From NCBI GenBank assembly GCA_019637875.1, contig JAHBUW010000011.1, forward strand, positions 1 through 64,000: DNA of 64,000 nucleotides. Reading direction: 5' to 3'. Every line of letters begins with the position of its first letter. Position 1 is the stretch's first letter. The notes under the pieces are model-generated. The model saw only the letters and a program-made list of their open reading frames with translations. It searched no databases and was not told the DNA's origin. Source of the stretch: Pseudobdellovibrionaceae bacterium (GTDB taxonomy: Bacteria > Bdellovibrionota > Bdellovibrionia > Bdellovibrionales > Bdellovibrionaceae). Of this stretch, positions 1 through 64,000 are shown in pieces. The position numbers and the translations under genes were made by a program.

Positions 1-556
<556 letters not shown>

Positions 557-600
557 GATAATCCAGACAACTTCGGTTGAGCTGGACATTCCTAGGTCAA

Positions 601-632
601 TCACCACTAAGATCTTCGGATCTGAACGGTGA
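601..632 (+). other. Hairpin in the 16S-tRNA spacer
   Basis: TCACC at 601-605 pairs with GGTGA at 628-632, and inside it AGATC pairs with GATCT around a TTCG tetraloop (610-623). It lies between the 16S 3' end and tRNA-Ile. It is probably a folding or processing element of the rRNA precursor; that role is inferred. Confidence 0.5.
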
Positions 633-721
633 TCAATTTCTGTATAATTCAATTCCTAGCTGTTTAGTTTTGAGAGAGCGTTCGGTTCTCGAAAATCACG
701 AAAGTGATGTTTGAGATGTCT

Positions 722-798
<77 letters not shown>

Positions 799-835
799 AT
801 GGTGGCACAGACAGACGGAACGTTTTGAAATTTGT

Positions 836-848
836 TGTTCTTTGAAAA
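836..848 (+). promoter_or_regulatory. boxA-like antitermination element
   Basis: TGTTCTTTGAAAA closely matches the rRNA boxA consensus (TGCTCTTTnAAAA), bound by NusB/S10 in rRNA antitermination. It lies just before 23S. A second near-copy, TGTTCTTTAAAA, is at 3934-3945 just before 5S. The assignment rests on sequence and position only. Confidence 0.65.
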
Positions 849-855
849 TTGAATA

Positions 856-886
856 GATTGTTTGAGATGATTTTTAGCAAGGCTAA
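856..886 (+). other. 5' arm of the 23S precursor processing stem
   Basis: This segment is nearly complementary to 3881-3913 on the far side of 23S: GATTGTTTGA pairs with TCAAACAATC apart from small interruptions, and the TTTAGC region pairs with GCTAAA. Such long stems loop out 23S and are cut by RNase III. The 5' arm ends about 7 nt before 23S, but the 3' arm starts about 70 nt after it, so the stem is asymmetric. Confidence 0.7.
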
Positions 887-892
887 TTTTAG

Positions 893-3811
<2,919 letters not shown>

Positions 3812-3948
3812 ATATCTTCTAATTACTTAGTTTTAGAAGGCGTTCATGATCATGTGTCATGCACGTAATTTAATCTAGAGTTAGTCCTTAGCTAAAGATC
3901 ATTTCAAACAATCATTCAGTTTTCCTAGAACTATGTTCTTTAAAATTT
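3812..3948 (+). other. 23S-5S transcribed spacer
   Basis: No gene is present. CTTCTAA and TTAGAAG form a hairpin near 3816-3839. The 3' arm of the 23S processing stem is at 3881-3913, and a boxA-like TGTTCTTTAAAA is at 3934-3945. At 137 nt the spacer is long because it carries a structured segment between the 23S end and the processing stem. Confidence 0.6.
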
Positions 3949-4066
3949 TGCTGGCGTCATTAGCGACGGGGCCACACCTGATCCCATTCCGAACTCAGAA
4001 GTTAAGCCCGTCTGCGGCGATGGTATTGCACTGGCAACAGTGTGGGAGAGTAGCACGACGCCAGCT
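3949..4066 (+). rRNA. rrf: 5S ribosomal RNA
   Basis: About 117 nt. The terminal helix is GCTGGCGTC (3950-3958) with GACGCCAGC (4057-4065). Conserved internal segments are CCACACCTGATCCCATTCCG, AACTCAGAAGTTAAGC and GTGGGAGAGTAG. It is the last gene of the rRNA operon and is followed directly by a terminator. Confidence 0.96.
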
Positions 4067-4076
4067 TTTTATTTTG

Positions 4077-4109
4077 AAAACCCAAATCGAGAGATTTGGG
4101 TTTTTTTTT
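4077..4109 (+). terminator. Terminator of the rRNA operon
   Basis: AAAACCCAAATC pairs with GATTTGGGTTTT around a GAGA loop and is followed by a run of nine T. It lies 10 nt past 5S. It is a textbook intrinsic terminator. Confidence 0.93.
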
Positions 4110-4214
4110 GCCCGAAACTTTTTCGAGAGTCGGCGGGTGCGGATTTGCTTTTCCAGACCTTGGGAGAGCAGGCTGGTCTCAATTCAAAACGTCATTTCAC
4201 CGATAGAGAGTCGG

Positions 4215-5099
4215 ATGAAAGTTGCGGTTTTGATTCCTTGTTTTAATGAAGAGGCGAGCGTTGCCCAGGTGGTGACCGAGAGCCGTCGTTTTTTGCCGAA
4301 TGCCGAAATTTGGGTGATCGACAATGCATCGACCGATCGGACGGCCGAGTTGGCGTCTTCGGTGGGGGCGAAGGTTTTGCTTTCGCCGCTGGCCGGTAAA
4401 GGGAATGCGATCCGCCACGGGTTTCGGGTTATCGATGCGGACTACTATGTCATGGTTGATGGCGATGGAACTTATCCGATGCGGGAAGCTCCGAAATTAT
4501 TGGAGCTCGCCCGGACGCAGAATTTCGAGATGGTGGCAGGGAGTCGACTTCAGCGGGCACGACGCGAGGCTTTTCGTCCGTTTCATTTTTTCGGCAATCG
4601 TTTTTTCACGGGCCTTGTTGCGTTGAGTTTTGGTTTTCCGGTGCGAGATCTTTTGACGGGTTTACGGGTGTTTTCGCGCCGGTATCGGAACGAAGTTCAG
4701 CTGACGTCGCGGGGTTTTGAGCTTGAGACCGAGATGACGGTTCGGGCGATCGCGCAGAATATGGCATTTTGCGAAAAAGATATTTCTTACGTCGAGCGGG
4801 TTTCGGGAAGTTCTTCGAAGCTTCGGACGTTCAAAGATGGTTTTAAGATCTTCATGACGATCGCGAGTCTGTTGGCATTCTTCCGGCCGCGCTTTTTCTT
4901 CGGCAGTTTGGGAATTTTGTGCTGGTCGATTTGGGCTCTGGCGGATGCGCGATGGGCGATGCCTCTTGCTCCACTGACCGCGGGATTTTTTTTGGCGGCT
5001 TTTGTTTTGGATCATCAGCGTCGTCGTGAAAGTTTTCGCCTTCGTTCCGTCGAAGATTCGTCGGCGGATCCATCGTCTTCGGGATCGAAGGCGGCTTAG
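4215..5099 (+). CDS. Family 2 glycosyltransferase
   Basis: A 294-residue GT-A fold glycosyltransferase. The start MKVAVLIPCFNEE gives the typical N-terminal strand and nucleotide-binding motif; upstream in-frame codons run into 5S rRNA and are not credible. VIDNASTDRT lies at about residues 34-43 and the metal/sugar-nucleotide motif DGDGTYP at 82-88. Residues about 215-265 hold hydrophobic segments that probably anchor the C terminus in the membrane. The closest general type is dolichyl/undecaprenyl-phosphate mannosyl- or glucosyltransferase, which makes a lipid-linked sugar donor. The convergent neighbour is a polyprenyl-sugar-using glycosyltransferase, which would fit as its partner. Donor and acceptor are not known. 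Confidence 0.85.
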   Translation: MKVAVLIPCFNEEASVAQVVTESRRFLPNAEIWVIDNASTDRTAELASSVGAKVLLSPLAGKGNAIRHGFRVIDADYYVMVDGDGTYPMREAPKLLELARTQNFEMVAGSRLQRARREAFRPFHFFGNRFFTGLVALSFGFPVRDLLTGLRVFSRRYRNEVQLTSRGFELETEMTVRAIAQNMAFCEKDISYVERVSGSSSKLRTFKDGFKIFMTIASLLAFFRPRFFFGSLGILCWSIWALADARWAMPLAPLTAGFFLAAFVLDHQRRRESFRLRSVEDSSADPSSSGSKAA

Positions 5100-5158
5100 T
5101 TTGAAAAGTCGCGAGAAAGTGTTCGGCGTCGGGGCTTTTTGTTCGCCGGAGTGATCGT

Positions 5159-6988
5159 TTAGGGATTCGTGCGAGCGGCGGCGTCGATGGCGGCCTCAAT
5201 TGGCGCGAGGTAGATCGAGGTCGGATTCAGGCGCCGTGCTTCGTTCAGGGCATGTCGCGCACTTTTTACTTCACCCAATGACAATTCGGCGGCCGCGAGG
5301 CCGGTCCACGCCTGACTCGTCCATGGCGCAAGCTTCAAACATTTGCGGAATTCGTCGCGCGCTTCGGCGTATCGCCTCTGCGTGTAGAGAAAACGTCCCA
5401 GATTGTGCATCGGCAGAGGTTCGCCAGGGTGATAGCTGACGCCGGAGCGAAAACTTTGCTCGGCTTGAGTGAGTCGTCCTTGGCGTTCGAAGGCTTCGCC
5501 CACTCGCGTGTAGGCTTCGCTGGAAATTTGTTTGGCGTCGATCGCGTTGGCGCGCTCGAAAGTTTTGATCGCTTCGTCGTCGAAGCCTCCGTGAGAGTAC
5601 ATCGTCGCGATGAGGCTGAGGTTGTAGATTTCCAGCGAGGTTTCGTTCTGCGTGGGCCGCGGCCAGGTCAGTGCCGCGCTGGCCGCGAGCGCGATGCCGA
5701 TCGTCGCCGCTCGTTTCTTCGTGCAGAAACTTCGGGTCGAAATTCTTCTACTCGCGAGTGCGCAGGCGGTCGCGATTCCGAAGCCGGCCCATGGAGCGAG
5801 AAGGATATAGAGTGGTAGTCGATATCGGTCGGTGACATAGAAAATAAGAAGGCTCGCGAGGTAAATGCCGAGGGCCCCCCAGAGCGGAACGCTTCGACGC
5901 CACGATGGTCCTCGATAGTGAGAGGCCAGCAGGCCGAAGACGGCGGCGATAAAGATGACGCCGAAGCGGCCCGGTAAGGCGTTCAAGAAGTTGGAATACT
6001 CGCGGCGCATGAAGTTCTGATCGTAGTTGTCTGGCGCTTCCCAATCGTTCACGGATCGCCAGAACTTTTCGCCGAGAAGTTCGAGTTCTCGAAGCGGGTT
6101 TTCGAGAGCAAATTCAAGCGCCTTGCGGGACCAAAATGCGGAAGCTTCGCTGGGCTTGAGGGGGCGACCCAGTTGGGCCTCGGCGATTTTCTGAGTTACG
6201 ATTTCTTCCTCTTGGGGATCCGTGGAGATGCCGTGCGGATAGTCCCCACCGCCGCGTGCTTCGGGAGAGTGGCCGATGTAAAGATTGAACCCTCCGGTGG
6301 AGCTGATCAGCACCCCATCGCCGCTGGCGAGGTAGTTGTGAGTCAAGCTCAGGGACAGTGGAATCAAGGCGCCGAGGGCGACGGCGGGCCATCGGCGTGG
6401 CGCGTAGACCCAGGGAATGAGGGCACCCATGAGGAGGGCGTTCGAGCGGACCAAGGCGAGCAAACCGAGAAGAAGGCCGCCAGCCAATGCGGTGAGGTGC
6501 TCGCGAACGACCGAGCCCTTCGGGGACATTTTTGAATCCCGGGCTTGCTGCCAGACCAGCAGTAAGGTGGCCATAAGAAACAGGCCGAGGGTTTCTTTCA
6601 TGAGAGGGGCGGTGAAGAAGATGAGGGCCGGGCTCAACGCCGTGATCAAGCCGGTCGCGAAGGCTGCCGACCGGCCGAAGATCCTCAGTGTTAAGAGGGC
6701 CAAGAGCACGCAGGTTCCGGAATCCAGGGCGGCCTGAAAAATCGCGATACCGGTGGCGTCCATGTTCGGGAGCTTCAGCAAGGCGGCGATCAGATAAGGA
6801 TAGAGAGGGGCTTGGTAGAAGGCGTTTTCACGAAGCCATTCGCCTTGAGCGATGCGTTGCCCCCACTCCATGTAGGATTTGGCATCGAGGTGGGGCGCGA
6901 TGGCGAAGGGACTGTGGGTCCACTCCCAGATCCAGAGGAGTCTCGGTAGAAGCGCGGCGAAAAATATCGTCGGAATCAGTGCTCTCAT
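5159..6988 (-). CDS. Membrane glycosyltransferase (PMT/ArnT-like) with C-terminal TPR domain
   Basis: 609 residues. The first 420 or so are highly hydrophobic, with about ten membrane segments, and begin MRALIPTIFFAALLPRLLW. The early periplasmic loop holds SPFAIAPHLDAKSYMEWG, whose acidic residue resembles the catalytic Asp/Glu loop of GT-C enzymes that use lipid-linked sugars. From about residue 455 to 600 there are three to four tetratricopeptide repeats (for example FDDEAIKTFERANAIDA and YAEARDEFRKCLKLAP). The membrane GT plus TPR layout suggests that a protein substrate or partner is held by the TPRs. It is convergent with the family 2 enzyme. The sugar and target cannot be read from the sequence. 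Confidence 0.8.
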   Translation of the reverse strand: MRALIPTIFFAALLPRLLWIWEWTHSPFAIAPHLDAKSYMEWGQRIAQGEWLRENAFYQAPLYPYLIAALLKLPNMDATGIAIFQAALDSGTCVLLALLTLRIFGRSAAFATGLITALSPALIFFTAPLMKETLGLFLMATLLLVWQQARDSKMSPKGSVVREHLTALAGGLLLGLLALVRSNALLMGALIPWVYAPRRWPAVALGALIPLSLSLTHNYLASGDGVLISSTGGFNLYIGHSPEARGGGDYPHGISTDPQEEEIVTQKIAEAQLGRPLKPSEASAFWSRKALEFALENPLRELELLGEKFWRSVNDWEAPDNYDQNFMRREYSNFLNALPGRFGVIFIAAVFGLLASHYRGPSWRRSVPLWGALGIYLASLLIFYVTDRYRLPLYILLAPWAGFGIATACALASRRISTRSFCTKKRAATIGIALAASAALTWPRPTQNETSLEIYNLSLIATMYSHGGFDDEAIKTFERANAIDAKQISSEAYTRVGEAFERQGRLTQAEQSFRSGVSYHPGEPLPMHNLGRFLYTQRRYAEARDEFRKCLKLAPWTSQAWTGLAAAELSLGEVKSARHALNEARRLNPTSIYLAPIEAAIDAAARTNP

Positions 6989-7040
6989 CGCACTTCAATG
7001 GTGGGCGAACTCGTCGAGCGCGACAATAAAAAAGGCTTGG

Positions 7041-7607
7041 TTAATTTTCCGGAGTGGCGGCGGGACGGGCGAGAGAGATTTTGACGGTTTCGAAGCGACG
7101 GCCGACCTCAAAAATTTTGTTGGACGTGGCTTGGTCGAAGACGCTGACTTGGAGTTGGATTTGGTTGCGGGCTTCGCCCTCGCCTTCGAACTCGGAGGAG
7201 AAGACTTCGATCTCGAGACTTGCGGGAGCATTTTCTTTTTTGTCGAAGCAGCTGGAGATCAACGCTTTCAGCAAATCGGTTTGCAGGCGTTTTTCGCGGT
7301 ATTTGATGCTGATTTTGCCGAAGGCGGGTGCGATGTTTTCGGCTTCAAGTTCGCCGACCATCTCTTGGCAGACTTGCTCCACGCTGGCGGAAATCTCTTC
7401 TTCGGATTTGGGGGCGTACTGGAGAGGGACGTTGGCCTCGGCGGCCGCGGCCGCGAGATCTCCCGGGGAAGGTTCGGGGGGCTTTTCGTCCTTGGCCATA
7501 CGTTTGACCGAAGGCTTTTTCGTGGGCTCGTCTTTCAATTGGACGACCTCGTAGGCGATGTAGATTCCCAATACCAAGAGGACAAGGCCCCAGATCTTTC
7601 CCAGCAT
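7041..7607 (-). CDS. Unknown protein with one N-terminal membrane segment
   Basis: 188 residues from the start MLGKIWGLVLLVLGIY. The open frame extends to 7679, but the internal start puts a transmembrane helix at residues 3-20 directly at the N terminus. After the helix comes a Lys/Pro-rich linker (about 25-50) and then a soluble domain of mixed alpha/beta character with two Cys (EQVCQEMV and SSCFDKK). No family is recognised. The 53-bp gap from the glycosyltransferase downstream suggests co-transcription. The body is probably periplasmic. Confidence 0.7.
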   Translation of the reverse strand: MLGKIWGLVLLVLGIYIAYEVVQLKDEPTKKPSVKRMAKDEKPPEPSPGDLAAAAAEANVPLQYAPKSEEEISASVEQVCQEMVGELEAENIAPAFGKISIKYREKRLQTDLLKALISSCFDKKENAPASLEIEVFSSEFEGEGEARNQIQLQVSVFDQATSNKIFEVGRRFETVKISLARPAATPEN

Positions 7608-7793
7608 GTTGTAACTATCGGTGATTTTCGAAAATTCCGTTAAAGGGCACTTGGACCAAAGTTTCGTCACTCGTCCCAAAATGAGACAGAGTTTAGACAG
7701 TCATTTTTTCAAGTCATATTCGGGGTTTGTAAAGAGGCCGGGGTGGCATGCCTTTTGGAATGTCGTGAGACTGAACCACCTGAGGAGTCTGTT

Positions 7794-9026
7794 ATGCGTT
7801 GGCCCCTACAAATGATCATGCTTGCCGTACTGGCCGGAGTTTACGCCGCCTGTTCGCCCGTCATGTTCGAAAAGGATGCCGATTGCGGAGTAGGTTGCGT
7901 CCGCGTGAACGGAATGAAAGAGATCGAGTACACGGTCGGCGCGAGCGGCGGTAAGGTCGACATTCTTTTCGTCGACGACAACTCGGGCTCGATGTCCTTT
8001 GAACAAAATAATATCGCGGCCCGCTTTTCGAGTTTTCTTTCCGCTTTGGACGCGAAACAGGTCGATTACCGTATCGGCGTTATCACGACTGACGTTTCGG
8101 GGCCGAACAACGGACCCCGTGCGATCAATGGGAATGGCGCCCTTCAGGACGGCCGTTTGATCGCTTTCTCGAATGGTCAATACTTCCTGGAAAAAGGCAC
8201 CGCCAATAAAGAGGCGCTCTTCGCCGGCGTCATTCGCCGTGGTGAAACTTTGACTTGCGAGAACTATCTGAACTCGGGTTCCTCTCAGAACGCTTCGGCT
8301 TACGCCGCGAATTGCCCGAGTCCGGACGAGCGCGGCATTTACGCGGCTTCGCTGACCGTCGAATCGAATCCTTCGGGCTTCATCCGCGCGGAAGGCAGCT
8401 TGGCGATCGTTTTCCTGAGCGACGAGGACGTCCGCTCGTTATTGTACGAGCAGTCACCCGCTTATCGGCTGAACGATCGTGATCTGCCGCAAACGTTGAT
8501 CCAAATCGTCCAGAACCGTTTCCCCGGCAAGTCGCTGAGCATGCACTCGATTATCGTGCGGCCCGGAGAGCTGAAGTCGGGTTACAGTGCGGCCGATGTC
8601 GCGCAGAAGATCTCGCAGGTGATCACCGGTGACTACAATATCTCGGTGAACGCTCAGAATCGCCCCGAGAACTTCTTCTACGGCGCGGATATCTCTTGTT
8701 TGAATCAACAAGGGAGCCAGACAAACCAAGTTTCGGGTTCGCAAGGCTATCTCTACTACCTGGCCGCGAAGATGACCGGCGGCGTGGTGGGTGACATCTG
8801 CGCCAATAACTACGGATCGCAACTTTCGGCGATCGGTACGAATATCGGCGAGAAGGTGAACCAGATTGCGCTGGCTTGTGAGAATCCCAAGATCCTGGAT
8901 CTGCGCTTCACCAATCAATCGGGCGCGCCGACCGGAAGCGTGCAAGGTTCGAACTTCGTCTTCAATCCGGAGCTGACCTCGGGGCAGACGGTTTACCTGA
9001 AGATCGAATGTCCCGACAATATGTAA
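7794..9026 (+). CDS. VWA-domain lipoprotein
   Basis: 410 residues. The start is chosen because GAGGAG sits 6 nt upstream and it opens a lipoprotein signal MRWPLQMIMLAVLAGVYAAC, with Cys20 as the probable lipidated residue; Tyr at -3 is atypical. A von Willebrand A domain begins near residue 56. DNSGS at 62-66 (Asp62, Ser64, Ser66) is the metal-binding MIDAS motif, and later SDEDV may complete it. Four to five further Cys are spread through the protein. It probably binds proteins or surfaces from the outer membrane. It is monocistronic and followed by a strong terminator. Confidence 0.85.
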   Translation: MRWPLQMIMLAVLAGVYAACSPVMFEKDADCGVGCVRVNGMKEIEYTVGASGGKVDILFVDDNSGSMSFEQNNIAARFSSFLSALDAKQVDYRIGVITTDVSGPNNGPRAINGNGALQDGRLIAFSNGQYFLEKGTANKEALFAGVIRRGETLTCENYLNSGSSQNASAYAANCPSPDERGIYAASLTVESNPSGFIRAEGSLAIVFLSDEDVRSLLYEQSPAYRLNDRDLPQTLIQIVQNRFPGKSLSMHSIIVRPGELKSGYSAADVAQKISQVITGDYNISVNAQNRPENFFYGADISCLNQQGSQTNQVSGSQGYLYYLAAKMTGGVVGDICANNYGSQLSAIGTNIGEKVNQIALACENPKILDLRFTNQSGAPTGSVQGSNFVFNPELTSGQTVYLKIECPDNM

Positions 9027-9056
9027 TCGGGATTCGAATTGCGGTTTCGGACAAAT

Positions 9057-9084
9057 AAAAAAGCCACCTTGCGGTGGCTTTTTT
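9057..9084. terminator. Bidirectional terminator
   Basis: AAAAAAGCCACC pairs perfectly with GGTGGCTTTTTT around TTGC. It has a T run on both strands and lies between two convergent genes, the VWA lipoprotein and the OmpA-like protein, so it probably ends both transcripts. Confidence 0.93.
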
Positions 9085-9109
9085 CGTTTCAATCGGAAGC
9101 GAAACGCGA

Positions 9110-10123
9110 CTACTCGATCGAGCGGAGCGCGTTGTCCAGGTGAGTGGGAACGCCGCTGGTGAATTTGATTTCCACGCGACGGTTCGGGCTGAGTTCTTCC
9201 TGGGAAACGAGTTCGCGCGACGCGCGGCCGGCGACGACCAATTTGTTCGCGGGGACGCCTTGTTGCTCGAGGTAACGTTTCACCGATTGCGCACGCGCCA
9301 CCGACAGACGTTCATTCAAACGCTCGGGACCGGTGGGGTCCGTGTGGCCCACCAGGGTTACGCTGCGGTACTGGCTCGCGTTGTTCTTCAAGAGCGAAGC
9401 CACGCGACGCAGGTAAGTGCGGTCGGGAGCGCTGAGCTCCGAGCTTTGCAGCGCGAAGCGCGCCAGGGGTTTTTGCTCGGGCAGAGTCGCTTGCGCCTGG
9501 CGGATCAAATGATCGGCCGCCGCGGGCTCTTCTTCGAGCGCGAGGGGTTCGCTGGTCTCGGGTTCGCCGCCGAAGCTGATCTGCAGATTCGCCATCATGA
9601 CGAGGACCTGCTCGTCACGGATATCGAGATCGGTCATGACCGTCGCACCGGCACGCAGAAGTTGACCTTCCCAAATGAAGTCTTTGTTCGCCGCCGCACC
9701 GATGAAGCTGGTGAAGTTGGTGTTCGCGCTGCCGTAACGAGCGGAATCCGCAAGGTACGTATTCATGATCGGACCCAGCTGCCAGCCCAGACCCATTTGG
9801 TAACGAGCCGAAGCTTCGACCATCGGGAGCGTCGAGTTGCGACCGGCCGACATGAATTGGTGCTGCAAACCACCGCCGATATCGAAGACCCATTGAGCGT
9901 CTTCAGTGTAGTAAGAGCCGAGGGCTTTGATGCTTGTGGGAAGTCCTTCGACTTCATGACGTCCGCCGCTCGACATGAAGCCGCTGCTCATACCGACGAA
10001 GGGTTTCCAGCCTTCCGAGAGGTAGGACTCCGATTGGTAGAGTTCAGCACGCGACGCGCCGTCTTGTGCGTGGACGAAATTGCCGGTCAGCAGGACCAAA
10101 GTTGCGAGAAGAATAGAACGCAT
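9110..10123 (-). CDS. OmpA-family outer membrane protein
   Basis: 337 residues. A signal peptide (MRSILLATLVLLTGNFVHA) is followed by about 160 residues with alternating hydrophobic/aromatic strands, suited to a beta-barrel. A Glu/Ala/Pro-rich linker (about 190-205) comes next, then an OmpA C-terminal peptidoglycan-binding domain with TLVGHTDPTGPERLNERLS and RAQSVKRYLEQQGV. The domain's conserved Asp and Arg (TD, NRRVEI) are present. It ties the outer membrane to the wall. AAGGAGA precedes the start. Confidence 0.88.
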   Translation of the reverse strand: MRSILLATLVLLTGNFVHAQDGASRAELYQSESYLSEGWKPFVGMSSGFMSSGGRHEVEGLPTSIKALGSYYTEDAQWVFDIGGGLQHQFMSAGRNSTLPMVEASARYQMGLGWQLGPIMNTYLADSARYGSANTNFTSFIGAAANKDFIWEGQLLRAGATVMTDLDIRDEQVLVMMANLQISFGGEPETSEPLALEEEPAAADHLIRQAQATLPEQKPLARFALQSSELSAPDRTYLRRVASLLKNNASQYRSVTLVGHTDPTGPERLNERLSVARAQSVKRYLEQQGVPANKLVVAGRASRELVSQEELSPNRRVEIKFTSGVPTHLDNALRSIE

Positions 10124-10213
10124 GGACGTCTCCTTATGAATACTGAATTTTTGCCCGCCTTCTTTGGCGGTAGCAACAAGTCCAGGTCGGAGAGCCGAGA
10201 TTGACTCGATCTG

Positions 10214-10597
10214 TTATTTTTTTGCCGAAGCGATCGCCACGATTAAGGACTTATGAATGTCCGAAAGGGTGAAGGGGATATTCACGATGCCTTTGATGGA
10301 GGGCGTGAAGTTCGATTCGACTTGAATGTTCTGCCGGGGATCGTTCATGAGGACCACCGGGACGCCGAAGTTCATGTTGTCCTTCTGCGAAGTCGCGTAC
10401 ATGAACTCGTCGAGAAAGACTTCGGACTCGGATCCGAGAATCATCGCGGAGAACTTTTGCCGATCGATCTTTTGCAGAACGTCCTTTTGCTTCATCGAAG
10501 CCACGATGCGCAGCCCCTGAAGGTTTAAATAACAGCTGACGAGCTGGTACAGGGTCGAGTCCGTGCAGTGAAAGAGGATCGTCAGGTTTCTTTGCAT
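10214..10597 (-). CDS. Degenerate receiver-domain protein
   Basis: 127 residues with the five-strand rhythm of a response-regulator receiver: LTILFHCTDS, FSAMILGSES, VPVVLMND and IKGIVNIPFT match strands 1, 3, 4 and 5. All the catalytic positions are changed. There is no acidic pair after strand 1, no phospho-acceptor Asp after strand 3, Asn replaces the Thr/Ser after strand 4, and the strand-5 Lys before the Pro is lost. It is therefore a stand-alone pseudo-receiver that probably acts by protein-protein contact. It is divergent from an HD-GYP gene with only 44 bp between the two starts, so they may share a promoter region and a pathway. The fold assignment is inferred from pattern. Confidence 0.65.
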   Translation of the reverse strand: MQRNLTILFHCTDSTLYQLVSCYLNLQGLRIVASMKQKDVLQKIDRQKFSAMILGSESEVFLDEFMYATSQKDNMNFGVPVVLMNDPRQNIQVESNFTPSIKGIVNIPFTLSDIHKSLIVAIASAKK

Positions 10598-10641
10598 TAC
10601 GCCCTTTTCAATTCAACAGTTACTGAGTCAAAATAGCAAAG

Positions 10642-12237
10642 ATGTCGGGCAAACCACAGATCTTTTTGTTAGGACCCAACGTTCCCGGACTTGAAGGCGT
10701 CTTCGAGCGTCTGGCGGATGTCGGATACGATCTTACGCCGCTCGACGAAAACGCGAAGGCATTGAAGGGCGTCGCGGTTCTGTCCATCGGTCGCGACACG
10801 GATTTCCGTCAGCTTGAGGAAAGTCTGACTCGACGGCGCAAAGCCAACTCGCAGATGGAATGGATCGCGCTGTTTTCCGGACGATTGAAGCTGAAGCTTC
10901 ACTATCTTCACGGTTTGGGTTTCAACTCCATTTACCAAATCCCGCTCGACGAGGAGTTGTTCACGAATCGGGTCTTCGAGATCGAGCCCCTCGTCATTCC
11001 GCAGAAAGAGCTGAAGTTCGATCACCTGCTGCGCGTGAACTTACCGCTCTTGCGTGAGCTGGATCGCGCTCCGTTCGACGTTTTCATGTATTTGCCTTCC
11101 AATCGCCGGATCATGTTGTATTTCCGGGAAGGTCATCCCGTCGAGCGCGCCCAGCTCGAAAAATTTGAGAAGCACAAAAACTATTCGCTCTTCATCCGTA
11201 AGTCCGACATCGCGAAATATAAGAGCTTCACGTCCGATTCTTTGCTCAAGATCAAGGCCGCCGAGGGACTGAGCGACGACCAGAAGATCGCCACCATCCA
11301 GGAAAACGTGCAAATCATGATGGGGCCGTTCTTTGTCGACGGAGAGTTGAGCGATGAAGAGGGGCGGCAGACCGTTCGCCAACTGCAAGAGTCTTTGCGA
11401 GGGCTGCAGATGCGCCCGAACCTGGAGCGCGAAACTCTGGAGTCATTGGAAAAGCTGGCCTCGCAGAAAATGACGAATGCGAGCCACTCGAACAATGTCG
11501 CGGCTTATTGCGCGCTTTTCGGAATCGCGTTGGGGATGAAGAATATCGACGAACTCCGTTTGGGCGGGCTGCTGCACGACGTAGGATTGGCCGATATGCC
11601 GGTTGAACTTTTGGGCCGTGACGAAAAGAAAATGTCGGCCGAGGATCGCGCGCGCTACCATCTGCACCCCGGGAACGGGAAAACGGACGTCATCAACCGG
11701 AACGTACCGGTCACCGAAACCGTCCTGAATATGATCTTGCTGCATCATGAACGGCCCGACGGATCGGGATACCCCTACGGTAAAAAGAAGGACGAGATCC
11801 CCGTCGAGGCACAGATTTGCGCGTTGGCCGATGAGTTCGATAAGCTCACGAGCCTGCGCGAGGGCTATCTCTGCTATTCGGCGCGCGACGCCATGTTATT
11901 GATTTCGGGAAAACTCGGAGAGCCGCCGTTGCCGGTCTTCAATCCCGAGGTGCACCAACCCATCATCGATTTCTACTTGAGTTCACCTCAAGAAAAGGGA
12001 ATCGCGACGGGAGCGCCCGCTACGGGCGGGGACGCGGCTCACGGACAAGTGATCTTGCGGGCGCGTCCCGGGACGGTGGAGCGGAAGAAGTTCAACGATC
12101 CCGTTCTATTGAATGATCTCGTGCCGCAAATGCCGCCGCTGCCGGAAGGCAAAATGCCCATTCCGGAGGACATTTTGCCTGAGGTTGTCGCGCTCGAAAA
12201 AGAAACGGAATTCTACTTCTTCGAGATGAAAAGCTGA
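10642..12237 (+). CDS. HD-GYP domain protein, probable c-di-GMP phosphodiesterase
   Basis: 531 residues. Residues 1-115 resemble a degenerate receiver (PQIFLLGPN, VAVLSIGRD, WIALFSG, IYQIPLDEE). A middle region (about 140-195, FDVFMYLPSNRRIMLYF) is of unknown type. The HD-GYP domain occupies about 275-410, with SHSNNVAAYC, the HD pair in LLHDVGLADMP, HLHPGNG, HHERPDGSGYP and ALADEFDKLTS. The metal-binding His/Asp residues and the GYP motif are intact, so c-di-GMP hydrolysis is plausible. The tail after 440 is Pro-rich and of low complexity. It is divergent from a pseudo-receiver gene. Confidence 0.87.
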   Translation: MSGKPQIFLLGPNVPGLEGVFERLADVGYDLTPLDENAKALKGVAVLSIGRDTDFRQLEESLTRRRKANSQMEWIALFSGRLKLKLHYLHGLGFNSIYQIPLDEELFTNRVFEIEPLVIPQKELKFDHLLRVNLPLLRELDRAPFDVFMYLPSNRRIMLYFREGHPVERAQLEKFEKHKNYSLFIRKSDIAKYKSFTSDSLLKIKAAEGLSDDQKIATIQENVQIMMGPFFVDGELSDEEGRQTVRQLQESLRGLQMRPNLERETLESLEKLASQKMTNASHSNNVAAYCALFGIALGMKNIDELRLGGLLHDVGLADMPVELLGRDEKKMSAEDRARYHLHPGNGKTDVINRNVPVTETVLNMILLHHERPDGSGYPYGKKKDEIPVEAQICALADEFDKLTSLREGYLCYSARDAMLLISGKLGEPPLPVFNPEVHQPIIDFYLSSPQEKGIATGAPATGGDAAHGQVILRARPGTVERKKFNDPVLLNDLVPQMPPLPEGKMPIPEDILPEVVALEKETEFYFFEMKS

Positions 12238-12244
12238 CCTGAGG

Positions 12245-13897
12245 CTATCGACCGCCGACGGCGCCTTCCCCGCGGGCGTCAAAGGCGCCCTCTAGGCGTT
12301 GCGCCTTCGGCTCCCACATCACTCCGTAGGCTAATCCTTGCCAGCCCGGTTTCACTTCGTGACCTTTTTTGCGCAGGCCATCGAGGACTTCGGGCGCGAA
12401 ACGTTTATCGTCGATGAAAACCGTATTGGGTCGGAACTGATGGTGCACGCGCGGAGCTTGCACCGCAGAGTCGATGTCCCATCCCGAAGCGAGCGTGCGG
12501 TAGAGTGTGTGATAGACCGCCGTGATGATGCGCGGACCGCCGGGCGCACCGACGCTCATGACGATCTTGCCGTCTTTTTCAACGAGCGTCGGGCTCATCG
12601 AACTGAGGGGACGCTTTCCGGCTTGCACGCGATTCGCGTAGCCCTGCACAAGACCATACATATTGGGCGTGCCGGGCTTCGTGGTGAAGTCGTCCATTTC
12701 GTTGTTCAGCGTGATCGCGTATTTGTCACTGGCGAGTCCCGAACCGAAGTTGCCGTTCAGGGTGACCGTCATCGCCACCGCATCGCCATCCTTCGTGATA
12801 ACGGAGAAGTGCGTGGTCTCGTTCGACTCCGGGGCCTGCGGGACTTCATCCGGAAGCGGCGCCAGCGGTTGAGCCTTTTCCGTAGAGATCCCTTTGACGA
12901 GCTCGTCGATGTTCGCGCTTGCGAAAATCTGCTCGAGAGGGTTCGCGTGGAAATCGGGATCGCCGAGAACGCTGCGGTAACGGAAAGAGCGATTCAGGAT
13001 TTCCGAAAGCAAGTGGGACTCTTCGATGCCGAGCGCGGGTTTTTCGAAGGGTTTCAGCTTTTCGGTCAGTGCCAGCGCGGTTTTCAGCACGACTCCCGAG
13101 CTGGAGGGCGGGGGCATGAGGTAGAGCTTGTAGCCACGGAATTCGGTTTCAATGGGCTTCAGCCAACGGACCTTGTAATCCGCCATATCCTGCATCGTCA
13201 TGACGCCGCCGTTTTTACGAACGGTCTCGACGATGTCTTTGGCGACATCGCCCGTATAAAAGCCTTTGGCCTTTTGCGAACGGTAAAGCAGAAGGGCTTT
13301 CAAAAGATCCGGCTGCTTCTGGATCTCGGTGGGAGCGAAATCTTGTCCTTTGTTCAAGAAGACGGCCTTCGCTTTCGGATTGAAGCGCGACTTTTCGTTG
13401 CCGACGACGTCGACCCATTTGCGGGTGACACGGAAACCTTCACGGCTCAGGCGCAGGGCGGGACCGAAGAGATCTTTCCACGCGAGCTTGCCGTACTTTT
13501 CATGAAGCGCGACGAGGCCGGCCGGAATACCGGGCGTCGCGACCGCCAGGCCGCCGTCGATCGAAGATTTGCCGGGCTCGGTATAAGTTTTGGGGTTGGT
13601 GGCTTTGGGAGCGGTTTCGCGGAAGTCGATGACCTGTGTTTCTTTCCCCATACGCACGACCGCAAAGCCGCCGCCGCCGAGGCTCGCGTAGTTCGGTCCG
13701 GTGACCGTCAGTGCGAGGGCCACCGCCACCGCGACGTCGACGGCGTTGCCGCCTTGGTCGGCGATGATGAGGCCGGCTTCGACCGCTTCGGGGTGGGGGC
13801 CCGAAATCAGCAGGTTTTTACCCGCGCTGGGAAGGGCAAAGCTCTTCGTGCTGACGAAGAGAAGTTGCAAGGCAAGTAAGAGACGGAGAGTTTTCAT
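12245..13897 (-). CDS. ggt: Gamma-glutamyltranspeptidase
   Basis: 550 residues. The chosen start has a signal peptide (MKTLRLLLALQLLFVSTKSFA) and GAGGA upstream; the open frame continues further up without a better start. The large-subunit region holds the conserved SLGGGGFAVVR and DFRETAPKA. The autoprocessing site is before Thr361 in TTHFSVI, the nucleophile of the mature small subunit. The substrate-loop sequence KRPLSSMSPT is also intact. The periplasmic enzyme cleaves glutathione and other gamma-glutamyl compounds and may recover amino acids. It is convergent with the HD-GYP gene, 7 bp apart. Confidence 0.94.
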   Translation of the reverse strand: MKTLRLLLALQLLFVSTKSFALPSAGKNLLISGPHPEAVEAGLIIADQGGNAVDVAVAVALALTVTGPNYASLGGGGFAVVRMGKETQVIDFRETAPKATNPKTYTEPGKSSIDGGLAVATPGIPAGLVALHEKYGKLAWKDLFGPALRLSREGFRVTRKWVDVVGNEKSRFNPKAKAVFLNKGQDFAPTEIQKQPDLLKALLLYRSQKAKGFYTGDVAKDIVETVRKNGGVMTMQDMADYKVRWLKPIETEFRGYKLYLMPPPSSSGVVLKTALALTEKLKPFEKPALGIEESHLLSEILNRSFRYRSVLGDPDFHANPLEQIFASANIDELVKGISTEKAQPLAPLPDEVPQAPESNETTHFSVITKDGDAVAMTVTLNGNFGSGLASDKYAITLNNEMDDFTTKPGTPNMYGLVQGYANRVQAGKRPLSSMSPTLVEKDGKIVMSVGAPGGPRIITAVYHTLYRTLASGWDIDSAVQAPRVHHQFRPNTVFIDDKRFAPEVLDGLRKKGHEVKPGWQGLAYGVMWEPKAQRLEGAFDARGEGAVGGR

Positions 13898-14044
13898 GGG
13901 TTGGTCCTCACGGGAAAATTTGACTCTAACAGTCGTGGTGGGGTGGTTCAATCTGATCGGTCGCGGCAAGCAAGCTTTGCGCTTGAATGGTGCCAATCTG
14001 GACTGTTAGCTCAGCCCCATTCACGTTGATCCGGAGGGGGAATC

Positions 14045-14515
14045 ATGAAAATTCGGAAACTGATGCTGGTGGTTTTGGCGATGACGGCTTGCGGAGCGAA
14101 TGCTTTCGCCCGTCCCTGGGACTCGGTCGGAGTTTACTGGCGCGAAGCGAAAACCGTCGTGCAGATCAACGAGGGGAACGCCAACGTCTGGCCCGGCTCG
14201 CGGCTGCATGCTTTGATGGACGCCATCGGTGCGGATGCGAATTGGGATTTCGTGAATGCGACGGAGACCGTGGTCATTCGTTGCGGCCGTAACACGACCG
14301 CGGCGACCTGCACGTTCCGTTTTGTTTCGGGAGTCGGCGTTTCGAGCGAGCCCCGTCAGATCACGGCGATGGTGCCGCTGACCGAGCTGGCGTCGGCGGG
14401 TTTCAACGCGAAAGTCGCGGAGTTTGCGCCGGTCGAGTTCTTGAATTCGAACGGCGATCGTTTTGCCGCCGAGATCTCGGCGGGCGAGCTGCGCATTCGC
14501 GCATCGAAGCGTTAA
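14045..14515 (+). CDS. Small exported protein of unknown function
   Basis: 156 residues. The signal sequence MKIRKLMLVVLAMTACGANAFA could be cut by signal peptidase I after AFA, or used as a lipoprotein with Cys in MTAC; the two are not distinguishable by eye. The rest is beta-rich with two further Cys about ten residues apart (VIRCGRN, ATCTF), probably a disulfide. No family is recognised. GGAGGGGG precedes the start. Its stop overlaps the stop of the convergent antiporter gene by 4 nt. Confidence 0.75.
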   Translation: MKIRKLMLVVLAMTACGANAFARPWDSVGVYWREAKTVVQINEGNANVWPGSRLHALMDAIGADANWDFVNATETVVIRCGRNTTAATCTFRFVSGVGVSSEPRQITAMVPLTELASAGFNAKVAEFAPVEFLNSNGDRFAAEISAGELRIRASKR

Positions 14516-15597
14516 GGAATCAAAGACATCACGATAAAGGCGGCAAGGATCACCAAGTGCACGGCTCCTTGCAGGGCCGTAGTGCGCCCCGTTCCGAGCG
14601 TCAAACCGCCCGTAATGAAGGTCAGAAGCAGAAAGGCCGTCCCCTTGCCGTCGAGGCCGAGAGTCAGCTGGCGCTCGGTGAGGATTGAGTACACGCTGAC
14701 GACAGGAATGGTCAGCGCGATACTGGCCGCACCCGAGCCCAGCGCGAGATTCAGACTGGTCTGGAGCTGATTCGCCCGGGCGGCGGAGATCGAAGCCCAA
14801 GTCTCGGGAAGCAGAACCAAAATCGCGATGACGATACCGACCGCCGCTTTCGGCGCCCCGATCGCCGCGATGCCGCTTTCGATGGCGGGGCTGAGTGATT
14901 TCGCGAGACCGATGACCGCGACGAGGCTGACGACCAGAGCGATAAAGCTGATGGTCGCGGCGTGCGCGGAGGGAAGATGGGAAGATTCGGCGTCGGCGGG
15001 GGCTTCGGGCTCGAAGTAATCGCGGTGGGTTTTCGTTTGGAACCAGACGAGGGCTCCGTAAAGAGAGAGCGCTGCGACCGAGGCGAAGATCAGTTGTCCC
15101 ACGGTATATGTCGCATCGCTGGTCGAGGTCGTGTAGTTCGGGAGCACCAAGGTCAGTCCCGAAAGCACCGCGAGGACGGCGAGGAGCGAGTTGGCTCCCT
15201 GAAGATGGAAACCGAGTTCGCGATAGCGAAGGCCGCCAAGCAGAAGGCAGACCCCGACGATCCCGTTCGTGACGATGATGACCGCAGCGAAGACCGTGTC
15301 ACGCGCTACGACCGCGGAGGTGTCGCTGTCGTTGGACATCAGCGAGACGATCAAACCCACTTCAATGACCGTGATCGACAGGGCCAAGATGAGTGCGCCT
15401 AATGAAGGCCCCACTCGCAGCGCGATGATTTCCGCGTGGTGGACCGCCGTCATGACCGCGACTCCCAAGAACAAGAGCGCGACGCCTAAGACTCCGTAAT
15501 TTGTCGTGCCCACGGAGAAAACGACGAAGACGAGGAGTAGGGAAATGGCGCTAAGGACATGGGTCATGTCAAAGAGGCGCTGGGGTTTCGCGGGCAT
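14512..15597 (-). CDS. CaCA-family cation/proton antiporter (ChaA-like)
   Basis: 361 residues with about eleven membrane segments in two homologous halves. The alpha-1 repeat holds AEIIALRVGPSLGALILALSIT and VIEVGL; the alpha-2 repeat holds VLLPETWASISAARAN. The acidic residues in these two repeats (VIEVG and LPETW) are the cation ligands of Ca2+/H+ and Na+/Ca2+ exchangers. GGAGGA precedes the MPAK start. It is likely to export Ca2+ or Na+/K+ from the cytoplasm using the proton gradient. It is a separate unit from the sulfur genes, 148 bp away. Confidence 0.85.
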   Translation of the reverse strand: MPAKPQRLFDMTHVLSAISLLLVFVVFSVGTTNYGVLGVALLFLGVAVMTAVHHAEIIALRVGPSLGALILALSITVIEVGLIVSLMSNDSDTSAVVARDTVFAAVIIVTNGIVGVCLLLGGLRYRELGFHLQGANSLLAVLAVLSGLTLVLPNYTTSTSDATYTVGQLIFASVAALSLYGALVWFQTKTHRDYFEPEAPADAESSHLPSAHAATISFIALVVSLVAVIGLAKSLSPAIESGIAAIGAPKAAVGIVIAILVLLPETWASISAARANQLQTSLNLALGSGAASIALTIPVVSVYSILTERQLTLGLDGKGTAFLLLTFITGGLTLGTGRTTALQGAVHLVILAAFIVMSLIP

Positions 15598-15745
15598 TGA
15601 TCCTCCGTTTTGGTGGTGCACCCTAACAGGCGCGCGGTGGAGGGGTCAAAACCGCGTCGGGGTTTTTCACTCACTTTCGGGCTCAATGTTTTTTTATTTT
15701 CACGGGGCAAGGTCTTGATGTTGCGTGTCTAATTCGTACGCAATT

Positions 15746-16552
15746 TTAGCGGCGGATCTGATCGAAGAGAATGAAGAGTCCGACGAAGAGCACGAAATAA
15801 CCGAAGCCCTTCTTCAATTTATTTTCTTCGACCCGCGCTGAAAGTTTCCGGCCCACGAGGAGCCCCAAGACTCCGAGTCCCGCAACCGAAAGGAGAAGCG
15901 CCCAGTTCATGGATGGATGACCGAGGCTCAGGGAAAAACCGAACAGGGAGTTGGCCGCGATGATCGCGAGGGAGGTTCCGACGGCCGTCCGCATCGGTAG
16001 ATTCAAAAGGATCACGAGCGCGGGAATGATCAGAAAGCCTCCGCCGGCGCCGACAAATCCCGTGACGAAGCCGACCAGGAGTCCTCGTGAGGCGATCTGT
16101 GTGAGGCTGGGGGCTCGAGGCTCGGTCTTCGGTGAGTCTTGGGGGAGGGGAGGTTTATTGGGTGATCTGATCATCGAAAACGAGGCGATCACCATCAGGG
16201 CGGCGAAACTCGCTAAGACCAGCAGCTCTTTGGTGAGCGTGAAGTCGCCGAGGCTCATGAGGAGGTCGGGAATTTGGGGGAGGAGGAGATGGCGTGCCAG
16301 ATAAACGCCGAGAAAGCTGGGAACCGCGAACAGGAATCCGCTGCGGAAATCGATGAGTCCCTGACGGGCGTAAATCAAACCACCAACCGTCGCGGTGGTG
16401 CCCACGATGAACAGAGATTCGGTCGTGGCGATGAGGGCTTCTTGCTTGAAAAAAAACATGAGAATCGGGACGGTGAGAATTGAACCCCCACCGCCGATCA
16501 TTCCCAGAGTGACACCCATCAAAATGGCGGCGAGGTAACCAAATATCTCCAT
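15746..16552 (-). CDS. TauE/SafE-family sulfite or sulfur-anion exporter
   Basis: 268 residues with about eight membrane segments in two halves. Each half has the family's Gly-rich signature (GMIGGGGSILTVPIL near the N terminus and GFVGAGGGFLIIPALVIL at about 160-175). It is the last gene of the persulfide operon, starting 5 bp after the upstream gene ends. Given the persulfide dioxygenase made by the first gene, which yields sulfite, sulfite export is the most economical role. The substrate is not shown by sequence alone. Confidence 0.86.
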   Translation of the reverse strand: MEIFGYLAAILMGVTLGMIGGGGSILTVPILMFFFKQEALIATTESLFIVGTTATVGGLIYARQGLIDFRSGFLFAVPSFLGVYLARHLLLPQIPDLLMSLGDFTLTKELLVLASFAALMVIASFSMIRSPNKPPLPQDSPKTEPRAPSLTQIASRGLLVGFVTGFVGAGGGFLIIPALVILLNLPMRTAVGTSLAIIAANSLFGFSLSLGHPSMNWALLLSVAGLGVLGLLVGRKLSARVEENKLKKGFGYFVLFVGLFILFDQIRR

Positions 16553-16557
16553 GAGTC

Positions 16558-16986
16558 CTACCTACGGAATTTGAAGCGGAGGTTGACCCACTTGAAAACG
16601 AGCATTCCCAGAATCATGCCCGCGACGAAAACAAAGGGACGGAGTTCGAAGCTCGCGAGAGCCGTGATCCCGGGGCCGGGGCAGTAACCCGCGAGTCCCC
16701 AGCCGACTCCGAAAATGACCGCCCCCGCGATGAGGCTGGGGGTGAGGGGTGAGTTCGGCGGGACCTCCCACTGCGCCGAAAAAAGCGGTGTCTGGCGCCG
16801 ACGAATCAGTCGGTACGAAATGAGGTGAAGCCCCACGGCCCCGAGCATAACGAAGGCGAGAGACGGATCCCACGCCCCGAAAAGATCCAGAAAGCCCAAG
16901 ACCTTCTGCGGATCCGTCATGCCCGAGATGCCGAGTCCCAATGCGAAGAGGAGACCCACGATGAAAGCACCGACATTGTTCTTCAT
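16558..16986 (-). CDS. YeeE/YedE-type sulfur transporter half (DUF6691 type)
   Basis: 142 residues with four membrane segments. GLGISGMTDPQKVLGFLDLFG and GLAGYCPGPGI are the hallmark motifs of this half; the Cys in GYCPGPG corresponds to the thiosulfate/persulfide-handling Cys of YeeE proteins. Its ATG overlaps the TGA of the other half (ATGA at 16983-16986), so the two are probably translated in a coupled way and assemble as a heteromeric channel. It is likely to move a sulfur species across the inner membrane. Confidence 0.86.
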   Translation of the reverse strand: MKNNVGAFIVGLLFALGLGISGMTDPQKVLGFLDLFGAWDPSLAFVMLGAVGLHLISYRLIRRRQTPLFSAQWEVPPNSPLTPSLIAGAVIFGVGWGLAGYCPGPGITALASFELRPFVFVAGMILGMLVFKWVNLRFKFRR

Positions 16987-17408
16987 GGAATCGCTCCGAG
17001 TGATCGCAGCAGTGCGACCGTGAGGATTCCCGCGCCCATGAAGGCGCCGGTCGCGACGAGGGACCGAGGGGAAAGGCGGCTAATTCCGCAAATTCCATGT
17101 CCACTGGTGCAACCACTGCCGAGAACCGTGCCGAAGCCAACGAGAAGGCCGGCGGCGAAGACGAGCCCATCGGGCGCGAGGCCCGCCGGACCGAAGCTTT
17201 GCGGCGCGAAGAGGCGAAGGGCGATTCCGCCGAAGATCAGTCCGAGAATGAAGCTGAGCCGCCAATCGCGTTCACGGGGATTTCGCGTGAAAAGACCGTA
17301 AAAAATCCCGCTGATTCCCGTGACTCGACCGTTCCATAAAAGCATCAAAGAGACGGCCAAACCGATCAAGCCGCCACCCGCGAGGGCGTTCCACCAAGCG
17401 CTATTCAC
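16983..17408 (-). CDS. YeeE/YedE-type sulfur transporter half
   Basis: 141 residues with about four membrane segments. The GSGCTSGHGICG motif at about 97-108 is diagnostic, with two Cys in the conduction site. The start is GTG with AAGGAGA 5-6 nt upstream. It lies 12 bp after the persulfide dioxygenase gene and overlaps the next half. Split halves of this kind are common beside sulfur-detoxification genes. Confidence 0.87.
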   Translation of the reverse strand: MNSAWWNALAGGGLIGLAVSLMLLWNGRVTGISGIFYGLFTRNPRERDWRLSFILGLIFGGIALRLFAPQSFGPAGLAPDGLVFAAGLLVGFGTVLGSGCTSGHGICGISRLSPRSLVATGAFMGAGILTVALLRSLGAIP

Positions 17409-17420
17409 GAGATCTCCTTG

Positions 17421-18473
17421 TTAGTTCTTTTCCGTGCGGTACTTCAGGTCGTTCCATTGAAGCATGCCGCCCACCATGTTCGAGGTGAATTTGTACCCCT
17501 GCTTGATGCTTTCGGTGGTGGCTTGTCCGGATCTTCCGCCGCTGCGGCAGACGAAGACGATCTCCTGAGAACGTTCACCGTTTTCCAGGAAGCGCGTGAG
17601 GGCTGGCCCCAAAGGAATGAGTTCGGCACCTTGGATATGCCCAAGCTCGTTGTTGAATTCGTCGGGGTTGCGAACGTCAATGAGTCGAACTTTTCCTAAG
17701 GCCTCGTGGACTTTTTGGACGGAGACTTCGGGAAGGCCATCGTTCATGGAGGGGTGGATTTCGCGCTCGTCGCGAGTGATCCCGCAGGCCATATTCGCCG
17801 GAACCGCCTCGTGGATTTTTTTTGGATTGGCGAGTTTCAGCTCGGCCATGGTTTGGATGAAGTCGCTTTTTGACTTCGCTAGTCCCAGGCGAGGATTAAA
17901 TTTCTTTTCGAGCTCGATGGTGGAGGCGGTTTGCCCACGGTAGTCGTGGCCCGGGTAGACCTGCATTTTCTCGGGGAGGGAAAAGAGCTGTTGGTGAACG
18001 CTGTCGTAGAGTTTTTCCGACGAGCCTTGCTGAAAGTCGGTTCGCCCGGTACCGCGAATGAGCAAGGCATCTCCCGTAAAGACACGGTCGCCACAAACGA
18101 AACTCATGCAGGTATTCGTATGTCCCGGCGTGGACAGGGCTTTGATCTTGACCTCTCCCAACGCGAGCTCTTGACCGTGGGTCAGGGCGATGTCCACGCA
18201 GTCGACCTTCGCGGTCGCGCTGACGGCGGACTTTGCGCCGGTTCTTTTGCGCAGTTCGCCCGCGGCGGTGATGTGATCGGCATGGATATGGGTGTCGAGG
18301 ATGTACTTGAGCTTCACCCCGAGCTCCTCGATGAGTTTGAGGTCCCGCTCGATCGTTTCGATGACGGGGTCGATAAGGGCGGCCTCTTTCGTGAGGGGGT
18401 CCGCGATCAGATAGGTGTAGGTCGATGATTCACTTTCGAACAGCTGATAGAACAGGGGATTGTCTTTATTCAT
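17421..18473 (-). CDS. Persulfide dioxygenase-rhodanese fusion
   Basis: 350 residues. The N-terminal metallo-beta-lactamase fold has HIHADH at 62-67 and YPGHDYRG further on, the iron-binding pattern of ETHE1-type persulfide dioxygenases, which turn glutathione persulfide into glutathione and sulfite. A linker near 225-255 leads to a C-terminal rhodanese domain with catalytic Cys309 in VFVCRSGGRSG. This fusion couples sulfur transfer and oxidation. It heads the operon for two YeeE/YedE halves and TauE, and is divergent from a BigR-like repressor, which suggests induction by sulfide or persulfide. Confidence 0.92.
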   Translation of the reverse strand: MNKDNPLFYQLFESESSTYTYLIADPLTKEAALIDPVIETIERDLKLIEELGVKLKYILDTHIHADHITAAGELRKRTGAKSAVSATAKVDCVDIALTHGQELALGEVKIKALSTPGHTNTCMSFVCGDRVFTGDALLIRGTGRTDFQQGSSEKLYDSVHQQLFSLPEKMQVYPGHDYRGQTASTIELEKKFNPRLGLAKSKSDFIQTMAELKLANPKKIHEAVPANMACGITRDEREIHPSMNDGLPEVSVQKVHEALGKVRLIDVRNPDEFNNELGHIQGAELIPLGPALTRFLENGERSQEIVFVCRSGGRSGQATTESIKQGYKFTSNMVGGMLQWNDLKYRTEKN

Positions 18474-18491
18474 TCGGCCCTCTTTTTATAT

Positions 18492-18520
18492 TGATATATT
18501 CTAATATTATAATATGATCA
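18492..18520. promoter_or_regulatory. AT-rich inverted repeat, probable operator
   Basis: In the 51-bp gap between the divergent persulfide operon and its ArsR-family gene, ATATTATAATAT at 18504-18515 is a perfect palindrome. A wider imperfect repeat (TGATATATT with AATATGATCA) spans 18492-18520. ArsR/BigR-type repressors bind such AT-rich dyads. The stretch stands out in an otherwise GC-rich sequence. It probably overlaps promoters for both directions. Confidence 0.6.
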
Positions 18521-18524
18521 AGTC

Positions 18525-18824
18525 ATGAAAACAACCGGCGAACAATTGGCGGCGCAATGTGAAACGGTTTCTGGCCTTTTGAAGGCCATTGCCCACCCGC
18601 AGCGGCTGAAGATCCTGTGTCGTTTGTCGGAGGGGTCTTGCTCCGTGTCGGAGCTCGAAGACTACTGCGGGGCCTCGCAGTCCTCCGTGTCCCAGTACTT
18701 AGGTAAGATGAAAGCCGAAGGTCTACTGAAGTCTCGTCGGGACGGGAAACAGATCTTCTATGAGATCGATAGCAAGGACCTTCTAAAGATGATGAAGGCG
18801 ATGCAAAAAATCTTTTGCGAATAG
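18525..18824 (+). CDS. ArsR-family repressor, BigR/SqrR-like
   Basis: 99 residues with a winged helix-turn-helix: AIAHPQRLKILCRLSEG, then the recognition helix in SQSSVSQYLGKMKAEGLL and the wing SRRDGKQIFYEI. Cys at 12, 32, 39, 48 and 98 are candidates for the disulfide/polysulfide switch used by BigR and SqrR, which pair one N-terminal and one C-terminal Cys. Its position, divergent from the persulfide operon, supports a sulfide-sensing role. Which Cys pair acts is not known. Confidence 0.87.
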   Translation: MKTTGEQLAAQCETVSGLLKAIAHPQRLKILCRLSEGSCSVSELEDYCGASQSSVSQYLGKMKAEGLLKSRRDGKQIFYEIDSKDLLKMMKAMQKIFCE

Positions 18825-18856
18825 TCGCGAAGGACAACTCGTTGAAGGAGTCGGTG

Positions 18857-19075
18857 ATGACAAAGAATATTCACTCGGTTGAAAGAGGCGCTCGCGTCGT
18901 GATCGGTTTGGTTTTGGTGGCGATGGCTTTCGTGGGCCCGGCGAATCCGTGGTTCCTTTTGGGGATCGTGCCCCTCGCGACCGGTTTGATCGGATGGTGT
19001 CCGCCGTACGCGCTCCTCGGCATCAGCACCTGCAAGTTGGGGACACCCACCGACGGCGAGGCGAAACGTTCTTAG
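18857..19075 (+). CDS. DUF2892 small membrane protein (YgaP-tail-like)
   Basis: 72 residues. The start is at MTKNIHSVERG with GAAGGAG upstream. It follows the repressor by 32 bp. RGARVVIGLVLVAMAFVG and GWCPPYALLGISTC match the DUF2892 family, two membrane segments with a conserved Cys-Pro, often fused or adjacent to rhodaneses such as YgaP. It therefore belongs to the sulfur gene set. Its biochemical role is not established. Confidence 0.82.
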   Translation: MTKNIHSVERGARVVIGLVLVAMAFVGPANPWFLLGIVPLATGLIGWCPPYALLGISTCKLGTPTDGEAKRS

Positions 19076-19100
19076 TTCAGGCGTATCGCGAACGCGCGGC

Positions 19101-19463
19101 CTAGCGAAAAACGGCCTCGATATTATGACCATCGGGATCGATGACGAAGGCGGCATAGTAGCCCGGGCTTCGGAGTCCGGGCGGGCCATTGCAGACCCCG
19201 CCCGTGGCGGTCGCTTGGCGATGGAATTCGTCGACTTGGGCCGCGGACTTGGCGCTAAAGCAAATATGCATCGCCGGCTTTGTGGGGGCTCCCGCGGTCA
19301 GCAAAAGATCATCCGATTTGTCGGTGCGCAGACCGAAGCCGAAGATGCCGCTTTCCTTGTTCTCCGTGGTGAGCAAGAACCCCAGGGGGAGTAGGCACGC
19401 CGAGTAGAACTTCAGCGACTTTTCGTAATCATTCACGCGGTATTCGACATGATCAAAAAACAT
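19101..19463 (-). CDS. VOC-family (glyoxalase/dioxygenase fold) protein
   Basis: 120 residues with the paired beta-alpha-beta-beta-beta modules of the vicinal oxygen chelate fold: [20 protein letters not shown] at the start, [17 protein letters not shown] in the middle and [15 protein letters not shown] at the end. His5, His68 and the Glu in NIEAV are the likely metal ligands. The substrate cannot be predicted. AGGAAG precedes the start. It is convergent with the DUF2892 gene. Confidence 0.85.
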
Positions 19464-19523
19464 GGGGTCTTCCTGGTCGAAAGATGGGGTCTTGGATGGG
19501 AACGCGCCGACGGTTTTGAAAGT

Positions 19524-19600
<77 letters not shown>

Positions 19601-19687
19601 ACGCTGTTAGTATGAACAGAGCCGGGTATCGCTAGGCAAGCCAAAAATCTATTCGCCAATTCGGCGTTGGCTTCCTAACATAGCGAT

Positions 19688-20356
19688 GTGGAGCAATTTC
19701 TGAATCAAATTCCGAAACCCTTTCTGGTGGTCGTCGCGTTGATCGCGGGGATTGCGGCGATCATCGCCACGAATCCGCAGTACACGGCCTGCCAAGCGCA
19801 GACCGAGATCTTTCAGAAGTCGGTGACGCAAGAGATTTACGGTCGTCGCGGTCAGCGGATGGGTTTTTCGCCGAAGGTGGCGGGGCAGATTTCGAGCTGT
19901 AAACAGGGGAACGGCCCCGGGGGATGTTTCGAGCTCTTCCGCACCTTGCGCAAAGTTATGCGCGAGCTGCGGCAGTTCGATGAATCTTGTAATGCGGACC
20001 TCGCGGCGATCGGCGAAGTGCGGGCCGCGATCCAAAGTCCCATGGGCCTGATGGTGCAGGTGGCGTGGGGCGAGCAGCCTCCGGAAAGCACCGAGAAGCG
20101 CTACGGTTGGTTCGAGGCTTCGGACGTCGCGCTGTTTTGCCAATTGCGTGAAAGTTACCTGCGTCTTTATGGCGAAGAGGAGTTCACGAATTTTCGGATG
20201 CAGGTGATGTCCACGCTGCCGGGCGAGGCGCCGACGTTCGAGAACGGTGTGTGCTCGAACTGCGAGTACCGGAAGAAGGCTCCGGCGGTCATGTCGCCCG
20301 AAGAAATCCACAAGCTGAGTTTATTTGCGGCTCCGTGCAGCCGGATGAACTACTAA
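19688..20356 (+). CDS. Membrane-anchored protein of unknown function
   Basis: 222 residues from a GTG start; an ATG two bases earlier is out of frame. Residues 11-28 (PFLVVVALIAGIAAIIA) form one membrane anchor. The rest is soluble and probably periplasmic, with eight Cys spread as C-rich motifs (TACQAQ, SSCKQG, GGCFEL, ESCNAD, LFCQLR, VCSNCEY, APCSR). VCSNCEY near the C terminus is a CxxC that could bind metal or act in redox. No family is recognised. No good ribosome binding site precedes the start, so the exact start is less sure. Its stop overlaps a convergent small gene by 4 nt. Confidence 0.65.
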   Translation: MEQFLNQIPKPFLVVVALIAGIAAIIATNPQYTACQAQTEIFQKSVTQEIYGRRGQRMGFSPKVAGQISSCKQGNGPGGCFELFRTLRKVMRELRQFDESCNADLAAIGEVRAAIQSPMGLMVQVAWGEQPPESTEKRYGWFEASDVALFCQLRESYLRLYGEEEFTNFRMQVMSTLPGEAPTFENGVCSNCEYRKKAPAVMSPEEIHKLSLFAAPCSRMNY

Positions 20357-20589
20357 GCCGAGATCTCGTCTTCCAAAAGCTCCAGCGATGACCAGCGCGC
20401 GCGTCCGTTGAGGAGATGGACATGGCCGCAAAGAACGAGGTCGGCATCGTGACGGTGAATGGCGCTGAAAACTCCATGCGTGAGTGGCTGAATGAACCAA
20501 TCTTGAGGATTGAGACCGAACTGCGAGAGTTGTGTGCGCAGCTCCATTGACATTTCTTGGGGTGAAACCGAAAACGACAGGGATTGCAT
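20353..20589 (-). CDS. Small protein of unknown function
   Basis: 78 residues. It is supported mainly by a strong GGAGG 6-7 nt before the ATG and by close packing with its neighbour. The sequence has LVLCGHVHLLNGRARWSSLE in its second half; GHVH recalls metallophosphoesterase motif V, but the protein is too short for that fold. It is otherwise uncharged to mildly acidic, with no signal peptide. Function unknown. Confidence 0.5.
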   Translation of the reverse strand: MQSLSFSVSPQEMSMELRTQLSQFGLNPQDWFIQPLTHGVFSAIHRHDADLVLCGHVHLLNGRARWSSLELLEDEISA

Positions 20590-20611
20590 AGAGACCTCCG
20601 ATGCCAGATCC

Positions 20612-20713
20612 CCTTCGCAATCCCAATGCCGGACGCCTCGGACGTCCGGAGGGGCTGAGATCGAAGGAGATGGGGTTTGAGGTGTGATCGGGAAGGACGC
20701 CGTCCCCGATCAC
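20612..20713 (+). other. Structured untranslated segment with nested hairpins
   Basis: The region 20590-20747 between two divergent genes contains three dyads. CCTTCG (20612-20617) pairs with CGAAGG (20662-20667), enclosing CCGGAC (20629-20634) with GTCCGG (20644-20649). GTGATCGGG (20684-20692) pairs perfectly with CCCGATCAC (20705-20713). No T run follows, so they are not simple terminators. They may form a leader RNA for the membrane-protein gene at 20748 or be operator sites. Confidence 0.4.
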
Positions 20714-20747
20714 GGAAAATGCTGTCTTAAGTCAGAGAAGGCGTGGA

Positions 20748-21182
20748 ATGAGGTTTGAGATGCGTCTACAGCGACTGAGGCCCTGGATTGAGTTGGTTCT
20801 TTTGGGCCTTCATATTGTCGCGGTGATCTTTATTTTTAAGATCATCGAGGATCGGAAGGTCGCGGGCGTGGTGGCCGGAGCCTTATTTCTGGAGATCGGC
20901 CTGCTGACGATGTTTTTGGAGTGGAAGTGGGGGCGGAAGTGGGGATCCCTCGCCTTTTGGGCGGCGGCGATCTTCTTCCTGGGCTCGGCGGTTCCCGTGA
21001 TGGGGCTTCGGCTCACGCACTGGGAGATGGCGTTTGACGACATCCAGTGGCTGGGCGTGACCGGGCGTCAGCTCCATCAAATGGGCAACGGCACCTATAT
21101 GGCGATGCTGCTGATGGCGGTGGTCGAAGGGCTGCGTGATCGTTGGGCCTTGCGTGGGGCGCGAGGACGCACACGTCATTGA
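20748..21182 (+). CDS. Four-helix membrane protein of unknown function
   Basis: 144 residues. Hydrophobic segments lie at about 12-30, 37-55, 66-86 and 115-130, with short charged loops, so it is an inner-membrane protein. AGAAGG lies upstream of the ATG; a second Met at residue 5 is an alternative. The C terminus is Arg-rich. No family is recognised. A structured leader precedes it. Confidence 0.65.
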   Translation: MRFEMRLQRLRPWIELVLLGLHIVAVIFIFKIIEDRKVAGVVAGALFLEIGLLTMFLEWKWGRKWGSLAFWAAAIFFLGSAVPVMGLRLTHWEMAFDDIQWLGVTGRQLHQMGNGTYMAMLLMAVVEGLRDRWALRGARGRTRH

Positions 21183-21186
21183 CCGC

Positions 21187-21224
21187 AAAAAGAAATGGCC
21201 GCGATGTCAGTGACATGCGGCCAT
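21187..21224 (-). terminator. Terminator of rpsR
   Basis: On the minus strand ATGGCCGC pairs with GCGGCCAT, with a further ATGTCA/TGACAT dyad inside (21195-21224). The next bases downstream of the hairpin on that strand are TTTCTTTTT. It lies about 60 nt after the rpsR stop. Confidence 0.75.
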
Positions 21225-21281
21225 GGCCTGATCTATCTCGTAAAAGACACGTCACGGCTTTCACCAGTGACGAGACGAAGA

Positions 21282-21569
21282 CTAGATTTCGAAGGGAACC
21301 GGCGAGATCGACTCGGCACGGTTGAAGTAGTCGTAAGCATCCGAGCCCGAGGGCAGCAGAGCCAAGTTGCGCGCCTTTTTCACAGCGGCCGCGACTTTCT
21401 TCTGTTGAGCGATGCTCAGTTTTGCGATGCGAGCGGGAGTGATCTTGCCGCCGTCGCTGATGAAGCGTGCGAGGCTGACGGGATCTTTGTAGTCAAAAGT
21501 TGTATCTCCGCTGAATTCCTGGCGGTATTTACCGCGTCCACCTTTTCTCATGTTCCAAGGCCCTTTCAT
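21282..21569 (-). CDS. rpsR: 30S ribosomal protein S18
   Basis: 95 residues. The core has FDYKDPVSLARFISDGGKI, ARIAKLSIAQQKKVAAAVKK and ARNLALLP, matching the S18 fold (compare DYKD, GKI.P.RI and RAIKRAR.LALLP). The frame stays open to a TTG at 21758, but the 63 extra residues are low-complexity and have no ATG, so the start is put at 21569. A second Met at 21551 would give 89 residues. No Cys zinc motif is present. S18 is usually encoded beside rpsF and rplI; here it stands alone, divergent from rpmB. The C-terminal extension (SDAYDYFNRAESISPVPFEI) is unusual. Confidence 0.85.
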   Translation of the reverse strand: MKGPWNMRKGGRGKYRQEFSGDTTFDYKDPVSLARFISDGGKITPARIAKLSIAQQKKVAAAVKKARNLALLPSGSDAYDYFNRAESISPVPFEI

Positions 21570-21786
21570 TTTTACGAGACGGTTCTTGTACGTGGGCTGG
21601 GCGGCGAAAGCAAGAGGTTCTTGGCGGGGTGGTAGGGGCTTCTGGGAAACGGATTTGGGGGCCGGAACCGGGTTTGCGGCCAATAGGGCGGACTTGAGGC
21701 CTTTTCGGGATTGGATTTTTCGTTTGCCATCCCTGGCTTTCTTATTTAGATGTGTCAATTCTTTGGATTTCTAGAAAGAGGAACTT

Positions 21787-22161
21787 ATGAGCCGCTGCGA
21801 ACTCACTGGCAAAGGACCTGTCGTTAAGAACTTGGTCAGCCACTCGAACATCAAGACGAAATCGACCGCTTTGCCGAACGTTCAGAAGAAACGCCTGTTT
21901 AGCCGCGTTCTGAACTCCATGGTTCGCCTGCAGGTCGCGACCAGCGCGATCCGCGATATGGAACACATGGGCGGTTTCGACGTTTTCATTCTGAATCAAC
22001 CGACAAAAACTCTCTCGCCCCGCGCGCGTGAAGTTCAGTCGCGTATCCGTCGCAAGATGTCGTCGAAAAAGAAGACCGCGGCTCCCGCGACTTCGGACGC
22101 TCCCGTGACAGAGAAAAAAGCCGCTAAAAAACCTGCCGCTAAAAAAGCGACGAAGAAGTAA
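21787..22161 (+). CDS. rpmB: 50S ribosomal protein L28 with Lys/Ala-rich tail
   Basis: 124 residues. Residues 1-75 are L28: SRCELTGKGPVVKNLVSHSN and the later NVQKKRLFSRVLNS. The normal protein is about 63-78 residues; here residues from about 95 form a tail of Lys, Ala, Pro and Thr (SSKKKTAAPAT..., KKPAAKKATKK). Only one Cys is present, so it is the zinc-free type. AGAGGAA precedes the ATG. It is co-transcribed with the L24-like gene 17 bp downstream. Confidence 0.92.
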   Translation: MSRCELTGKGPVVKNLVSHSNIKTKSTALPNVQKKRLFSRVLNSMVRLQVATSAIRDMEHMGGFDVFILNQPTKTLSPRAREVQSRIRRKMSSKKKTAAPATSDAPVTEKKAAKKPAAKKATKK

Positions 22162-22178
22162 GCTGAAGGAATTCCGCC

Positions 22179-22442
22179 ATGAAATTGAAAATCAAAAAAG
22201 GCGCGACTGTTCAAGTGAACGCCGGTTCGGATAAAGGCAAAAAAGGCAAAGTCATCGAAGTCAGCCCCACGCTCATGAAAGTGAAAGTGGAAGGCGTGAA
22301 AGTGATGACTCACTTTGATAAGAAAGATGGTCTGAAGAAGCTGGAAGGTTTCATCGACTACTCGAATGTCACGCTGGTCGAAAGTGCTGCTCCCAAAGGG
22401 AAAAAAGGCGCTAAAACCAAGTCGGCAGGCAAATCCGCCTAG
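22179..22442 (+). CDS. rplX: L24-type ribosomal protein (KOW motif)
   Basis: 87 residues. KIKKGATVQVNAGSDKGKKG is the KOW strand pair with the L24 turn (G.DKGK.GKV), then VIEVSPTLMKVKVEGVKV, and a short Lys-rich end. Normal L24 is about 100-105 residues, so the C-terminal domain is short. L24 is usually in the spc operon between rplN and rplE. This copy beside rpmB is either the only one, relocated, or a second paralogue; that depends on the rest of the genome. It ends at an intrinsic terminator. Confidence 0.8.
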   Translation: MKLKIKKGATVQVNAGSDKGKKGKVIEVSPTLMKVKVEGVKVMTHFDKKDGLKKLEGFIDYSNVTLVESAAPKGKKGAKTKSAGKSA

Positions 22443-22473
22443 TTTCGGCTGGCCTCGAAAGCATTTATCGTTC

Positions 22474-22504
22474 AAAATGGGCTGCGATGTCGGCCCATTT
22501 TTTA
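22474..22504 (+). terminator. Intrinsic terminator whose loop holds the next start codon
   Basis: AAAATGGGC (22474-22482) pairs perfectly with GCCCATTTT (22493-22501) and runs into TTTTTT. The ten-base loop contains ATG at 22487, the apparent start of the next gene. It would end the L28-L24 transcript. Confidence 0.72.
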
Positions 22505-22957
22505 TTTCTCCCTACTCCTCTGAGATTTGTCGTTCTGTGCTTGGTGATGAGCCTGGGCGCGGGCGGAGTTTTCGCTCAGGGGCAGTCCGTTTCTCCGCAG
22601 CAGTCGTCGGCGACTCAGGTCGATAGTGATGACGAAGGCTTGGCGCCGAAGAAGTCCGGTAAAGGTACGCATCCCGACGATGGTTCGGATCTCGGCGAAG
22701 TGACGCTCGGGACGCTGGAACAGAAACCGATTTATTGGATGTGTCGCAATCACAGTATCGTGCGCACTTTGCAAATCGAAACCCGTGACGGGGGCTGCCG
22801 GACTCATTACGGAAAAGACGGCGTTGATCGCGTGGTCAGTCAGTCGCAAACGCCTTCGGGCTGTGTCGGCGTTTTTTCGAATATCCGTCGCAATCTTGAG
22901 TCCGCGGGCTGGAAGTGCAAAGACATCAGCCAGGGCCGCATCTCGGAAAACCTGTGA
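22487..22957 (+). CDS. Exported Cys-containing protein of unknown function
   Basis: 156 residues. Signal peptide: hydrophobic core LRFVVLCLVMSLGAGGVFA, predicted cut after VFA. Residues 30-75 are polar and acidic. The C-terminal domain (about 80-150) has four Cys: WMCRNHS, GGCRTHYGKDG, SGCVGVF and GWKCKD, probably two disulfides. No family is recognised. The ATG falls in the loop of a terminator hairpin and lacks a clear ribosome binding site, so a start further in is possible. Its TGA overlaps the GTG of the next gene (GTGA), so the two are coupled. Confidence 0.65.
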   Translation: MSAHFLFLPTPLRFVVLCLVMSLGAGGVFAQGQSVSPQQSSATQVDSDDEGLAPKKSGKGTHPDDGSDLGEVTLGTLEQKPIYWMCRNHSIVRTLQIETRDGGCRTHYGKDGVDRVVSQSQTPSGCVGVFSNIRRNLESAGWKCKDISQGRISENL

Positions 22958-23778
22958 CCTCGACACATCTTCAAGTCCACGTCGCCCAGATGAATTCGGT
23001 CGACGACCTCGCGACGAACGTCGCGCAAGTGAAATCACTTTTACAACAAATCCCTTCGAGCGTGGAAGAGCAGCTGGTCTGCTTTCCCGAAAATAGTCTT
23101 TATCTGAAGTTGAAAGACAAAAGCGCGATTCCGGCCCTGACACTAGAAGAGAGTTTTTGGGCGGAGTTTTCCGAGATCGCGCGCGCGAAAAACGCGGTTT
23201 TACATTTTGGATCGGTGCCGCTGCGGGGGCGCGAGAAGCTTTTAAACTCGTCGGTCGTTTTGCGCCCGGGCGGAAAACCCGAGGCGACGTACACGAAAGT
23301 TCATCTGTTCGATATCGACGTCGAAGGACACAAACCCGTACGTGAATCCGAAAACTTCGAGCATGGGGACGGGACCTCGACGTTCGAAGTGAACGGGTGG
23401 CTGATCGGTCAGAGCATTTGTTACGATCTGCGTTTTGCGGAGCTTTATTCGCGTTACGCGAAACTCGCGGTCGACCTGATCTTGGTTCCCGCGGCGTTTT
23501 TGGTTCCGACGGGGCGTGCGCATTGGGAGACTTTGCTGCGCGCCCGCGCGATCGAAAGCCAGGCCTTCGTGATCGCGGCCGCGCAGGCCGGTCGGCACGT
23601 CGGGGTCGGCGGAGACGAGCGAATGACCTTTGGCCACTCGTTGGTCGTTGAACCATGGGGTTCGGTGATGGCCGATGGTGGGCCCGAAGGCGTGAAACTT
23701 CTGAGCGTGATGCTCGAGCGCGCGCAGATCGAGAAAGTGCGTCGCCAGATTCCCATGAGTGTCCACCGCCGACTCTAA
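22954..23778 (+). CDS. Carbon-nitrogen hydrolase (nitrilase family)
   Basis: 274 residues. The Glu-Lys-Cys triad is present: Glu in VCFPENSLYL, Lys in TYTKVHLFDID and Cys in GQSICYDLRFAELYS. The last matches the omega-amidase/Nit2-type signature. Later motifs LRARAIESQAFVIAAAQ and GHSLVVEPWG are also conserved. The start is GTG overlapping the previous TGA; the open frame upstream is a read-through of the previous gene. It hydrolyses amides such as deaminated glutathione or omega-amides; the substrate is inferred from family likeness only. Confidence 0.9.
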   Translation: MTSTHLQVHVAQMNSVDDLATNVAQVKSLLQQIPSSVEEQLVCFPENSLYLKLKDKSAIPALTLEESFWAEFSEIARAKNAVLHFGSVPLRGREKLLNSSVVLRPGGKPEATYTKVHLFDIDVEGHKPVRESENFEHGDGTSTFEVNGWLIGQSICYDLRFAELYSRYAKLAVDLILVPAAFLVPTGRAHWETLLRARAIESQAFVIAAAQAGRHVGVGGDERMTFGHSLVVEPWGSVMADGGPEGVKLLSVMLERAQIEKVRRQIPMSVHRRL

Positions 23779-23857
23779 TCTTAACTCTTGGGGCGAAAGA
23801 GGCGGAATTTTCATGGCACGAGCGTTGTAAGCCTCCTAGGTCTTGGAGGTTTCATCC

Positions 23858-25111
23858 ATGAAGAAGCACAAAATTGCGGTCACTGCGGCGGTCACATCAT
23901 TCATTCTCGGATTAGGTTGGGTCTCTTGGGCGGAAAAAAATCCCGTCCTGCCACCACCGAACTCAACGGCATCGGTCACGAAACAATCGACGGTCATTCC
24001 TTGGCCGGCAGACACTCGGCCCACGGCACCGGCGGGGTTCGAGGTTTCGGTTTTTGCGGAGCTGGATGCGCCCCGTAACATTCTGGTGCTGCCGAGCGGG
24101 GAAATTTTGGTTTCCCAGGCGGCGAAGAAACCTTCGGACTCGGGCGAAAATTCGCCGAACCAAATCACGAAGTATACCTTGGACGCGGAAGGCGCGATCG
24201 CGAAAGCCGAAGTTTTCTTGGATGGCATCGAGTTGCCGTTCGGGATGGCCGTTTGGGAAGATCAGTTCTTCGTCGCGACGCCCACGGAAATCCTGCGCTA
24301 CCCATTCGTGAACGGCGTTATCACCGGGCCGGGCACCGTGATCGCGCAGCTGCCGTTCCCGCAGCCGCAGCGGCACTGGACGCGTGATCTGAAGATCGCG
24401 CCCGATGGTTCGAAGATGTTCATCTCGGTGGGATCGGTGTCGAACCACGGTGAAGACGGCGATCCTTTGGATCCGATGACGGCGGCGATTTTGGTGATGA
24501 ACCTGGACGGATCGGATCTCAAAGTTTACGCGAGCGGAGTTCGTAACGCCGTGACGATGGCGTTTGAGCCGACGACCGGGGCGCTTTGGGCGACCGTGAA
24601 TGAGCGCGATGAGTTGGGGGACGGACTCGTTCCCGACTTCTTGATCGCGGTGAAAGAGGGTGGGTTCTACGGTTGGCCTTACGCCTACTACGGAGCGAAC
24701 GCGGATCCGCGTCTGCAGGGTCAGCGTCCGGATCTGGTCGCGGCGACGATCGTGCCGAACTTCTCGGTGGGGGCGCATACGGCGTCGACGGGAATCACGT
24801 TCACGACCGGCACGAAGTTTCCGGCACCCTACAATGAAGGCGCATTGATTTCGCAGCACGGATCTTGGAATAGCTCGGCGCTGGTTGGCTACAAACTGAT
24901 CTATGTTCCCTTTGTGGACGGCGATGCGGTCGATCCTGAACAAGACTTTTTGACGGGCTTCGTGGCGGACGCGAAAGCGGGCACGGTCTACGGCCGTCCC
25001 GTGATGGCGGCCGTGCTGCCAAATGGAACCGTGTTGGTGACGGACGACGGGGGGCACAAGATCTGGCAGGTGAAGCCCGTAACCGCGAGCCCGCATCCGC
25101 AACCGGAATAA
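23858..25111 (+). CDS. Soluble sugar dehydrogenase-like beta-propeller protein
   Basis: 417 residues. Signal anchor MKKHKIAVTAAVTSFILGLGWVSWA. The body is a GdhB/YliI-type PQQ sugar dehydrogenase propeller: GFEVSVFAELDAPRNI, RHWTRDLKIAPDGSKMFISVG, GVRNAVTMAFEPTTGALWA, GGFYGWPY and SQHGSWNSSALVGYK. His and Arg residues of the PQQ site are in place (RHWTRD, RNAV). It probably oxidises sugars or related alcohols in the periplasm; PQQ use is inferred. GGAGG lies 8 nt before the ATG and can pair with CCTCC at 23832-23836, so its access may be regulated. Confidence 0.87.
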   Translation: MKKHKIAVTAAVTSFILGLGWVSWAEKNPVLPPPNSTASVTKQSTVIPWPADTRPTAPAGFEVSVFAELDAPRNILVLPSGEILVSQAAKKPSDSGENSPNQITKYTLDAEGAIAKAEVFLDGIELPFGMAVWEDQFFVATPTEILRYPFVNGVITGPGTVIAQLPFPQPQRHWTRDLKIAPDGSKMFISVGSVSNHGEDGDPLDPMTAAILVMNLDGSDLKVYASGVRNAVTMAFEPTTGALWATVNERDELGDGLVPDFLIAVKEGGFYGWPYAYYGANADPRLQGQRPDLVAATIVPNFSVGAHTASTGITFTTGTKFPAPYNEGALISQHGSWNSSALVGYKLIYVPFVDGDAVDPEQDFLTGFVADAKAGTVYGRPVMAAVLPNGTVLVTDDGGHKIWQVKPVTASPHPQPE

Positions 25112-25149
25112 TTCCGCGTCACGGCGAAAATTCGCGGCGTTCAATGGAC

Positions 25150-25180
25150 AAAGCCCTGGGCCACCGGGGCTTTTGCTTTT
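25150..25180 (+). terminator. Intrinsic terminator
   Basis: AAAGCCC pairs with GGGCTTT over a ten-base loop, followed by TGCTTTT. It lies 38 nt past the sugar dehydrogenase-like gene. The rest of 25112-25275 shows no gene. Confidence 0.65.
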
Positions 25181-25275
25181 GGTGTGGGACATGAGAGGAT
25201 AACGGGAGATTTGAGAGGCGGTTTCAATTGATTTTCAATGCCGTCCCCAAGTAAGGTCAGGAAGCGAGGTCACCA

Positions 25276-25515
25276 GTGTTACAGAAGATTTGTATCGCGA
25301 TCTTGTCGGGTTTGGTGCTCATGGGCGCAGCCGGGATGGCGCAGGCGCAAAGCGACGACAACCAGGATGAAAGCAGCATCCGTAAAACCGCACGTCTGCG
25401 TCAGTACGCGGGCGGCGTGGATGAAGAGCCCCTGAAGGTCCAAGACCCGCTCCCCCAGATCAAGAAGGATGGGGACAACGAGATGACCGCGCCCGAACCC
25501 GCCGACGCGGATTAA
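25276..25515 (+). CDS. Small exported protein upstream of ETF-QO
   Basis: 79 residues from GTG, with GCGAGG upstream. Signal peptide ILSGLVLMGAAGMAQAQ, so the mature protein is only about 54 residues: very acidic and polar (SDDNQDESS, ...PEPADAD), with no Cys and no evident fold. The 16-bp gap to the ETF-QO gene puts it in the same transcript. It could be a periplasmic partner or an unrelated passenger. Function unknown. Confidence 0.65.
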   Translation: MLQKICIAILSGLVLMGAAGMAQAQSDDNQDESSIRKTARLRQYAGGVDEEPLKVQDPLPQIKKDGDNEMTAPEPADAD

Positions 25516-25531
25516 TTGAACGAGAGGCCCG

Positions 25532-27253
25532 ATGAGCGAAGCCGTGGATGAGATTCAGCGAGAAACGATGGAAGTCGATGCCCTGATCGTGGGCGGAGGC
25601 TCGGCCGGCTTAGCCGCCGCTTACCAACTGGCTTCGCAAATTGAAAAGCACAACGCCGACATCGAATCCGGCGCAAAACAAGGTGAGCCGGTTCGCGATC
25701 CCATGATCGTCGTGATCGAAAAAGGGATGGAGGTCGGTTCGCACTCGCTGTCGGGTGCGGTGATGAATCCCTCGGCGCTCAAAGAACTCATTCCCGATTA
25801 CAAAGAGCAGGGCTGCCCGATCGAGTCGGACGTTCTGGAGGACGCGGTTTATTTTTTGACTGAAGACGCCGCGGTCAAAGCGCCGATCACGCCCCCCATG
25901 TTCAAGAACCACGGCAAACACATCGTCAGCATTTCGAAAGTGAACCGTTGGTTGGCGACGAAGTGCGAAGAAAAGGGCGTCAACATCTTCCCCGGTTTCG
26001 CCGCGGTCGAAGTGCTTTACGAAGGCGACAAAGTCGTCGGCGTGCGCACGGGCGACAAAGGCGTCGGCAAAGACGGCAAACCCAAGGCGAACTTTGAGCC
26101 CGGATTGATTTTGAAATCGAAAGTGACCGTGTTTGCCGAGGGCACGCGCGGATCGCTGTTCCGCAAGATGAGCAAAAAGCTCGGACTGCGCGAGGGGAAA
26201 GAGCCCGAGGTTTTCGAAGAAGGCGTCAAAGAGATCATCCAGATGCCCGCGGGCACGGTGAAGGCCGGACAGGTCATTCACACCGCCGGCTGGCCGCTGA
26301 AAGAATCCATGGGTGGAACCTTCGTGTACACGATCCCGGGCGACAAAATCATCGTCGGGCTGGTCGTTTACTTGGATACGCATGATCCGCTGCTGGACCC
26401 GCACCGGGAGCTGCAGCGTCTGAAAACGCACCCCTGGATGCGCAAGCTGCTGGAGGGCGGACAGGTCGTCGCCTACGGCGGAAAGACTTTGCCCGCCGGG
26501 GGCTACTACGCCATGCCGAAGCTTTCGGGCGACGGTTGGGTCGTGGTCGGTGATTCGGCCAGCATGGTCGACGTGCAAAAACTCAAAGGCATCCATCTGG
26601 CGATGAAGTCGGGGATGCTGGCGGGAGAGGCGGCGCTGGAGGCCCTGATCGCGGGGAACAGCTCGGCCGAAACGATGAAGTCCTACGACCGTAAAATCGA
26701 AGGTTCTTACGTCCGTGACGAGCTTTACCGCGTCCGGAACTTCCACCAGGCGCTCTCGAAGGGCTTCGCGGCCTCGGTGCCTTTGATCGGTCTGCAGGAG
26801 ATCACCGGGGGCCGTGGTCTGAAAGACCCCATGCCGCTCCATCAGGACGCGAAGACGACCGAGAAGGTGCTGGAAGTGTGGGGGCCGGACGGCCTCAACC
26901 ACAAAGACGTGCAGCTGCCGACTCCGGACGGGAAGCTCTTCTTCGATAAGCTGTCGTCGGTCTATCTGACCGGAACCCAGCACGATGAGGACTCGCCCAA
27001 CCATCTGCTTTTGCAGAATGGCGATATCTGCCGGACCGTCTGCGAGCCCGAGTACAAGTCACCCTGTACTTTGTTCTGTCCGGCCGCGGTTTACGAGATG
27101 CTCCCTTCGCCTGGTCATCCTGGGCAAAAAGATCTCATGATCAATTATACGAACTGTATTCACTGTAAGACCTGTGATATCAAATGCCCCTTCGAAAACA
27201 TCGATTGGACGGTCCCCGAAGGGGGCGGCGGTCCTCGGTACACTGAGGTTTAA
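25532..27253 (+). CDS. Electron transfer flavoprotein-ubiquinone oxidoreductase
   Basis: 573 residues, near the family's usual 550-590. The FAD-binding dinucleotide motif is VGGGSAGLAAAY at about 20-31. Membrane/ubiquinone-site sequences follow, then a [4Fe-4S] cluster motif NCIHCKTCDIKCP near the C terminus, with an upstream Cys in CTLFCPA. It takes electrons from ETF, reduced by acyl-CoA and amino-acid dehydrogenases, to quinone at the inner membrane face. GAGAGG precedes the ATG. The acyl-CoA dehydrogenase-like gene at 54859 is a possible upstream electron source, far away on the map. Confidence 0.95.
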   Translation: MSEAVDEIQRETMEVDALIVGGGSAGLAAAYQLASQIEKHNADIESGAKQGEPVRDPMIVVIEKGMEVGSHSLSGAVMNPSALKELIPDYKEQGCPIESDVLEDAVYFLTEDAAVKAPITPPMFKNHGKHIVSISKVNRWLATKCEEKGVNIFPGFAAVEVLYEGDKVVGVRTGDKGVGKDGKPKANFEPGLILKSKVTVFAEGTRGSLFRKMSKKLGLREGKEPEVFEEGVKEIIQMPAGTVKAGQVIHTAGWPLKESMGGTFVYTIPGDKIIVGLVVYLDTHDPLLDPHRELQRLKTHPWMRKLLEGGQVVAYGGKTLPAGGYYAMPKLSGDGWVVVGDSASMVDVQKLKGIHLAMKSGMLAGEAALEALIAGNSSAETMKSYDRKIEGSYVRDELYRVRNFHQALSKGFAASVPLIGLQEITGGRGLKDPMPLHQDAKTTEKVLEVWGPDGLNHKDVQLPTPDGKLFFDKLSSVYLTGTQHDEDSPNHLLLQNGDICRTVCEPEYKSPCTLFCPAAVYEMLPSPGHPGQKDLMINYTNCIHCKTCDIKCPFENIDWTVPEGGGGPRYTEV

Positions 27254-27295
27254 TTCGCGAGGCCGCGTTCGGACGTCCTCGGGAGAGGATGACGA

Positions 27296-28420
27296 ATGGC
27301 GGTCTTTTTTGCGTCGACGGCGAAGGGTCTGGTCGACGAACTCTACAAAGAACTGGAAACGATGGGTCTGAGGGGTTTGAAACGCGTCCCGAGCGGCGTG
27401 GAGTTCGAATCCTCTTGGGAAGGTTGTTACGCCGTGAACTTGCGTTCGCGTTTGGCGTCGCGGATTTTGAAACCCGTCGCGGAGTTCATCGCGTACGAGC
27501 CCGAAGAACTTTACGGACATATCATGAAGCACGATTTCACGCGCTTCATCAAACCCACCCAAACCTTCGCGGTCGACGCGATCGTCAGCGAAGGGAAGAT
27601 GCGCGATCAGCGCTACGTCGCTTTGAAGGTCAAAGACGCGATCGCGGATCAGTTCCGTGACAAGTTTGACGTGCGTCCGGACGTCGATAAATACGACCCG
27701 GATTTGCGCGTTTGGGTGCGCGCTTACAAAAACAAATTCCATGTCGCCATCGATACGAGCGGCGCGCCTTTGCATGAACGCGGTTACCGTAAGGAAGCCG
27801 GCGAAGCGCCGATGAAAGAAAATCTGGCGGCGGGACTGCTGGCACTGTCGGAGTGGGACGGTCAGCAGCCGATCGTGGACCCGATGTGCGGTTCGGGGAC
27901 GTTGCTGATCGAGGCGGCCTTGATGGCGTCGAGGATCGCTCCCGGTAGTTTCCGTAAGAACTTCGCATTCCAGCGTTTCCAGAATTACGACAAGGAAATG
28001 TGGGAGCGGGTCATCGACGAAGCGATGGACGAAGAGATCGAAGAGCCGGAGATCAAGTTCTACGGCTTCGATATGGACAAAAAGGTTTTACTGAAAGCGA
28101 AAGAGAACGCGCGCCGTGCGGGCGTCGATCATTTGATCGAGTTCAATCGCGGCGACGTGACCACGTTGCAGGCGCCCGTGCCGGAAGGCATGATCATCAC
28201 GAACCCTCCCTACGCGGTTCGTCTGGGTGACGAGGACAACGTGCGCGACGTGTACCGCGATTTCTCGCACACGCTGAAGACGCAATTCAAAGGCTGGAAC
28301 GCGTGGGTGCTTTCGGGGAACGCGGATCTGATCAAGGATCTGCGATTGAAATCGACCCGCAAACACTTCGTGTTCAACGGGCCGATCGAGTGCCGGCTTT
28401 TAAAGTACGAAATTCGCTAG
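27296..28420 (+). CDS. THUMP-domain RNA guanine-N2 methyltransferase (RlmL/YpsC type)
   Basis: 374 residues. An N-terminal ferredoxin-like and THUMP region (1-160, with VALKVKDAIADQFRDKFDV) binds RNA. It is followed by a Rossmann methyltransferase domain with SAM motif VDPMCGSGTLLIEAAL and catalytic IITNPPYAVRLG; the NPPY motif marks N-methylation of guanine or adenine. The length matches single-domain RlmL-N/YpsC enzymes that modify 23S rRNA, not the RlmKL fusion. The target base is not certain. GAGAGGA precedes the ATG, 42 bp after the ETF-QO gene. Confidence 0.9.
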   Translation: MAVFFASTAKGLVDELYKELETMGLRGLKRVPSGVEFESSWEGCYAVNLRSRLASRILKPVAEFIAYEPEELYGHIMKHDFTRFIKPTQTFAVDAIVSEGKMRDQRYVALKVKDAIADQFRDKFDVRPDVDKYDPDLRVWVRAYKNKFHVAIDTSGAPLHERGYRKEAGEAPMKENLAAGLLALSEWDGQQPIVDPMCGSGTLLIEAALMASRIAPGSFRKNFAFQRFQNYDKEMWERVIDEAMDEEIEEPEIKFYGFDMDKKVLLKAKENARRAGVDHLIEFNRGDVTTLQAPVPEGMIITNPPYAVRLGDEDNVRDVYRDFSHTLKTQFKGWNAWVLSGNADLIKDLRLKSTRKHFVFNGPIECRLLKYEIR

Positions 28421-28788
28421 AGCGTTTTGGTGATCGCGAGCTTCGCGGCGTAGCCGACGAGCGCGACGATGACGACCGCGAGTCCCGGGAACCACTGGGG
28501 CTTGCGTTTCACGAGGCTGATCGCCAGCGCGAGCGCGAACCAGACGACGAGTTTGCCGTAGATCCAGTCGGGCATCGCGCCGACTAATCCCATTCTTGCC
28601 AAAAGACCGAAGCCCGCGACCAGCATGATCGCGAGGCCCACACCGTGAAGGGCGAAGGTCCAAATCTTCAACGCCTTATTCTTCCCGCCGTTTTTGGTGA
28701 GCAGGAAATACGAAAGCCCCAAACCGAAGCTCAAAAGCAGGCAGGCCAGACCGATGATGTGCAGGACTTTGTAGAACTCGTAACTCAT
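28417..28788 (-). CDS. Four-helix membrane protein, possibly SirB2/CopD-like
   Basis: 123 residues, almost all hydrophobic, in four segments with His at KVLHIIGLA and ALHGVGLA. The first helix, with a His after a short polar start, resembles SirB2/CopD-type proteins that may bind haem or copper, but this likeness is weak. Its ATG overlaps the lpxD stop by 4 nt (28785-28788), so it is translated after lpxD. It is convergent with the RNA methyltransferase gene, also overlapping it by 4 nt. Confidence 0.6.
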
Positions 28789-29834
28789 GGGGGGTTCCCT
28801 TTCGTAAGGTTGAAGTGGCGCAAGAGGCTTTGGATTTCTTTGCGAAGGCGGGGGAGCTCGCGGATCGTGGCGATGGCTTTGAGTCCCTCTTTCATCGGCA
28901 TGAGCGGGTACCCGGTGTAGGCTCCCGGCACGGTGATGTCCTTCGTGACGCCCGAGCGTCCCCCGAGGGACACGTCGTCGCAGATCGTGATGTGATCCGC
29001 GATCACCACGTCACCGCCGCAGCTGAAGCGGTCCCCGATCACGGTCGAGCCCGCGGTCATGAAGCCCGCCGTGATCAAGCCGCTTTTGCCGATCCGGCAG
29101 TTGTGGGCGATGTGGCAAAGGTTGTCGAGTTTCGTGCCGGCGCCGATGCGGGTGTCGCCGATGGCGCCGCGGTCAATGGTGGTGCCGGCGCCGACCTCGA
29201 CGTCGTTTTCCAGAACCACGCGGCCGATTTGCGGAATTTTAACGGGCGGGCCTGAGCGCTGCGGGATGTAGCCGAAACCGTCCGAGCCCAGGACGGCGTT
29301 CGCGAAGACTTCGCAGTTTTCGCCGATCTCGCAGTGGTGACCGATGACGGCCCCCGAGTGAATCTTCGTCCGTGCCCGGATGTGTGCGCCGGTCTCGACG
29401 ACAGCGTTCGCGCCGATCCAGACGTTTTCGCCCAAGACGACTCCGGCTCCGATGACGGCGCCCGGTCCGATGCGGACCGAGGGGCTGAGCTTCGCTTCGG
29501 GGTGGACGTGGGCGGCGGGGGAAACGCCACTGGGAAAGGCCTCGGGTTTCAGATCGAAAAGGGCCAAGGCTTGCCCCATGTGGGCGCGAAAGTTCGTGGT
29601 TTTGAGGACCGAGATATGGGGCGGAATATTCAGTTGGCTCGCGTCCACGCCTTGATCCAAGATGAGGATACGGACGGGCGAGAGATCGGAGATTTCGGCT
29701 CCCGCCTTCAGGAAAACGAGGGAGTCGGGTTGGGGCGCTTCGGGGATCGAGATCCGTTGGGCGACCGCGTCCTTGGGACCCTGGAGAGGGGTTAAACCCC
29801 ATTTTTCAAGCTGTTCGGAACTGATGCTTCGCAA
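28785..29834 (-). CDS. lpxD: UDP-3-O-acylglucosamine N-acyltransferase
   Basis: 349 residues. An N-terminal uridine-binding region (1-100) is followed by a left-handed beta-helix made of hexapeptide repeats ([20 protein letters not shown] and many more). The LpxD-specific [14 protein letters not shown] and the catalytic His in [11 protein letters not shown] are present. A C-terminal helix ends the protein. The start is TTG with GCGAGG 5 nt upstream; no ATG is available. It adds the second acyl chain in lipid A synthesis, so the cell has a lipid A outer membrane. It is not next to lpxA or fabZ here. Confidence 0.94.
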
Positions 29835-29915
29835 AATGACCTCGCGGGCATTGTCAATGGATGGACCGACGAGGATAGTACCTAACGAAAAGACAGTTAG
29901 AACTCAAGGGGATGC

Positions 29916-30452
29916 ATGGCTAAGAAAGCAGCGAAATCAGCTAAGGAAGCCGACAAAAAACCCAAGGCCGCCGCGAAAGCGGGCGCCGCAAAATCAGGCA
30001 AAGCCGCGCCGAAGGCCGCGCCCAAGCCCGCGAAGGCCATCAAGCCCAAGAAAACCGCGAGCGAGGACGAAGTCGACGAGACCGAAGAGGTCGATGACGC
30101 AGAGGCTGAGATGGCGGCCGACCTGGAGTCGACGGACATCGATGTCGACGGCGACGTGGCCGCTCCGAAAGCGAAGGCCGTGAAGCCGAAGAAAGTCTCC
30201 GCGAAAAAGGAGAAAGCGGCGGCGAAGGCGGCCAGCGAGGCGAGCGAGAGCCTGAAAAAGTGGAGCGATCTCAAAGAGCGTCACGGTGGAGAAAAAGCAC
30301 CGGCTTATGCGATGTCGGCCCAGTTCGAGGCGAATACGCCTCTTCAGCACAAAGTTTTGGGCTGGGGCTACATTGTGAGCAATTTGAACGATCGCCTCGA
30401 AGTTCTCTTCGAAAGCGGCACGAAAATCCTTATCAGCAATTACAAGGCGTAG
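29916..30452 (+). CDS. Lys/Ala-rich (histone H1-like) protein with C-terminal CarD/DUF3553-like domain
   Basis: 178 residues in three parts. Residues 1-45 are Lys, Ala and Pro with no bulky residues (AKKAAKSAKEADKKPKAAAK...), like eukaryotic H1 tails. Residues 46-80 are acidic (EDEVDETEEVDDAEAEM). A second basic stretch covers 85-110. Residues about 127-178 are a compact domain with NTPLQHKVLGWGYIVSNL and LEVLFESGTKILI, which resembles the small beta-barrel found in CarD/DUF3553-type proteins. It probably binds DNA or RNA polymerase-related partners; this is inferred. A hairpin follows the stop. Confidence 0.72.
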   Translation: MAKKAAKSAKEADKKPKAAAKAGAAKSGKAAPKAAPKPAKAIKPKKTASEDEVDETEEVDDAEAEMAADLESTDIDVDGDVAAPKAKAVKPKKVSAKKEKAAAKAASEASESLKKWSDLKERHGGEKAPAYAMSAQFEANTPLQHKVLGWGYIVSNLNDRLEVLFESGTKILISNYKA

Positions 30453-30459
30453 ACGGAAG

Positions 30460-30493
30460 TCGCCTGGCCCCTGATCGGGGCCTCGGGCGATTT
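30460..30493 (+). terminator. Hairpin, probable terminator
   Basis: TCGCC and GGCGA enclose GGCCCC with GGGGCC, followed by TTTCTATT. It lies between the H1-like gene and infA. It is a strong stem with a moderate T tract, so partial read-through into infA is possible. Confidence 0.55.
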
Positions 30494-30533
30494 CTATTGT
30501 CTGGCGCGGGAAGTTCACTTAAAAGTACCCTCA

Positions 30534-30752
30534 ATGGCAAAAGACGATTTAGCACAGGTAGACGGTAAGATTGTGGATGCGCTTGCGGGCGGTCTGTACA
30601 AGGTCAAACTCGAAAACAGCGTCGAGATTCAGGCCAAGTTGTGCGGAAAAATGCGCCGGTTCAACATCCGCGTCGTCGTCGGTGACAAGGTCACTGTCGG
30701 GGTTTCTCCTTACGATCCGACCCACGGTCTGATCATGTATCGCCACAAATAA
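30534..30752 (+). CDS. infA: Translation initiation factor IF-1
   Basis: 72 residues, exactly the usual length. The S1-like OB fold shows KIVDALAGGLYKVKLENSVE, GKMRRFNIRVVVGDKVTVGVSPYD and the C-terminal LIMYRHK. It binds the 30S A site during initiation. It is a single gene with its own terminator 27 nt downstream, not in the spc operon as in some bacteria. Confidence 0.96.
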   Translation: MAKDDLAQVDGKIVDALAGGLYKVKLENSVEIQAKLCGKMRRFNIRVVVGDKVTVGVSPYDPTHGLIMYRHK

Positions 30753-30778
30753 TCCGGACAAATCCGAAAAAGAGAATG

Positions 30779-30809
30779 AAGCGGAAGACAAGAATCTTCC
30801 GCTTTTTTT
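30779..30809 (+). terminator. Terminator of infA
   Basis: AAGCGGAAGA pairs perfectly with TCTTCCGCTT over a six-base loop and runs into seven T. Confidence 0.92.
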
Positions 30810-30899
30810 ATGCGTTTTTCGCGCCTGCGAAGGGCTGCGTCGCCTCTTGCGAGACGAGGTCGGTCGCGCCTATTCTCTGGGGACGTTTGAGAGGTTTTC

Positions 30900-33317
30900 A
30901 TGGAAGCAAGTTTACAGAATTATTTGGCGAAAGCCGTCCCCGGTGTTTCCGCGAAGTCCGCGCTGGCCGTTCTTGAGCTGGCCGCGGAAGGCGGGACCGT
31001 CCCCTTCATCGCACGCTACCGTAAAGAGAAAACGGGCAACCTGGATGAAGTGCAAATCCGTGGGGTCATTGAAGGCGAAGCCACATTCCAAGAGATCGTG
31101 AAACGGAAGACGTTTCTGGTGAAAGAGATCGGCGAGCAAGGGAACTTGACCGCGGAGCTCAAGAAACGGATCGAGCTGTCCTGGGATTTGGGCGATCTGG
31201 AAGAGATCTACCGTCCGTTCAAAAAGAAAAAGAAAACCAAAGCGACGATCGCGCGCGATGCGGGCCTGGAGCCCCTCGCGAACTGGATCTGGGATGTCGG
31301 TCACGGCGTGAAGCCCGAAGACGTCACCATGGAAGTCAAAGCGAAGGACTTCCTCAATGCGGCGGCCGGCATCGCGAGCTACGAGCTGGCGCTGAAGGGC
31401 GCGCAGGACATCCTGATCGAAAAGATCGCCAACGATGCGGAACTGCGCGAAAGCGTGTCGAAGAACTACTTCGAAAAGGGCCGTCTGGTTTCGAAACGCG
31501 CGAAGGGTTTCAAGCCGCACTCGAAGTTCGAAATGTATTCGGAGTTCGAAGAGCCCGTGAAGAATCTGCGCGACGGGAAGAACTCGCACCGCTATTTGGC
31601 GATGCGCCGTGGATGGCAGGAAGAGGAACTCACGCTGGAAGTGAAGGGCGACGACGAAGAGTTGCAACGCACCTACGAGCGTTTCGCGACATCGACGCCC
31701 GACACGGCGGTGGGAACGTTCCTGAAGCAAGCGGCGAAAATGGCGCTTTCGGTCTACGTGATTCCCTCGATCACGAACGAAGTGCACCGCACGTTGAAGG
31801 AAAAAGCGGACGAGGACGGAATCCAGGTCTTCGCGGAGAACGTGCGCCGGGTCCTGCTCGGCTCGCCCTTCGGCTCGAAGGTCATCTTGGGCGTCGACCC
31901 CGGTTTGAAGACGGGCTGCAAGATCGCGTTGGTGGACAAGGGCGGGAACTACCTGACCCACACCGTGATGCAGATCTTGGGCGACCGCGCGGAAGACCAG
32001 GCGAAGAAGCTCTTGGGCGATTCACTGAAGCAGATCCAGGTCGAGGCGATCGCGGTCGGGAACGGCACCGCGGGGCGCGAGACGGAAGTCTTCATTCGTA
32101 AAATCTTGAAAGATCTGGGCAAAGATTCGATTCCGGTCATCATGGTGAACGAGTCGGGCGCTTCGGTTTATTCGGCGTCGGATATCGCGCGCCAAGAGTT
32201 CCCCGATTTGGACATCACGGTGCGTGGCGCGATCTCGATCGCGCGTCGTCTGCAAGATCCTTTGGCGGAGCTGGTGAAGATCGATCCGAAATCCATCGGC
32301 GTGGGGCAATATCAGCACGACGTCAACCAAGCGAGCCTGAAGAAGGGGTTGGAAGCGGTTGTCGAGTCCTGCGTGAACGCGGTGGGCGTGGATCTCAATA
32401 CCGCTTCGATCAGTTTGATGTCTTACGTCGCGGGCATCGGTCCCGTGCTGGCGCAGAACATCGTCGATCAGCGTAAGAAAGAACTTTTCACGGACCGTTC
32501 GGAGCTTCTGAAGGTCCCGCGCTTCAGCGCGAAGGTTTACGAGCAGGCGGCGGGTTTCTTGCGCGTGGCGAACGGCAAGGTCTTCCTGGATTCGACGGGT
32601 ATCCACCCCGAGCGTTATTCGGCGGTGCGGGACATGGCCTCGGAACTGGGTGTGCAGATCACGGAGTTGATGGGCGAAGGCGCGAAAAAGCTTCTGCCCT
32701 TGCGCGCGAAGTGGGGCAAACTCGTCGGCGAATTTACGTTCGACGACATTGTGCGTGAACTTGAAAAGCCCGGTCGTGATCCGCGTGACCCTTTCAAGGT
32801 CTTCTCGTTCCGCGACGATATTTTCGCGGTGAAGGATCTGAAAGAAAGCATGATCTGCCCCGGGATCGTCACCAACGTGACGAACTTCGGTGCTTTCGTC
32901 GACATCGGCGTCCACCAAGACGGTCTGGTGCATATCTCGGAGCTTTCGAACTCTTACGTGTCGGATCCGCGCAAAGTCGTGAATCCGGGCGATCAAGTCA
33001 CCGTGCGCGTCTTGGGGATCGATTTGGAGCGGAATCAGATTTCGCTTTCGATGAAGACCGGTGAATCGGCGCAGGCACGTTCGGTTTCGCAAGAGGCGCG
33101 TGGTTCGCGTCCGACGCCGCGTGGGGCTTCGGCCGGCGGTGATCGGAGTGGGGGGCCGCGTCCGGGTGGGGGACCTCGTCCCGGCGGTCCGCGTCCTGCG
33201 GGTGGCGGGGGCGGTGATCGTGGTCCGCGCCCGGCGGGTGGACCGACGCCGCGGAACTCGTCTCCGTTCAATAATCCCTTCGCGGCTTTATTGAGTAATA
33301 ATCCGACGAAGAAGTAA
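30900..33317 (+). CDS. tex: Tex-family S1 RNA-binding protein
   Basis: 805 residues. The order matches Tex: N-terminal helix-rich region with VPFIARYRKEKTGNLDE, the YqgF-like RNase H fold with VILGVDPGLKTGCKIALVD, helix-hairpin-helix elements (SYVAGIGPVLAQNIVDQRK), and an S1 domain at about 653-719 (GIVTNVTNFGAFVDIGVHQD). A tail of about 70 residues rich in Gly, Pro and Arg follows (about 735-795), like RGG tails that bind RNA; this tail is beyond the typical Tex end. Tex is linked to transcription and RNA quality control. GAGAGG precedes the ATG. Confidence 0.95.
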   Translation: MEASLQNYLAKAVPGVSAKSALAVLELAAEGGTVPFIARYRKEKTGNLDEVQIRGVIEGEATFQEIVKRKTFLVKEIGEQGNLTAELKKRIELSWDLGDLEEIYRPFKKKKKTKATIARDAGLEPLANWIWDVGHGVKPEDVTMEVKAKDFLNAAAGIASYELALKGAQDILIEKIANDAELRESVSKNYFEKGRLVSKRAKGFKPHSKFEMYSEFEEPVKNLRDGKNSHRYLAMRRGWQEEELTLEVKGDDEELQRTYERFATSTPDTAVGTFLKQAAKMALSVYVIPSITNEVHRTLKEKADEDGIQVFAENVRRVLLGSPFGSKVILGVDPGLKTGCKIALVDKGGNYLTHTVMQILGDRAEDQAKKLLGDSLKQIQVEAIAVGNGTAGRETEVFIRKILKDLGKDSIPVIMVNESGASVYSASDIARQEFPDLDITVRGAISIARRLQDPLAELVKIDPKSIGVGQYQHDVNQASLKKGLEAVVESCVNAVGVDLNTASISLMSYVAGIGPVLAQNIVDQRKKELFTDRSELLKVPRFSAKVYEQAAGFLRVANGKVFLDSTGIHPERYSAVRDMASELGVQITELMGEGAKKLLPLRAKWGKLVGEFTFDDIVRELEKPGRDPRDPFKVFSFRDDIFAVKDLKESMICPGIVTNVTNFGAFVDIGVHQDGLVHISELSNSYVSDPRKVVNPGDQVTVRVLGIDLERNQISLSMKTGESAQARSVSQEARGSRPTPRGASAGGDRSGGPRPGGGPRPGGPRPAGGGGGDRGPRPAGGPTPRNSSPFNNPFAALLSNNPTKK

Positions 33318-33346
33318 GTCGCGTTTGGAGTCTCGTTTCGCGAATG

Positions 33347-33375
33347 AAAACGCCATCCTTCGGGGTGGCGTTTTT
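33347..33375. terminator. Bidirectional terminator
   Basis: AAAACGCCATCC pairs with GGGTGGCGTTTT (one G-T pair) around TTCG, with a T run on either strand. It separates tex from the convergent HAD phosphatase gene and just overlaps that gene's stop codon. Confidence 0.85.
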
Positions 33376-34171
33376 ATTTGTGCGTGCGGGACTGATTGAG
33401 GGCGATGAGGTGATTCGCGAGCTCGACGAAGCCCGCGCCGCCTGTGGAGGGCGTGACGAAGTTCGGCTTCGCTTTAACGTCGTCCCAGAATTCTTTGATG
33501 TTGGCGACGGCGAAAGAATTCGGGAACGCCGACCACATCGGCTCATCGTTCGGCGAGTCGCCCACGAAGCCGCAGTCGTTTTTGATTTGCGCCTCGCTGA
33601 AGCCGAATTCCTTTTTCAAAAAGTTCGTCGCTTGCGACAGTTTGTCGTGCGCGCCGAACCAGCCGTTCACGTGAATCGAGCTGACTTTCGCGATCGCGCC
33701 GTGCTTTTCAAAAATCGCTTTGATTTTTTGCACTTCGGATTTCGGTAGGCGCGGGACGTCTTCGCAAAAATCCACCGCAAGGTCGAGCAGGCGGCAGAAT
33801 TGGTCCGAAGCGATGGCGCTGCCGGGAACGCTGGCGAGAATTTCTTTTTCAATCTGCGCGAGTTTTTGGCGATTCGCGGATTGCGTGGCCTCGTCTTGAT
33901 CGAAATGCCGGAGCATTTTTTTCGTCGCGTGATCGTAGCGGAAATAAAATCCGCCATTTTCTCCGACGACGCCGGCCACCGGCCATTGTCGAGCGATCAT
34001 TTCGCACCAACCTGCGGGACGTCCGGTGACGGGGACCACGCGGATGCCGGCGTCGCGCAACCTCCACATCGCGGCGTACGCGGGGGCGCGCAATTCGCCT
34101 TCGTCGGTCATCGTATCGTCGATATCACTCAGTAAAACGGAAAGTGGACGTTGGAATTTTTCGAGCGACAT
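33374..34171 (-). CDS. HAD-superfamily (Cof/sucrose-phosphatase type) hydrolase
   Basis: 265 residues. GGAGGA precedes the MSLEKF start; the frame stays open much further upstream but without support. Motif I is SDIDDTMTD (nucleophile and acid Asp), motif II is VVPVTGRPAG, and motif IV is GFVGDSPNDEPMW. GVVGENGGFYF matches the Cof/MPGP-type cap sequence. It probably dephosphorylates a sugar phosphate; the substrate is unknown. Confidence 0.87.
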   Translation of the reverse strand: MSLEKFQRPLSVLLSDIDDTMTDEGELRAPAYAAMWRLRDAGIRVVPVTGRPAGWCEMIARQWPVAGVVGENGGFYFRYDHATKKMLRHFDQDEATQSANRQKLAQIEKEILASVPGSAIASDQFCRLLDLAVDFCEDVPRLPKSEVQKIKAIFEKHGAIAKVSSIHVNGWFGAHDKLSQATNFLKKEFGFSEAQIKNDCGFVGDSPNDEPMWSAFPNSFAVANIKEFWDDVKAKPNFVTPSTGGAGFVELANHLIALNQSRTHK

Positions 34172-34349
34172 GTTGATTCCTCCGGCAGATTCGCACGACC
34201 TTGGCCCGGCTAGTCTGAAGCCCTGAGTCGAACAATGCACTTGCTTGAAGTGCCGAGTCCCCTCATTTTTTGAAGACGGTCGCGCGGACTCCTTATTTAT
34301 AGTCAAAGCGCTAGACAAAGGCACGGGGAAACCCAAATTCAGAGGATTC

Positions 34350-36989
34350 ATGGCTAAAGCGAAGAGTGCGAAAAGCAAATCCGTCCCCGCGAAAAAGTCC
34401 TCTGCCAAGGCAGACGCGGCGTTTTCCGGCGGTCCGGGTAAGAAGCTGGTCATCGTCGAGTCGCCCACCAAGGCGAAGACGATCCGTAAATTCCTGGGCA
34501 AAGATTTTATCGTGGAAAGCTGCATGGGCCACGTGCGCGATCTTCCCCGTTCGGCGAAAGAGATCCCCGAGAAGTTCAAAAAGAAACCCTGGGCGACCTT
34601 GGGCGTGAACGTCGAAGAGCATTTCGAACCTTTGTACACGATCCCCAAAGACAAATTGAAAGTCGTCAAAACCCTCAAAGACAAAATGGAAGAGGCCCAA
34701 GAGCTCTACCTGGCGACGGACGAAGACCGCGAAGGGGAATCGATTTCGTGGCATTTGTCCGAGGTTTTGAAGCCCAAGATCCCGATGAAACGAATGGTCT
34801 TCAACGAGATCACGAAAGAGGCGATCCAGAAGTCGTTGGGGGATACGCGTCCCATCGATTTGAATCTCGTGCGCGCGCAGGAAGCGCGCCGGATCTTGGA
34901 CCGTCTGGTGGGCTATACGATTTCGCCCCTCATCTGGAAGAAGGTCGCTTACGGTTTGTCGGCCGGCCGGGTGCAATCGGTGGCCGTACGTTTGATCGCC
35001 GAACGGGAGCTTGAGCGCATTCGTTTCAAAAAGGCGAGCTACTGGGGCGTTTCCGCGTACTTGAAAGACCAAGGGATTCCTTTCGAAGGAAAGCTTTGGA
35101 GCTGGAAGGGCCAGCGCATCGCGAGCGGAAAAGACTTCGACGGGCACACCGGGAAACTCGCGACCGCGAATGTTTTGGTTCTGGACGAAACGGCCGCGAA
35201 AGACGTCGAGAAAAAGGCTTCGGCCCAAGATTTCAAAGTCATCGAGGTCGACGAGAAGCCCGTTTTCCGTCGCCCGCCGGCGCCGTTCATCACTTCGTCG
35301 CTCCAGCAGGAAGCCAACCGGAAGCTCGGTTTGGGCTCGCGCGAAACGATGCAGGTGGCGCAGAAACTGTACGAAAACGGTTTGATCACCTATATGCGTA
35401 CGGATTCGACTTTCTTGTCGCAAGAGGCGATCAATGCCGCACGGACTTGGATTCAGCGCGAGTACGGCAAAGAGTATCTGCCCGAAAAACCGCGGGTCTT
35501 CGACTCGAAAAAAGTGAAGGGCGCGCAAGAGGCCCACGAAGCGATCCGCCCCGCGGGCCAAGAGTTCATTTCGCCGGAAGAGTCGGGACTGAGCGGAACG
35601 CCGCTGCGTCTTTATGAGCTGATCTGGAAACGGACCGTGGCGAGCCAGATGGTCGATTCGAAACAAAAACAAGTTTCGACCCGTATCCAGAGCGGCGATG
35701 CGGTCTTTTCCGCAACGGGCATGACGATCGAGTTCCCTGGATTCCTGCGCGCGTACGTGGAAGGTAGCGACGATCCGGATGCGGAACTGCAAGAGCGCGA
35801 AGTGCGCCTGCCGGCCCTGCAAACGGGTGGCAAGGTCGGACTCGAAAAGCTTGAGCCCACCAGCCACGAAACGAAGCCCCCGGCGCGTTTCACGGAGGCG
35901 AGCCTCGTCCAGATCATGGAGAAGGAAGGCATCGGCCGTCCTTCGACTTACGCGTCCATCATCGGCACCATCATTGATCGCGGTTACGTCCGTAAGCAGG
36001 GTTCGGCCCTGGTGCCGACCTTCACCGCGCTGGTTGTGAGTCAGCTCTTGCGCGAGCATCTGCCGCAGTACGTGGACCTGGGGTTCACCAGCGAGATGGA
36101 ACGTTCGCTCGATACCATCGCCGAAGGGGAGCTCGATTCGGAGTCTTATCTCGGCTCGGTATACCTCGGTAAAACGGGTTTGAAATCGACGGTCGACGGA
36201 CAAGAGAAGAAAATCGACCCCGAAAAAGCGCGTGAGATCCAGCTGGAAGGCCTGGAAAAATTCAGCTTCCGCGTCGGTAAATACGGCGCCTACGTCTGCA
36301 TGGAGCGCGAAGGGGCGGAAGTTTGCGCTTCGGTTCCCGAGAGTGAATCGCCCGCAGACATCACTCCCGAGACCGCCGAGAAGTGGATCGAACAAAAAAT
36401 TCACGGCGCGGATGCCCTGGGCCACGATGAAAAAACGGGATTACCGATCTACGTTCTGAGCGGTCGTTACGGCCCTTACGTGCAGCTGGGCGATGCGAGC
36501 GGCGACGATGCGAAACCCAAGCGGGTTTCACTTCCCGCCGGCGTTCAACCCGAGCAGGTGGATCTGCCCATGGCGATGAAGCTGATCGAGCTTCCCAAGG
36601 TCCTGGGAACCCATCCGGGCGTGGGAAAGCCGGTTCAGGTGGGCTTAGGACGCTTCGGTCCGTTCGTCGTCTGTGACGGCGATTACCGCTCGATTCCCAA
36701 GGGACAAAGCCTGTTCGACGTGACGTTCGAAATCGCCATGGAGATGCTGGCCCAGCCGAAAAAAGGCCGGGGACGGGCGGCTCCGCTGAAGGAATTGGGC
36801 GCGCACCCCGACGACAAACAGGTCGTGAACGTGATGAATGGTCCCTACGGTCCCTATGTGAAGTGGGGCAAGGTCAATGCGTCCCTGCCCGAGGGGGAAA
36901 CCGTGGAAACCATCACGCTCGAGAAAGCTTTACCGCTTTTGGCGGAAAAAGCCGACGCTCCCAAGGCGAAGAAGAAACGCCGGGCTTGA
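34350..36989 (+). CDS. topA: DNA topoisomerase I
   Basis: 879 residues from MAKAKSAK, with AGAGGA upstream. Residues 1-30 are a Lys/Ala/Ser-rich extension not usual in TopA. The Toprim domain follows with KLVIVESPTKAKTIRKFLG and the DXDXE-type YLATDEDREGES. The catalytic Tyr348 is in GLITYMRTDST. The C-terminal third has Gly-Tyr/Phe-Gly repeats (VGKYGAYVCME, SGRYGPYVQLG, LGRFGPFVVCD, NGPYGPYVKWG) in place of the Zn-ribbon domains of E. coli TopA, and ends in KAKKKRRA. It relaxes negative supercoils. Confidence 0.96.
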   Translation: MAKAKSAKSKSVPAKKSSAKADAAFSGGPGKKLVIVESPTKAKTIRKFLGKDFIVESCMGHVRDLPRSAKEIPEKFKKKPWATLGVNVEEHFEPLYTIPKDKLKVVKTLKDKMEEAQELYLATDEDREGESISWHLSEVLKPKIPMKRMVFNEITKEAIQKSLGDTRPIDLNLVRAQEARRILDRLVGYTISPLIWKKVAYGLSAGRVQSVAVRLIAERELERIRFKKASYWGVSAYLKDQGIPFEGKLWSWKGQRIASGKDFDGHTGKLATANVLVLDETAAKDVEKKASAQDFKVIEVDEKPVFRRPPAPFITSSLQQEANRKLGLGSRETMQVAQKLYENGLITYMRTDSTFLSQEAINAARTWIQREYGKEYLPEKPRVFDSKKVKGAQEAHEAIRPAGQEFISPEESGLSGTPLRLYELIWKRTVASQMVDSKQKQVSTRIQSGDAVFSATGMTIEFPGFLRAYVEGSDDPDAELQEREVRLPALQTGGKVGLEKLEPTSHETKPPARFTEASLVQIMEKEGIGRPSTYASIIGTIIDRGYVRKQGSALVPTFTALVVSQLLREHLPQYVDLGFTSEMERSLDTIAEGELDSESYLGSVYLGKTGLKSTVDGQEKKIDPEKAREIQLEGLEKFSFRVGKYGAYVCMEREGAEVCASVPESESPADITPETAEKWIEQKIHGADALGHDEKTGLPIYVLSGRYGPYVQLGDASGDDAKPKRVSLPAGVQPEQVDLPMAMKLIELPKVLGTHPGVGKPVQVGLGRFGPFVVCDGDYRSIPKGQSLFDVTFEIAMEMLAQPKKGRGRAAPLKELGAHPDDKQVVNVMNGPYGPYVKWGKVNASLPEGETVETITLEKALPLLAEKADAPKAKKKRRA

Positions 36990-37021
36990 TCCTTGCGTAA
37001 ATTTTGAGCTAAGACAGCGCT

Positions 37022-37993
37022 ATGTCGGACCACTCGAATTCTGACCCGAAGTCGATTCCACATCCGTCGGGCTTGGTGCTTCCCCAAGTCCCGGAGAGCC
37101 AGCTGGAGCTGGGGCTTCCGCGCGTTCAAGAGAGTGATCGCAATCTGCACTTGGGCGGTCGCAGTTTTTATTTCTTCGATTTCGATGACAACGTCGCGTT
37201 CCTTTCGACGGCGCTGATTCTCTTTCACAAAGAAACCGGGGAAGAGCTCGCGATCAACAGCGGTCAGTACGCGCGTGAAAATCAGAACATCGGCGTGCGC
37301 GGAGTCTTTCAGGACTACGAACGTCGCTGGGACGATACGACCGGCACCTACCGGAACTTCCGCGATCACGACAACGGCATGCTCGAGAAGCTCGGCATGA
37401 AGACGCAGATCTTTTTGCAGGATTTGGCGGCGGCGCTGGGGCAACCGGATTTCCATTGGAAGGGGCCGTCGTGGTCGTGTTTTTATCACGCGACCTTCAA
37501 TCAACGTCCGGTTTCGGTCATCACGGCGCGCGGTCATCATCCCTCGACGGTGAAGGACGGGATCGGTCTGTGGGTCGACTCGGGGCATTTACCTCAGGCG
37601 CCGAATTATTTGAGCGTTTTTCCCGTCAGCCATCCCCAAGTGCGGTTGGATCTGGGCGATCACGATTTGAAGCTCAGCGTGGCGGAATTGAAGCAGCAAG
37701 CCATCCGCGCCTCACTCGAGATGGCGATTCGAACTTATGGTTACAATCCCCATCATCGTTTCGGAATGAGCGACGATGATCCCCGCAATATTCAGCTGAT
37801 CGTCGAGGAAATGCGTCGTTTGAAGACGGATTATCCCGAGCTGAGCTTCTTCATGATCGAGACTCACGGGGGCGATTTCACGAAACATGAAATCACGCAC
37901 ACCGGACTTCGGTCGCAAGTTGTCCACGCCAACGACAGTGGTGCCACGCAGGCACTGCTCTTTGACGACAATGAGACGAAAAAGAAGGCTTAG
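37022..37993 (+). CDS. HAD-like protein of unknown function
   Basis: 323 residues. FFDFDDNVAFL gives a HAD motif I with Asp53 and Asp55, VSVITARGH fits motif II with Thr, and FGMSDDDPRNIQLI fits the acidic motif IV, so a metal-dependent phosphatase core is likely. The order and spacing, with about 110 residues between motifs I and II, suggest a cap domain there (YERRWDDTTGTYRNFRDHDNG). Residues 1-45 are a Pro-rich, probably flexible lead. It starts 32 bp after topA and has no clear ribosome binding site. The family is not known to me. Confidence 0.65.
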   Translation: MSDHSNSDPKSIPHPSGLVLPQVPESQLELGLPRVQESDRNLHLGGRSFYFFDFDDNVAFLSTALILFHKETGEELAINSGQYARENQNIGVRGVFQDYERRWDDTTGTYRNFRDHDNGMLEKLGMKTQIFLQDLAAALGQPDFHWKGPSWSCFYHATFNQRPVSVITARGHHPSTVKDGIGLWVDSGHLPQAPNYLSVFPVSHPQVRLDLGDHDLKLSVAELKQQAIRASLEMAIRTYGYNPHHRFGMSDDDPRNIQLIVEEMRRLKTDYPELSFFMIETHGGDFTKHEITHTGLRSQVVHANDSGATQALLFDDNETKKKA

Positions 37994-38125
37994 GGCCTGA
38001 TTCTCCACATTCCCCGAATGATGCAGGACCCCTCCAGACGGCGGGACTTTGCGCCGATAGTTTCACGAGGCCCGTGCCCTCTGGTATTCTGAATTCCTCA
38101 TCTTCTTTGAAAGGATGGCCGGTTC

Positions 38126-40135
38126 ATGGCACTTCGTTCGAAACTCCTTTTGGCATCTTTGATTTTGGGTTCCCTTCCCGCGTTCGCGCAGAAGGAACTC
38201 GAACTGCAGTGCCGGTACATCACCCATATCGAGCAGGGATTTTTATCCCAGCACGTGAAGTACGCGAAGCGCGATCAGGCTTTGCAAGATCGCGTGGTCG
38301 ACCAGTACGTGAAGCAGCTGGATCCGACGAAAGTGTATCTGTTGAAGACCGACGTCGATGAGATCAAAAAGCTCATGACGAAAATCTTCGACAAGATCGA
38401 GAAGAAAGATTGCGCCCCTTTGAAGGAAGCGCAAACGATCCTGGCGAAACGGATCACCGAGCGCACGGATTTCGCGAAAAAGTTTCTGGGCAAGGACTAC
38501 AAGTTCGATCCCAAGACCGAATTCGTTTTCGATCCGGGTAAGAAAGCGTATCCGTTGAACACCGCGGAAGCGGAAGAGTTCCTGAAAAAGTATATCCATT
38601 TCCAGGTTTCGAACTATCTGGCGACCGATATGAAGCTGGATGAAGCGAAGACGAACGTGCTGAAAAGCTGGGATCGCGCGCTGAAACGGATCACCGACAC
38701 GAAGGAAGAGGACCTGTTCTCGGGTTACCTCGAAGCTTTCGCGCACGGGATGGATCCGCACTCGGATTTCATGCCCCGGGACAACAATGAAGACTTCAAG
38801 ATCTCGATGTCGCTTTCGCTGCAAGGGATCGGCGCGACGTTGTCTTCGACCGACGGTTTTACCGTGGTCGAGGATCTGGTCCCCGGTGGTCCCGCCGCGC
38901 GTTCGGGTCTGATTCAGAACCAAGACAAGATCATCGCCGTCGGCCAAGAAAAAGGTCCGATGGAAAACGTGATCGAAATGGATCTGCGCGACGTCGTGAA
39001 AAAGATCCGCGGGAAGAAGGGTACGAAAGTGCGCCTGACGATCCTGCGTAAAAAAGGCGACGGCAAAGATCGCCAAGACATCACTTTGGTTCGTGATGAA
39101 ATCAAACTCGAGGACCAGGCGGCTTCGCTGGCGGTCATCGATCGCGACGTCAATGGCGTGAAGAAGAAGATCGGCGTGATCAACTTCCCCTCGTTCTACT
39201 CGGACGCCCGTCGTGGCGGTCGCTCGAGCGCGGCGGACGTGAAGAAACTGGTCACCGAAGCTCGGGCGAAAAAGCTCGACGGTTTGATGATGGATCTGTC
39301 GACGAACGGGGGCGGAAGCCTGGATGACGCCGTCAAAATCGCGGGTCTGTTCTTCGGTAAAGGGAACGTCGTGAAACAAAGCTCGCGCGACGATTCGCGC
39401 GGCGAAATCACGCTGGCGGACACCGATGCCACCGTCGACTGGCCGGGACCTCTCGTGATCCTGACCAGCCGCGTGTCGGCTTCGGCCTCCGAGATCGTGG
39501 CGGGGACCCTGAAGGATTACCGTCGCGCGGTGATCGTGGGTTCGGACCATACGTTCGGTAAAGGCACGGTTCAGTCGGTCATCGAGATTCCGCCCTCTTC
39601 GGGCGAACTCGGCGCACTGAAAGTGACGGTGGGCATGTTCTACACCGCGGGCGGGAATTCGACCCAGCACCGTGGGGTTTCGGCGGATGTCGTGATTCCG
39701 GGCGCATTTGACTCGGATGAGGTGGGTGAGAAGTCCCTGGACTACTCGCTGCCGCCGTCGACCATTCCGGCCTTCCTGACGTCCGATGCGTACGTCAAGA
39801 CCGGCCCCGATGCTTGGCAAGAGATCAAGCCCGACATGATCAAACAACTCGCGGACAAGTCCCGCCAGCGCGTGGAGAAGAACGACGAGTTCAAAAAGAT
39901 CGTGGAAGAGCTGAACAAGGCCAAAGACAACGGCAAAATGATCCGCCTGTCCGAAGTGATGAAGGACAAGGGTAAAAAGGACAAAGAAAAAGAGAAGGCT
40001 CGCACCACTCGCTACAACAAAGAAGAGCGGGACAAAGAGTACCTGAAGCGCCCCGACATCCTGGAGGCGGTCTCGGTGCTCATGGACCTGATCTCGCTTG
40101 AGGGTGGCGGTAAGGTTGCTCAGCAAAACAAATAA
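38126..40135 (+). CDS. prc: C-terminal processing (tail-specific) protease, S41
   Basis: 669 residues. Signal peptide MALRSKLLLASLILGSLPAFA. The N-terminal domain (25-210) is of Prc type (QLDPTKVYLLKTDVDEI). The PDZ domain (about 230-320) has GIGATLSSTDGFTVVEDLVPG and GPAARSGLI. The peptidase core has MDLSTNGGGSLDDAVKI, the catalytic Ser in SASASEIVAG and Lys in TFGKGTVQ. A C-terminal helical region follows, rich in Lys and Glu. It trims or degrades periplasmic proteins. The gene's 3' end is part of a three-copy tandem duplication. Confidence 0.94.
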   Translation: MALRSKLLLASLILGSLPAFAQKELELQCRYITHIEQGFLSQHVKYAKRDQALQDRVVDQYVKQLDPTKVYLLKTDVDEIKKLMTKIFDKIEKKDCAPLKEAQTILAKRITERTDFAKKFLGKDYKFDPKTEFVFDPGKKAYPLNTAEAEEFLKKYIHFQVSNYLATDMKLDEAKTNVLKSWDRALKRITDTKEEDLFSGYLEAFAHGMDPHSDFMPRDNNEDFKISMSLSLQGIGATLSSTDGFTVVEDLVPGGPAARSGLIQNQDKIIAVGQEKGPMENVIEMDLRDVVKKIRGKKGTKVRLTILRKKGDGKDRQDITLVRDEIKLEDQAASLAVIDRDVNGVKKKIGVINFPSFYSDARRGGRSSAADVKKLVTEARAKKLDGLMMDLSTNGGGSLDDAVKIAGLFFGKGNVVKQSSRDDSRGEITLADTDATVDWPGPLVILTSRVSASASEIVAGTLKDYRRAVIVGSDHTFGKGTVQSVIEIPPSSGELGALKVTVGMFYTAGGNSTQHRGVSADVVIPGAFDSDEVGEKSLDYSLPPSTIPAFLTSDAYVKTGPDAWQEIKPDMIKQLADKSRQRVEKNDEFKKIVEELNKAKDNGKMIRLSEVMKDKGKKDKEKEKARTTRYNKEERDKEYLKRPDILEAVSVLMDLISLEGGGKVAQQNK

Positions 40136-40185
40136 ACAGGTTGCGCAGCAAAACAAATAAGCCAGCTGCGCAGCAGAACATGTAG
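40113..40185 (+). repeat. Three-copy tandem duplication across the prc stop
   Basis: A unit that contains CAGCAAAACAAATAA and the prc stop codon is repeated with a period of about 25 nt: 40113-40135, 40138-40160 (one base different from the first) and a more diverged 40164-40185. The stop codon is thus present at least twice. No terminator is formed by the repeat; one follows at 40213. Confidence 0.85.
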
Positions 40186-40212
40186 GCCCTTTTTTCATTG
40201 GGCTTCCAGCTC

Positions 40213-40243
40213 AAAACCCCGGTCAAAAAGACCGGGGTTTTTG
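40213..40243 (+). terminator. Terminator of prc
   Basis: AAAACCCCGGTC pairs perfectly with GACCGGGGTTTT over AAAAA, followed by TG and TTT. Confidence 0.9.
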
Positions 40244-40301
40244 TTTCTAGCGCAGAGCCCCAACAATTGAGAAAGCGGGGCCTTTCCCCGAGAACAGGGG
40301 C

Positions 40302-41426
40302 ATGACTCAATCCACTGCCTCGGCGAAGAATTCGTCCGCGAAACGGGCCCCTCTTAAAAAAGCGGTCTCTAAAACGGCCGGTAAGACCTCGAAGAAGGTC
40401 GCCCCGGCCGCGAAAGCCTCCGGTGACCGCGAGCTGAAGCTGCTTCCTAAAGAGCTCTGCTTGAAGATGTACAACGACATGGTCAAGTCGCGTGTCCTCG
40501 AAGACCGTTTGATCAAGATCTACAAAGCCGGCGAGTCGTATTTCTGGATCGGCGCACCCGGTGAAGAGGCCTGGGGCGTGGCTTTGGGGCACAACGTGAA
40601 CAAGGGCCAAGGCCCGGACTACGATTACCTGCACCTGCATTACCGCTGCACGCCCACGCTGGTCGCGTTGGGGCTCGAGATGATCGATTCGATTCGTTTG
40701 ATGATGAATCGCACGACCGATCCGTCCACCGGTGGACGGAACTTCTCGAACCACTACGTCTTTCCGAAGTGGAACGTCGCGCCCGTGACTTCGCCGATCG
40801 AAGTTCAATACATCATCGCGCTGGGAACCGCGCATGTGCAGAAGCGCCGTAAGACAAAAGGCATCACCATCGTTTCGGGTGGGGACGCGGGAACGGCGGA
40901 AGGTGACTTCGCATCCAGCCTGATCTGGGCGTCGCGCAAGGGCCGTGAGCTGCCGATGCTGTTGACCGTGCAAAACAACAAGTGGGGGATTTCGACCTCT
41001 TACGATGGACAGCACGGCGAGACGAATATTGCGGATCGCGCGAAGGCGTTTAACATCCGTGCGCGTGTCATCGACGGGAACAATCCCATCGAGAGCTACC
41101 TGACGGTTCAAGAAGACATGAACTATATCCGCAAAACCGGTAAGCCCGCGTTCATCGAGGCGCGGTTATCTCGCCTGTACGGTCACTCGTCGGCGAGCGG
41201 CGCGAACTTCGTCGATTCTGAAATCGATCCCGTTCGTCAGTTCGAGAAACGCCTTTTGAAGGCGGGCTACTTGAAAGAGACCGATGCGAAAGAGATCTGG
41301 GCCGCTTACGAGGCGGAAGGCGTGGGCGCACAGACCCAAGCGCGCCTCGAACCCGTACCCACTCCCGAGTCGATCTGGGATCATGTTTACTTCGGCGGTG
41401 AGAACGCGGACTGGAGAAAATTCTAA
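40302..41426 (+). CDS. 2-oxoacid dehydrogenase E1 component, alpha subunit
   Basis: 374 residues. From about residue 45 it is a ThDP-dependent E1 alpha: SRVLEDRLIKIYKAGE, the His-rich YDYLHLHYRCTP, and the ThDP/Mg motif from about 190 (SGGDAGTAEGDFASS to QNNKWGIS). Residues 1-42 are a Lys/Ala/Ser-rich tail not needed for catalysis, similar to those of TopA and L28 here. It may act on branched-chain 2-oxoacids or pyruvate. Stop and start overlap by one base (TAATG) with the beta subunit. No E2 or E3 gene is nearby. Confidence 0.9.
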   Translation: MTQSTASAKNSSAKRAPLKKAVSKTAGKTSKKVAPAAKASGDRELKLLPKELCLKMYNDMVKSRVLEDRLIKIYKAGESYFWIGAPGEEAWGVALGHNVNKGQGPDYDYLHLHYRCTPTLVALGLEMIDSIRLMMNRTTDPSTGGRNFSNHYVFPKWNVAPVTSPIEVQYIIALGTAHVQKRRKTKGITIVSGGDAGTAEGDFASSLIWASRKGRELPMLLTVQNNKWGISTSYDGQHGETNIADRAKAFNIRARVIDGNNPIESYLTVQEDMNYIRKTGKPAFIEARLSRLYGHSSASGANFVDSEIDPVRQFEKRLLKAGYLKETDAKEIWAAYEAEGVGAQTQARLEPVPTPESIWDHVYFGGENADWRKF

Positions 41427-42481
41427 TGGCAAATATGGCTCAAGCCATCCGCATGGCGCTTCACTACGGTGAAAAGCATCTCGAAGTGAAAGACATCTTC
41501 GGTCAGGACGTGGGCGCGCCTTTGGGCGGCGTCTTCACGGCGACGCAGGGTCTGGACACCGCCTGGAATACGCCGCTCGACGAACGCGGTATCATCGGCA
41601 TGGCGATGGGGATCGCGATGACCGGCGACCGCTGCGTCGCCGAGATCCAATTCTGCGACTACATTTTCAATACGGTCGATCTGCTGAAGATCGCGGGCAA
41701 TACGTTGTGGTGCACGAATGGCCAGTACCCGATGGGTCTGACGGTGATGTCACCTTGCGGGGCCGGCATTCGCGGCTCGGTTTACCACTCGCATTCGTTC
41801 GACGCGTGGGCGTCGCGCCTGCCGGGTTGGAAAGTCGTGATGCCGTCGAATCCTTTGGATGCTTACGGTCTGCTGCTGGCGGCAATTCAGGACCCGAACC
41901 CGGTGCTTTATTTGAAACCGAAGGCGCTGATGCGCGTGCGCGGGGAAGACCTGATTCCTGGCGAACCCGAAAGCGAGAAGGAACTGAAGGCGATGATCGA
42001 TGCGCCGATCGGCGATCGTTCGAAATGGACGCCGCGCTGGCCGGAGCTGCAAGAGTACGTGGTGCCGATCGGTAAAGGCAAAGTCGTCCGCGAAGGCGAA
42101 CAGCTGACGCTCGTGTCTTACGGACGTCACGTGGCCACTTGCCGCGAAGTGGCCGAAGATCTGGCGACGGAAGGGCATTCGATCGAGGTCATCGATCTGC
42201 GCTCGATCTATCCTTACGATTGGCCGCTTTTAAAGTCTTCGATCGAAAAAACCGGACGCGTGGTCTTCGTCAATGAGGACACCGAGGTCACGAATTTCGC
42301 CGAGCACTTGGTTTACCGCTGCGTCCAGGAGCTGTTCTACAGTTTGCTCGCGCGTCCGAAAGTCGTCGCCGGTAAAAACGTTCCCGGCATCGGTTTGCAC
42401 GCCAACTTGGAGGACGCATCCGTTCCCCAAAAATTGGATATTCTGACCACCGTGCTCGAGACTCTGAACGAAGCTCCCTAA
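41426..42481 (+). CDS. 2-oxoacid dehydrogenase E1 component, beta subunit
   Basis: 351 residues. Conserved ThDP E1 beta segments are DERGIIGMAMGIAMTGDRC, AEIQFCDYIFNTVDLL, the Tyr/His-rich GSVYHSHSFDAW, VVMPSNPLDAYGLL and the C-terminal EVIDLRSIYPYDWPLL and TGRVVFVNED. It forms an alpha2-beta2 tetramer with the preceding subunit, to which it is translationally coupled. The product links to CoA synthesis through an E2 encoded elsewhere. Confidence 0.93.
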   Translation: MANMAQAIRMALHYGEKHLEVKDIFGQDVGAPLGGVFTATQGLDTAWNTPLDERGIIGMAMGIAMTGDRCVAEIQFCDYIFNTVDLLKIAGNTLWCTNGQYPMGLTVMSPCGAGIRGSVYHSHSFDAWASRLPGWKVVMPSNPLDAYGLLLAAIQDPNPVLYLKPKALMRVRGEDLIPGEPESEKELKAMIDAPIGDRSKWTPRWPELQEYVVPIGKGKVVREGEQLTLVSYGRHVATCREVAEDLATEGHSIEVIDLRSIYPYDWPLLKSSIEKTGRVVFVNEDTEVTNFAEHLVYRCVQELFYSLLARPKVVAGKNVPGIGLHANLEDASVPQKLDILTTVLETLNEAP

Positions 42482-42497
42482 TCACGAAGGATCCCTC

Positions 42498-43316
42498 TTG
42501 AAACCCATCTCGAAACGCGCCGACAAACCGGCGCGTCCCGTTTTCGATAAATATGACTATTACAGTAAATCCGTGCAATCGACCGAGACCGACGTCGTCT
42601 TCTTGCGGGATGTGTACAAAGAGTGTCGCGGGGTCGCTCCGGAATCGATGCGCGAGGATTTCTGCGGGACCTACGCGCTGAGCGCGGATTGGATTCGCTT
42701 GAGTCCGAAACATACCGGCGTCGGGGTGGATCTGGATCCTGAACCGCTCGAATACGGGCATGCCCACATCCTGCCCAAACTTTCGCCCGCACAGCGCGAA
42801 CGTTTGAAGATCATGCGTGGGAACGTTCTTGATCCAAATCTGCCGAAGGTGGATCTGGTCGCGGCGATGAATTTCTCGTATTTCATTTTCAAAAATCGCG
42901 GACAGATGCTGGGTTACTTCAAAAACGTGCACCGTACTTTGAACGAAGACGGCGTTTTCGTGCAGGATCTGTTCGGCGGAAGCCTCTGCTACGACGCGAA
43001 CGAAGAGAAAACCAAACACAAGGGCTTCACCTACTACTGGGATCAGAAAAGTTACGATCCCGCGACGAATTACGCGCAGTTCGCGATCCACTTCAAAGTG
43101 GACGGCGAAAGAAAGCGCGAAGACGTTTTCACTTACGACTGGCGGATGTGGAGTATTCCCGAGCTGAAAGAAATCCTGAAAGAGGCGGGCTTCCGCCGCA
43201 CCCATCTTTACTGGGAAGGGACCACGAAGGCCGGCGGTGGCGATGGGAAGTTCAAGCGTGTCGAGCATGGCGAAAGTTGCCAGAGCTGGATCGCGTACCT
43301 CGTCAGCGAGAAGTAG
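42498..43316 (+). CDS. Class I SAM-dependent methyltransferase
   Basis: 272 residues from a TTG start with AAGGAT upstream; no suitable ATG exists. SAM-binding motif I is MREDFCGTYALSADW, with GVGVDLDPEPLEYG as the following acidic strand. VDLVAAMNFSYFIF and ...NEDGVFVQDLFGG are motifs III-IV. It is rich in Tyr and Phe in the second half, which may form the acceptor site. The substrate is unknown. It sits 16 bp after the E1 beta gene, probably in the same transcript, and is followed at once by a large inverted repeat. Confidence 0.85.
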   Translation: MKPISKRADKPARPVFDKYDYYSKSVQSTETDVVFLRDVYKECRGVAPESMREDFCGTYALSADWIRLSPKHTGVGVDLDPEPLEYGHAHILPKLSPAQRERLKIMRGNVLDPNLPKVDLVAAMNFSYFIFKNRGQMLGYFKNVHRTLNEDGVFVQDLFGGSLCYDANEEKTKHKGFTYYWDQKSYDPATNYAQFAIHFKVDGERKREDVFTYDWRMWSIPELKEILKEAGFRRTHLYWEGTTKAGGGDGKFKRVEHGESCQSWIAYLVSEK

Positions 43317-43318
43317 GG

Positions 43319-43517
43319 AACGGCTCCCCGATGATGAGCCATGTCGCTTCCTTAGGGTTCCTGAAAGAACTTTTCTTTCGCTCATTTGGGGCACGGCCAT
43401 CCTGGCCTCACCGCAGAGGCTTACGCCATCCGGGCGCTGCGGAGGCCCCAACTGACCGAAAGAAAAGTTCTTCCAGGAACTCCGTGAAAACGAATTGCTC
43501 ATCATCGGGGAGCCGTT
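43319..43517. repeat. Large imperfect inverted repeat (~200 bp)
   Basis: The outer arms are 21 bp and perfect: AACGGCTCCCCGATGATGAGC (43319-43339) with its complement at 43497-43517. After symmetric unpaired gaps of 17 and 16 nt, a 24-bp arm at 43357-43380 pairs with 43457-43480 with one mismatch. After gaps of 5 and 5 nt, TTGGGGC (43386-43392) pairs with GCCCCAA (43445-43451), and CCGCAG with CTGCGG closes the top. It follows the methyltransferase stop by 2 nt and holds no gene. The rest of the gap, 43518-43645, has only a small hairpin ACGTCTC/GAGACGT at 43542-43560. Confidence 0.9.
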
Positions 43518-43645
43518 TGTTCGTGGGGTCTAGGACGACGGACGTCTCGTTTTGAGACGTATTCTGCGCTTCAGTTTGAGATGAGAATTGCCCCCTCAAC
43601 AAACCGGTTCAAATACCGAAAAATGAATAGGGTTGGGGGCGACGA

Positions 43646-44080
43646 GTGCTGAAGAAATCCATTCATTTTGGAATCATGCTGACGGTGGGCCTGAGCGTTT
43701 CGATGGCTCTGGCGAAGCCCGCGCCTAAAAAATCGGGCCGCGTGCCCGCGTCGGCGACCAAAGCCTGCCCCGAGACGGGCTGCGCTTGTGATGATCTGAA
43801 AAGTTTCGCGGCGAAATGTGAAGTGAAGACCCACTCAGAGTACATCGCGCTCGCGCATCATCTGAAGCTGGATCAAGATGAGCGTCGTCGGGCCGAGCTG
43901 AAGGCTTGTCCCCATTCGGCGGCGGCGGAAACCTGCCGCGCCAAAGCAAAGCGTCAGCTCACCCAGAAAAAAATGCGCGGCACTCCGTTCAAACCGAGCC
44001 TCATGACCGAGCTCGGCAACTTCGGCATCGAACTCGTCGAACAATCTTCGAAGAATCCGCGCTCGCCAGCCTCGCGATAA
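43646..44080 (+). CDS. Small exported Cys-containing protein
   Basis: 144 residues from GTG; a later Met (residue 11) is an alternative. Signal peptide core FGIMLTVGLSVSMALA. The mature part has six Cys (ACPETGCACDD, AAKCEV, KACPHS, ETCRAK), many Lys/Arg and helix-favouring residues. No family is recognised. The stop TAA lies inside the first unit of the 27-bp tandem repeat, so the C-terminal residues SR are made by repeat sequence. Confidence 0.65.
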   Translation: MLKKSIHFGIMLTVGLSVSMALAKPAPKKSGRVPASATKACPETGCACDDLKSFAAKCEVKTHSEYIALAHHLKLDQDERRRAELKACPHSAAAETCRAKAKRQLTQKKMRGTPFKPSLMTELGNFGIELVEQSSKNPRSPASR

Positions 44081-44214
44081 GCGAGGCCATCTCAGCAATC
44101 GCGATAAGCGAGGCCATCTCAGCAATCGCGATAAGCGAGGCCATCTCAGCAATCGCGATAAGCGAGGCCATCTCAGCAATCGCGATAAGCGAGGCCATCT
44201 CGGCAATCGCGATA
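44073..44214. repeat. 27-bp tandem repeat, five copies plus a partial
   Basis: The unit starts CGCGATAAGCGAGGCC and ends CTCAGCAAT; full copies begin at 44073, 44100, 44127, 44154 and 44181, and a partial one at 44208. They are identical except A to G in the fifth. The unit contains TAA, which is the stop of the gene upstream, and ATCGCGAT dyads where copies meet. The repeat fills the whole gap between two convergent genes. Copies abut with no spacers, so it is not a CRISPR. Because 27 is a multiple of 3, frames with open repeats (AISEAISAI forward, MASLIAIAE reverse) appear by chance. Confidence 0.95.
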
Positions 44215-44215
44215 A

Positions 44216-44743
44216 TTAAGCCTGACCGCCCGCTGTTTTCAGCTCCGCCATCGTGAAGAGCGGTTTCAGCTCCAGTTGGGCGGTCGCCATGGGGTTACCT
44301 TCCCCGCGATGGATCACGCAGAGGACGTGACCGATGATCGCTCCGGCCTTGCGGAGGTCTTCGGTGGAGAGCAGCACCTGGCCGCCGGTCGTCACGACGT
44401 CTTCGATCACGCAGCACTTCTTGCCCTTGAAATCGAGGCCTTCCGCGACCTGGAGGGTGCCGTACTCTTTGGCCTTCTTACGCACGAAAAGGGCCGGGAT
44501 GCCGGTTTCTAGCGAAAGGGCCGTGGCGATGGGGATGCCGCCCATCTCGAGGCCGGCGAGGACCTCGGTGCCTGCGGGGATCAGGGGCGCGAGCTGCTTC
44601 GCGATCTGGCGCAGGATCTCGGGCTGGCTTTCGAAGCGGTATTTGTCGAAGTATTCGTTCGAAGTTTGGCCCGAGCGGAGTTTGAATTCCCCGCGGAGGT
44701 AGGCGACTTCGTAGATTTTGCGGGCGAGTTCTTGGCGCGTCAT
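44216..44743 (-). CDS. pyrE: Orotate phosphoribosyltransferase
   Basis: 175 residues, somewhat short of the usual 200-215. The start MTRQELARKIYEV has GGAGGAT upstream. The signature PRPP-binding loop is CCVIEDVVTTGGQ. KLRSGQTSNEYFDKYRF and EVLAGLEMGGIPIATALS, and the catalytic Lys/Arg region FVRKKAKEYGT, also match. It makes OMP in pyrimidine synthesis. It is convergent with the repeat array. Confidence 0.93.
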   Translation of the reverse strand: MTRQELARKIYEVAYLRGEFKLRSGQTSNEYFDKYRFESQPEILRQIAKQLAPLIPAGTEVLAGLEMGGIPIATALSLETGIPALFVRKKAKEYGTLQVAEGLDFKGKKCCVIEDVVTTGGQVLLSTEDLRKAGAIIGHVLCVIHRGEGNPMATAQLELKPLFTMAELKTAGGQA

Positions 44744-44809
44744 GGATCCTCCGGAAATTGGCATTGGAAATGCTTTAGCACGGGCCAAGGGTTCAAAGGA
44801 AGTCGTGAG

Positions 44810-44965
44810 ATGAAGAACGAACGTCAGCCGGATTCAGGAACATTGAGACTTTTTGTGGTGTTAGGGCTGCTGACGGCCTTGACCGCATTTCTTGTGCATT
44901 GGGCGCTCAACGCACCACTCGGCGAATCAAACCGGGCTCCGACGGCGATCCCGGCGTCGAAATAG
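44810..44965 (+). CDS. Very small single-span membrane protein
   Basis: 51 residues, with AAAGGA 10 nt before the ATG. Residues 14-34 (LRLFVVLGLLTALTAFLVHWAL) make one membrane span, with a polar N terminus and a short tail. It is divergent from pyrE, 66 bp between starts. No family is recognised; the good ribosome binding site and spacing are the main support. Confidence 0.5.
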   Translation: MKNERQPDSGTLRLFVVLGLLTALTAFLVHWALNAPLGESNRAPTAIPASK

Positions 44966-45013
44966 CACTAGTTCCCCTTCCACGCTGCAATCCACATCAA
45001 TGTGGATTGTCGG

Positions 45014-45334
45014 TTAATTCTTCTGCAAGAGCGAACGAAGCCAGTCGGCATAGCCGGGATTGATCGCGTCGACTTGCAAACGAAGCAGGCAGGGGACTTC
45101 GTAGGGATGGAGCGCGAGGTAGCGGGCTTCCAGCCGTTGATGCAAATCACTCTCGGTTTTGAGAAACGCCGGGACCTCTTTGGAGGTTTCGATTTTGCCG
45201 TCCCAGGGATAGATGGCCGTATGGGGCGCGAAGATGTTCGCGCAGCCGATCAGCTTTTCTTCCACGAGTTGGCGGCAGATGTTTTCGGCGGTCGGCCCGT
45301 CGGGGAAGACCGCGTAGTAAACGGCGAGGCTCAT
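45014..45334 (-). CDS. cutA: CutA-like divalent-cation tolerance protein
   Basis: 106 residues. The start at 45334 overlaps the previous TGA as ATGA; the longer frame to 45367 has no ribosome binding site. CutA1 signatures are AENICRQLVEEKLIGCANIF, IYPWDGKIE, FLKTESDLHQRLEARYLALHPYEVPC and YADWL. It forms a trimer. The older copper-tolerance role is not well supported. It is translationally coupled to the CNNM/CorC-like gene. Confidence 0.9.
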   Translation of the reverse strand: MSLAVYYAVFPDGPTAENICRQLVEEKLIGCANIFAPHTAIYPWDGKIETSKEVPAFLKTESDLHQRLEARYLALHPYEVPCLLRLQVDAINPGYADWLRSLLQKN

Positions 45335-46368
45335 GTCCGCCGGAGCTGGTTCTTGCGGATTTGCCATTGCTCGAGCGCGTACTGGCGCATGTCGGTGACG
45401 TTATCGAGTTCGTCGACGATCTCGACGCCCAGAAGCGTTTCGATCGCGTCTTCCAGCGACACCAGTCCCGTGACGATTCCGTATTCGTCCACGGCGAGCG
45501 CCAAATGCTCTTTCTTGCGGATGAAAAAGTCGAGGAGTCCCGAAACCGTCATCCGTTCCGAAACGGTCGAGATGGGCGTCGTGATGTCCTTGATCTTGAG
45601 CGAGTGTTGGTCGTTCGACAGCGCCTCGTGAATCCGCCAGCGCATGGTGATGCCGACGACGTGATCCAGATTGTCGTGATAGACGGGGATTCGCGAAAAG
45701 CGAATGGGCTTATGGCGAAGGTGGACCTCTTCGACCGTTTCCTCGGATTCGAGCGCGAAGAAGACCGACCGCGGGGTCATGATGTCCGACACGTAAAGCG
45801 AACTCAGCGTCAGCAGGTTCTTGATGATCATGGATTCCTTGCGGTGAAGGGATCCTTCCTCTACGCCGAGCTCCGCGGTGGCGATCATCTCTTCGCGGGT
45901 GACACCCGCCGTTTCAGGGCGCGCGAAAATCCGACCGAGCATTTCCGCCAGCCAGACGATGGGGTACAGCACGAAGATGATCGCTTGGATCAGGTACGCC
46001 GCCAGCGGCGCGGTCTGCTTCCAGTAGATGGTGCCGAGGACTTTGGGGATGAACTCCGAGAAGACGAGGATGCAGAAGCCCAAGATCGCCGAAACGATGG
46101 AGACCATGATGTCATCATAGAGCTTTTGGGTCATGGAGCCGACCCCGGCCGCACCGGCCACGTTCATGATCGTGTTGAGCGAGAGAATCGCCGAGATGGG
46201 GCGGTCCACGTTCTCTTTCAGATGTTCAAGCAAGAGACCGTAACGTTTCCCTTCGCGAACCGCGACTTGGACGTAGGCGGGGCTGATCGAAAGGAAGACG
46301 GCTTCCAGGAAAGAAGAGATGAAGCTAACAAAAATGACGAGAAGGCTCAGCGCAATAATCGCGGTCAT
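45331..46368 (-). CDS. CNNM/CorC-type membrane protein with CBS pair
   Basis: 345 residues. N-terminal DUF21/CNNM domain with about four membrane segments (FISSFLEAVFLSIS, NTIMNVAGAAGVGSM, FCILVFSEFIPKVLG). A CBS-domain pair follows at about 180-330 (DIMTPRSVFFALESEET and the later HLALAVDEYGIVTGLVSLED). The C-terminal CorC_HlyC transporter-associated domain is absent. The likely role is Mg2+ or other divalent-ion transport or regulation. The MTAI start is chosen because it opens the first membrane helix. Confidence 0.85.
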   Translation of the reverse strand: MTAIIALSLLVIFVSFISSFLEAVFLSISPAYVQVAVREGKRYGLLLEHLKENVDRPISAILSLNTIMNVAGAAGVGSMTQKLYDDIMVSIVSAILGFCILVFSEFIPKVLGTIYWKQTAPLAAYLIQAIIFVLYPIVWLAEMLGRIFARPETAGVTREEMIATAELGVEEGSLHRKESMIIKNLLTLSSLYVSDIMTPRSVFFALESEETVEEVHLRHKPIRFSRIPVYHDNLDHVVGITMRWRIHEALSNDQHSLKIKDITTPISTVSERMTVSGLLDFFIRKKEHLALAVDEYGIVTGLVSLEDAIETLLGVEIVDELDNVTDMRQYALEQWQIRKNQLRRT

Positions 46369-46432
46369 GGGAGTCCGGCTGAGCTTATAGGACGCGGGCC
46401 GGATGGCAAGGAATGCCGGGGCCCAGAAACAC

Positions 46433-46460
46433 AAAAACCCGGGTGGTGACCCGGGTTTTT
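46433..46460. terminator. Bidirectional terminator after fusA
   Basis: AAAAACCCGGGT pairs perfectly with ACCCGGGTTTTT around GGTG. It lies 29 nt after the fusA stop and ahead of the next gene, both on the minus strand. Confidence 0.9.
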
Positions 46461-46488
46461 GAGGAACTTTGCAGTTCGAAGGCGGACC

Positions 46489-48597
46489 TTATTTGTTTTC
46501 GGCCGCGCGCTTCTCTTGGTACTTCTTGACAAGGTCTTCTTGGATGTTCCGGGGAACGACCGCGTAGTGCGAGAATTCCATCGTGAACTCGCCTTTTCCT
46601 TTCGTGGCCGAACGCAGATCGGTCGCGTAACCGAACATCTCGGTGAGGGGAACGTGGGCTTCGATGACCGCGTTGCCTTCGATCGAGCTGGTGTTCTGGA
46701 TCACGCCACGACGCTGGTTGATTTGGCCGGTCGCCGGTCCCTGGTATTCCTCGGGAACGGTGGTTTCCAGCTTCATCATGGGCTCGAGGACCTGGGGCTT
46801 CGCTTTGGGGTAAACCTCACGCATCGCCGCCATCGCCGCGATTTTGAACGCCATGTAGCTCGAGTCGACATCGTGGTAAGCACCATCATGCAGTTCGACG
46901 TGAACGCCGACGATCGGGAAACCGATGAGCGGACCCTTCGCGCACTGCTCGGCGAAACCTTCTTCCACCGCCGGGATGAATTCCTTCGGAATACGTCCAC
47001 CGACGACTTTGTTCTCGAACAGGAAGGTCTTTCCGTCCTCTTGCGGAGGGAGCGGATCGATCTTGCCGACGACTTTCGCGTACTGACCCGAACCACCGGT
47101 CTGCTTTTTGTGCTGGTAATCGTAAGACGCTTCTTGCGCGATGGTCTCACGGTAAGCGACCTGCGGAGCTCCGACGATGACGTCGCAGTTGAACTCACGC
47201 TTCATCCGCTCGACGTAGATCTCCAAGTGAAGCTCGCCCATACCTTGGATGATGGTCTCGGCCGATTCTTCGTCACGGTGAACGCGGAAGGTCGGATCTT
47301 CCTTACGGAACTTTTGCAGCGCCTTGGAGAAGTTGTTGGTCGACGTCTTATCCTTGGGAGCGATCGCCAGCGAGATGACCGCATCGGGAACGTGCATCGA
47401 CTGCATCGCAACGTTGGTGCCTTCGTGGACGAAAGTGTCACCCGACGCGCAATCGATACCGAACATCGCGACGATGTCGCCCGCTTCCGCGGATTCGAGG
47501 TCTTCCATCTTCTCGGCGTGCATCCGGACGACACGCGGAATTTTCACGCTCTTGCTGTTGGTCGTATTGATGATGAAATCACCTTTCGACAACTTGCCTT
47601 GGTAGACGCGCATGAACGTCAGCTGACCGAACGGAGTGTCCTGGAGTTTGAACGCCAGGGCGACCAAGGGTTTGGTCGAATCCGGAACGAGCGGGACTTT
47701 CGCTTCGTTGTTGTCCAGGTCGAGCGCGAACTCGTGCTTCTCGGCGGGCGTGGGCAGATAAGCCGCGACCGCGTCGAGCAGAAGCTGGACGCCTTTGTTC
47801 TTGAAAGCCGAACCGCAGAAAACGGGAACGAGTTTCAAAGCGATGACGGCCTTACGGGTCGCCGCTTGGATGTCTTCGATGGTGATTTCTTGCTCCATCA
47901 GGAACTTTTCGCCGATGCCTTCGTCGACGTCCGCGAGCTTCTCGATCAGAATCTGGCGGTACTCTTCCGCTTGCGCTTTGAGATCTTCGGGGATCGGGAT
48001 TTCGACGACGTTTTCACCCGAGTCACCTTCGTTCCGGTACGCTTTCATCGTGACCAGATCGACGTTACCGGCGTGTTTGTCCTCAAGACCGATCGGCACT
48101 TGGAACATGACCGCGTTCAGCTTCAGTTTTTCAACCAAGGCCTGTTGCACGCGGAAGGGGTTGGCGCCCTGACGGTCGAGTTTGTTGACGAACGCGAGGC
48201 GGGGAACGCCGTAACGTTTCATTTGGCGGTCGACGGTGATCGACTGGGATTGAACGCCGGCGACGCCGCAAAGGACGAGGACCGCGCCATCCAGGACGCG
48301 CAGCGAGCGCTCCACTTCGACGGTGAAGTCGACGTGCCCGGGAGTGTCGATGAGGTTCACGGTATAGTCTTTCCAGTGGACCTGAGTACAAGCCGACTGG
48401 ATCGTGATTCCTTTTTCACGCTCGAGATCCATGAAGTCCATGGTGGCGCCGACGCCATCTTTTCCCTTCACGTCGTGAATTGCGTGGATGCGTCCACCGT
48501 AAAACAGGATGCGCTCTGAAAGAGTCGTCTTTCCCGAATCGATGTGCGCGGAAATCCCGATATTGCGGACTTTGTTAATGTCCCATGTCTTAGCCAT
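46489..48597 (-). CDS. fusA: Translation elongation factor G, spd/mitochondrial-type
   Basis: 702 residues from [10 protein letters not shown], with CGGAGT upstream. GTPase motifs are [14 protein letters not shown] (G1), the switch region ending in [18 protein letters not shown] (G3) and NKLD (G4). Ser in HIDSGKT rather than Ala, the [11 protein letters not shown] sequence and [12 protein letters not shown] match the class of EF-G that pairs with a second EF-G for recycling in spirochaetes, planctomycetes, deltaproteobacteria and mitochondria. Domains II-V follow, including RGVIQ and the domain IV region. It is monocistronic and not in the str operon. Confidence 0.93.
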
Positions 48598-48683
48598 GTG
48601 TACTCCGTATAAGAATTCGCATTTAGGAACATAAGGGGGTATCATGAGTTCAAGACTCGGCCAAGCTGCCCGCAGGATGATTG

Positions 48684-50183
48684 ATGCAAAGCGCAAAAAC
48701 CTCGACCACCACGCCCGATCCGGCCTTCCTGAAGCGGGTTTTCGGACTGGACCAATTCCGCCCTTTCCAGGCGGAAGCTCTCACGCATGTGCTCGAAAAA
48801 CGGGATCTGCTTTTGCTTCTGCCGACGGGGGGAGGCAAGTCCCTGGTCTATCAGTACGTGGCGGGCCTGGGCGAGGGGCTCGTGCTGGTGGTGAGCCCGC
48901 TCATCGCGCTGATGGACGATCAAGTTTTGAAAACCGAGAAGTTGGGGCTGCGGGGACGGCAGCTTCACTCGGGGCTGGACAGGCCCACGCGTGAGGCACG
49001 CCTCAAAGAAGTGGATGAAGGCAAGGTCGACATCCTGTTCGTGACCCCCGAGCGCTTTCGTAAACCTGAATTTCGTGAGGTTTTGGCCGCGCTCGTCGCG
49101 CGCGGGGAGCTGCGCCTGCTTGCGGTCGATGAGGCCCACTGTATTTCGCAGTGGGGTCATGATTTCCGTCCCGACTATTCACGCCTGGGAGAGATCCGCA
49201 CTTTCCTTGGCCACCCGCCGACCATCGCGTTGACCGCGACGGCGACGGCGAATGTACAAAACGACATTTTGAAGAGTCTGAACATGGAGGGCGCGACGAT
49301 CCTGCGCGCGCCCATGCACCGGACGAATCTGGGCCTTCATGTCCATGACGTCTATGGCTGGGACGAGAAGATTCGCGGTATTTTCGGTTTGCACCATCAG
49401 GTCGTGGCGAGTGGCGGAGGATCGGTCGTCGTCTACACGGCGCTGATCAACTCCCTTTATAAAGTGAAGCGGGAGTTGGAGCGTTTGGGGCTTCAGCCCC
49501 TCATGTACCACGGGCAGCTGAATGCGGGTCAGCGGCGCAAGACCCTGCGCGATTTCATGGCGGACGACAACGCGATCATGTTGGCGACGCCCGCGTTCGG
49601 CCTCGGTATCGATAAACCCAATATCCGCTGCGTGATCCATGCGGAAATTCCCGGCTCCATCGAATCCTATTTTCAAGAGGTCGGCCGCGCGGGACGGGAC
49701 GGACTTCCCGCGACGGGGCAGCTGCTGCTGGATCAAGACGATCTCAGTATCCAAGAGGAGTTCCTGAAGTGGGGGAATCCGGAAGAGCCCGTCATCGAGC
49801 AGGTCTACCGACTGATCGAAAAGCGCGACCCCGACTTGGATCAGCGGGGCTTCGATTATCTGCGCGAGATGATCAACTTCCACAATAAACGCGACTACCG
49901 CGCTGAAACTTCGGTGGCGATGCTCGAGCGTTGGGGCTGTTTGGCGGTGGCGACGGACTTGCGTTTCCCTTACGTCGCGGTGGGGGAGCCGGGCCAGGCC
50001 GAGTTCTCGTCGATGAAAACGGAGACGCGTCGGCGGGTGACGTCGCAAAAGCTTTACCAGCTGGCGCAGCTGCTCGAAATGAAAAGCGGCTGCCGTCAGC
50101 AGGATGTGCTCGCCTACTTCGGCGAGAGTATCGCGCCCTGCGGGATCTGTGATTTGTGTGCGGCGAAGGGAGCCGGCGCGTGA
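48684..50183 (+). CDS. recQ: RecQ-family ATP-dependent DNA helicase
   Basis: 499 residues from the ATG at 48684, with AGGAT just upstream; a TTG three bases earlier is also possible. Walker A is [13 protein letters not shown], Walker B is [19 protein letters not shown], motif III is [11 protein letters not shown], and motif VI is [12 protein letters not shown], so the helicase core is complete. A Cys region near the C terminus ([14 protein letters not shown] and APCGICDLC) is the RecQ zinc subdomain. There is no HRDC domain; E. coli RecQ has about 100 more residues. Its TGA overlaps the GTG of aat. Confidence 0.92.
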
Positions 50184-50830
50184 GTTTGGGCACGTTTCGT
50201 GGTCCCGCGTCCGAATTCCCGAATCCTCGGGAAAGTTCCCCCGAGGGATTGGTCGCCGTCGGGGGACCGATGAACGCGGCGATGCTGAAAGCCGCCTACG
50301 CCAAAGGGATTTTTCCGTGGCCGCAAGAGGGAATGCCGTGGCTTTGGTTTTCGCCGGACCCCCGCGGGGTTTTGGACTTCGCGGATCTGCATATCCCGCG
50401 TTCGCTGGCGAAAGCGCGCCGCCGGGTCGAGGACTCCTGGGAGTTCCGGTTGAATGGCGATTTCGCGGCGGTCATGACCGAATGTCAGTTGAAGCCCCGC
50501 CCCGGCCAAGACGGGACGTGGATCATGCCCGAGATGATTCCGGCCTATGGCGCGCTGTTTGACGAGGGGCAGGCCCTTTGCGTCGAAGCCCGTTGGGACG
50601 GCCAGCTCGTCGGCGGCATTTACGGCGTTCTTTCCGAGAGGTATTTCTCGGCCGAGTCGATGTTTTTTCATGTGAGCGACGCCTCGAAATTGTGTTTGTG
50701 GTTTTTGCTCGAGGAGCTTCAGCGCCGGGGCCACACCTGGGCCGATATGCAGATGGTGACCTCGGTGGTGGAGAGTCTGGGCGGGAAGTACATCGAACGT
50801 GAAGAGTTCCTCAAGCGCATCGGCGTTTAG
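50180..50830 (+). CDS. aat: Leucyl/phenylalanyl-tRNA-protein transferase
   Basis: 216 residues from GTG, with AAGGGAG upstream and overlapping the recQ stop. Conserved segments are FPNPRESSPEGLVAVGG, YAKGIFPWPQEGMPWLWFSPDPRGVL, ARWDGQLVGGIYGV and RYFSAESMFF. It adds Leu or Phe from tRNA to proteins with N-terminal Arg or Lys, making them N-end-rule substrates for ClpAP. It is translationally coupled to recQ with no known functional link. Confidence 0.94.
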   Translation: MSLGTFRGPASEFPNPRESSPEGLVAVGGPMNAAMLKAAYAKGIFPWPQEGMPWLWFSPDPRGVLDFADLHIPRSLAKARRRVEDSWEFRLNGDFAAVMTECQLKPRPGQDGTWIMPEMIPAYGALFDEGQALCVEARWDGQLVGGIYGVLSERYFSAESMFFHVSDASKLCLWFLLEELQRRGHTWADMQMVTSVVESLGGKYIEREEFLKRIGV

Positions 50831-50887
50831 TGTCTCAATTTGAGAAGAGGCCTTTCCGACAACTCCAAGAATTCCGACAATAAAGAC

Positions 50888-52456
50888 ATGTGGCGGATCG
50901 TCTTGGTTTTACTTTTCATCGCCTCGGGGGCGGCGTCCGCGGGCGTGATTTCACTGAACTCGGACAAGGACGTCGGGCTGACCATCACTCGTACGCCTCC
51001 CCCCGTGTCGACCCCGACCCGCTGGCTGCAAGTTGCGGATGCGTTGGGGGCTTTGATTCCCGAATCTAAAATCACCTGCGTGAAGGATGTGCTGGGACAG
51101 ACGTTGTTCGCGCGGAGCAGTTCTGCCGACTCCGAAGATGTTTGGAAGTCCAACTCCAGCGTCAAAGCTTACAATCAGTTGAGGCTTTCGAGAAGTCCGT
51201 GTCTGGCCGTGCTGACCGATCGCTACTACCGCGACATCAACAAGGCGAGGGCGGATGGCGAAGAGTGGGGCTCGCGCCCCGATCGGGTGAACGCGGGCCG
51301 ACCTGCGTTGAATGCGAAGTTGGGACAGGGATCTTTTGCGGACAAGAAGCCGGGCTTCGCTCTAGAGAGTGCGATGAAGCTGGCGCAGGGGAACCGGGCC
51401 GTCGCCATGGCTTTGGTGGGACATTGCGGGCATGACGATATCGAGAACTCGTTGCCGACGGTCATCGACTTTTCGAAGTCACCCGAAAGCGGCCCGGTCG
51501 TTTCGGCTTACTTGCGTGGTATTCGTGAACGTCGAGGGAAGGGCCAAAGCCCCGCCTTGAAAGGGGTGATCGACGTCATCGGTCAACAGGGGAACACGGG
51601 GCTCAAGATCGACTGTCCTCGATCGTCGTCCTCGTTCTATGCGCCGGGCGCCCTGGGCGCGGACGTCGATATCAGCGCGGATCTCAAAAAGAAGATTTCG
51701 TCGCTACAGGCGCCGACCAAAGGACCAGGGGCGCTGCCGGCCAAGGCCTACCACACCTCGTTCGCGGCGGTGATGGGCTGCCGGTTGGGAGCTTGTGGGA
51801 TGTCGGAAGACGGTGCGGCGAAGCTGCTGGCCAAGATCGCGAGCATGTATCGCGGAAATCGACAGTCCGCGACCACCTCGAAATATGATTCCGTACGCCT
51901 GTTGATCGAGGCTCAGTTTGGCGTCAACTGGAACGATACGCGGGGCCTCGAGAAAGAATCCGCAGCCATCGCGGCTTGGCTGGAAAGTGACGAGGGCCGC
52001 CGCCAGATCATTGCGGTCGGTGGCAGTGAGTTTCTGGCGGAGAACCGGGCGAAGATGAATTGGGACATGTGGAAGAAGAACATCGACGCGTCGATCCTGA
52101 CGCGTTCGGGGCCTTCGGGCGAGGTTTGGAATGCCCCTCCGCTCAGCGCCGGTCGAGATCCTTACTTCCAGGACGGCACGGGGATCCGCCCCCAGCAGAG
52201 TTTTTGCCCCGGATGGTCCGAAGAGCGTTGCACGTCGGCCCGTGAACGCCGTGACACCTGGCGCACGGACTTCGATTGGACCGAAGGGCAACAGCTGGTC
52301 GGTGGTCGGTTCGGAGCAAAGTTCTGCCAGGGGCAGCCGGCGAAGGACGAAGAGATCGAGAAGCAGGCTTGCCAAGCCCTGCAGCGGTTGGATGCCGACC
52401 TCTCATCGCCGTCGACGCAAACCTCACCTGCCGACGCCGTTCCGGGCGTTGAGTAA
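50888..52456 (+). CDS. Large exported protein of unknown function
   Basis: 522 residues from MWRIVLVLLFIASGAASA, a signal peptide; no good ribosome binding site is visible, and the frame is open to 50840. The mature part has about ten Cys in scattered pairs (ITCVKDV, SPCLAVL, LVGHCGHDD, DCPRSS, MGCRLGACG, SFCPGWSEERC, KFCQGQ, QACQA). VMGCRLGACGMS and FCPGWSEERCTS look like disulfide turns. The C-terminal half has many Trp and charged residues. No family is recognised. It ends 110 bp before the small exported operon. Confidence 0.6.
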   Translation: MWRIVLVLLFIASGAASAGVISLNSDKDVGLTITRTPPPVSTPTRWLQVADALGALIPESKITCVKDVLGQTLFARSSSADSEDVWKSNSSVKAYNQLRLSRSPCLAVLTDRYYRDINKARADGEEWGSRPDRVNAGRPALNAKLGQGSFADKKPGFALESAMKLAQGNRAVAMALVGHCGHDDIENSLPTVIDFSKSPESGPVVSAYLRGIRERRGKGQSPALKGVIDVIGQQGNTGLKIDCPRSSSSFYAPGALGADVDISADLKKKISSLQAPTKGPGALPAKAYHTSFAAVMGCRLGACGMSEDGAAKLLAKIASMYRGNRQSATTSKYDSVRLLIEAQFGVNWNDTRGLEKESAAIAAWLESDEGRRQIIAVGGSEFLAENRAKMNWDMWKKNIDASILTRSGPSGEVWNAPPLSAGRDPYFQDGTGIRPQQSFCPGWSEERCTSARERRDTWRTDFDWTEGQQLVGGRFGAKFCQGQPAKDEEIEKQACQALQRLDADLSSPSTQTSPADAVPGVE

Positions 52457-52566
52457 AGATCCCGACGTTCGCCTAGTTCTAGATCAAGATTTCTCTGCCC
52501 CGCAGCGGGGTGCCGGGAATTGGATTAGCCTGAAGGCGCAGCCTATGGCTAAAGGAGAATTCCCTT

Positions 52567-52962
52567 ATGAAATTGCTGTTCGTTTGGGGTTTGCTGCTGG
52601 GACTCGCGTCACCGGCTTTCGCAAACAATTGCTACTATTTTCGTGATCTGCCCAAGGAGCTGAAGAAGTACCGTTCGGGCGATCAAGACATCTACGAAAC
52701 CCAGGGCACGATGGTGATCCCGAAGGCCGTCGCGAAATGCAGTACCGACATCTGCGTGGCGTGGGTGATGTGTGACAATGGCGCCGGTGCGCCGACCATC
52801 AAAACCAAAGTGGCCTGCCGTGCGAAAGGCAATCAGTGCCCGACCGCGAACGACTGTTTCGCGGACGAAGCGGTCATGATCGATGAGGACTTCAAAGTGG
52901 CCGAGAGCAAGGCGTTGCCCACTCGCAGTTTGGATCCCGCGAACCAAGAAGGAGTGGAGTAA
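52567..52962 (+). CDS. Small exported Cys-pattern protein, first of operon
   Basis: 131 residues with AAGGAG 8-9 nt upstream and signal peptide MKLLFVWGLLLGLASPAFA. The mature protein has seven Cys. The last six follow C-x4-C-x5-C-x14-C-x6-C-x5-C (from KCSTDIC to NDC), the pattern shared with the third gene of this operon (53291), including the IC..V.CDN core. Probably a disulfide-stabilised periplasmic or secreted protein. It is linked by a one-base overlap to the next gene. No known family. Confidence 0.7.
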   Translation: MKLLFVWGLLLGLASPAFANNCYYFRDLPKELKKYRSGDQDIYETQGTMVIPKAVAKCSTDICVAWVMCDNGAGAPTIKTKVACRAKGNQCPTANDCFADEAVMIDEDFKVAESKALPTRSLDPANQEGVE

Positions 52963-53294
52963 TGAATATCCGCACATCTTTGATTTCGATCGCCCTGCTG
53001 TTGGTTTCGGGAATGGCTTCGGCCAGCGTCATGAATCGCGGGACCTCGACATGCACGGTGAAGTCCTGGGATAAATCGCATTACGAGCTGAACTGTGATC
53101 CCCGTTATCCCAAAGTGTTTCTGCGCACGCCGGCCGAATGGGTGAAAAAGGCGTTGCGGGACGAGAAGCCCGTCGTCGGCAACTCGGTCGAGATCAGCGT
53201 GACCGGCGAGCAGCTCCGTTCGTGGATCGACATGAACAAGAAGGTTCTCGCGAAGGCCGGTGAAACGGCGCCCGCGAAAAAGGAGAAGAAATGA
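52962..53294 (+). CDS. Small exported protein, middle of operon
   Basis: 110 residues. Signal peptide MNIRTSLISIALLLVSGMASA. Two Cys (TSTCTVKSW and ELNCDPRYP) probably form one disulfide. The C terminus is Lys-rich (APAKKEKK). The ATG overlaps the previous TAA by one base, and its TGA overlaps the next ATG. The body does not share the Cys pattern of its neighbours. Function unknown. Confidence 0.65.
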   Translation: MNIRTSLISIALLLVSGMASASVMNRGTSTCTVKSWDKSHYELNCDPRYPKVFLRTPAEWVKKALRDEKPVVGNSVEISVTGEQLRSWIDMNKKVLAKAGETAPAKKEKK

Positions 53295-53650
53295 TTTCCG
53301 CAAAAAACTTTCTGGTTTTGGCTCTCTTCTCGCTGACGTTTTCCGTCGCATCGGCGGCGGACTACAAGGGCTGCCGTTACAGTAAGGCGTCGGGCGGAGA
53401 CATTTGGGACAACACACGGGTGGCGGCGGCGTGCGCTTCGAATATCTGCGCGGCGGTCGTGGTCTGTGACAATCAGACCAGCGTTTCGAACGTCGTCTGT
53501 GCCAGCACACCCGAGGGCTGCCCCTCGGCGGACCAATGCATGAAAGAGCACAAAGCGAACGGCATCAAGTTCGGCGCTTTCGCCTCGACCCCCTACAAAG
53601 AGGTCGCGAAACCCACCTTCCCTGATGATAGTGGGGGCGGCGCCCGCTAG
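53291..53650 (+). CDS. Small exported Cys-pattern protein, last of operon
   Basis: 119 residues with AGGAGA upstream and signal peptide MISAKNFLVLALFSLTFSVASA. Seven Cys; the last six follow C-x4-C-x5-C-x10-C-x6-C-x5-C, and the words CASNICAAVVVCDN and CPSADQC match CSTDICVAWVMCDN and CPTANDC of the first gene, so they are paralogues. The C-terminal GGGAR is read from the GC-rich repeat that follows; the stop lies inside that repeat. Confidence 0.7.
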   Translation: MISAKNFLVLALFSLTFSVASAADYKGCRYSKASGGDIWDNTRVAAACASNICAAVVVCDNQTSVSNVVCASTPEGCPSADQCMKEHKANGIKFGAFASTPYKEVAKPTFPDDSGGGAR

Positions 53651-53686
53651 GCGCGCGTTTGTGAGGTGGCGGCGCCCGCTAGGCGC
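53636..53686. repeat. Direct repeat carrying both convergent stops
   Basis: GGCGGCGCCCGCTAGGCGC occurs at 53636-53654 and again at 53668-53686, 32 nt apart. Each copy has a CTAG, which reads as TAG on either strand: the first is the stop of the plus gene, the second that of the minus gene. Each copy can fold as GCGCC-loop-GGCGC. Confidence 0.85.
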
Positions 53687-54893
53687 TGCGCTCGAGCAGA
53701 TGCGGCCCCATCATGTGACGAAGGTCCGCGAGGGCCGTCAGGGCCTGATCGATATGTCGAGTCTCGTGAAGTGCGGTGACCGCGAAGCGGAAGCCGCACT
53801 CGTTTTTTCCCACCAAGGGGTACGCGCGTAGACCCGCGATGATGCCCGCCCGGTCCATAAACGCGGCCGCCTTCATGAAGGTGTCCAGGTCGCCCACGGG
53901 CACGTAGATCACCGGCTGTTCTTTCACGTTCCAGCAAGCGAAACCCAGACTTTGAATTCCTTGGACGAAGCGGCGTACGAGTCCACGAAGTTTCGCGCGC
54001 CGGAATTCGCCTTCGCTCGCATTGAAGTCGAGGACGTCATGCACTTCGCCGATCGTGCGGGGGCTCATGCCGGCCGAGAAAAGATATTGGGTGCAGAAGC
54101 TGCGGTAGTTTTCTTGATAGGCGTCCGGAATCGCGGCGAACGCCGTATGTGAGCTGAATGCTTTCCCGAAGCTGGTGACGTAGAAAATTCTTTCGAAGTT
54201 TTCACCGAAGTGGCGAACGACCCCGGTGCCGCCGGTGCCGTAGGGATTCTCGACGGTGGGATTTTCACCCAAGACGCCGAAGCCATGGGCATCATCGACG
54301 TAGAGGTAGGCGTCGTATTTCCGGCAAAGCTCATGCAGGCGACGGATGTCGGCGATCTCACTGGAAACACTGTAGACTCCGTCCACGCAAATCAGTTTCG
54401 GCGAGGGCAGGGACGGATCTTTCAGCTGGGCTTCGAGGTCCTCCCAGTTCTGATGTTTGAAGCGTTTCAGCTGCGCGCCGTGATCGCGCGCCAGACGGCA
54501 GGCCTCGAAGACGACGGCGTGAACGATCTCGTCGCAGAAAAGCGTGCCTTTGCCGACGATGCCGGGAATCAGGCTGAAGTTGGTCAGGGTGATCGTATGC
54601 GAGAGCAGGGTTTCCTTCGCGCCGAGAAATTCGCTGACGCGTTTTTCGAGCGTGGGATAGATGTCGGCGTCGATCTCCATGCGCGACCAGCCGCAAAGCG
54701 ATCCCCACTGGCGCTGGTATTCCTCCGCACGGATCGAGTGCGCCAAATCGAATTCGAAACCCAGATAGTTCGTGTTCACGAAGTCGAGCAGCTTACGCCC
54801 GCGCGAGCTGAGTTCGCGGCCGTTCACGGCCTCGATCGGCAGATTGTACAGGCGTGACTCATCCAGCTTTTTGAGCTGCTCGAATTTGCTCAT
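53679..54893 (-). CDS. Alpha-oxoamine synthase-like PLP enzyme
   Basis: 404 residues. It matches the family of 8-amino-7-oxononanoate synthase, serine palmitoyltransferase and CqsA: FVNTNYLGFEFD, the VDDAHGFGVLGE aspartate motif, and PLP Lys244 in VTSFGKAFSSH. These enzymes condense an amino acid with an acyl-CoA. GAGGAAT precedes the ATG. It overlaps the preceding acyl-CoA dehydrogenase-like gene by 35 nt, so the two work together. Biotin synthesis is less likely, as no other bio gene is near; a long-chain or signal product is possible. The substrate is unknown. Confidence 0.85.
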   Translation of the reverse strand: MSKFEQLKKLDESRLYNLPIEAVNGRELSSRGRKLLDFVNTNYLGFEFDLAHSIRAEEYQRQWGSLCGWSRMEIDADIYPTLEKRVSEFLGAKETLLSHTITLTNFSLIPGIVGKGTLFCDEIVHAVVFEACRLARDHGAQLKRFKHQNWEDLEAQLKDPSLPSPKLICVDGVYSVSSEIADIRRLHELCRKYDAYLYVDDAHGFGVLGENPTVENPYGTGGTGVVRHFGENFERIFYVTSFGKAFSSHTAFAAIPDAYQENYRSFCTQYLFSAGMSPRTIGEVHDVLDFNASEGEFRRAKLRGLVRRFVQGIQSLGFACWNVKEQPVIYVPVGDLDTFMKAAAFMDRAGIIAGLRAYPLVGKNECGFRFAVTALHETRHIDQALTALADLRHMMGPHLLERSA

Positions 54894-55935
54894 GTTGCGA
54901 TTCCTCGTATCCTTGAAGAAGGTCTTGCCACAAAAAACTTTTCTGAAGCTCGCGGGTTCCGCCCAGAAACTTCAGATGGTAAAGGTCGGTCAGAAGCGTC
55001 AAGAGGGGGGCTTCGTCCTGCAATGAGCGGACGCCGCCCGCCTCGAAGGCCGCGGTGAGCGCGGTGATTCCGTGGTCCACGGCTTGCCACTTGAGAAGCG
55101 AAAGGGGCGTGTTCAACGCGCGCAAACCCGCCGCAAATCCTTTGTGCTCACGGTAGTCCAAGGCGCAGATCTCAAGAAGTCCGCGCAGAAGATAGTGAGC
55201 CTTGCGGACTTCAATGGCTTTGTCTTGAACCCATTGATGATCGACCAGATTCTTGCCGAAGGAGCGACGTTCCTGGAACGCGCGGACGAGTTCTTTTTCG
55301 GTGCGACTTAAAGTGCCCTGAATCAGCGCCGAGATCATCAGCCGTTCCAGATCGAAGCAGAACTTCAAGATTTCAAAACCCTGTCCCGCTTGCCCTAAAC
55401 GATCGGTGTCCAGATCGATGGGGAGTCCGCGGGCCGTCAGGCTTCCGGTGCGACCCGAGCGAAAGCCGGCCAGCTCGAAGCGCAAGTCCTCTTGGGTCAG
55501 CCGGGTGCCTTCGATCATCAGGACTTCAAGTTTGTCCTCGGTCCAGGCGGAAAGAAAAATCAGGTCCGCGGGGCCATTCGTAAAACAATTCTTGGTGGAG
55601 TGCAGAAGTCCATTTTCGACTCTGGAAGCCATCGAGCGGATATCGGTTCCGCCGGTGCCTTCGGTGTTGGCGATCGCGCCGATCCACTCACCGGATTGCA
55701 AAGGGGCTTGCGCGCGCAATTTCTGCGCTTGGGTGCCGTAGTGGGCGATCAGCTCGACGCTGATTTGGTGCGCGACGCACGAGACGCCGAAACCCAAAGG
55801 CGTTCCGCGTTCCCCCAGGCGGCGGTAGCGGCGAATCAGATCGCGTGGACCCGCGGCGGGGGCAAAAAATCCCGTGGTCGCCAAACGTTTGAAGCCGGCT
55901 TCGTCGAAGGCGGGAAGGGCGCGGGCGGGACTCAT
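54859..55935 (-). CDS. Acyl-CoA dehydrogenase-like protein
   Basis: 358 residues. The acyl-CoA dehydrogenase order is visible: N-terminal helices, the flavin-binding IANTEGTGGTDIRS (compare TEP.aGSD), and FDLERLMISALIQG and FQERRSFGKNLVDHQWVQ, matching C-terminal helical signatures. The usual YxGTxxIQ motif near the end is not obvious and the protein is slightly short. It could oxidise an acyl-CoA or a carrier-bound chain to supply the oxoamine synthase. Coupled at both ends: ATGA with the upstream gene, 35-nt overlap with the downstream one. Confidence 0.78.
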   Translation of the reverse strand: MSPARALPAFDEAGFKRLATTGFFAPAAGPRDLIRRYRRLGERGTPLGFGVSCVAHQISVELIAHYGTQAQKLRAQAPLQSGEWIGAIANTEGTGGTDIRSMASRVENGLLHSTKNCFTNGPADLIFLSAWTEDKLEVLMIEGTRLTQEDLRFELAGFRSGRTGSLTARGLPIDLDTDRLGQAGQGFEILKFCFDLERLMISALIQGTLSRTEKELVRAFQERRSFGKNLVDHQWVQDKAIEVRKAHYLLRGLLEICALDYREHKGFAAGLRALNTPLSLLKWQAVDHGITALTAAFEAGGVRSLQDEAPLLTLLTDLYHLKFLGGTRELQKSFLWQDLLQGYEESQHEQIRAAQKAG

Positions 55936-57494
55936 TGGGTGATCCTTTCCGCGACGGGCTCAAGCGCGAAGGGACGATAGATTTCGTTCACCACGAATTG
56001 ATCGTCGCTCCAGGTGTTGGCGGGCGTGAGTTCCGTCAGATCCAAGGCTTGGCCCGAGATGACGGGCTCAAGAAGTTTCAGTGAGGCGTGGGTGAAGCGG
56101 GACATCGAAGAGGCGGTGGTGATCAAATAAATTTGGTCCGCCGAGGTCCAAGGTTTCACGTCATGGTGGCTGAGATAGTTGACGGAGTAGCAACTGAAGA
56201 AGGCCAACAGCTGGCGGCGCCCCGGCGTATGCGTGAGTTCGGCGGCATTTTCGGTCGTGGGGGTTAAGCTTTGTCCCAGACTGGCGTGACCACCATAAAC
56301 CAGGATGTCGTCTTCGCGCATGGCGCGCGCCAAAAATTCGTAGTGACGGGCCGGGACTTGGCCTAAGGCATCCGTCGGTCCCCAGTAAATGCGCAGCTCG
56401 CGGCGGTCTTCAAATTCGAGCGTGAATTCGATCGAAGATCCCTTTTCGCGAACGGCGTAGTCGAAGTTTTCACCCGCGCGGCGACGGATGTCCGAAAGTG
56501 TTTCGAGCAGCATCAGGGAGCTGGGATCGCGTCCGGGGCCGACGCGGAAGCCGGGTCCGTCCTCACCCTTCAGAATTCGGCGCGCGGCCTCTGCGACGGC
56601 GCCCAGTTCTTTCGTGGCGTCGTATTGGGTGTCGAGCCAACCCAAGATCAAACTGGCGCGGCGTGCGCTCAGGGCGGGAGGGGCGGTGTCTTCCGTCGAG
56701 AGCGGAACCATGCGGACATCCGCGCGGGTCAACTGACGCGAGAGAAGATCTCGGCAAGTTCGATCGCTCGAGATCCGGCGGGACGGATTCCAGAAGTACC
56801 AGTAGAATTCGGGTTGCGGCAGATCGGCGAGTTCGCCTTCCGCACAGGGGTTCATCGTGCGCGTGATGGATTTGAAGCGCAGCTCTTGCCAGTCGGCGGA
56901 GGCGACGGACCAGAAGGCGGTTTCGGGATTTTGCGGCAGCGGAATTTTGAGTTCGCGGGGCTCGGTGAGTGGTGTGTCGGAGCAGATGACGGCTTCGGCT
57001 TGCGCCTGGTAACGGACTTTGCGCTGGGGCGCTCCGGCCGCCATTTCTTTTTGCGCGATCAGCTGCCGCAAGCGCGGGCTGACGGGCTCGAGCATACCGG
57101 TGTCGAAACGAAATTCGGTCTTGAGGTCGGTGAAGGTCTCTTCGCGACGGAGGACCTTGAGGGTTTTGTCCTCGGCGGTGAATGAGAAATGAGTGATTTC
57201 GGGATACGTCGCGAGGACCGAGTTGCGCAGGTAGTTGAGTTGCATCTCGATGAGTTCGCGTTCGGTGAGAACGTGGGGTAGTTGCAAGAGGTTCGCTTCG
57301 GCTTCAATCGTGATCGCCACGCGGGCGGCATGACTCAGGCACTGGGTGGACAGCAATTTCACCACGCGCGCCGGTGGCGGAGCGGGGGCGACGGCCGAAA
57401 CGGGACGCCATAGATAAAGCGCGACCAGGCCGATCGCGATGAACGCGATCCCGCAGATCTTGCTGAAGAGTTCCGAATTCGGCTTGAAATTCAT
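55932..57494 (-). CDS. Membrane-anchored protein with possible clan CD (caspase/gingipain-like) domain
   Basis: 520 residues from MNFKPNSEL, with GGAGAG upstream. One membrane helix (residues 13-32, ICGIAFIAIGLVALYLW) is followed by a Pro-rich stretch and a large, probably periplasmic, body. Near the C terminus DILVYGGHASLG (His403) and LLAFFSCYS (Cys435), 32 residues apart, resemble the two hydrophobic strands ending in His-Gly and Cys of clan CD peptidases; the gingipain spacing is about 33. The His is followed by Ala, not Gly. Other Cys: TQCLSH, VICSDT, NPCAEG, RTCRDL. It heads an operon with the acyl-CoA dehydrogenase-like gene. Peptidase function is inferred only. Confidence 0.5.
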   Translation of the reverse strand: MNFKPNSELFSKICGIAFIAIGLVALYLWRPVSAVAPAPPPARVVKLLSTQCLSHAARVAITIEAEANLLQLPHVLTERELIEMQLNYLRNSVLATYPEITHFSFTAEDKTLKVLRREETFTDLKTEFRFDTGMLEPVSPRLRQLIAQKEMAAGAPQRKVRYQAQAEAVICSDTPLTEPRELKIPLPQNPETAFWSVASADWQELRFKSITRTMNPCAEGELADLPQPEFYWYFWNPSRRISSDRTCRDLLSRQLTRADVRMVPLSTEDTAPPALSARRASLILGWLDTQYDATKELGAVAEAARRILKGEDGPGFRVGPGRDPSSLMLLETLSDIRRRAGENFDYAVREKGSSIEFTLEFEDRRELRIYWGPTDALGQVPARHYEFLARAMREDDILVYGGHASLGQSLTPTTENAAELTHTPGRRQLLAFFSCYSVNYLSHHDVKPWTSADQIYLITTASSMSRFTHASLKLLEPVISGQALDLTELTPANTWSDDQFVVNEIYRPFALEPVAERITQ

Positions 57495-57563
57495 ACGCTT
57501 TGGCTCTCCGAGTTCCATATCGGAACGCCGGGGCCGGGGCGCGACGGGCGAAAAGTCGGGGAC

Positions 57564-58913
57564 TTACTTTTTCTCGACCTCGATGGGCAGATCCGTCAAC
57601 AGCGTCGCCCCTTCCACGCGGGCGAGGTACATCGCACCGAGAGCGTCACCCACGGCATTCAGCACCGATCGGCCCATGTCGAGGATGCGATCCACACCGA
57701 GGATCAGGGCGATGCCCTCCGGCGGAATACCTACGGTCGCCATGGCGGTCATGAGTAGGGGAATCGAGCCCCCGGGAATCCCCGAGACCCCGATCGACGT
57801 CAGCAGGACGAGCAGGATCAAGGTCAGTTGGTCGGCGACGCCCAAGTGGATTCCGTAGACCTGGGCGATGAAAAGCGCCGCGACCACTTCGAAGAGCGCC
57901 GAGCCGTTCTGGTTCACGGTCGCGCCCAGCGGGATCGAGAAGCTCGTGATCTTTTCCGGCACCCCGAAGGACTTGTCCAAGGTCCGGATGATGGTCGGGA
58001 TGGCGGCGTTCGACGAGCTGGTCGAGAACGCGGTCACCATGACGGGCATCATGCGCTTGATGAACTCTTTCACGGGCACGCGCAGCAGGTACTTCGAAAC
58101 AAGACCGAAGGTTCCGAACAGGTGCAGGCCGTAACCCAGAATCACGACCAGCATGTAGAGCAGCACGTTCTTCATGAGGCCGATCCCGAAGAAGCTGATC
58201 GCTGCGGCGACGAGGGCCGCCACCGCGAAGGGCGCGAGCTTCATGATCCAGCCCACGACGACGATGCAGGCCTCGAAGACCGTGTCCGCCGGGCCCAGAA
58301 TCAGATCGGCTTTTTCTTTCGGTAACGTCATGAGCGCGATACCCGAAAGAAGCGCGACGAAGATGATCGCCAGCATTTCGCCGCCGGCCATGGCCTCGAT
58401 GATGTTTTTGGGGATGACGCTTTCCACGAGGCCGGGCCAGAGCGCCTGTTTTTGCTCTTCGCCGCTTTTCTTGAAAGCATTGATCTGGTCACCGAACTGT
58501 TCCTGCGCGGCGACGACCACGTCGCGTGGCACGCCGTCGCCCGGCCGCGCGATCATGATCACCGCTTGACCGATCAAGATCGCGACGATGGTGGTCGCGA
58601 TGTAGAAGGCGACGATACGTCCGCCCAGACGCCCCAATTTTTCCGTGGAGCCCAGCTGCGCGACGCCGGTCATGAGCGAGGTGAAAACGAGCGGCACGAC
58701 GATCATGAACAGTGAACGCAAAAACGCGATGCCGACGGGGTTGAGGAGGTTTTTGACGATCCAGTTGCGCGATTCGACGTCGACGGCGTTCTGCAGGATC
58801 AGTCCCAAAACGATCCCCGCGATCAACCCGATTAAAATGGGACGGCCGCTGCCATGAGAGGGTTTCAACTCTGTCGCTTCCGTATTCAGTTCGTTCGAAT
58901 TGTCTTTGGACAT
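57564..58913 (-). CDS. Dicarboxylate/amino acid:cation symporter (DAACS family)
   Basis: 449 residues. Eight membrane helices and two re-entrant loops. Signature motifs: the Ser-rich FSTSSSNAAIPT loop, GATVNQNGSAL, GVSGIPGGSIPLL and a VDRILDMGRSVLNAVGDALGA C-terminal helix, all as in GltP/DctA. It imports glutamate, aspartate or C4-dicarboxylates with Na+ or H+. The start MSKDNSNEL is followed by a polar lead; the ribosome binding site is weak. It is 70 bp from the previous operon on the same strand. Confidence 0.92.
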   Translation of the reverse strand: MSKDNSNELNTEATELKPSHGSGRPILIGLIAGIVLGLILQNAVDVESRNWIVKNLLNPVGIAFLRSLFMIVVPLVFTSLMTGVAQLGSTEKLGRLGGRIVAFYIATTIVAILIGQAVIMIARPGDGVPRDVVVAAQEQFGDQINAFKKSGEEQKQALWPGLVESVIPKNIIEAMAGGEMLAIIFVALLSGIALMTLPKEKADLILGPADTVFEACIVVVGWIMKLAPFAVAALVAAAISFFGIGLMKNVLLYMLVVILGYGLHLFGTFGLVSKYLLRVPVKEFIKRMMPVMVTAFSTSSSNAAIPTIIRTLDKSFGVPEKITSFSIPLGATVNQNGSALFEVVAALFIAQVYGIHLGVADQLTLILLVLLTSIGVSGIPGGSIPLLMTAMATVGIPPEGIALILGVDRILDMGRSVLNAVGDALGAMYLARVEGATLLTDLPIEVEKK

Positions 58914-59050
58914 AACGAATCGGATAACCCAAATTCCCCCGAAGTGTAAGGCCTTTTCGCAAAAGCCAAAGACATTACAGAATATCCGAAACACTCTGGT
59001 GGATTTCTATTTCGCCTCTCGAGATACTGAGAAGGAACAGAGGGGGATTC

Positions 59051-59356
59051 ATGTCAGCCACGCGCTTCGCGACTCGGGAAAATACTTCGATTGAGATCTA
59101 CGGCAAAAGCACGCTGATCCCCGCGACCCTGAAAAATCTGTCGTCGACGGGGGCTTGCCTGGAGGCGAAGGATCTGACCGCCCGCTTGCAAGAGGGCGAT
59201 CTGGTCTGCGTGACCGTTTACCTGTCGCAGCTGAAGAAGAGCCATCGCATCAGTGCGGAAGTCATCTGGCACACTTCGGGACGCACGGGCGTCAATTTCC
59301 TGAACTCCGACGAGCTCGTAGAAAAATTCATGGAACGCACCAGTAAAGGCGCTTGA
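59051..59356 (+). CDS. PilZ-domain protein
   Basis: 101 residues, a single PilZ domain: RFATR at 5-9 (RxxxR), NLSSTGACLE (matching D/NxSxxG) and the beta-barrel strands VTVYLSQL and AEVIWHTSGRTGVNF. The c-di-GMP ligands are present, so binding is likely. It ends 7 bp before a convergent gene and could be the receptor for signals set by the HD-GYP enzyme at 10642. Confidence 0.82.
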   Translation: MSATRFATRENTSIEIYGKSTLIPATLKNLSSTGACLEAKDLTARLQEGDLVCVTVYLSQLKKSHRISAEVIWHTSGRTGVNFLNSDELVEKFMERTSKGA

Positions 59357-59362
59357 TTCGCG

Positions 59363-59905
59363 TCAGCTGCCCGAGATTTGAAACGAGTGAGTTTCCGAAG
59401 CCAGTTGGCGTACGAAATTCACCGTGAGCGCGCTGGCCGCGAGGACCAGCAGCAGATTCAGCCCAAAAATCCATTGCGCGAAGCCCGGCGACGACGCGTA
59501 CGGGAACGCGAGCCCACCCAAAGCGAAGAAAAGGACCGCGAACGCCGAAACGGCGCTGAAGCGGAACGAACGCTGCAGCTCACGCAGGTTTTCGGTAAAC
59601 TCCAGGAGCACTTTGACGGACGTCTTGAGGGCTTGCTGATCCGAAAGCGAAAGGTGGGGTGCCAGAATCTCTTCGATTTTGCCGATATTGCTGACATCGA
59701 GTTCCTGGTGAACTTCCAGGTCGTCCGGAGCCTTCGCGGCCTTGGCGATGCGATCGAGGTTCTGAACGGCGCGTTCGATGTTGGAGCGGACGGATTCGGT
59801 TTTATAAACGTAGACGAGGCTGATCAAGCCGACGAGCGCACCGAAGATCTCGGCGCAGCTGGCGATGAAGGCGTAGTAGTGTTCGGGCGTGATCAAGTGG
59901 GTCAT
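59363..59905 (-). CDS. Membrane protein of unknown function
   Basis: 180 residues from MTHLITPEHYYAF. Membrane helices at about 11-31 (CAEIFGALVGLISLVYVY) and two near the C terminus (about 125-165). Between them is a soluble helical segment (RSNIERAVQNLDRIAKAAK and VLLEFTENLRELQR), likely coiled coil. The frame stays open to 60097, overlapping the start of the next gene's transcript, but the shorter start opens the first helix. No clear ribosome binding site. No family is recognised. Confidence 0.6.
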   Translation of the reverse strand: MTHLITPEHYYAFIASCAEIFGALVGLISLVYVYKTESVRSNIERAVQNLDRIAKAAKAPDDLEVHQELDVSNIGKIEEILAPHLSLSDQQALKTSVKVLLEFTENLRELQRSFRFSAVSAFAVLFFALGGLAFPYASSPGFAQWIFGLNLLLVLAASALTVNFVRQLASETHSFQISGS

Positions 59906-59976
59906 CGGCTGGACGGACGTAGCAGATTTCGCGTCGGCGCCCCAGCGCTTTCCGTGCCCTTGAACAAGTTTACTTA

Positions 59977-60498
59977 CTACCGAGCGGCCTGATTCGCGGC
60001 GAAGGACAGGAAGCCCGACATCCACGCCCACAGCGTGATCATCCAGAGTCCCAACAAGAACCACGCAAGGATCATTTGCGGAAGCTTCTCGCGCCACCGG
60101 AAGTTGAGCTCGACGTGACGTTCGCGCTCTTGCTGCTCACGGAGTCGTAGGGACAAGGCGTGCGCCAGGTAAAGGCGTTGGGGGAAATCGAGTTTCAGAA
60201 ATTTGATCGCGACGAGCACCGAGCCGGACCGCAGGTTTTCCATGCGTGTGACCAAGCCGTAGCAGGCCATCTCGTTCTTTTGCGGCGGCGCGAACTGGAT
60301 TTTGATGACCTCGCCGACGATGGGCGCAAGATCAAGGGGCGCGGTGAACGCCAGGCCGGTCAGCGAGATATTGCGGATCTCGGTGCCCTCTTCCCAAGGC
60401 GTCTGTTGCGGGCCCGCAAGACGGATCAACGTGTTGTCATCCGGTTGTAAAATATAGCGGGGGCTTCTTGCCACATACTTCGCCAATGAGCCGACCAT
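59977..60498 (-). CDS. PilZ-domain protein with C-terminal membrane anchor
   Basis: 173 residues. PilZ segment: NISLTGLAFTAP (N-x-S-x-x-G), with VGEVIKIQFAPP and VLVAIKFLKLD strands. The RxxxR is not clear (SLAKYVARSPRYIL), so c-di-GMP binding is less sure. Residues about 115-130 form a basic helix (LREQQERERHVEL). A C-terminal hydrophobic span is at about 144-168 (MILAWFLLGLWMITLWAW). It is divergent from ppk1, 87 bp apart. Confidence 0.7.
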   Translation of the reverse strand: MVGSLAKYVARSPRYILQPDDNTLIRLAGPQQTPWEEGTEIRNISLTGLAFTAPLDLAPIVGEVIKIQFAPPQKNEMACYGLVTRMENLRSGSVLVAIKFLKLDFPQRLYLAHALSLRLREQQERERHVELNFRWREKLPQMILAWFLLGLWMITLWAWMSGFLSFAANQAAR

Positions 60499-60585
60499 GC
60501 CCAATATTTCGGACTTTTAGCCTGAAAACATAACGAAAAAACAACTGCAAAAGGCTGGAGGACTGCCCTAAGATGAGCCACTTTT

Positions 60586-62748
60586 ATGTCCGAAGAACGA
60601 TCGAAAAACCGCCCCAAGACCCCGAAAAAGCCGCGGAAACGCCGGCTCGAGGTCGAACATCCTCTGTCTTCCGAATCCGAGTTCACGAACCGGGAGATCG
60701 GCTGGCTGAATTTCAATCGCCGCGTGCTTCACGAGGCGGAGGATGCGCGGACGCCGCTCTTTGAGCGTCTGCGGTTTTTGGGGATCTGCCATTCGAATCT
60801 AGATGAGTTTTTCATGAAGCGGGTCGGGCGGCTGAAGCGGCAGCTCGCGATGGGGCTGATGTCGAAATCGGCCGACGGGAAAACCCCCCTTCAGCAGATG
60901 AAAGTCATCCGCGGCCTCGCGTTACAGATGGTGGCGGATCAGGCATCGATTTACGCGAAACAGATCCTGCCCGACCTGAAGAAGGTCGGCGTGCACGTGC
61001 TGAAATGGAAGGATCTTACGACCGTCGAAAAGGAATGGCTCGCGAAATACTACGCGAAGAACGTCTTCCCGGTTTTGACGCCGCTGTCGGTGGACCCCGG
61101 GCATCCGTTCCCGTTCATTTCGAATCTGTCGACATCGCTGGGCGTGACCTTGCGCCACCCCGAACGGGACGAGCAATTTTTCGCGCGCGTGAAGATCCCG
61201 CAGGTTCTGCCGCAGTGGGTGCGTATCGATCCCGAGTTTTCGAAAGACATTCGATTCATCAGCTTGCTGGATTTGATTCGCGAAAACTTGTCGGGTCTTT
61301 TTCCCGCGATGCAGGTGACCTCGGTGATGCCGTTCCGTTTGACCCGTAACGCCGACATCTCGCGCGACGAAGAGGACGCGGAAGACTTGCTCGAGTTGAT
61401 CGAAGAGGAGCTGCGTCTGCGCCGCTTTGCGGAGGTCGTGCGCATCGAACATGGGCCGAATCCGGACCCCTGGATGTTGAAATTCCTGATGGAAGAGCTC
61501 GATCTGAACGCCGACGACGTTTACGAGGCGCCGGAAGAACTCGACTTCACGGGTTTCTCGGCGCTTTTGGATCTGAACCTGTCCGAGCACAAGTTTTCCC
61601 TTTGGAATCCCTTGGTGCCGGCGGCTTTCCACGAGGAAGAGCCGAACGCGTTCTTCAAACTTTTGCGCAATGGTGATCAGCTCGTGCATCACCCTTACGA
61701 GAGCTTCGCCGCGACCGTCGAGAAATTCATCCGTATCGCCGTCGACGATCCCAAGGTGCTCGCGATCAAGATGACGCTTTACCGGACGGGCGACAACAGC
61801 CCCTTCATCAAGTCCCTGATCCGCGCGGCGGAAAGCGGCAAACAGGTCGTCTGTTTGGTCGAGTTGAAGGCCCGTTTCGATGAAGAGCGCAACATCTATT
61901 GGGCGCAAGAGCTCGAGAACGCGGGTGTGCACGTCGTCTACGGAATCGTGGGTTTGAAGACGCACGCGAAGACCGCGCTCGTCGTCCGTCAAGAGGCGGA
62001 CGGTCTGAAGTGTTACGCGCATTTCGGCACGGGGAACTACAATGTGCAGACCTCGCGTTTGTACACGGACTTGGGACTGTTCACCGCCAACGACGAGTTG
62101 ACCGCGGAGCTCGTCGAGTTCTTCCATTACTTGACGGGCCGTTCGTTGAAGAGCGACTACAAACATCTTTTGATCGCGCCCGTGAATATGTTCAATCGCT
62201 TCAAATTTTTGATCGAACGGGAAGCGCAAGTCGCGAAGGACGGAAAGCCCGCCCTGATCTTCGCGAAGATGAACAACATGGAAGAGATCGACATCGGCCT
62301 TTCGCTGTACAAAGCGAGCCAGGCGGGAGTCGACGTGCGGCTGGTCGTGCGCGGCTTCTGTTCGTTGCGGCCGGGGATTCCGGGCGTGAGCGACCGTATT
62401 CAAGTCATGTCGGTCATCGGCCGCTTCCTGGAGCATTCGCGCGTCTTCTACTTCCGTAATGGCGCGGCCGATCCGGTGGACGGCGAATTCTACTTAGGTT
62501 CCGCGGATTGGATGTACCGCAATCTGCACGCGCGCGTGGAGTGCGTCGTGCCGGTTTTGGATCGCTCCTTGAAAGAGCGTCTGTGGGAGCTCGTGCAGCT
62601 GCATTTGAAAGATCAGCGGCAGACCTGGGACATGGACGCCACGGGCGATTACAAGCAGCGCTCGGGCGCCGATTTGGGCCTACACCAGACCTTGATGACA
62701 ATGGCCAAGCAACGTGCCACGCTGCCCGAAGAAGACGCGGGAAGCTAA
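60586..62748 (+). CDS. ppk1: Polyphosphate kinase 1
   Basis: 720 residues, within the family range. Residues 1-25 are Lys/Arg-rich (SKNRPKTPKKPRKRR), then the N domain (REIGWLNFNRRVLHEAED, NLDEFFMKRVG). The phospholipase D-like catalytic domains have His460 in VGLKTHAKTALV, the likely phospho-His, then YAHFGTGNYNVQT and the later GSADWMYRNLHARVE. It makes polyphosphate from ATP. It is 20 bp ahead of sixA and close to ppx/gppA on the other strand. The ribosome binding site is weak. Confidence 0.95.
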   Translation: MSEERSKNRPKTPKKPRKRRLEVEHPLSSESEFTNREIGWLNFNRRVLHEAEDARTPLFERLRFLGICHSNLDEFFMKRVGRLKRQLAMGLMSKSADGKTPLQQMKVIRGLALQMVADQASIYAKQILPDLKKVGVHVLKWKDLTTVEKEWLAKYYAKNVFPVLTPLSVDPGHPFPFISNLSTSLGVTLRHPERDEQFFARVKIPQVLPQWVRIDPEFSKDIRFISLLDLIRENLSGLFPAMQVTSVMPFRLTRNADISRDEEDAEDLLELIEEELRLRRFAEVVRIEHGPNPDPWMLKFLMEELDLNADDVYEAPEELDFTGFSALLDLNLSEHKFSLWNPLVPAAFHEEEPNAFFKLLRNGDQLVHHPYESFAATVEKFIRIAVDDPKVLAIKMTLYRTGDNSPFIKSLIRAAESGKQVVCLVELKARFDEERNIYWAQELENAGVHVVYGIVGLKTHAKTALVVRQEADGLKCYAHFGTGNYNVQTSRLYTDLGLFTANDELTAELVEFFHYLTGRSLKSDYKHLLIAPVNMFNRFKFLIEREAQVAKDGKPALIFAKMNNMEEIDIGLSLYKASQAGVDVRLVVRGFCSLRPGIPGVSDRIQVMSVIGRFLEHSRVFYFRNGAADPVDGEFYLGSADWMYRNLHARVECVVPVLDRSLKERLWELVQLHLKDQRQTWDMDATGDYKQRSGADLGLHQTLMTMAKQRATLPEEDAGS

Positions 62749-62768
62749 CGCGTTTTCGAGGGGGAAAT

Positions 62769-63272
62769 TTGAAGTTGATCCTATTTCGTCACGGTTTGGC
62801 GATGGAGCGCGACGATTCTTTCGCGCTGAAGCTCGACGACTCCATGCGGCCCTTGGTGGAAAAAGGGAAAGACCGCACCCGTAAAATGGCGAAGGCGCTG
62901 AAGCCCATCTTGGGCGATGTTAGCGTGCTGGCGACTTCGCCCCTTCTGCGCGCGGTGCAAACCTCGGAAATTCTGACCGGCGTGATGAGATTCGAGCAGA
63001 GCTTCGAAGTCACCGAGCTCGTCCCCGAGGCGCCACCCCAAGCGTTCGCGCGTTGGTTGCAGACGTCCGTGCCGCGCGCGACCTCGGTCGTGGCGGTCGG
63101 TCACGAGCCGCAGCTCAGTGTCTTCGCGAGTTGGTGTCTGGCCGGCGCGAACGAGAGCTTCATCGATCTGAAGAAAAGTGGCGCGATCTGTTTGGAAGTG
63201 GAAAGTTTCGATTCGTTGGCGCCCGGATTGGCGGAGCTGAAGTGGGTTCTCAGTCCGAAGGTTTTCGGCTGA
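62769..63272 (+). CDS. sixA: SixA-type phosphohistidine phosphatase (histidine-acid phosphatase superfamily)
   Basis: 167 residues from TTG (M-KLILFRHG), with GAGGGGG 4-5 nt upstream. The RHG catalytic motif is at residues 7-9, and VVAVGHEPQLS holds the second His; VLATSPLLRAVQTSEIL is the SixA-type phosphate pocket. SixA removes phosphate from HPt or PtsN His residues. Just after ppk1, it may act on polyphosphate-linked signalling; that is inferred only. Confidence 0.9.
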   Translation: MKLILFRHGLAMERDDSFALKLDDSMRPLVEKGKDRTRKMAKALKPILGDVSVLATSPLLRAVQTSEILTGVMRFEQSFEVTELVPEAPPQAFARWLQTSVPRATSVVAVGHEPQLSVFASWCLAGANESFIDLKKSGAICLEVESFDSLAPGLAELKWVLSPKVFG

Positions 63273-63275
63273 AAT

Positions 63276-63315
63276 CGAATTCACGTCACCGCTCCGCGGT
63301 CGACGAATTCACGTC
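63276..63315. repeat. 12-bp direct repeat at the sixA-ppx junction
   Basis: CGAATTCACGTC is at 63276-63287 and 63304-63315, 28 nt apart. The second copy holds the TCA that is the minus-strand TGA of ppx/gppA. It is short, but matches the other stop-associated duplications in this window. Confidence 0.7.
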
Positions 63316-64000
63316 TTGGAGTTGGCTGCGCCGTCGACGAGGCTGAGCAGGATGCCGTCTTTGAGGCCCACGGCGGGCATCAGCAGGCGGTGGACCGAGG
63401 CTTGTCGTAGGATCGCCTGCACGACGAGCGCCGCGGGCACGATGACGTCGGCGCGGTCGGGGCGCATTTCGAGTTTCGTGATCCGTTCTTTCACGCTCAT
63501 CCGGCGCAATTTCTGAATGATGTTTTCCAGTTCCAAATCGGTCATTTCGGTTTTCGAGCTGCGTCCAAGCAAAATGGGTTTCAGTTTGCCGAGGGTCTCG
63601 AGGTTGCCGCCGGTGCCGACCGCGAAGTCCAGCCGGTGAGCGGGCATATTCGCGTGCACGTATTGACTGAGCGGGCGGATGAAATCGCCGATGACCAAGT
63701 TGATCTGCGCTTCTTCGAGGTGACGACGCTTCAACATCTCGAGCGTGCGGACGGTGCCGAAGGGAAAACTTTGCGTCGCTTCGATGCGGCCTTGGTTCGA
63801 AAAGGTGACTTCCACGCTGCCGCCGCCGATGTCGATCAAAACCGCGCGGTGCTGCTCGAGCCGGACCTCTTGGCGAACGGCGCGGTGAACCCATTGGGCT
63901 TCGACTTTGCCGTCGATGAGTTCGACTTTGATCCCGCTTTTGCGCCGAACGAGTTCGACGAAGGCGGCGCCGTTTGCGGCCTCGCGTAACGCGCTCGTGC
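63309..64000 (-). CDS. ppx: Exopolyphosphatase/GppA family protein, partial
   Basis: The gene runs off the window; its N-terminal part lies beyond 64000. The visible 229 residues begin TSALREAANGAAFVELV, the Ppx/GppA actin-like fold motif (ATSA.R.A.N...F). DIGGGSVEVTF, the phosphate-2 ATPase-type loop, is near 63800. FAVGTGGNLETLGK is also conserved. It degrades polyphosphate or (p)ppGpp. It sits opposite ppk1 and sixA, so synthesis and breakdown of polyP are encoded together. The end lacks the HD domain found in longer Ppx proteins, as far as the visible length shows. Confidence 0.88.
   Translation of the reverse strand, partial: TSALREAANGAAFVELVRRKSGIKVELIDGKVEAQWVHRAVRQEVRLEQHRAVLIDIGGGSVEVTFSNQGRIEATQSFPFGTVRTLEMLKRRHLEEAQINLVIGDFIRPLSQYVHANMPAHRLDFAVGTGGNLETLGKLKPILLGRSSKTEMTDLELENIIQKLRRMSVKERITKLEMRPDRADVIVPAALVVQAILRQASVHRLLMPAVGLKDGILLSLVDGAANSKT

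What the first reader, a model, noticed from the sequence alone, without database searches (positions are those of the whole stretch)
43319..43517. ~200-bp imperfect inverted repeat after a methyltransferase gene
Two long pairs (21 bp perfect, 24 bp with one mismatch) plus inner pairs are separated by gaps of nearly equal length on both sides (17/16 and 5/5), as if a once perfect palindrome had diverged. It has no ORF, starts 2 nt after a stop codon and is too large for a terminator. It could be a non-autonomous mobile element (MITE-like), a structured RNA or a DNA-folding site.
Basis: partly seen in the sequence, partly recalled or inferred. Interest (0 to 1): 0.62.

Follow-up and report, generated by a model that had tools for sequence, protein, structure and literature searches.

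The report
Mobile Y-capped palindrome of predatory bacteria
A 199-base imperfect palindrome behind a gene is one of at least 14 scattered copies, in this Bdellovibrio-like bacterium, of an apparently undescribed mobile DNA element whose conserved Y-shaped tip sits on a long stem whose sequence differs between copies while its two sides stay complementary.

Summary
It is one of at least 14 dispersed copies in its own genome; a covariance model finds relatives in 26 of 61 genomes of the same family (Bdellovibrionaceae) and 36 of 291 across the phylum. Every copy has a conserved cap of about 52 nt that folds into a three-way junction, carried on a 30-60 bp stem. Stem sequences differ between copies but stay complementary (95.6% of pair cells paired, 66.7% in shuffles). 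Four own-genome copies, and a fifth by eye, are flanked by perfect 9-11 bp direct repeats exactly outside GAAACTG-type terminal inverted repeats. I read these as target-site duplications, so the element is mobile and MITE-like; the window copy itself has none. The few stem mismatches are strand-biased (G.U 63 against A.C 14; G.A 63 against C.U 5), so one folded single strand appears to be selected: minus in the window. Whether it works as RNA or ssDNA is open. In one relative a HUH Y1 transposase gene is flanked by inverted copies. No Rfam match, and no published description found in the papers searched. I rate it a new variant of bacterial extragenic palindromic mobile elements.

The parts
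43319..43517 (-). whole element; strand given is the one whose fold appears to be selected (strand X)
43319..43339 (.). outer stem, left arm (end of the element; diverged from the GAAACTG ends of the younger copies)
43497..43517 (.). outer stem, right arm
43355..43392 (.). inner stem (P1), left arm, interrupted by mismatches
43445..43482 (.). inner stem (P1), right arm
43393..43444 (-). conserved Y-shaped cap (three-way junction)
43395..43407 (-). cap hairpin P2 (GGCC-ATCCT-GGCC; loop AGGAU on the minus strand)
43411..43442 (-). cap hairpin P3/P4 (loop CGGAU on the minus strand)

Best explanation
The palindrome is one copy of a non-autonomous, MITE-like mobile element of Bdellovibrionales, usually about 200 bp long. 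Shown: at least 14 dispersed copies; several copies end in terminal inverted repeats (GAAACTG...CAGTTTC) with 9-11 bp direct repeats directly outside; the copies fold into a long hairpin with a conserved three-way-junction cap, and the stems keep pairing while their sequence turns over. Inferred: a transposase acting in trans on the ends (the outer stem) inserted the copies into spacers, mostly behind genes; afterwards one folded single strand (minus in the window) stays under selection because something in the cell recognises the Y cap on its stem. Whether that strand is ssDNA or RNA is not settled. The window copy is probably an older insertion, since its ends have diverged and it has no direct repeat.
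For: Copies in the own genome. Direct repeats exactly at the ends of four copies and, by eye, a fifth. A locus filled in four Bdellovibrio species and empty in three. Covariation against shuffles and slid controls. Mismatch strand bias in 63 arm clusters. Cap conserved across genera and in about 20-30 copies in each of G053, G057 and G058.
Against: No autonomous partner with GAAACTG ends was seen in 0.79 Mb (20%) of the own genome. Direct repeats were found only in this genome; over all 118 copies the excess is modest (5 with at least 9 bases, 1.7 expected). The window copy has none. Many copies keep the same place across species, so movement is rare. In G010 the element flanks a HUH Y1 gene, and HUH transposition, by general knowledge, does not make 9-bp duplications.
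Confidence: 0.6

Rival explanations
1. It is the REP-like partner of a HUH (Y1) transposase: an oversized REPtron palindrome recognised and moved as folded single-stranded DNA on one strand.
For: In G010 a Y1 gene of the type aligned in A7 lies between copies of the element in inverted orientation with matching subterminal flanks, and pieces of that unit match 115 places in that genome. Close pairs are nearly always arranged head to head in the same sense. Folding matters on one strand only, with more G.A than in RNA terminators. The literature describes Y1 genes flanked by 'atypical secondary structures' (PMC6006769).
Against: The 9-11 bp direct repeats in the own genome. No co-occurrence of this Y1 type with the element over 61 genomes (16 of 26 against 25 of 35, p = 0.58). 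In the other loci examined the Y1 genes of this type do not have the element directly beside them.
Confidence: 0.2
2. It is a multi-copy structured RNA; the two cap hairpins would present GGA loops to CsrA, so that transcripts act as a sponge.
For: On strand X the P2 loop has GGA in 111 of 124 distinct caps and the P4 loop in 70 of the 98 in which it was recognised; contexts resemble CAGGA(U/A/C)G and ANGGAN as described for CsrA sites (PMC7652899). CsrA is found in 60 of 61 genomes of the family. The GU:AC ratio equals that of terminators.
Against: 28 P4 loops have CGA, and some copies have no GGA loop at all. No promoter enrichment upstream of strand X. No consistent orientation to neighbouring genes. 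The two copies found in the genome of HD100 size are not in the published table of attack-phase sRNAs (PMC3627812).
Confidence: 0.1
3. It is a passive palindrome kept perfect by template switching or gene conversion between its arms, without function.
For: Single-sided changes are very rare and paired changes are frequent between close species. At two Bdellovibrio loci the palindrome extends into the host terminator's 3' half.
Against: The interior loop and the cap stay non-palindromic. A mismatch bias of 12:1 for transversion-type mismatches is hard to get from mutation. The cap is conserved over the family and order.
Confidence: 0.1

Closest known systems
Bacterial MITEs and interspersed palindromes (Correia/NEMIS, ERIC, RUP, bcr1; from memory)
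   Same: About 100-250 bp, non-coding, dispersed between genes, hairpin-forming; some with terminal inverted repeats and target duplications
   Different: Conserved non-symmetrical three-way-junction cap; stems differ in sequence between copies but covary; strand-specific selection on folding; found here only in Bdellovibrionota
REP/BIME/REPIN elements with TnpA_REP (RAYT) (PMC6006769, PMC8266576)
   Same: Extragenic palindromes in many copies; close inverted pairs; a HUH Y1 gene flanked by copies in one genome; strand-specific
   Different: About 200 bp instead of 21-65 nt; conserved centre and variable arms; no GTAG foot recognised; direct repeats at the ends of own-genome copies
CsrB/RsmZ-type CsrA-sponge RNAs
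   Same: Hairpin loops with GGA in CAGGAxG or ANGGAN context
   Different: Only two loops per copy, one often CGA; very long stem; many dispersed copies; no evidence of transcription

Membership tests
MITE (non-autonomous TIR element) | Short, no own transposase, several dispersed copies | tested here: met
   14 copies by covariance model, about 200 bp, no gene inside
MITE (non-autonomous TIR element) | Terminal inverted repeats shared between copies | tested here: inconclusive
   GAAACTG ends are shared by the younger own-genome copies; older copies, the window's included, have other ends
MITE (non-autonomous TIR element) | Target-site duplication | tested here: met
   9-11 bp at four own-genome copies and one more by eye; not at the window copy nor in other genomes
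MITE (non-autonomous TIR element) | Autonomous relative with the same ends | tested here: inconclusive
   Not seen in 0.79 Mb of the own genome; the rest was not read
REP/RAYT system | Palindromes flank a Y1 (HUH) transposase gene | tested here: inconclusive
   Met in G010; not in the other loci examined
REP/RAYT system | GTAG/GTGG tetranucleotide at the 5' foot of a 21-65 nt hairpin | tested here: not met
   Element is about 200 nt; no such foot seen by eye in the aligned copies
Known RNA family (Rfam 15) | Match above gathering score | tested here: not met
   None in ten loci; in the window only a sub-threshold microRNA-precursor match, E = 0.14
CsrA-sponge sRNA | Several GGA loops | tested here: inconclusive
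   Two loops; GGA in 90% of P2 loops, CGA in 28 P4 loops
CsrA-sponge sRNA | Transcribed and bound by CsrA | not testable with these tools
   No expression data held; no promoter enrichment

The most novel reading that the evidence does not exclude
A mobile element whose recognised form is a folded single strand with a Y-shaped (three-way-junction) cap on a freely drifting, covarying stem, read strand-specifically by a HUH Y1 transposase: a single-stranded transposition signal larger than, and built differently from, the REP and IS200/IS605 ends I know of.
Probability: 0.2. Interest if true: 0.75.

Novelty: new variant of a known kind. Interest (0 to 1): 0.56.

Why it matters
It appears to be an undescribed repeat family of predatory bacteria and their relatives, with one to more than thirty copies in the genomes that carry it. 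Its stems change sequence between sister species while keeping their pairing. It gives a natural test of how long palindromes evolve, of what a HUH or TIR transposase recognises, and of whether folded single strands are selected in these genomes.

Tried and rejected
Own promoter for strand X: a block upstream of some G010 copies looked like a promoter by eye, but promoter scores do not exceed controls (5.31 against 5.31), so dropped. G.U scarcity as proof of DNA: terminators of these genomes have a similar G.U rate, so withdrawn. CsrA presence as support: CsrA is universal in the family, so uninformative. Presence or absence of the Y1 gene type against the element: no correlation. Replication-strand bias in G058: none seen, judged by eye. 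Distant-taxon hits from the pattern scan of all species: of 71 loci only one, a Bdellovibrionaceae genome, scores clearly with the model. A GAAACTG-ended transposon in the own genome: not seen in the 20% sampled. A first, more specific pattern scan found nothing.

Full report
1. Observation. The palindrome at 43319-43517 is real. The outer arms 43319-43342/43494-43517 are 96% complementary and the inner arms 43344-43392/43445-43493 are 82% complementary. Folded as a single strand the region reaches -125 kcal/mol against -74.9 +/- 4.6 for shuffles, z -10.8. It starts two bases after the stop codon of ORF 42498-43316, which has only a weak methyltransferase match.

2. Not unique. BLAST of the element against its own 3.98-Mb genome listed 15 places, three of which are reverse-strand repeats of copies already listed. 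A covariance model (R1) built on eleven aligned copies gave 14 strong copies and one weak candidate. The copies share a cap of about 52 nt, for example ACGGCCCTCCTGGCCTCGCCGCAGGGTCTTACGCCATCCAGGCGCTGCGGAG, and two arms of about 75 nt that are inverted repeats of each other within a copy but differ between copies.

3. Structure. The cap folds as a three-way junction: hairpin P2 (GGCC-NTCCT-GGCC) and hairpin P3/P4 (CCGCAG-7 nt-CGCC-ATCCA-GGCG-CTGCGG) on stem P1. Below lie a copy-specific inner stem, often an asymmetric interior loop, and an outer stem. On 30 copies from several genera, 95.6% of pair cells are paired against 66.7% in shuffles and at most 53% when slid. Twenty-four of 28 pairs show changes on both sides, and the covariation score is 0.674 against 0.148 (similar on 45 copies). 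The alignment was fitted to a model of this structure, so these counts lean towards it. The arms outside the model point the same way.

4. Which strand. I counted mismatches in the arms without favouring any mismatch type, then took one copy per arm cluster (63 clusters). On the strand opposite to the P2-first orientation the non-Watson-Crick cells are GU 63, AC 14, GA 63, CU 5, GG 10, CC 3. Binomial p is 1e-8 for GU against AC and 8e-14 for GA against CU. Mutation bias can hardly give 12:1 for transversion-type mismatches, so I infer selection on one folded single strand, called X; in the window X is the minus strand. As a calibration, terminator hairpins of these genomes show GU 29, AC 10, GA 4, CU 3 in about 1000 pairs. 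The GU:AC ratio agrees with RNA (p = 0.47); the GA excess does not (p = 6e-5; 0.013 without a cluster of GA positions). In the cap itself there is no GU/AC bias (4 against 7). RNA or ssDNA therefore stays open.

5. Mobility. At the ends of four own-genome copies the same 9-11 bases occur on both sides, directly outside the GAAACTG/CAGTTTC ends: AAACTAGAAG, TATCGAGTA, TGAAAGGCT, CGTTTTTATTT. A fifth copy, with an insertion beside its cap that probably hid it from the script, has CTTCATTTC by eye. Over all 118 copies the excess is modest (5 with at least 9 bases, 1.7 expected), because the others lack them; the argument rests on the exact position in this genome. The window copy has no such repeat and different ends, so I read it as older. 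In Bdellovibrio one locus is filled in four species and empty in three.

6. Distribution. R1 finds the element in 26 of 61 genomes of the family, and the broader model R2 in 36 of 291 of the phylum, all but one of them in the same family or order. The family is Bdellovibrionaceae: a G001 contig has the same length as JAHBUV010000001.1, a 'Bdellovibrionaceae bacterium'. A cap subtype with an extra hairpin has about 20-30 copies in each of G053, G057 and G058, so counts from the models are lower bounds. Of 71 loci found by a core pattern over all species, only that Bdellovibrionaceae locus fits the model well.

7. Context. Neighbouring genes, called roughly by ORF length, are convergent in 33 and divergent in 3 cases; co-directional neighbours run with the P2-first strand in 21 cases and against it in 17. 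A terminator-like hairpin on the P2-first strand lies within 150 nt on the left in 26 of 103 copies, against 3 in the mirror position (p = 2e-5). Behind rplL, nine Bdellovibrio species carry the element at the same place with widely diverged stems. In the genome of HD100 size and one other, that place has a palindrome with a different centre. There and at another locus the palindrome runs into the host terminator's 3' half, so template switching may also play a part. These samples include related copies, so the p-values are not fully independent.

8. A possible partner. Y1 (HUH) transposases occur in 55 of 61 genomes. One type (alignment A7; weak relative of TnpA_REP and IS200 proteins; matches IS608 transposase) is flanked in G010 by inverted copies of the element, and pieces of that unit match 115 places in that genome. 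In the other loci examined this Y1 type does not have the element directly beside it, and over 61 genomes the two do not co-occur. Quentin and colleagues describe Y1 genes flanked by 'atypical secondary structures' (PMC6006769); this may be such a case. The 9-bp duplications do not fit a HUH mechanism, so two ways of moving may be involved.

9. Conclusion. A dispersed, mobile, MITE-like palindrome with a conserved Y-shaped cap and covarying stems under what looks like single-strand selection. It is not in Rfam, and no description was found in the papers searched, which are open-access ones only. Copies and structure are shown; mobility rests on the direct repeats; the transposase and the role of the folded strand are inferred or open.

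Noticed in passing
window 44072-44215: Tandem array of a 27-bp unit, 5.3 copies at 99% (TCGCGATAAGCGAGGCCATCTCAGCAA), at the end of ORF 43646-44080 and before a phosphoribosyltransferase gene on the minus strand.
   Followed up: no
L324, L415, L419, L420, L437, L440 (own genome): A second palindrome family with GGTACC; in L324 two such hairpins flank a Y1 transposase gene, like a REP/RAYT pair.
   Followed up: partly
L161 and L169 (G010): Y-capped elements in inverted orientation flank pairs of small genes that look like toxin-antitoxin or AbiE-type genes; in L161 part of an element lies in a direct duplication. Gene names are by eye.
   Followed up: no
L289 (G036, rplL-rpoB spacer) and L292 (G045): Long palindromes at the same site but with a different centre (TTCGGACAGTCCTCGC...), possibly another cap class.
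   Followed up: no
L279 (G047) and L281 (G043): Where other Bdellovibrio species carry the Y-capped element, these two carry other inverted repeats (AGGTACCTGCTTCCC..., CGATCGGTCAAAAAGG...), as if the spot behind this terminator attracts insertions.
   Followed up: no
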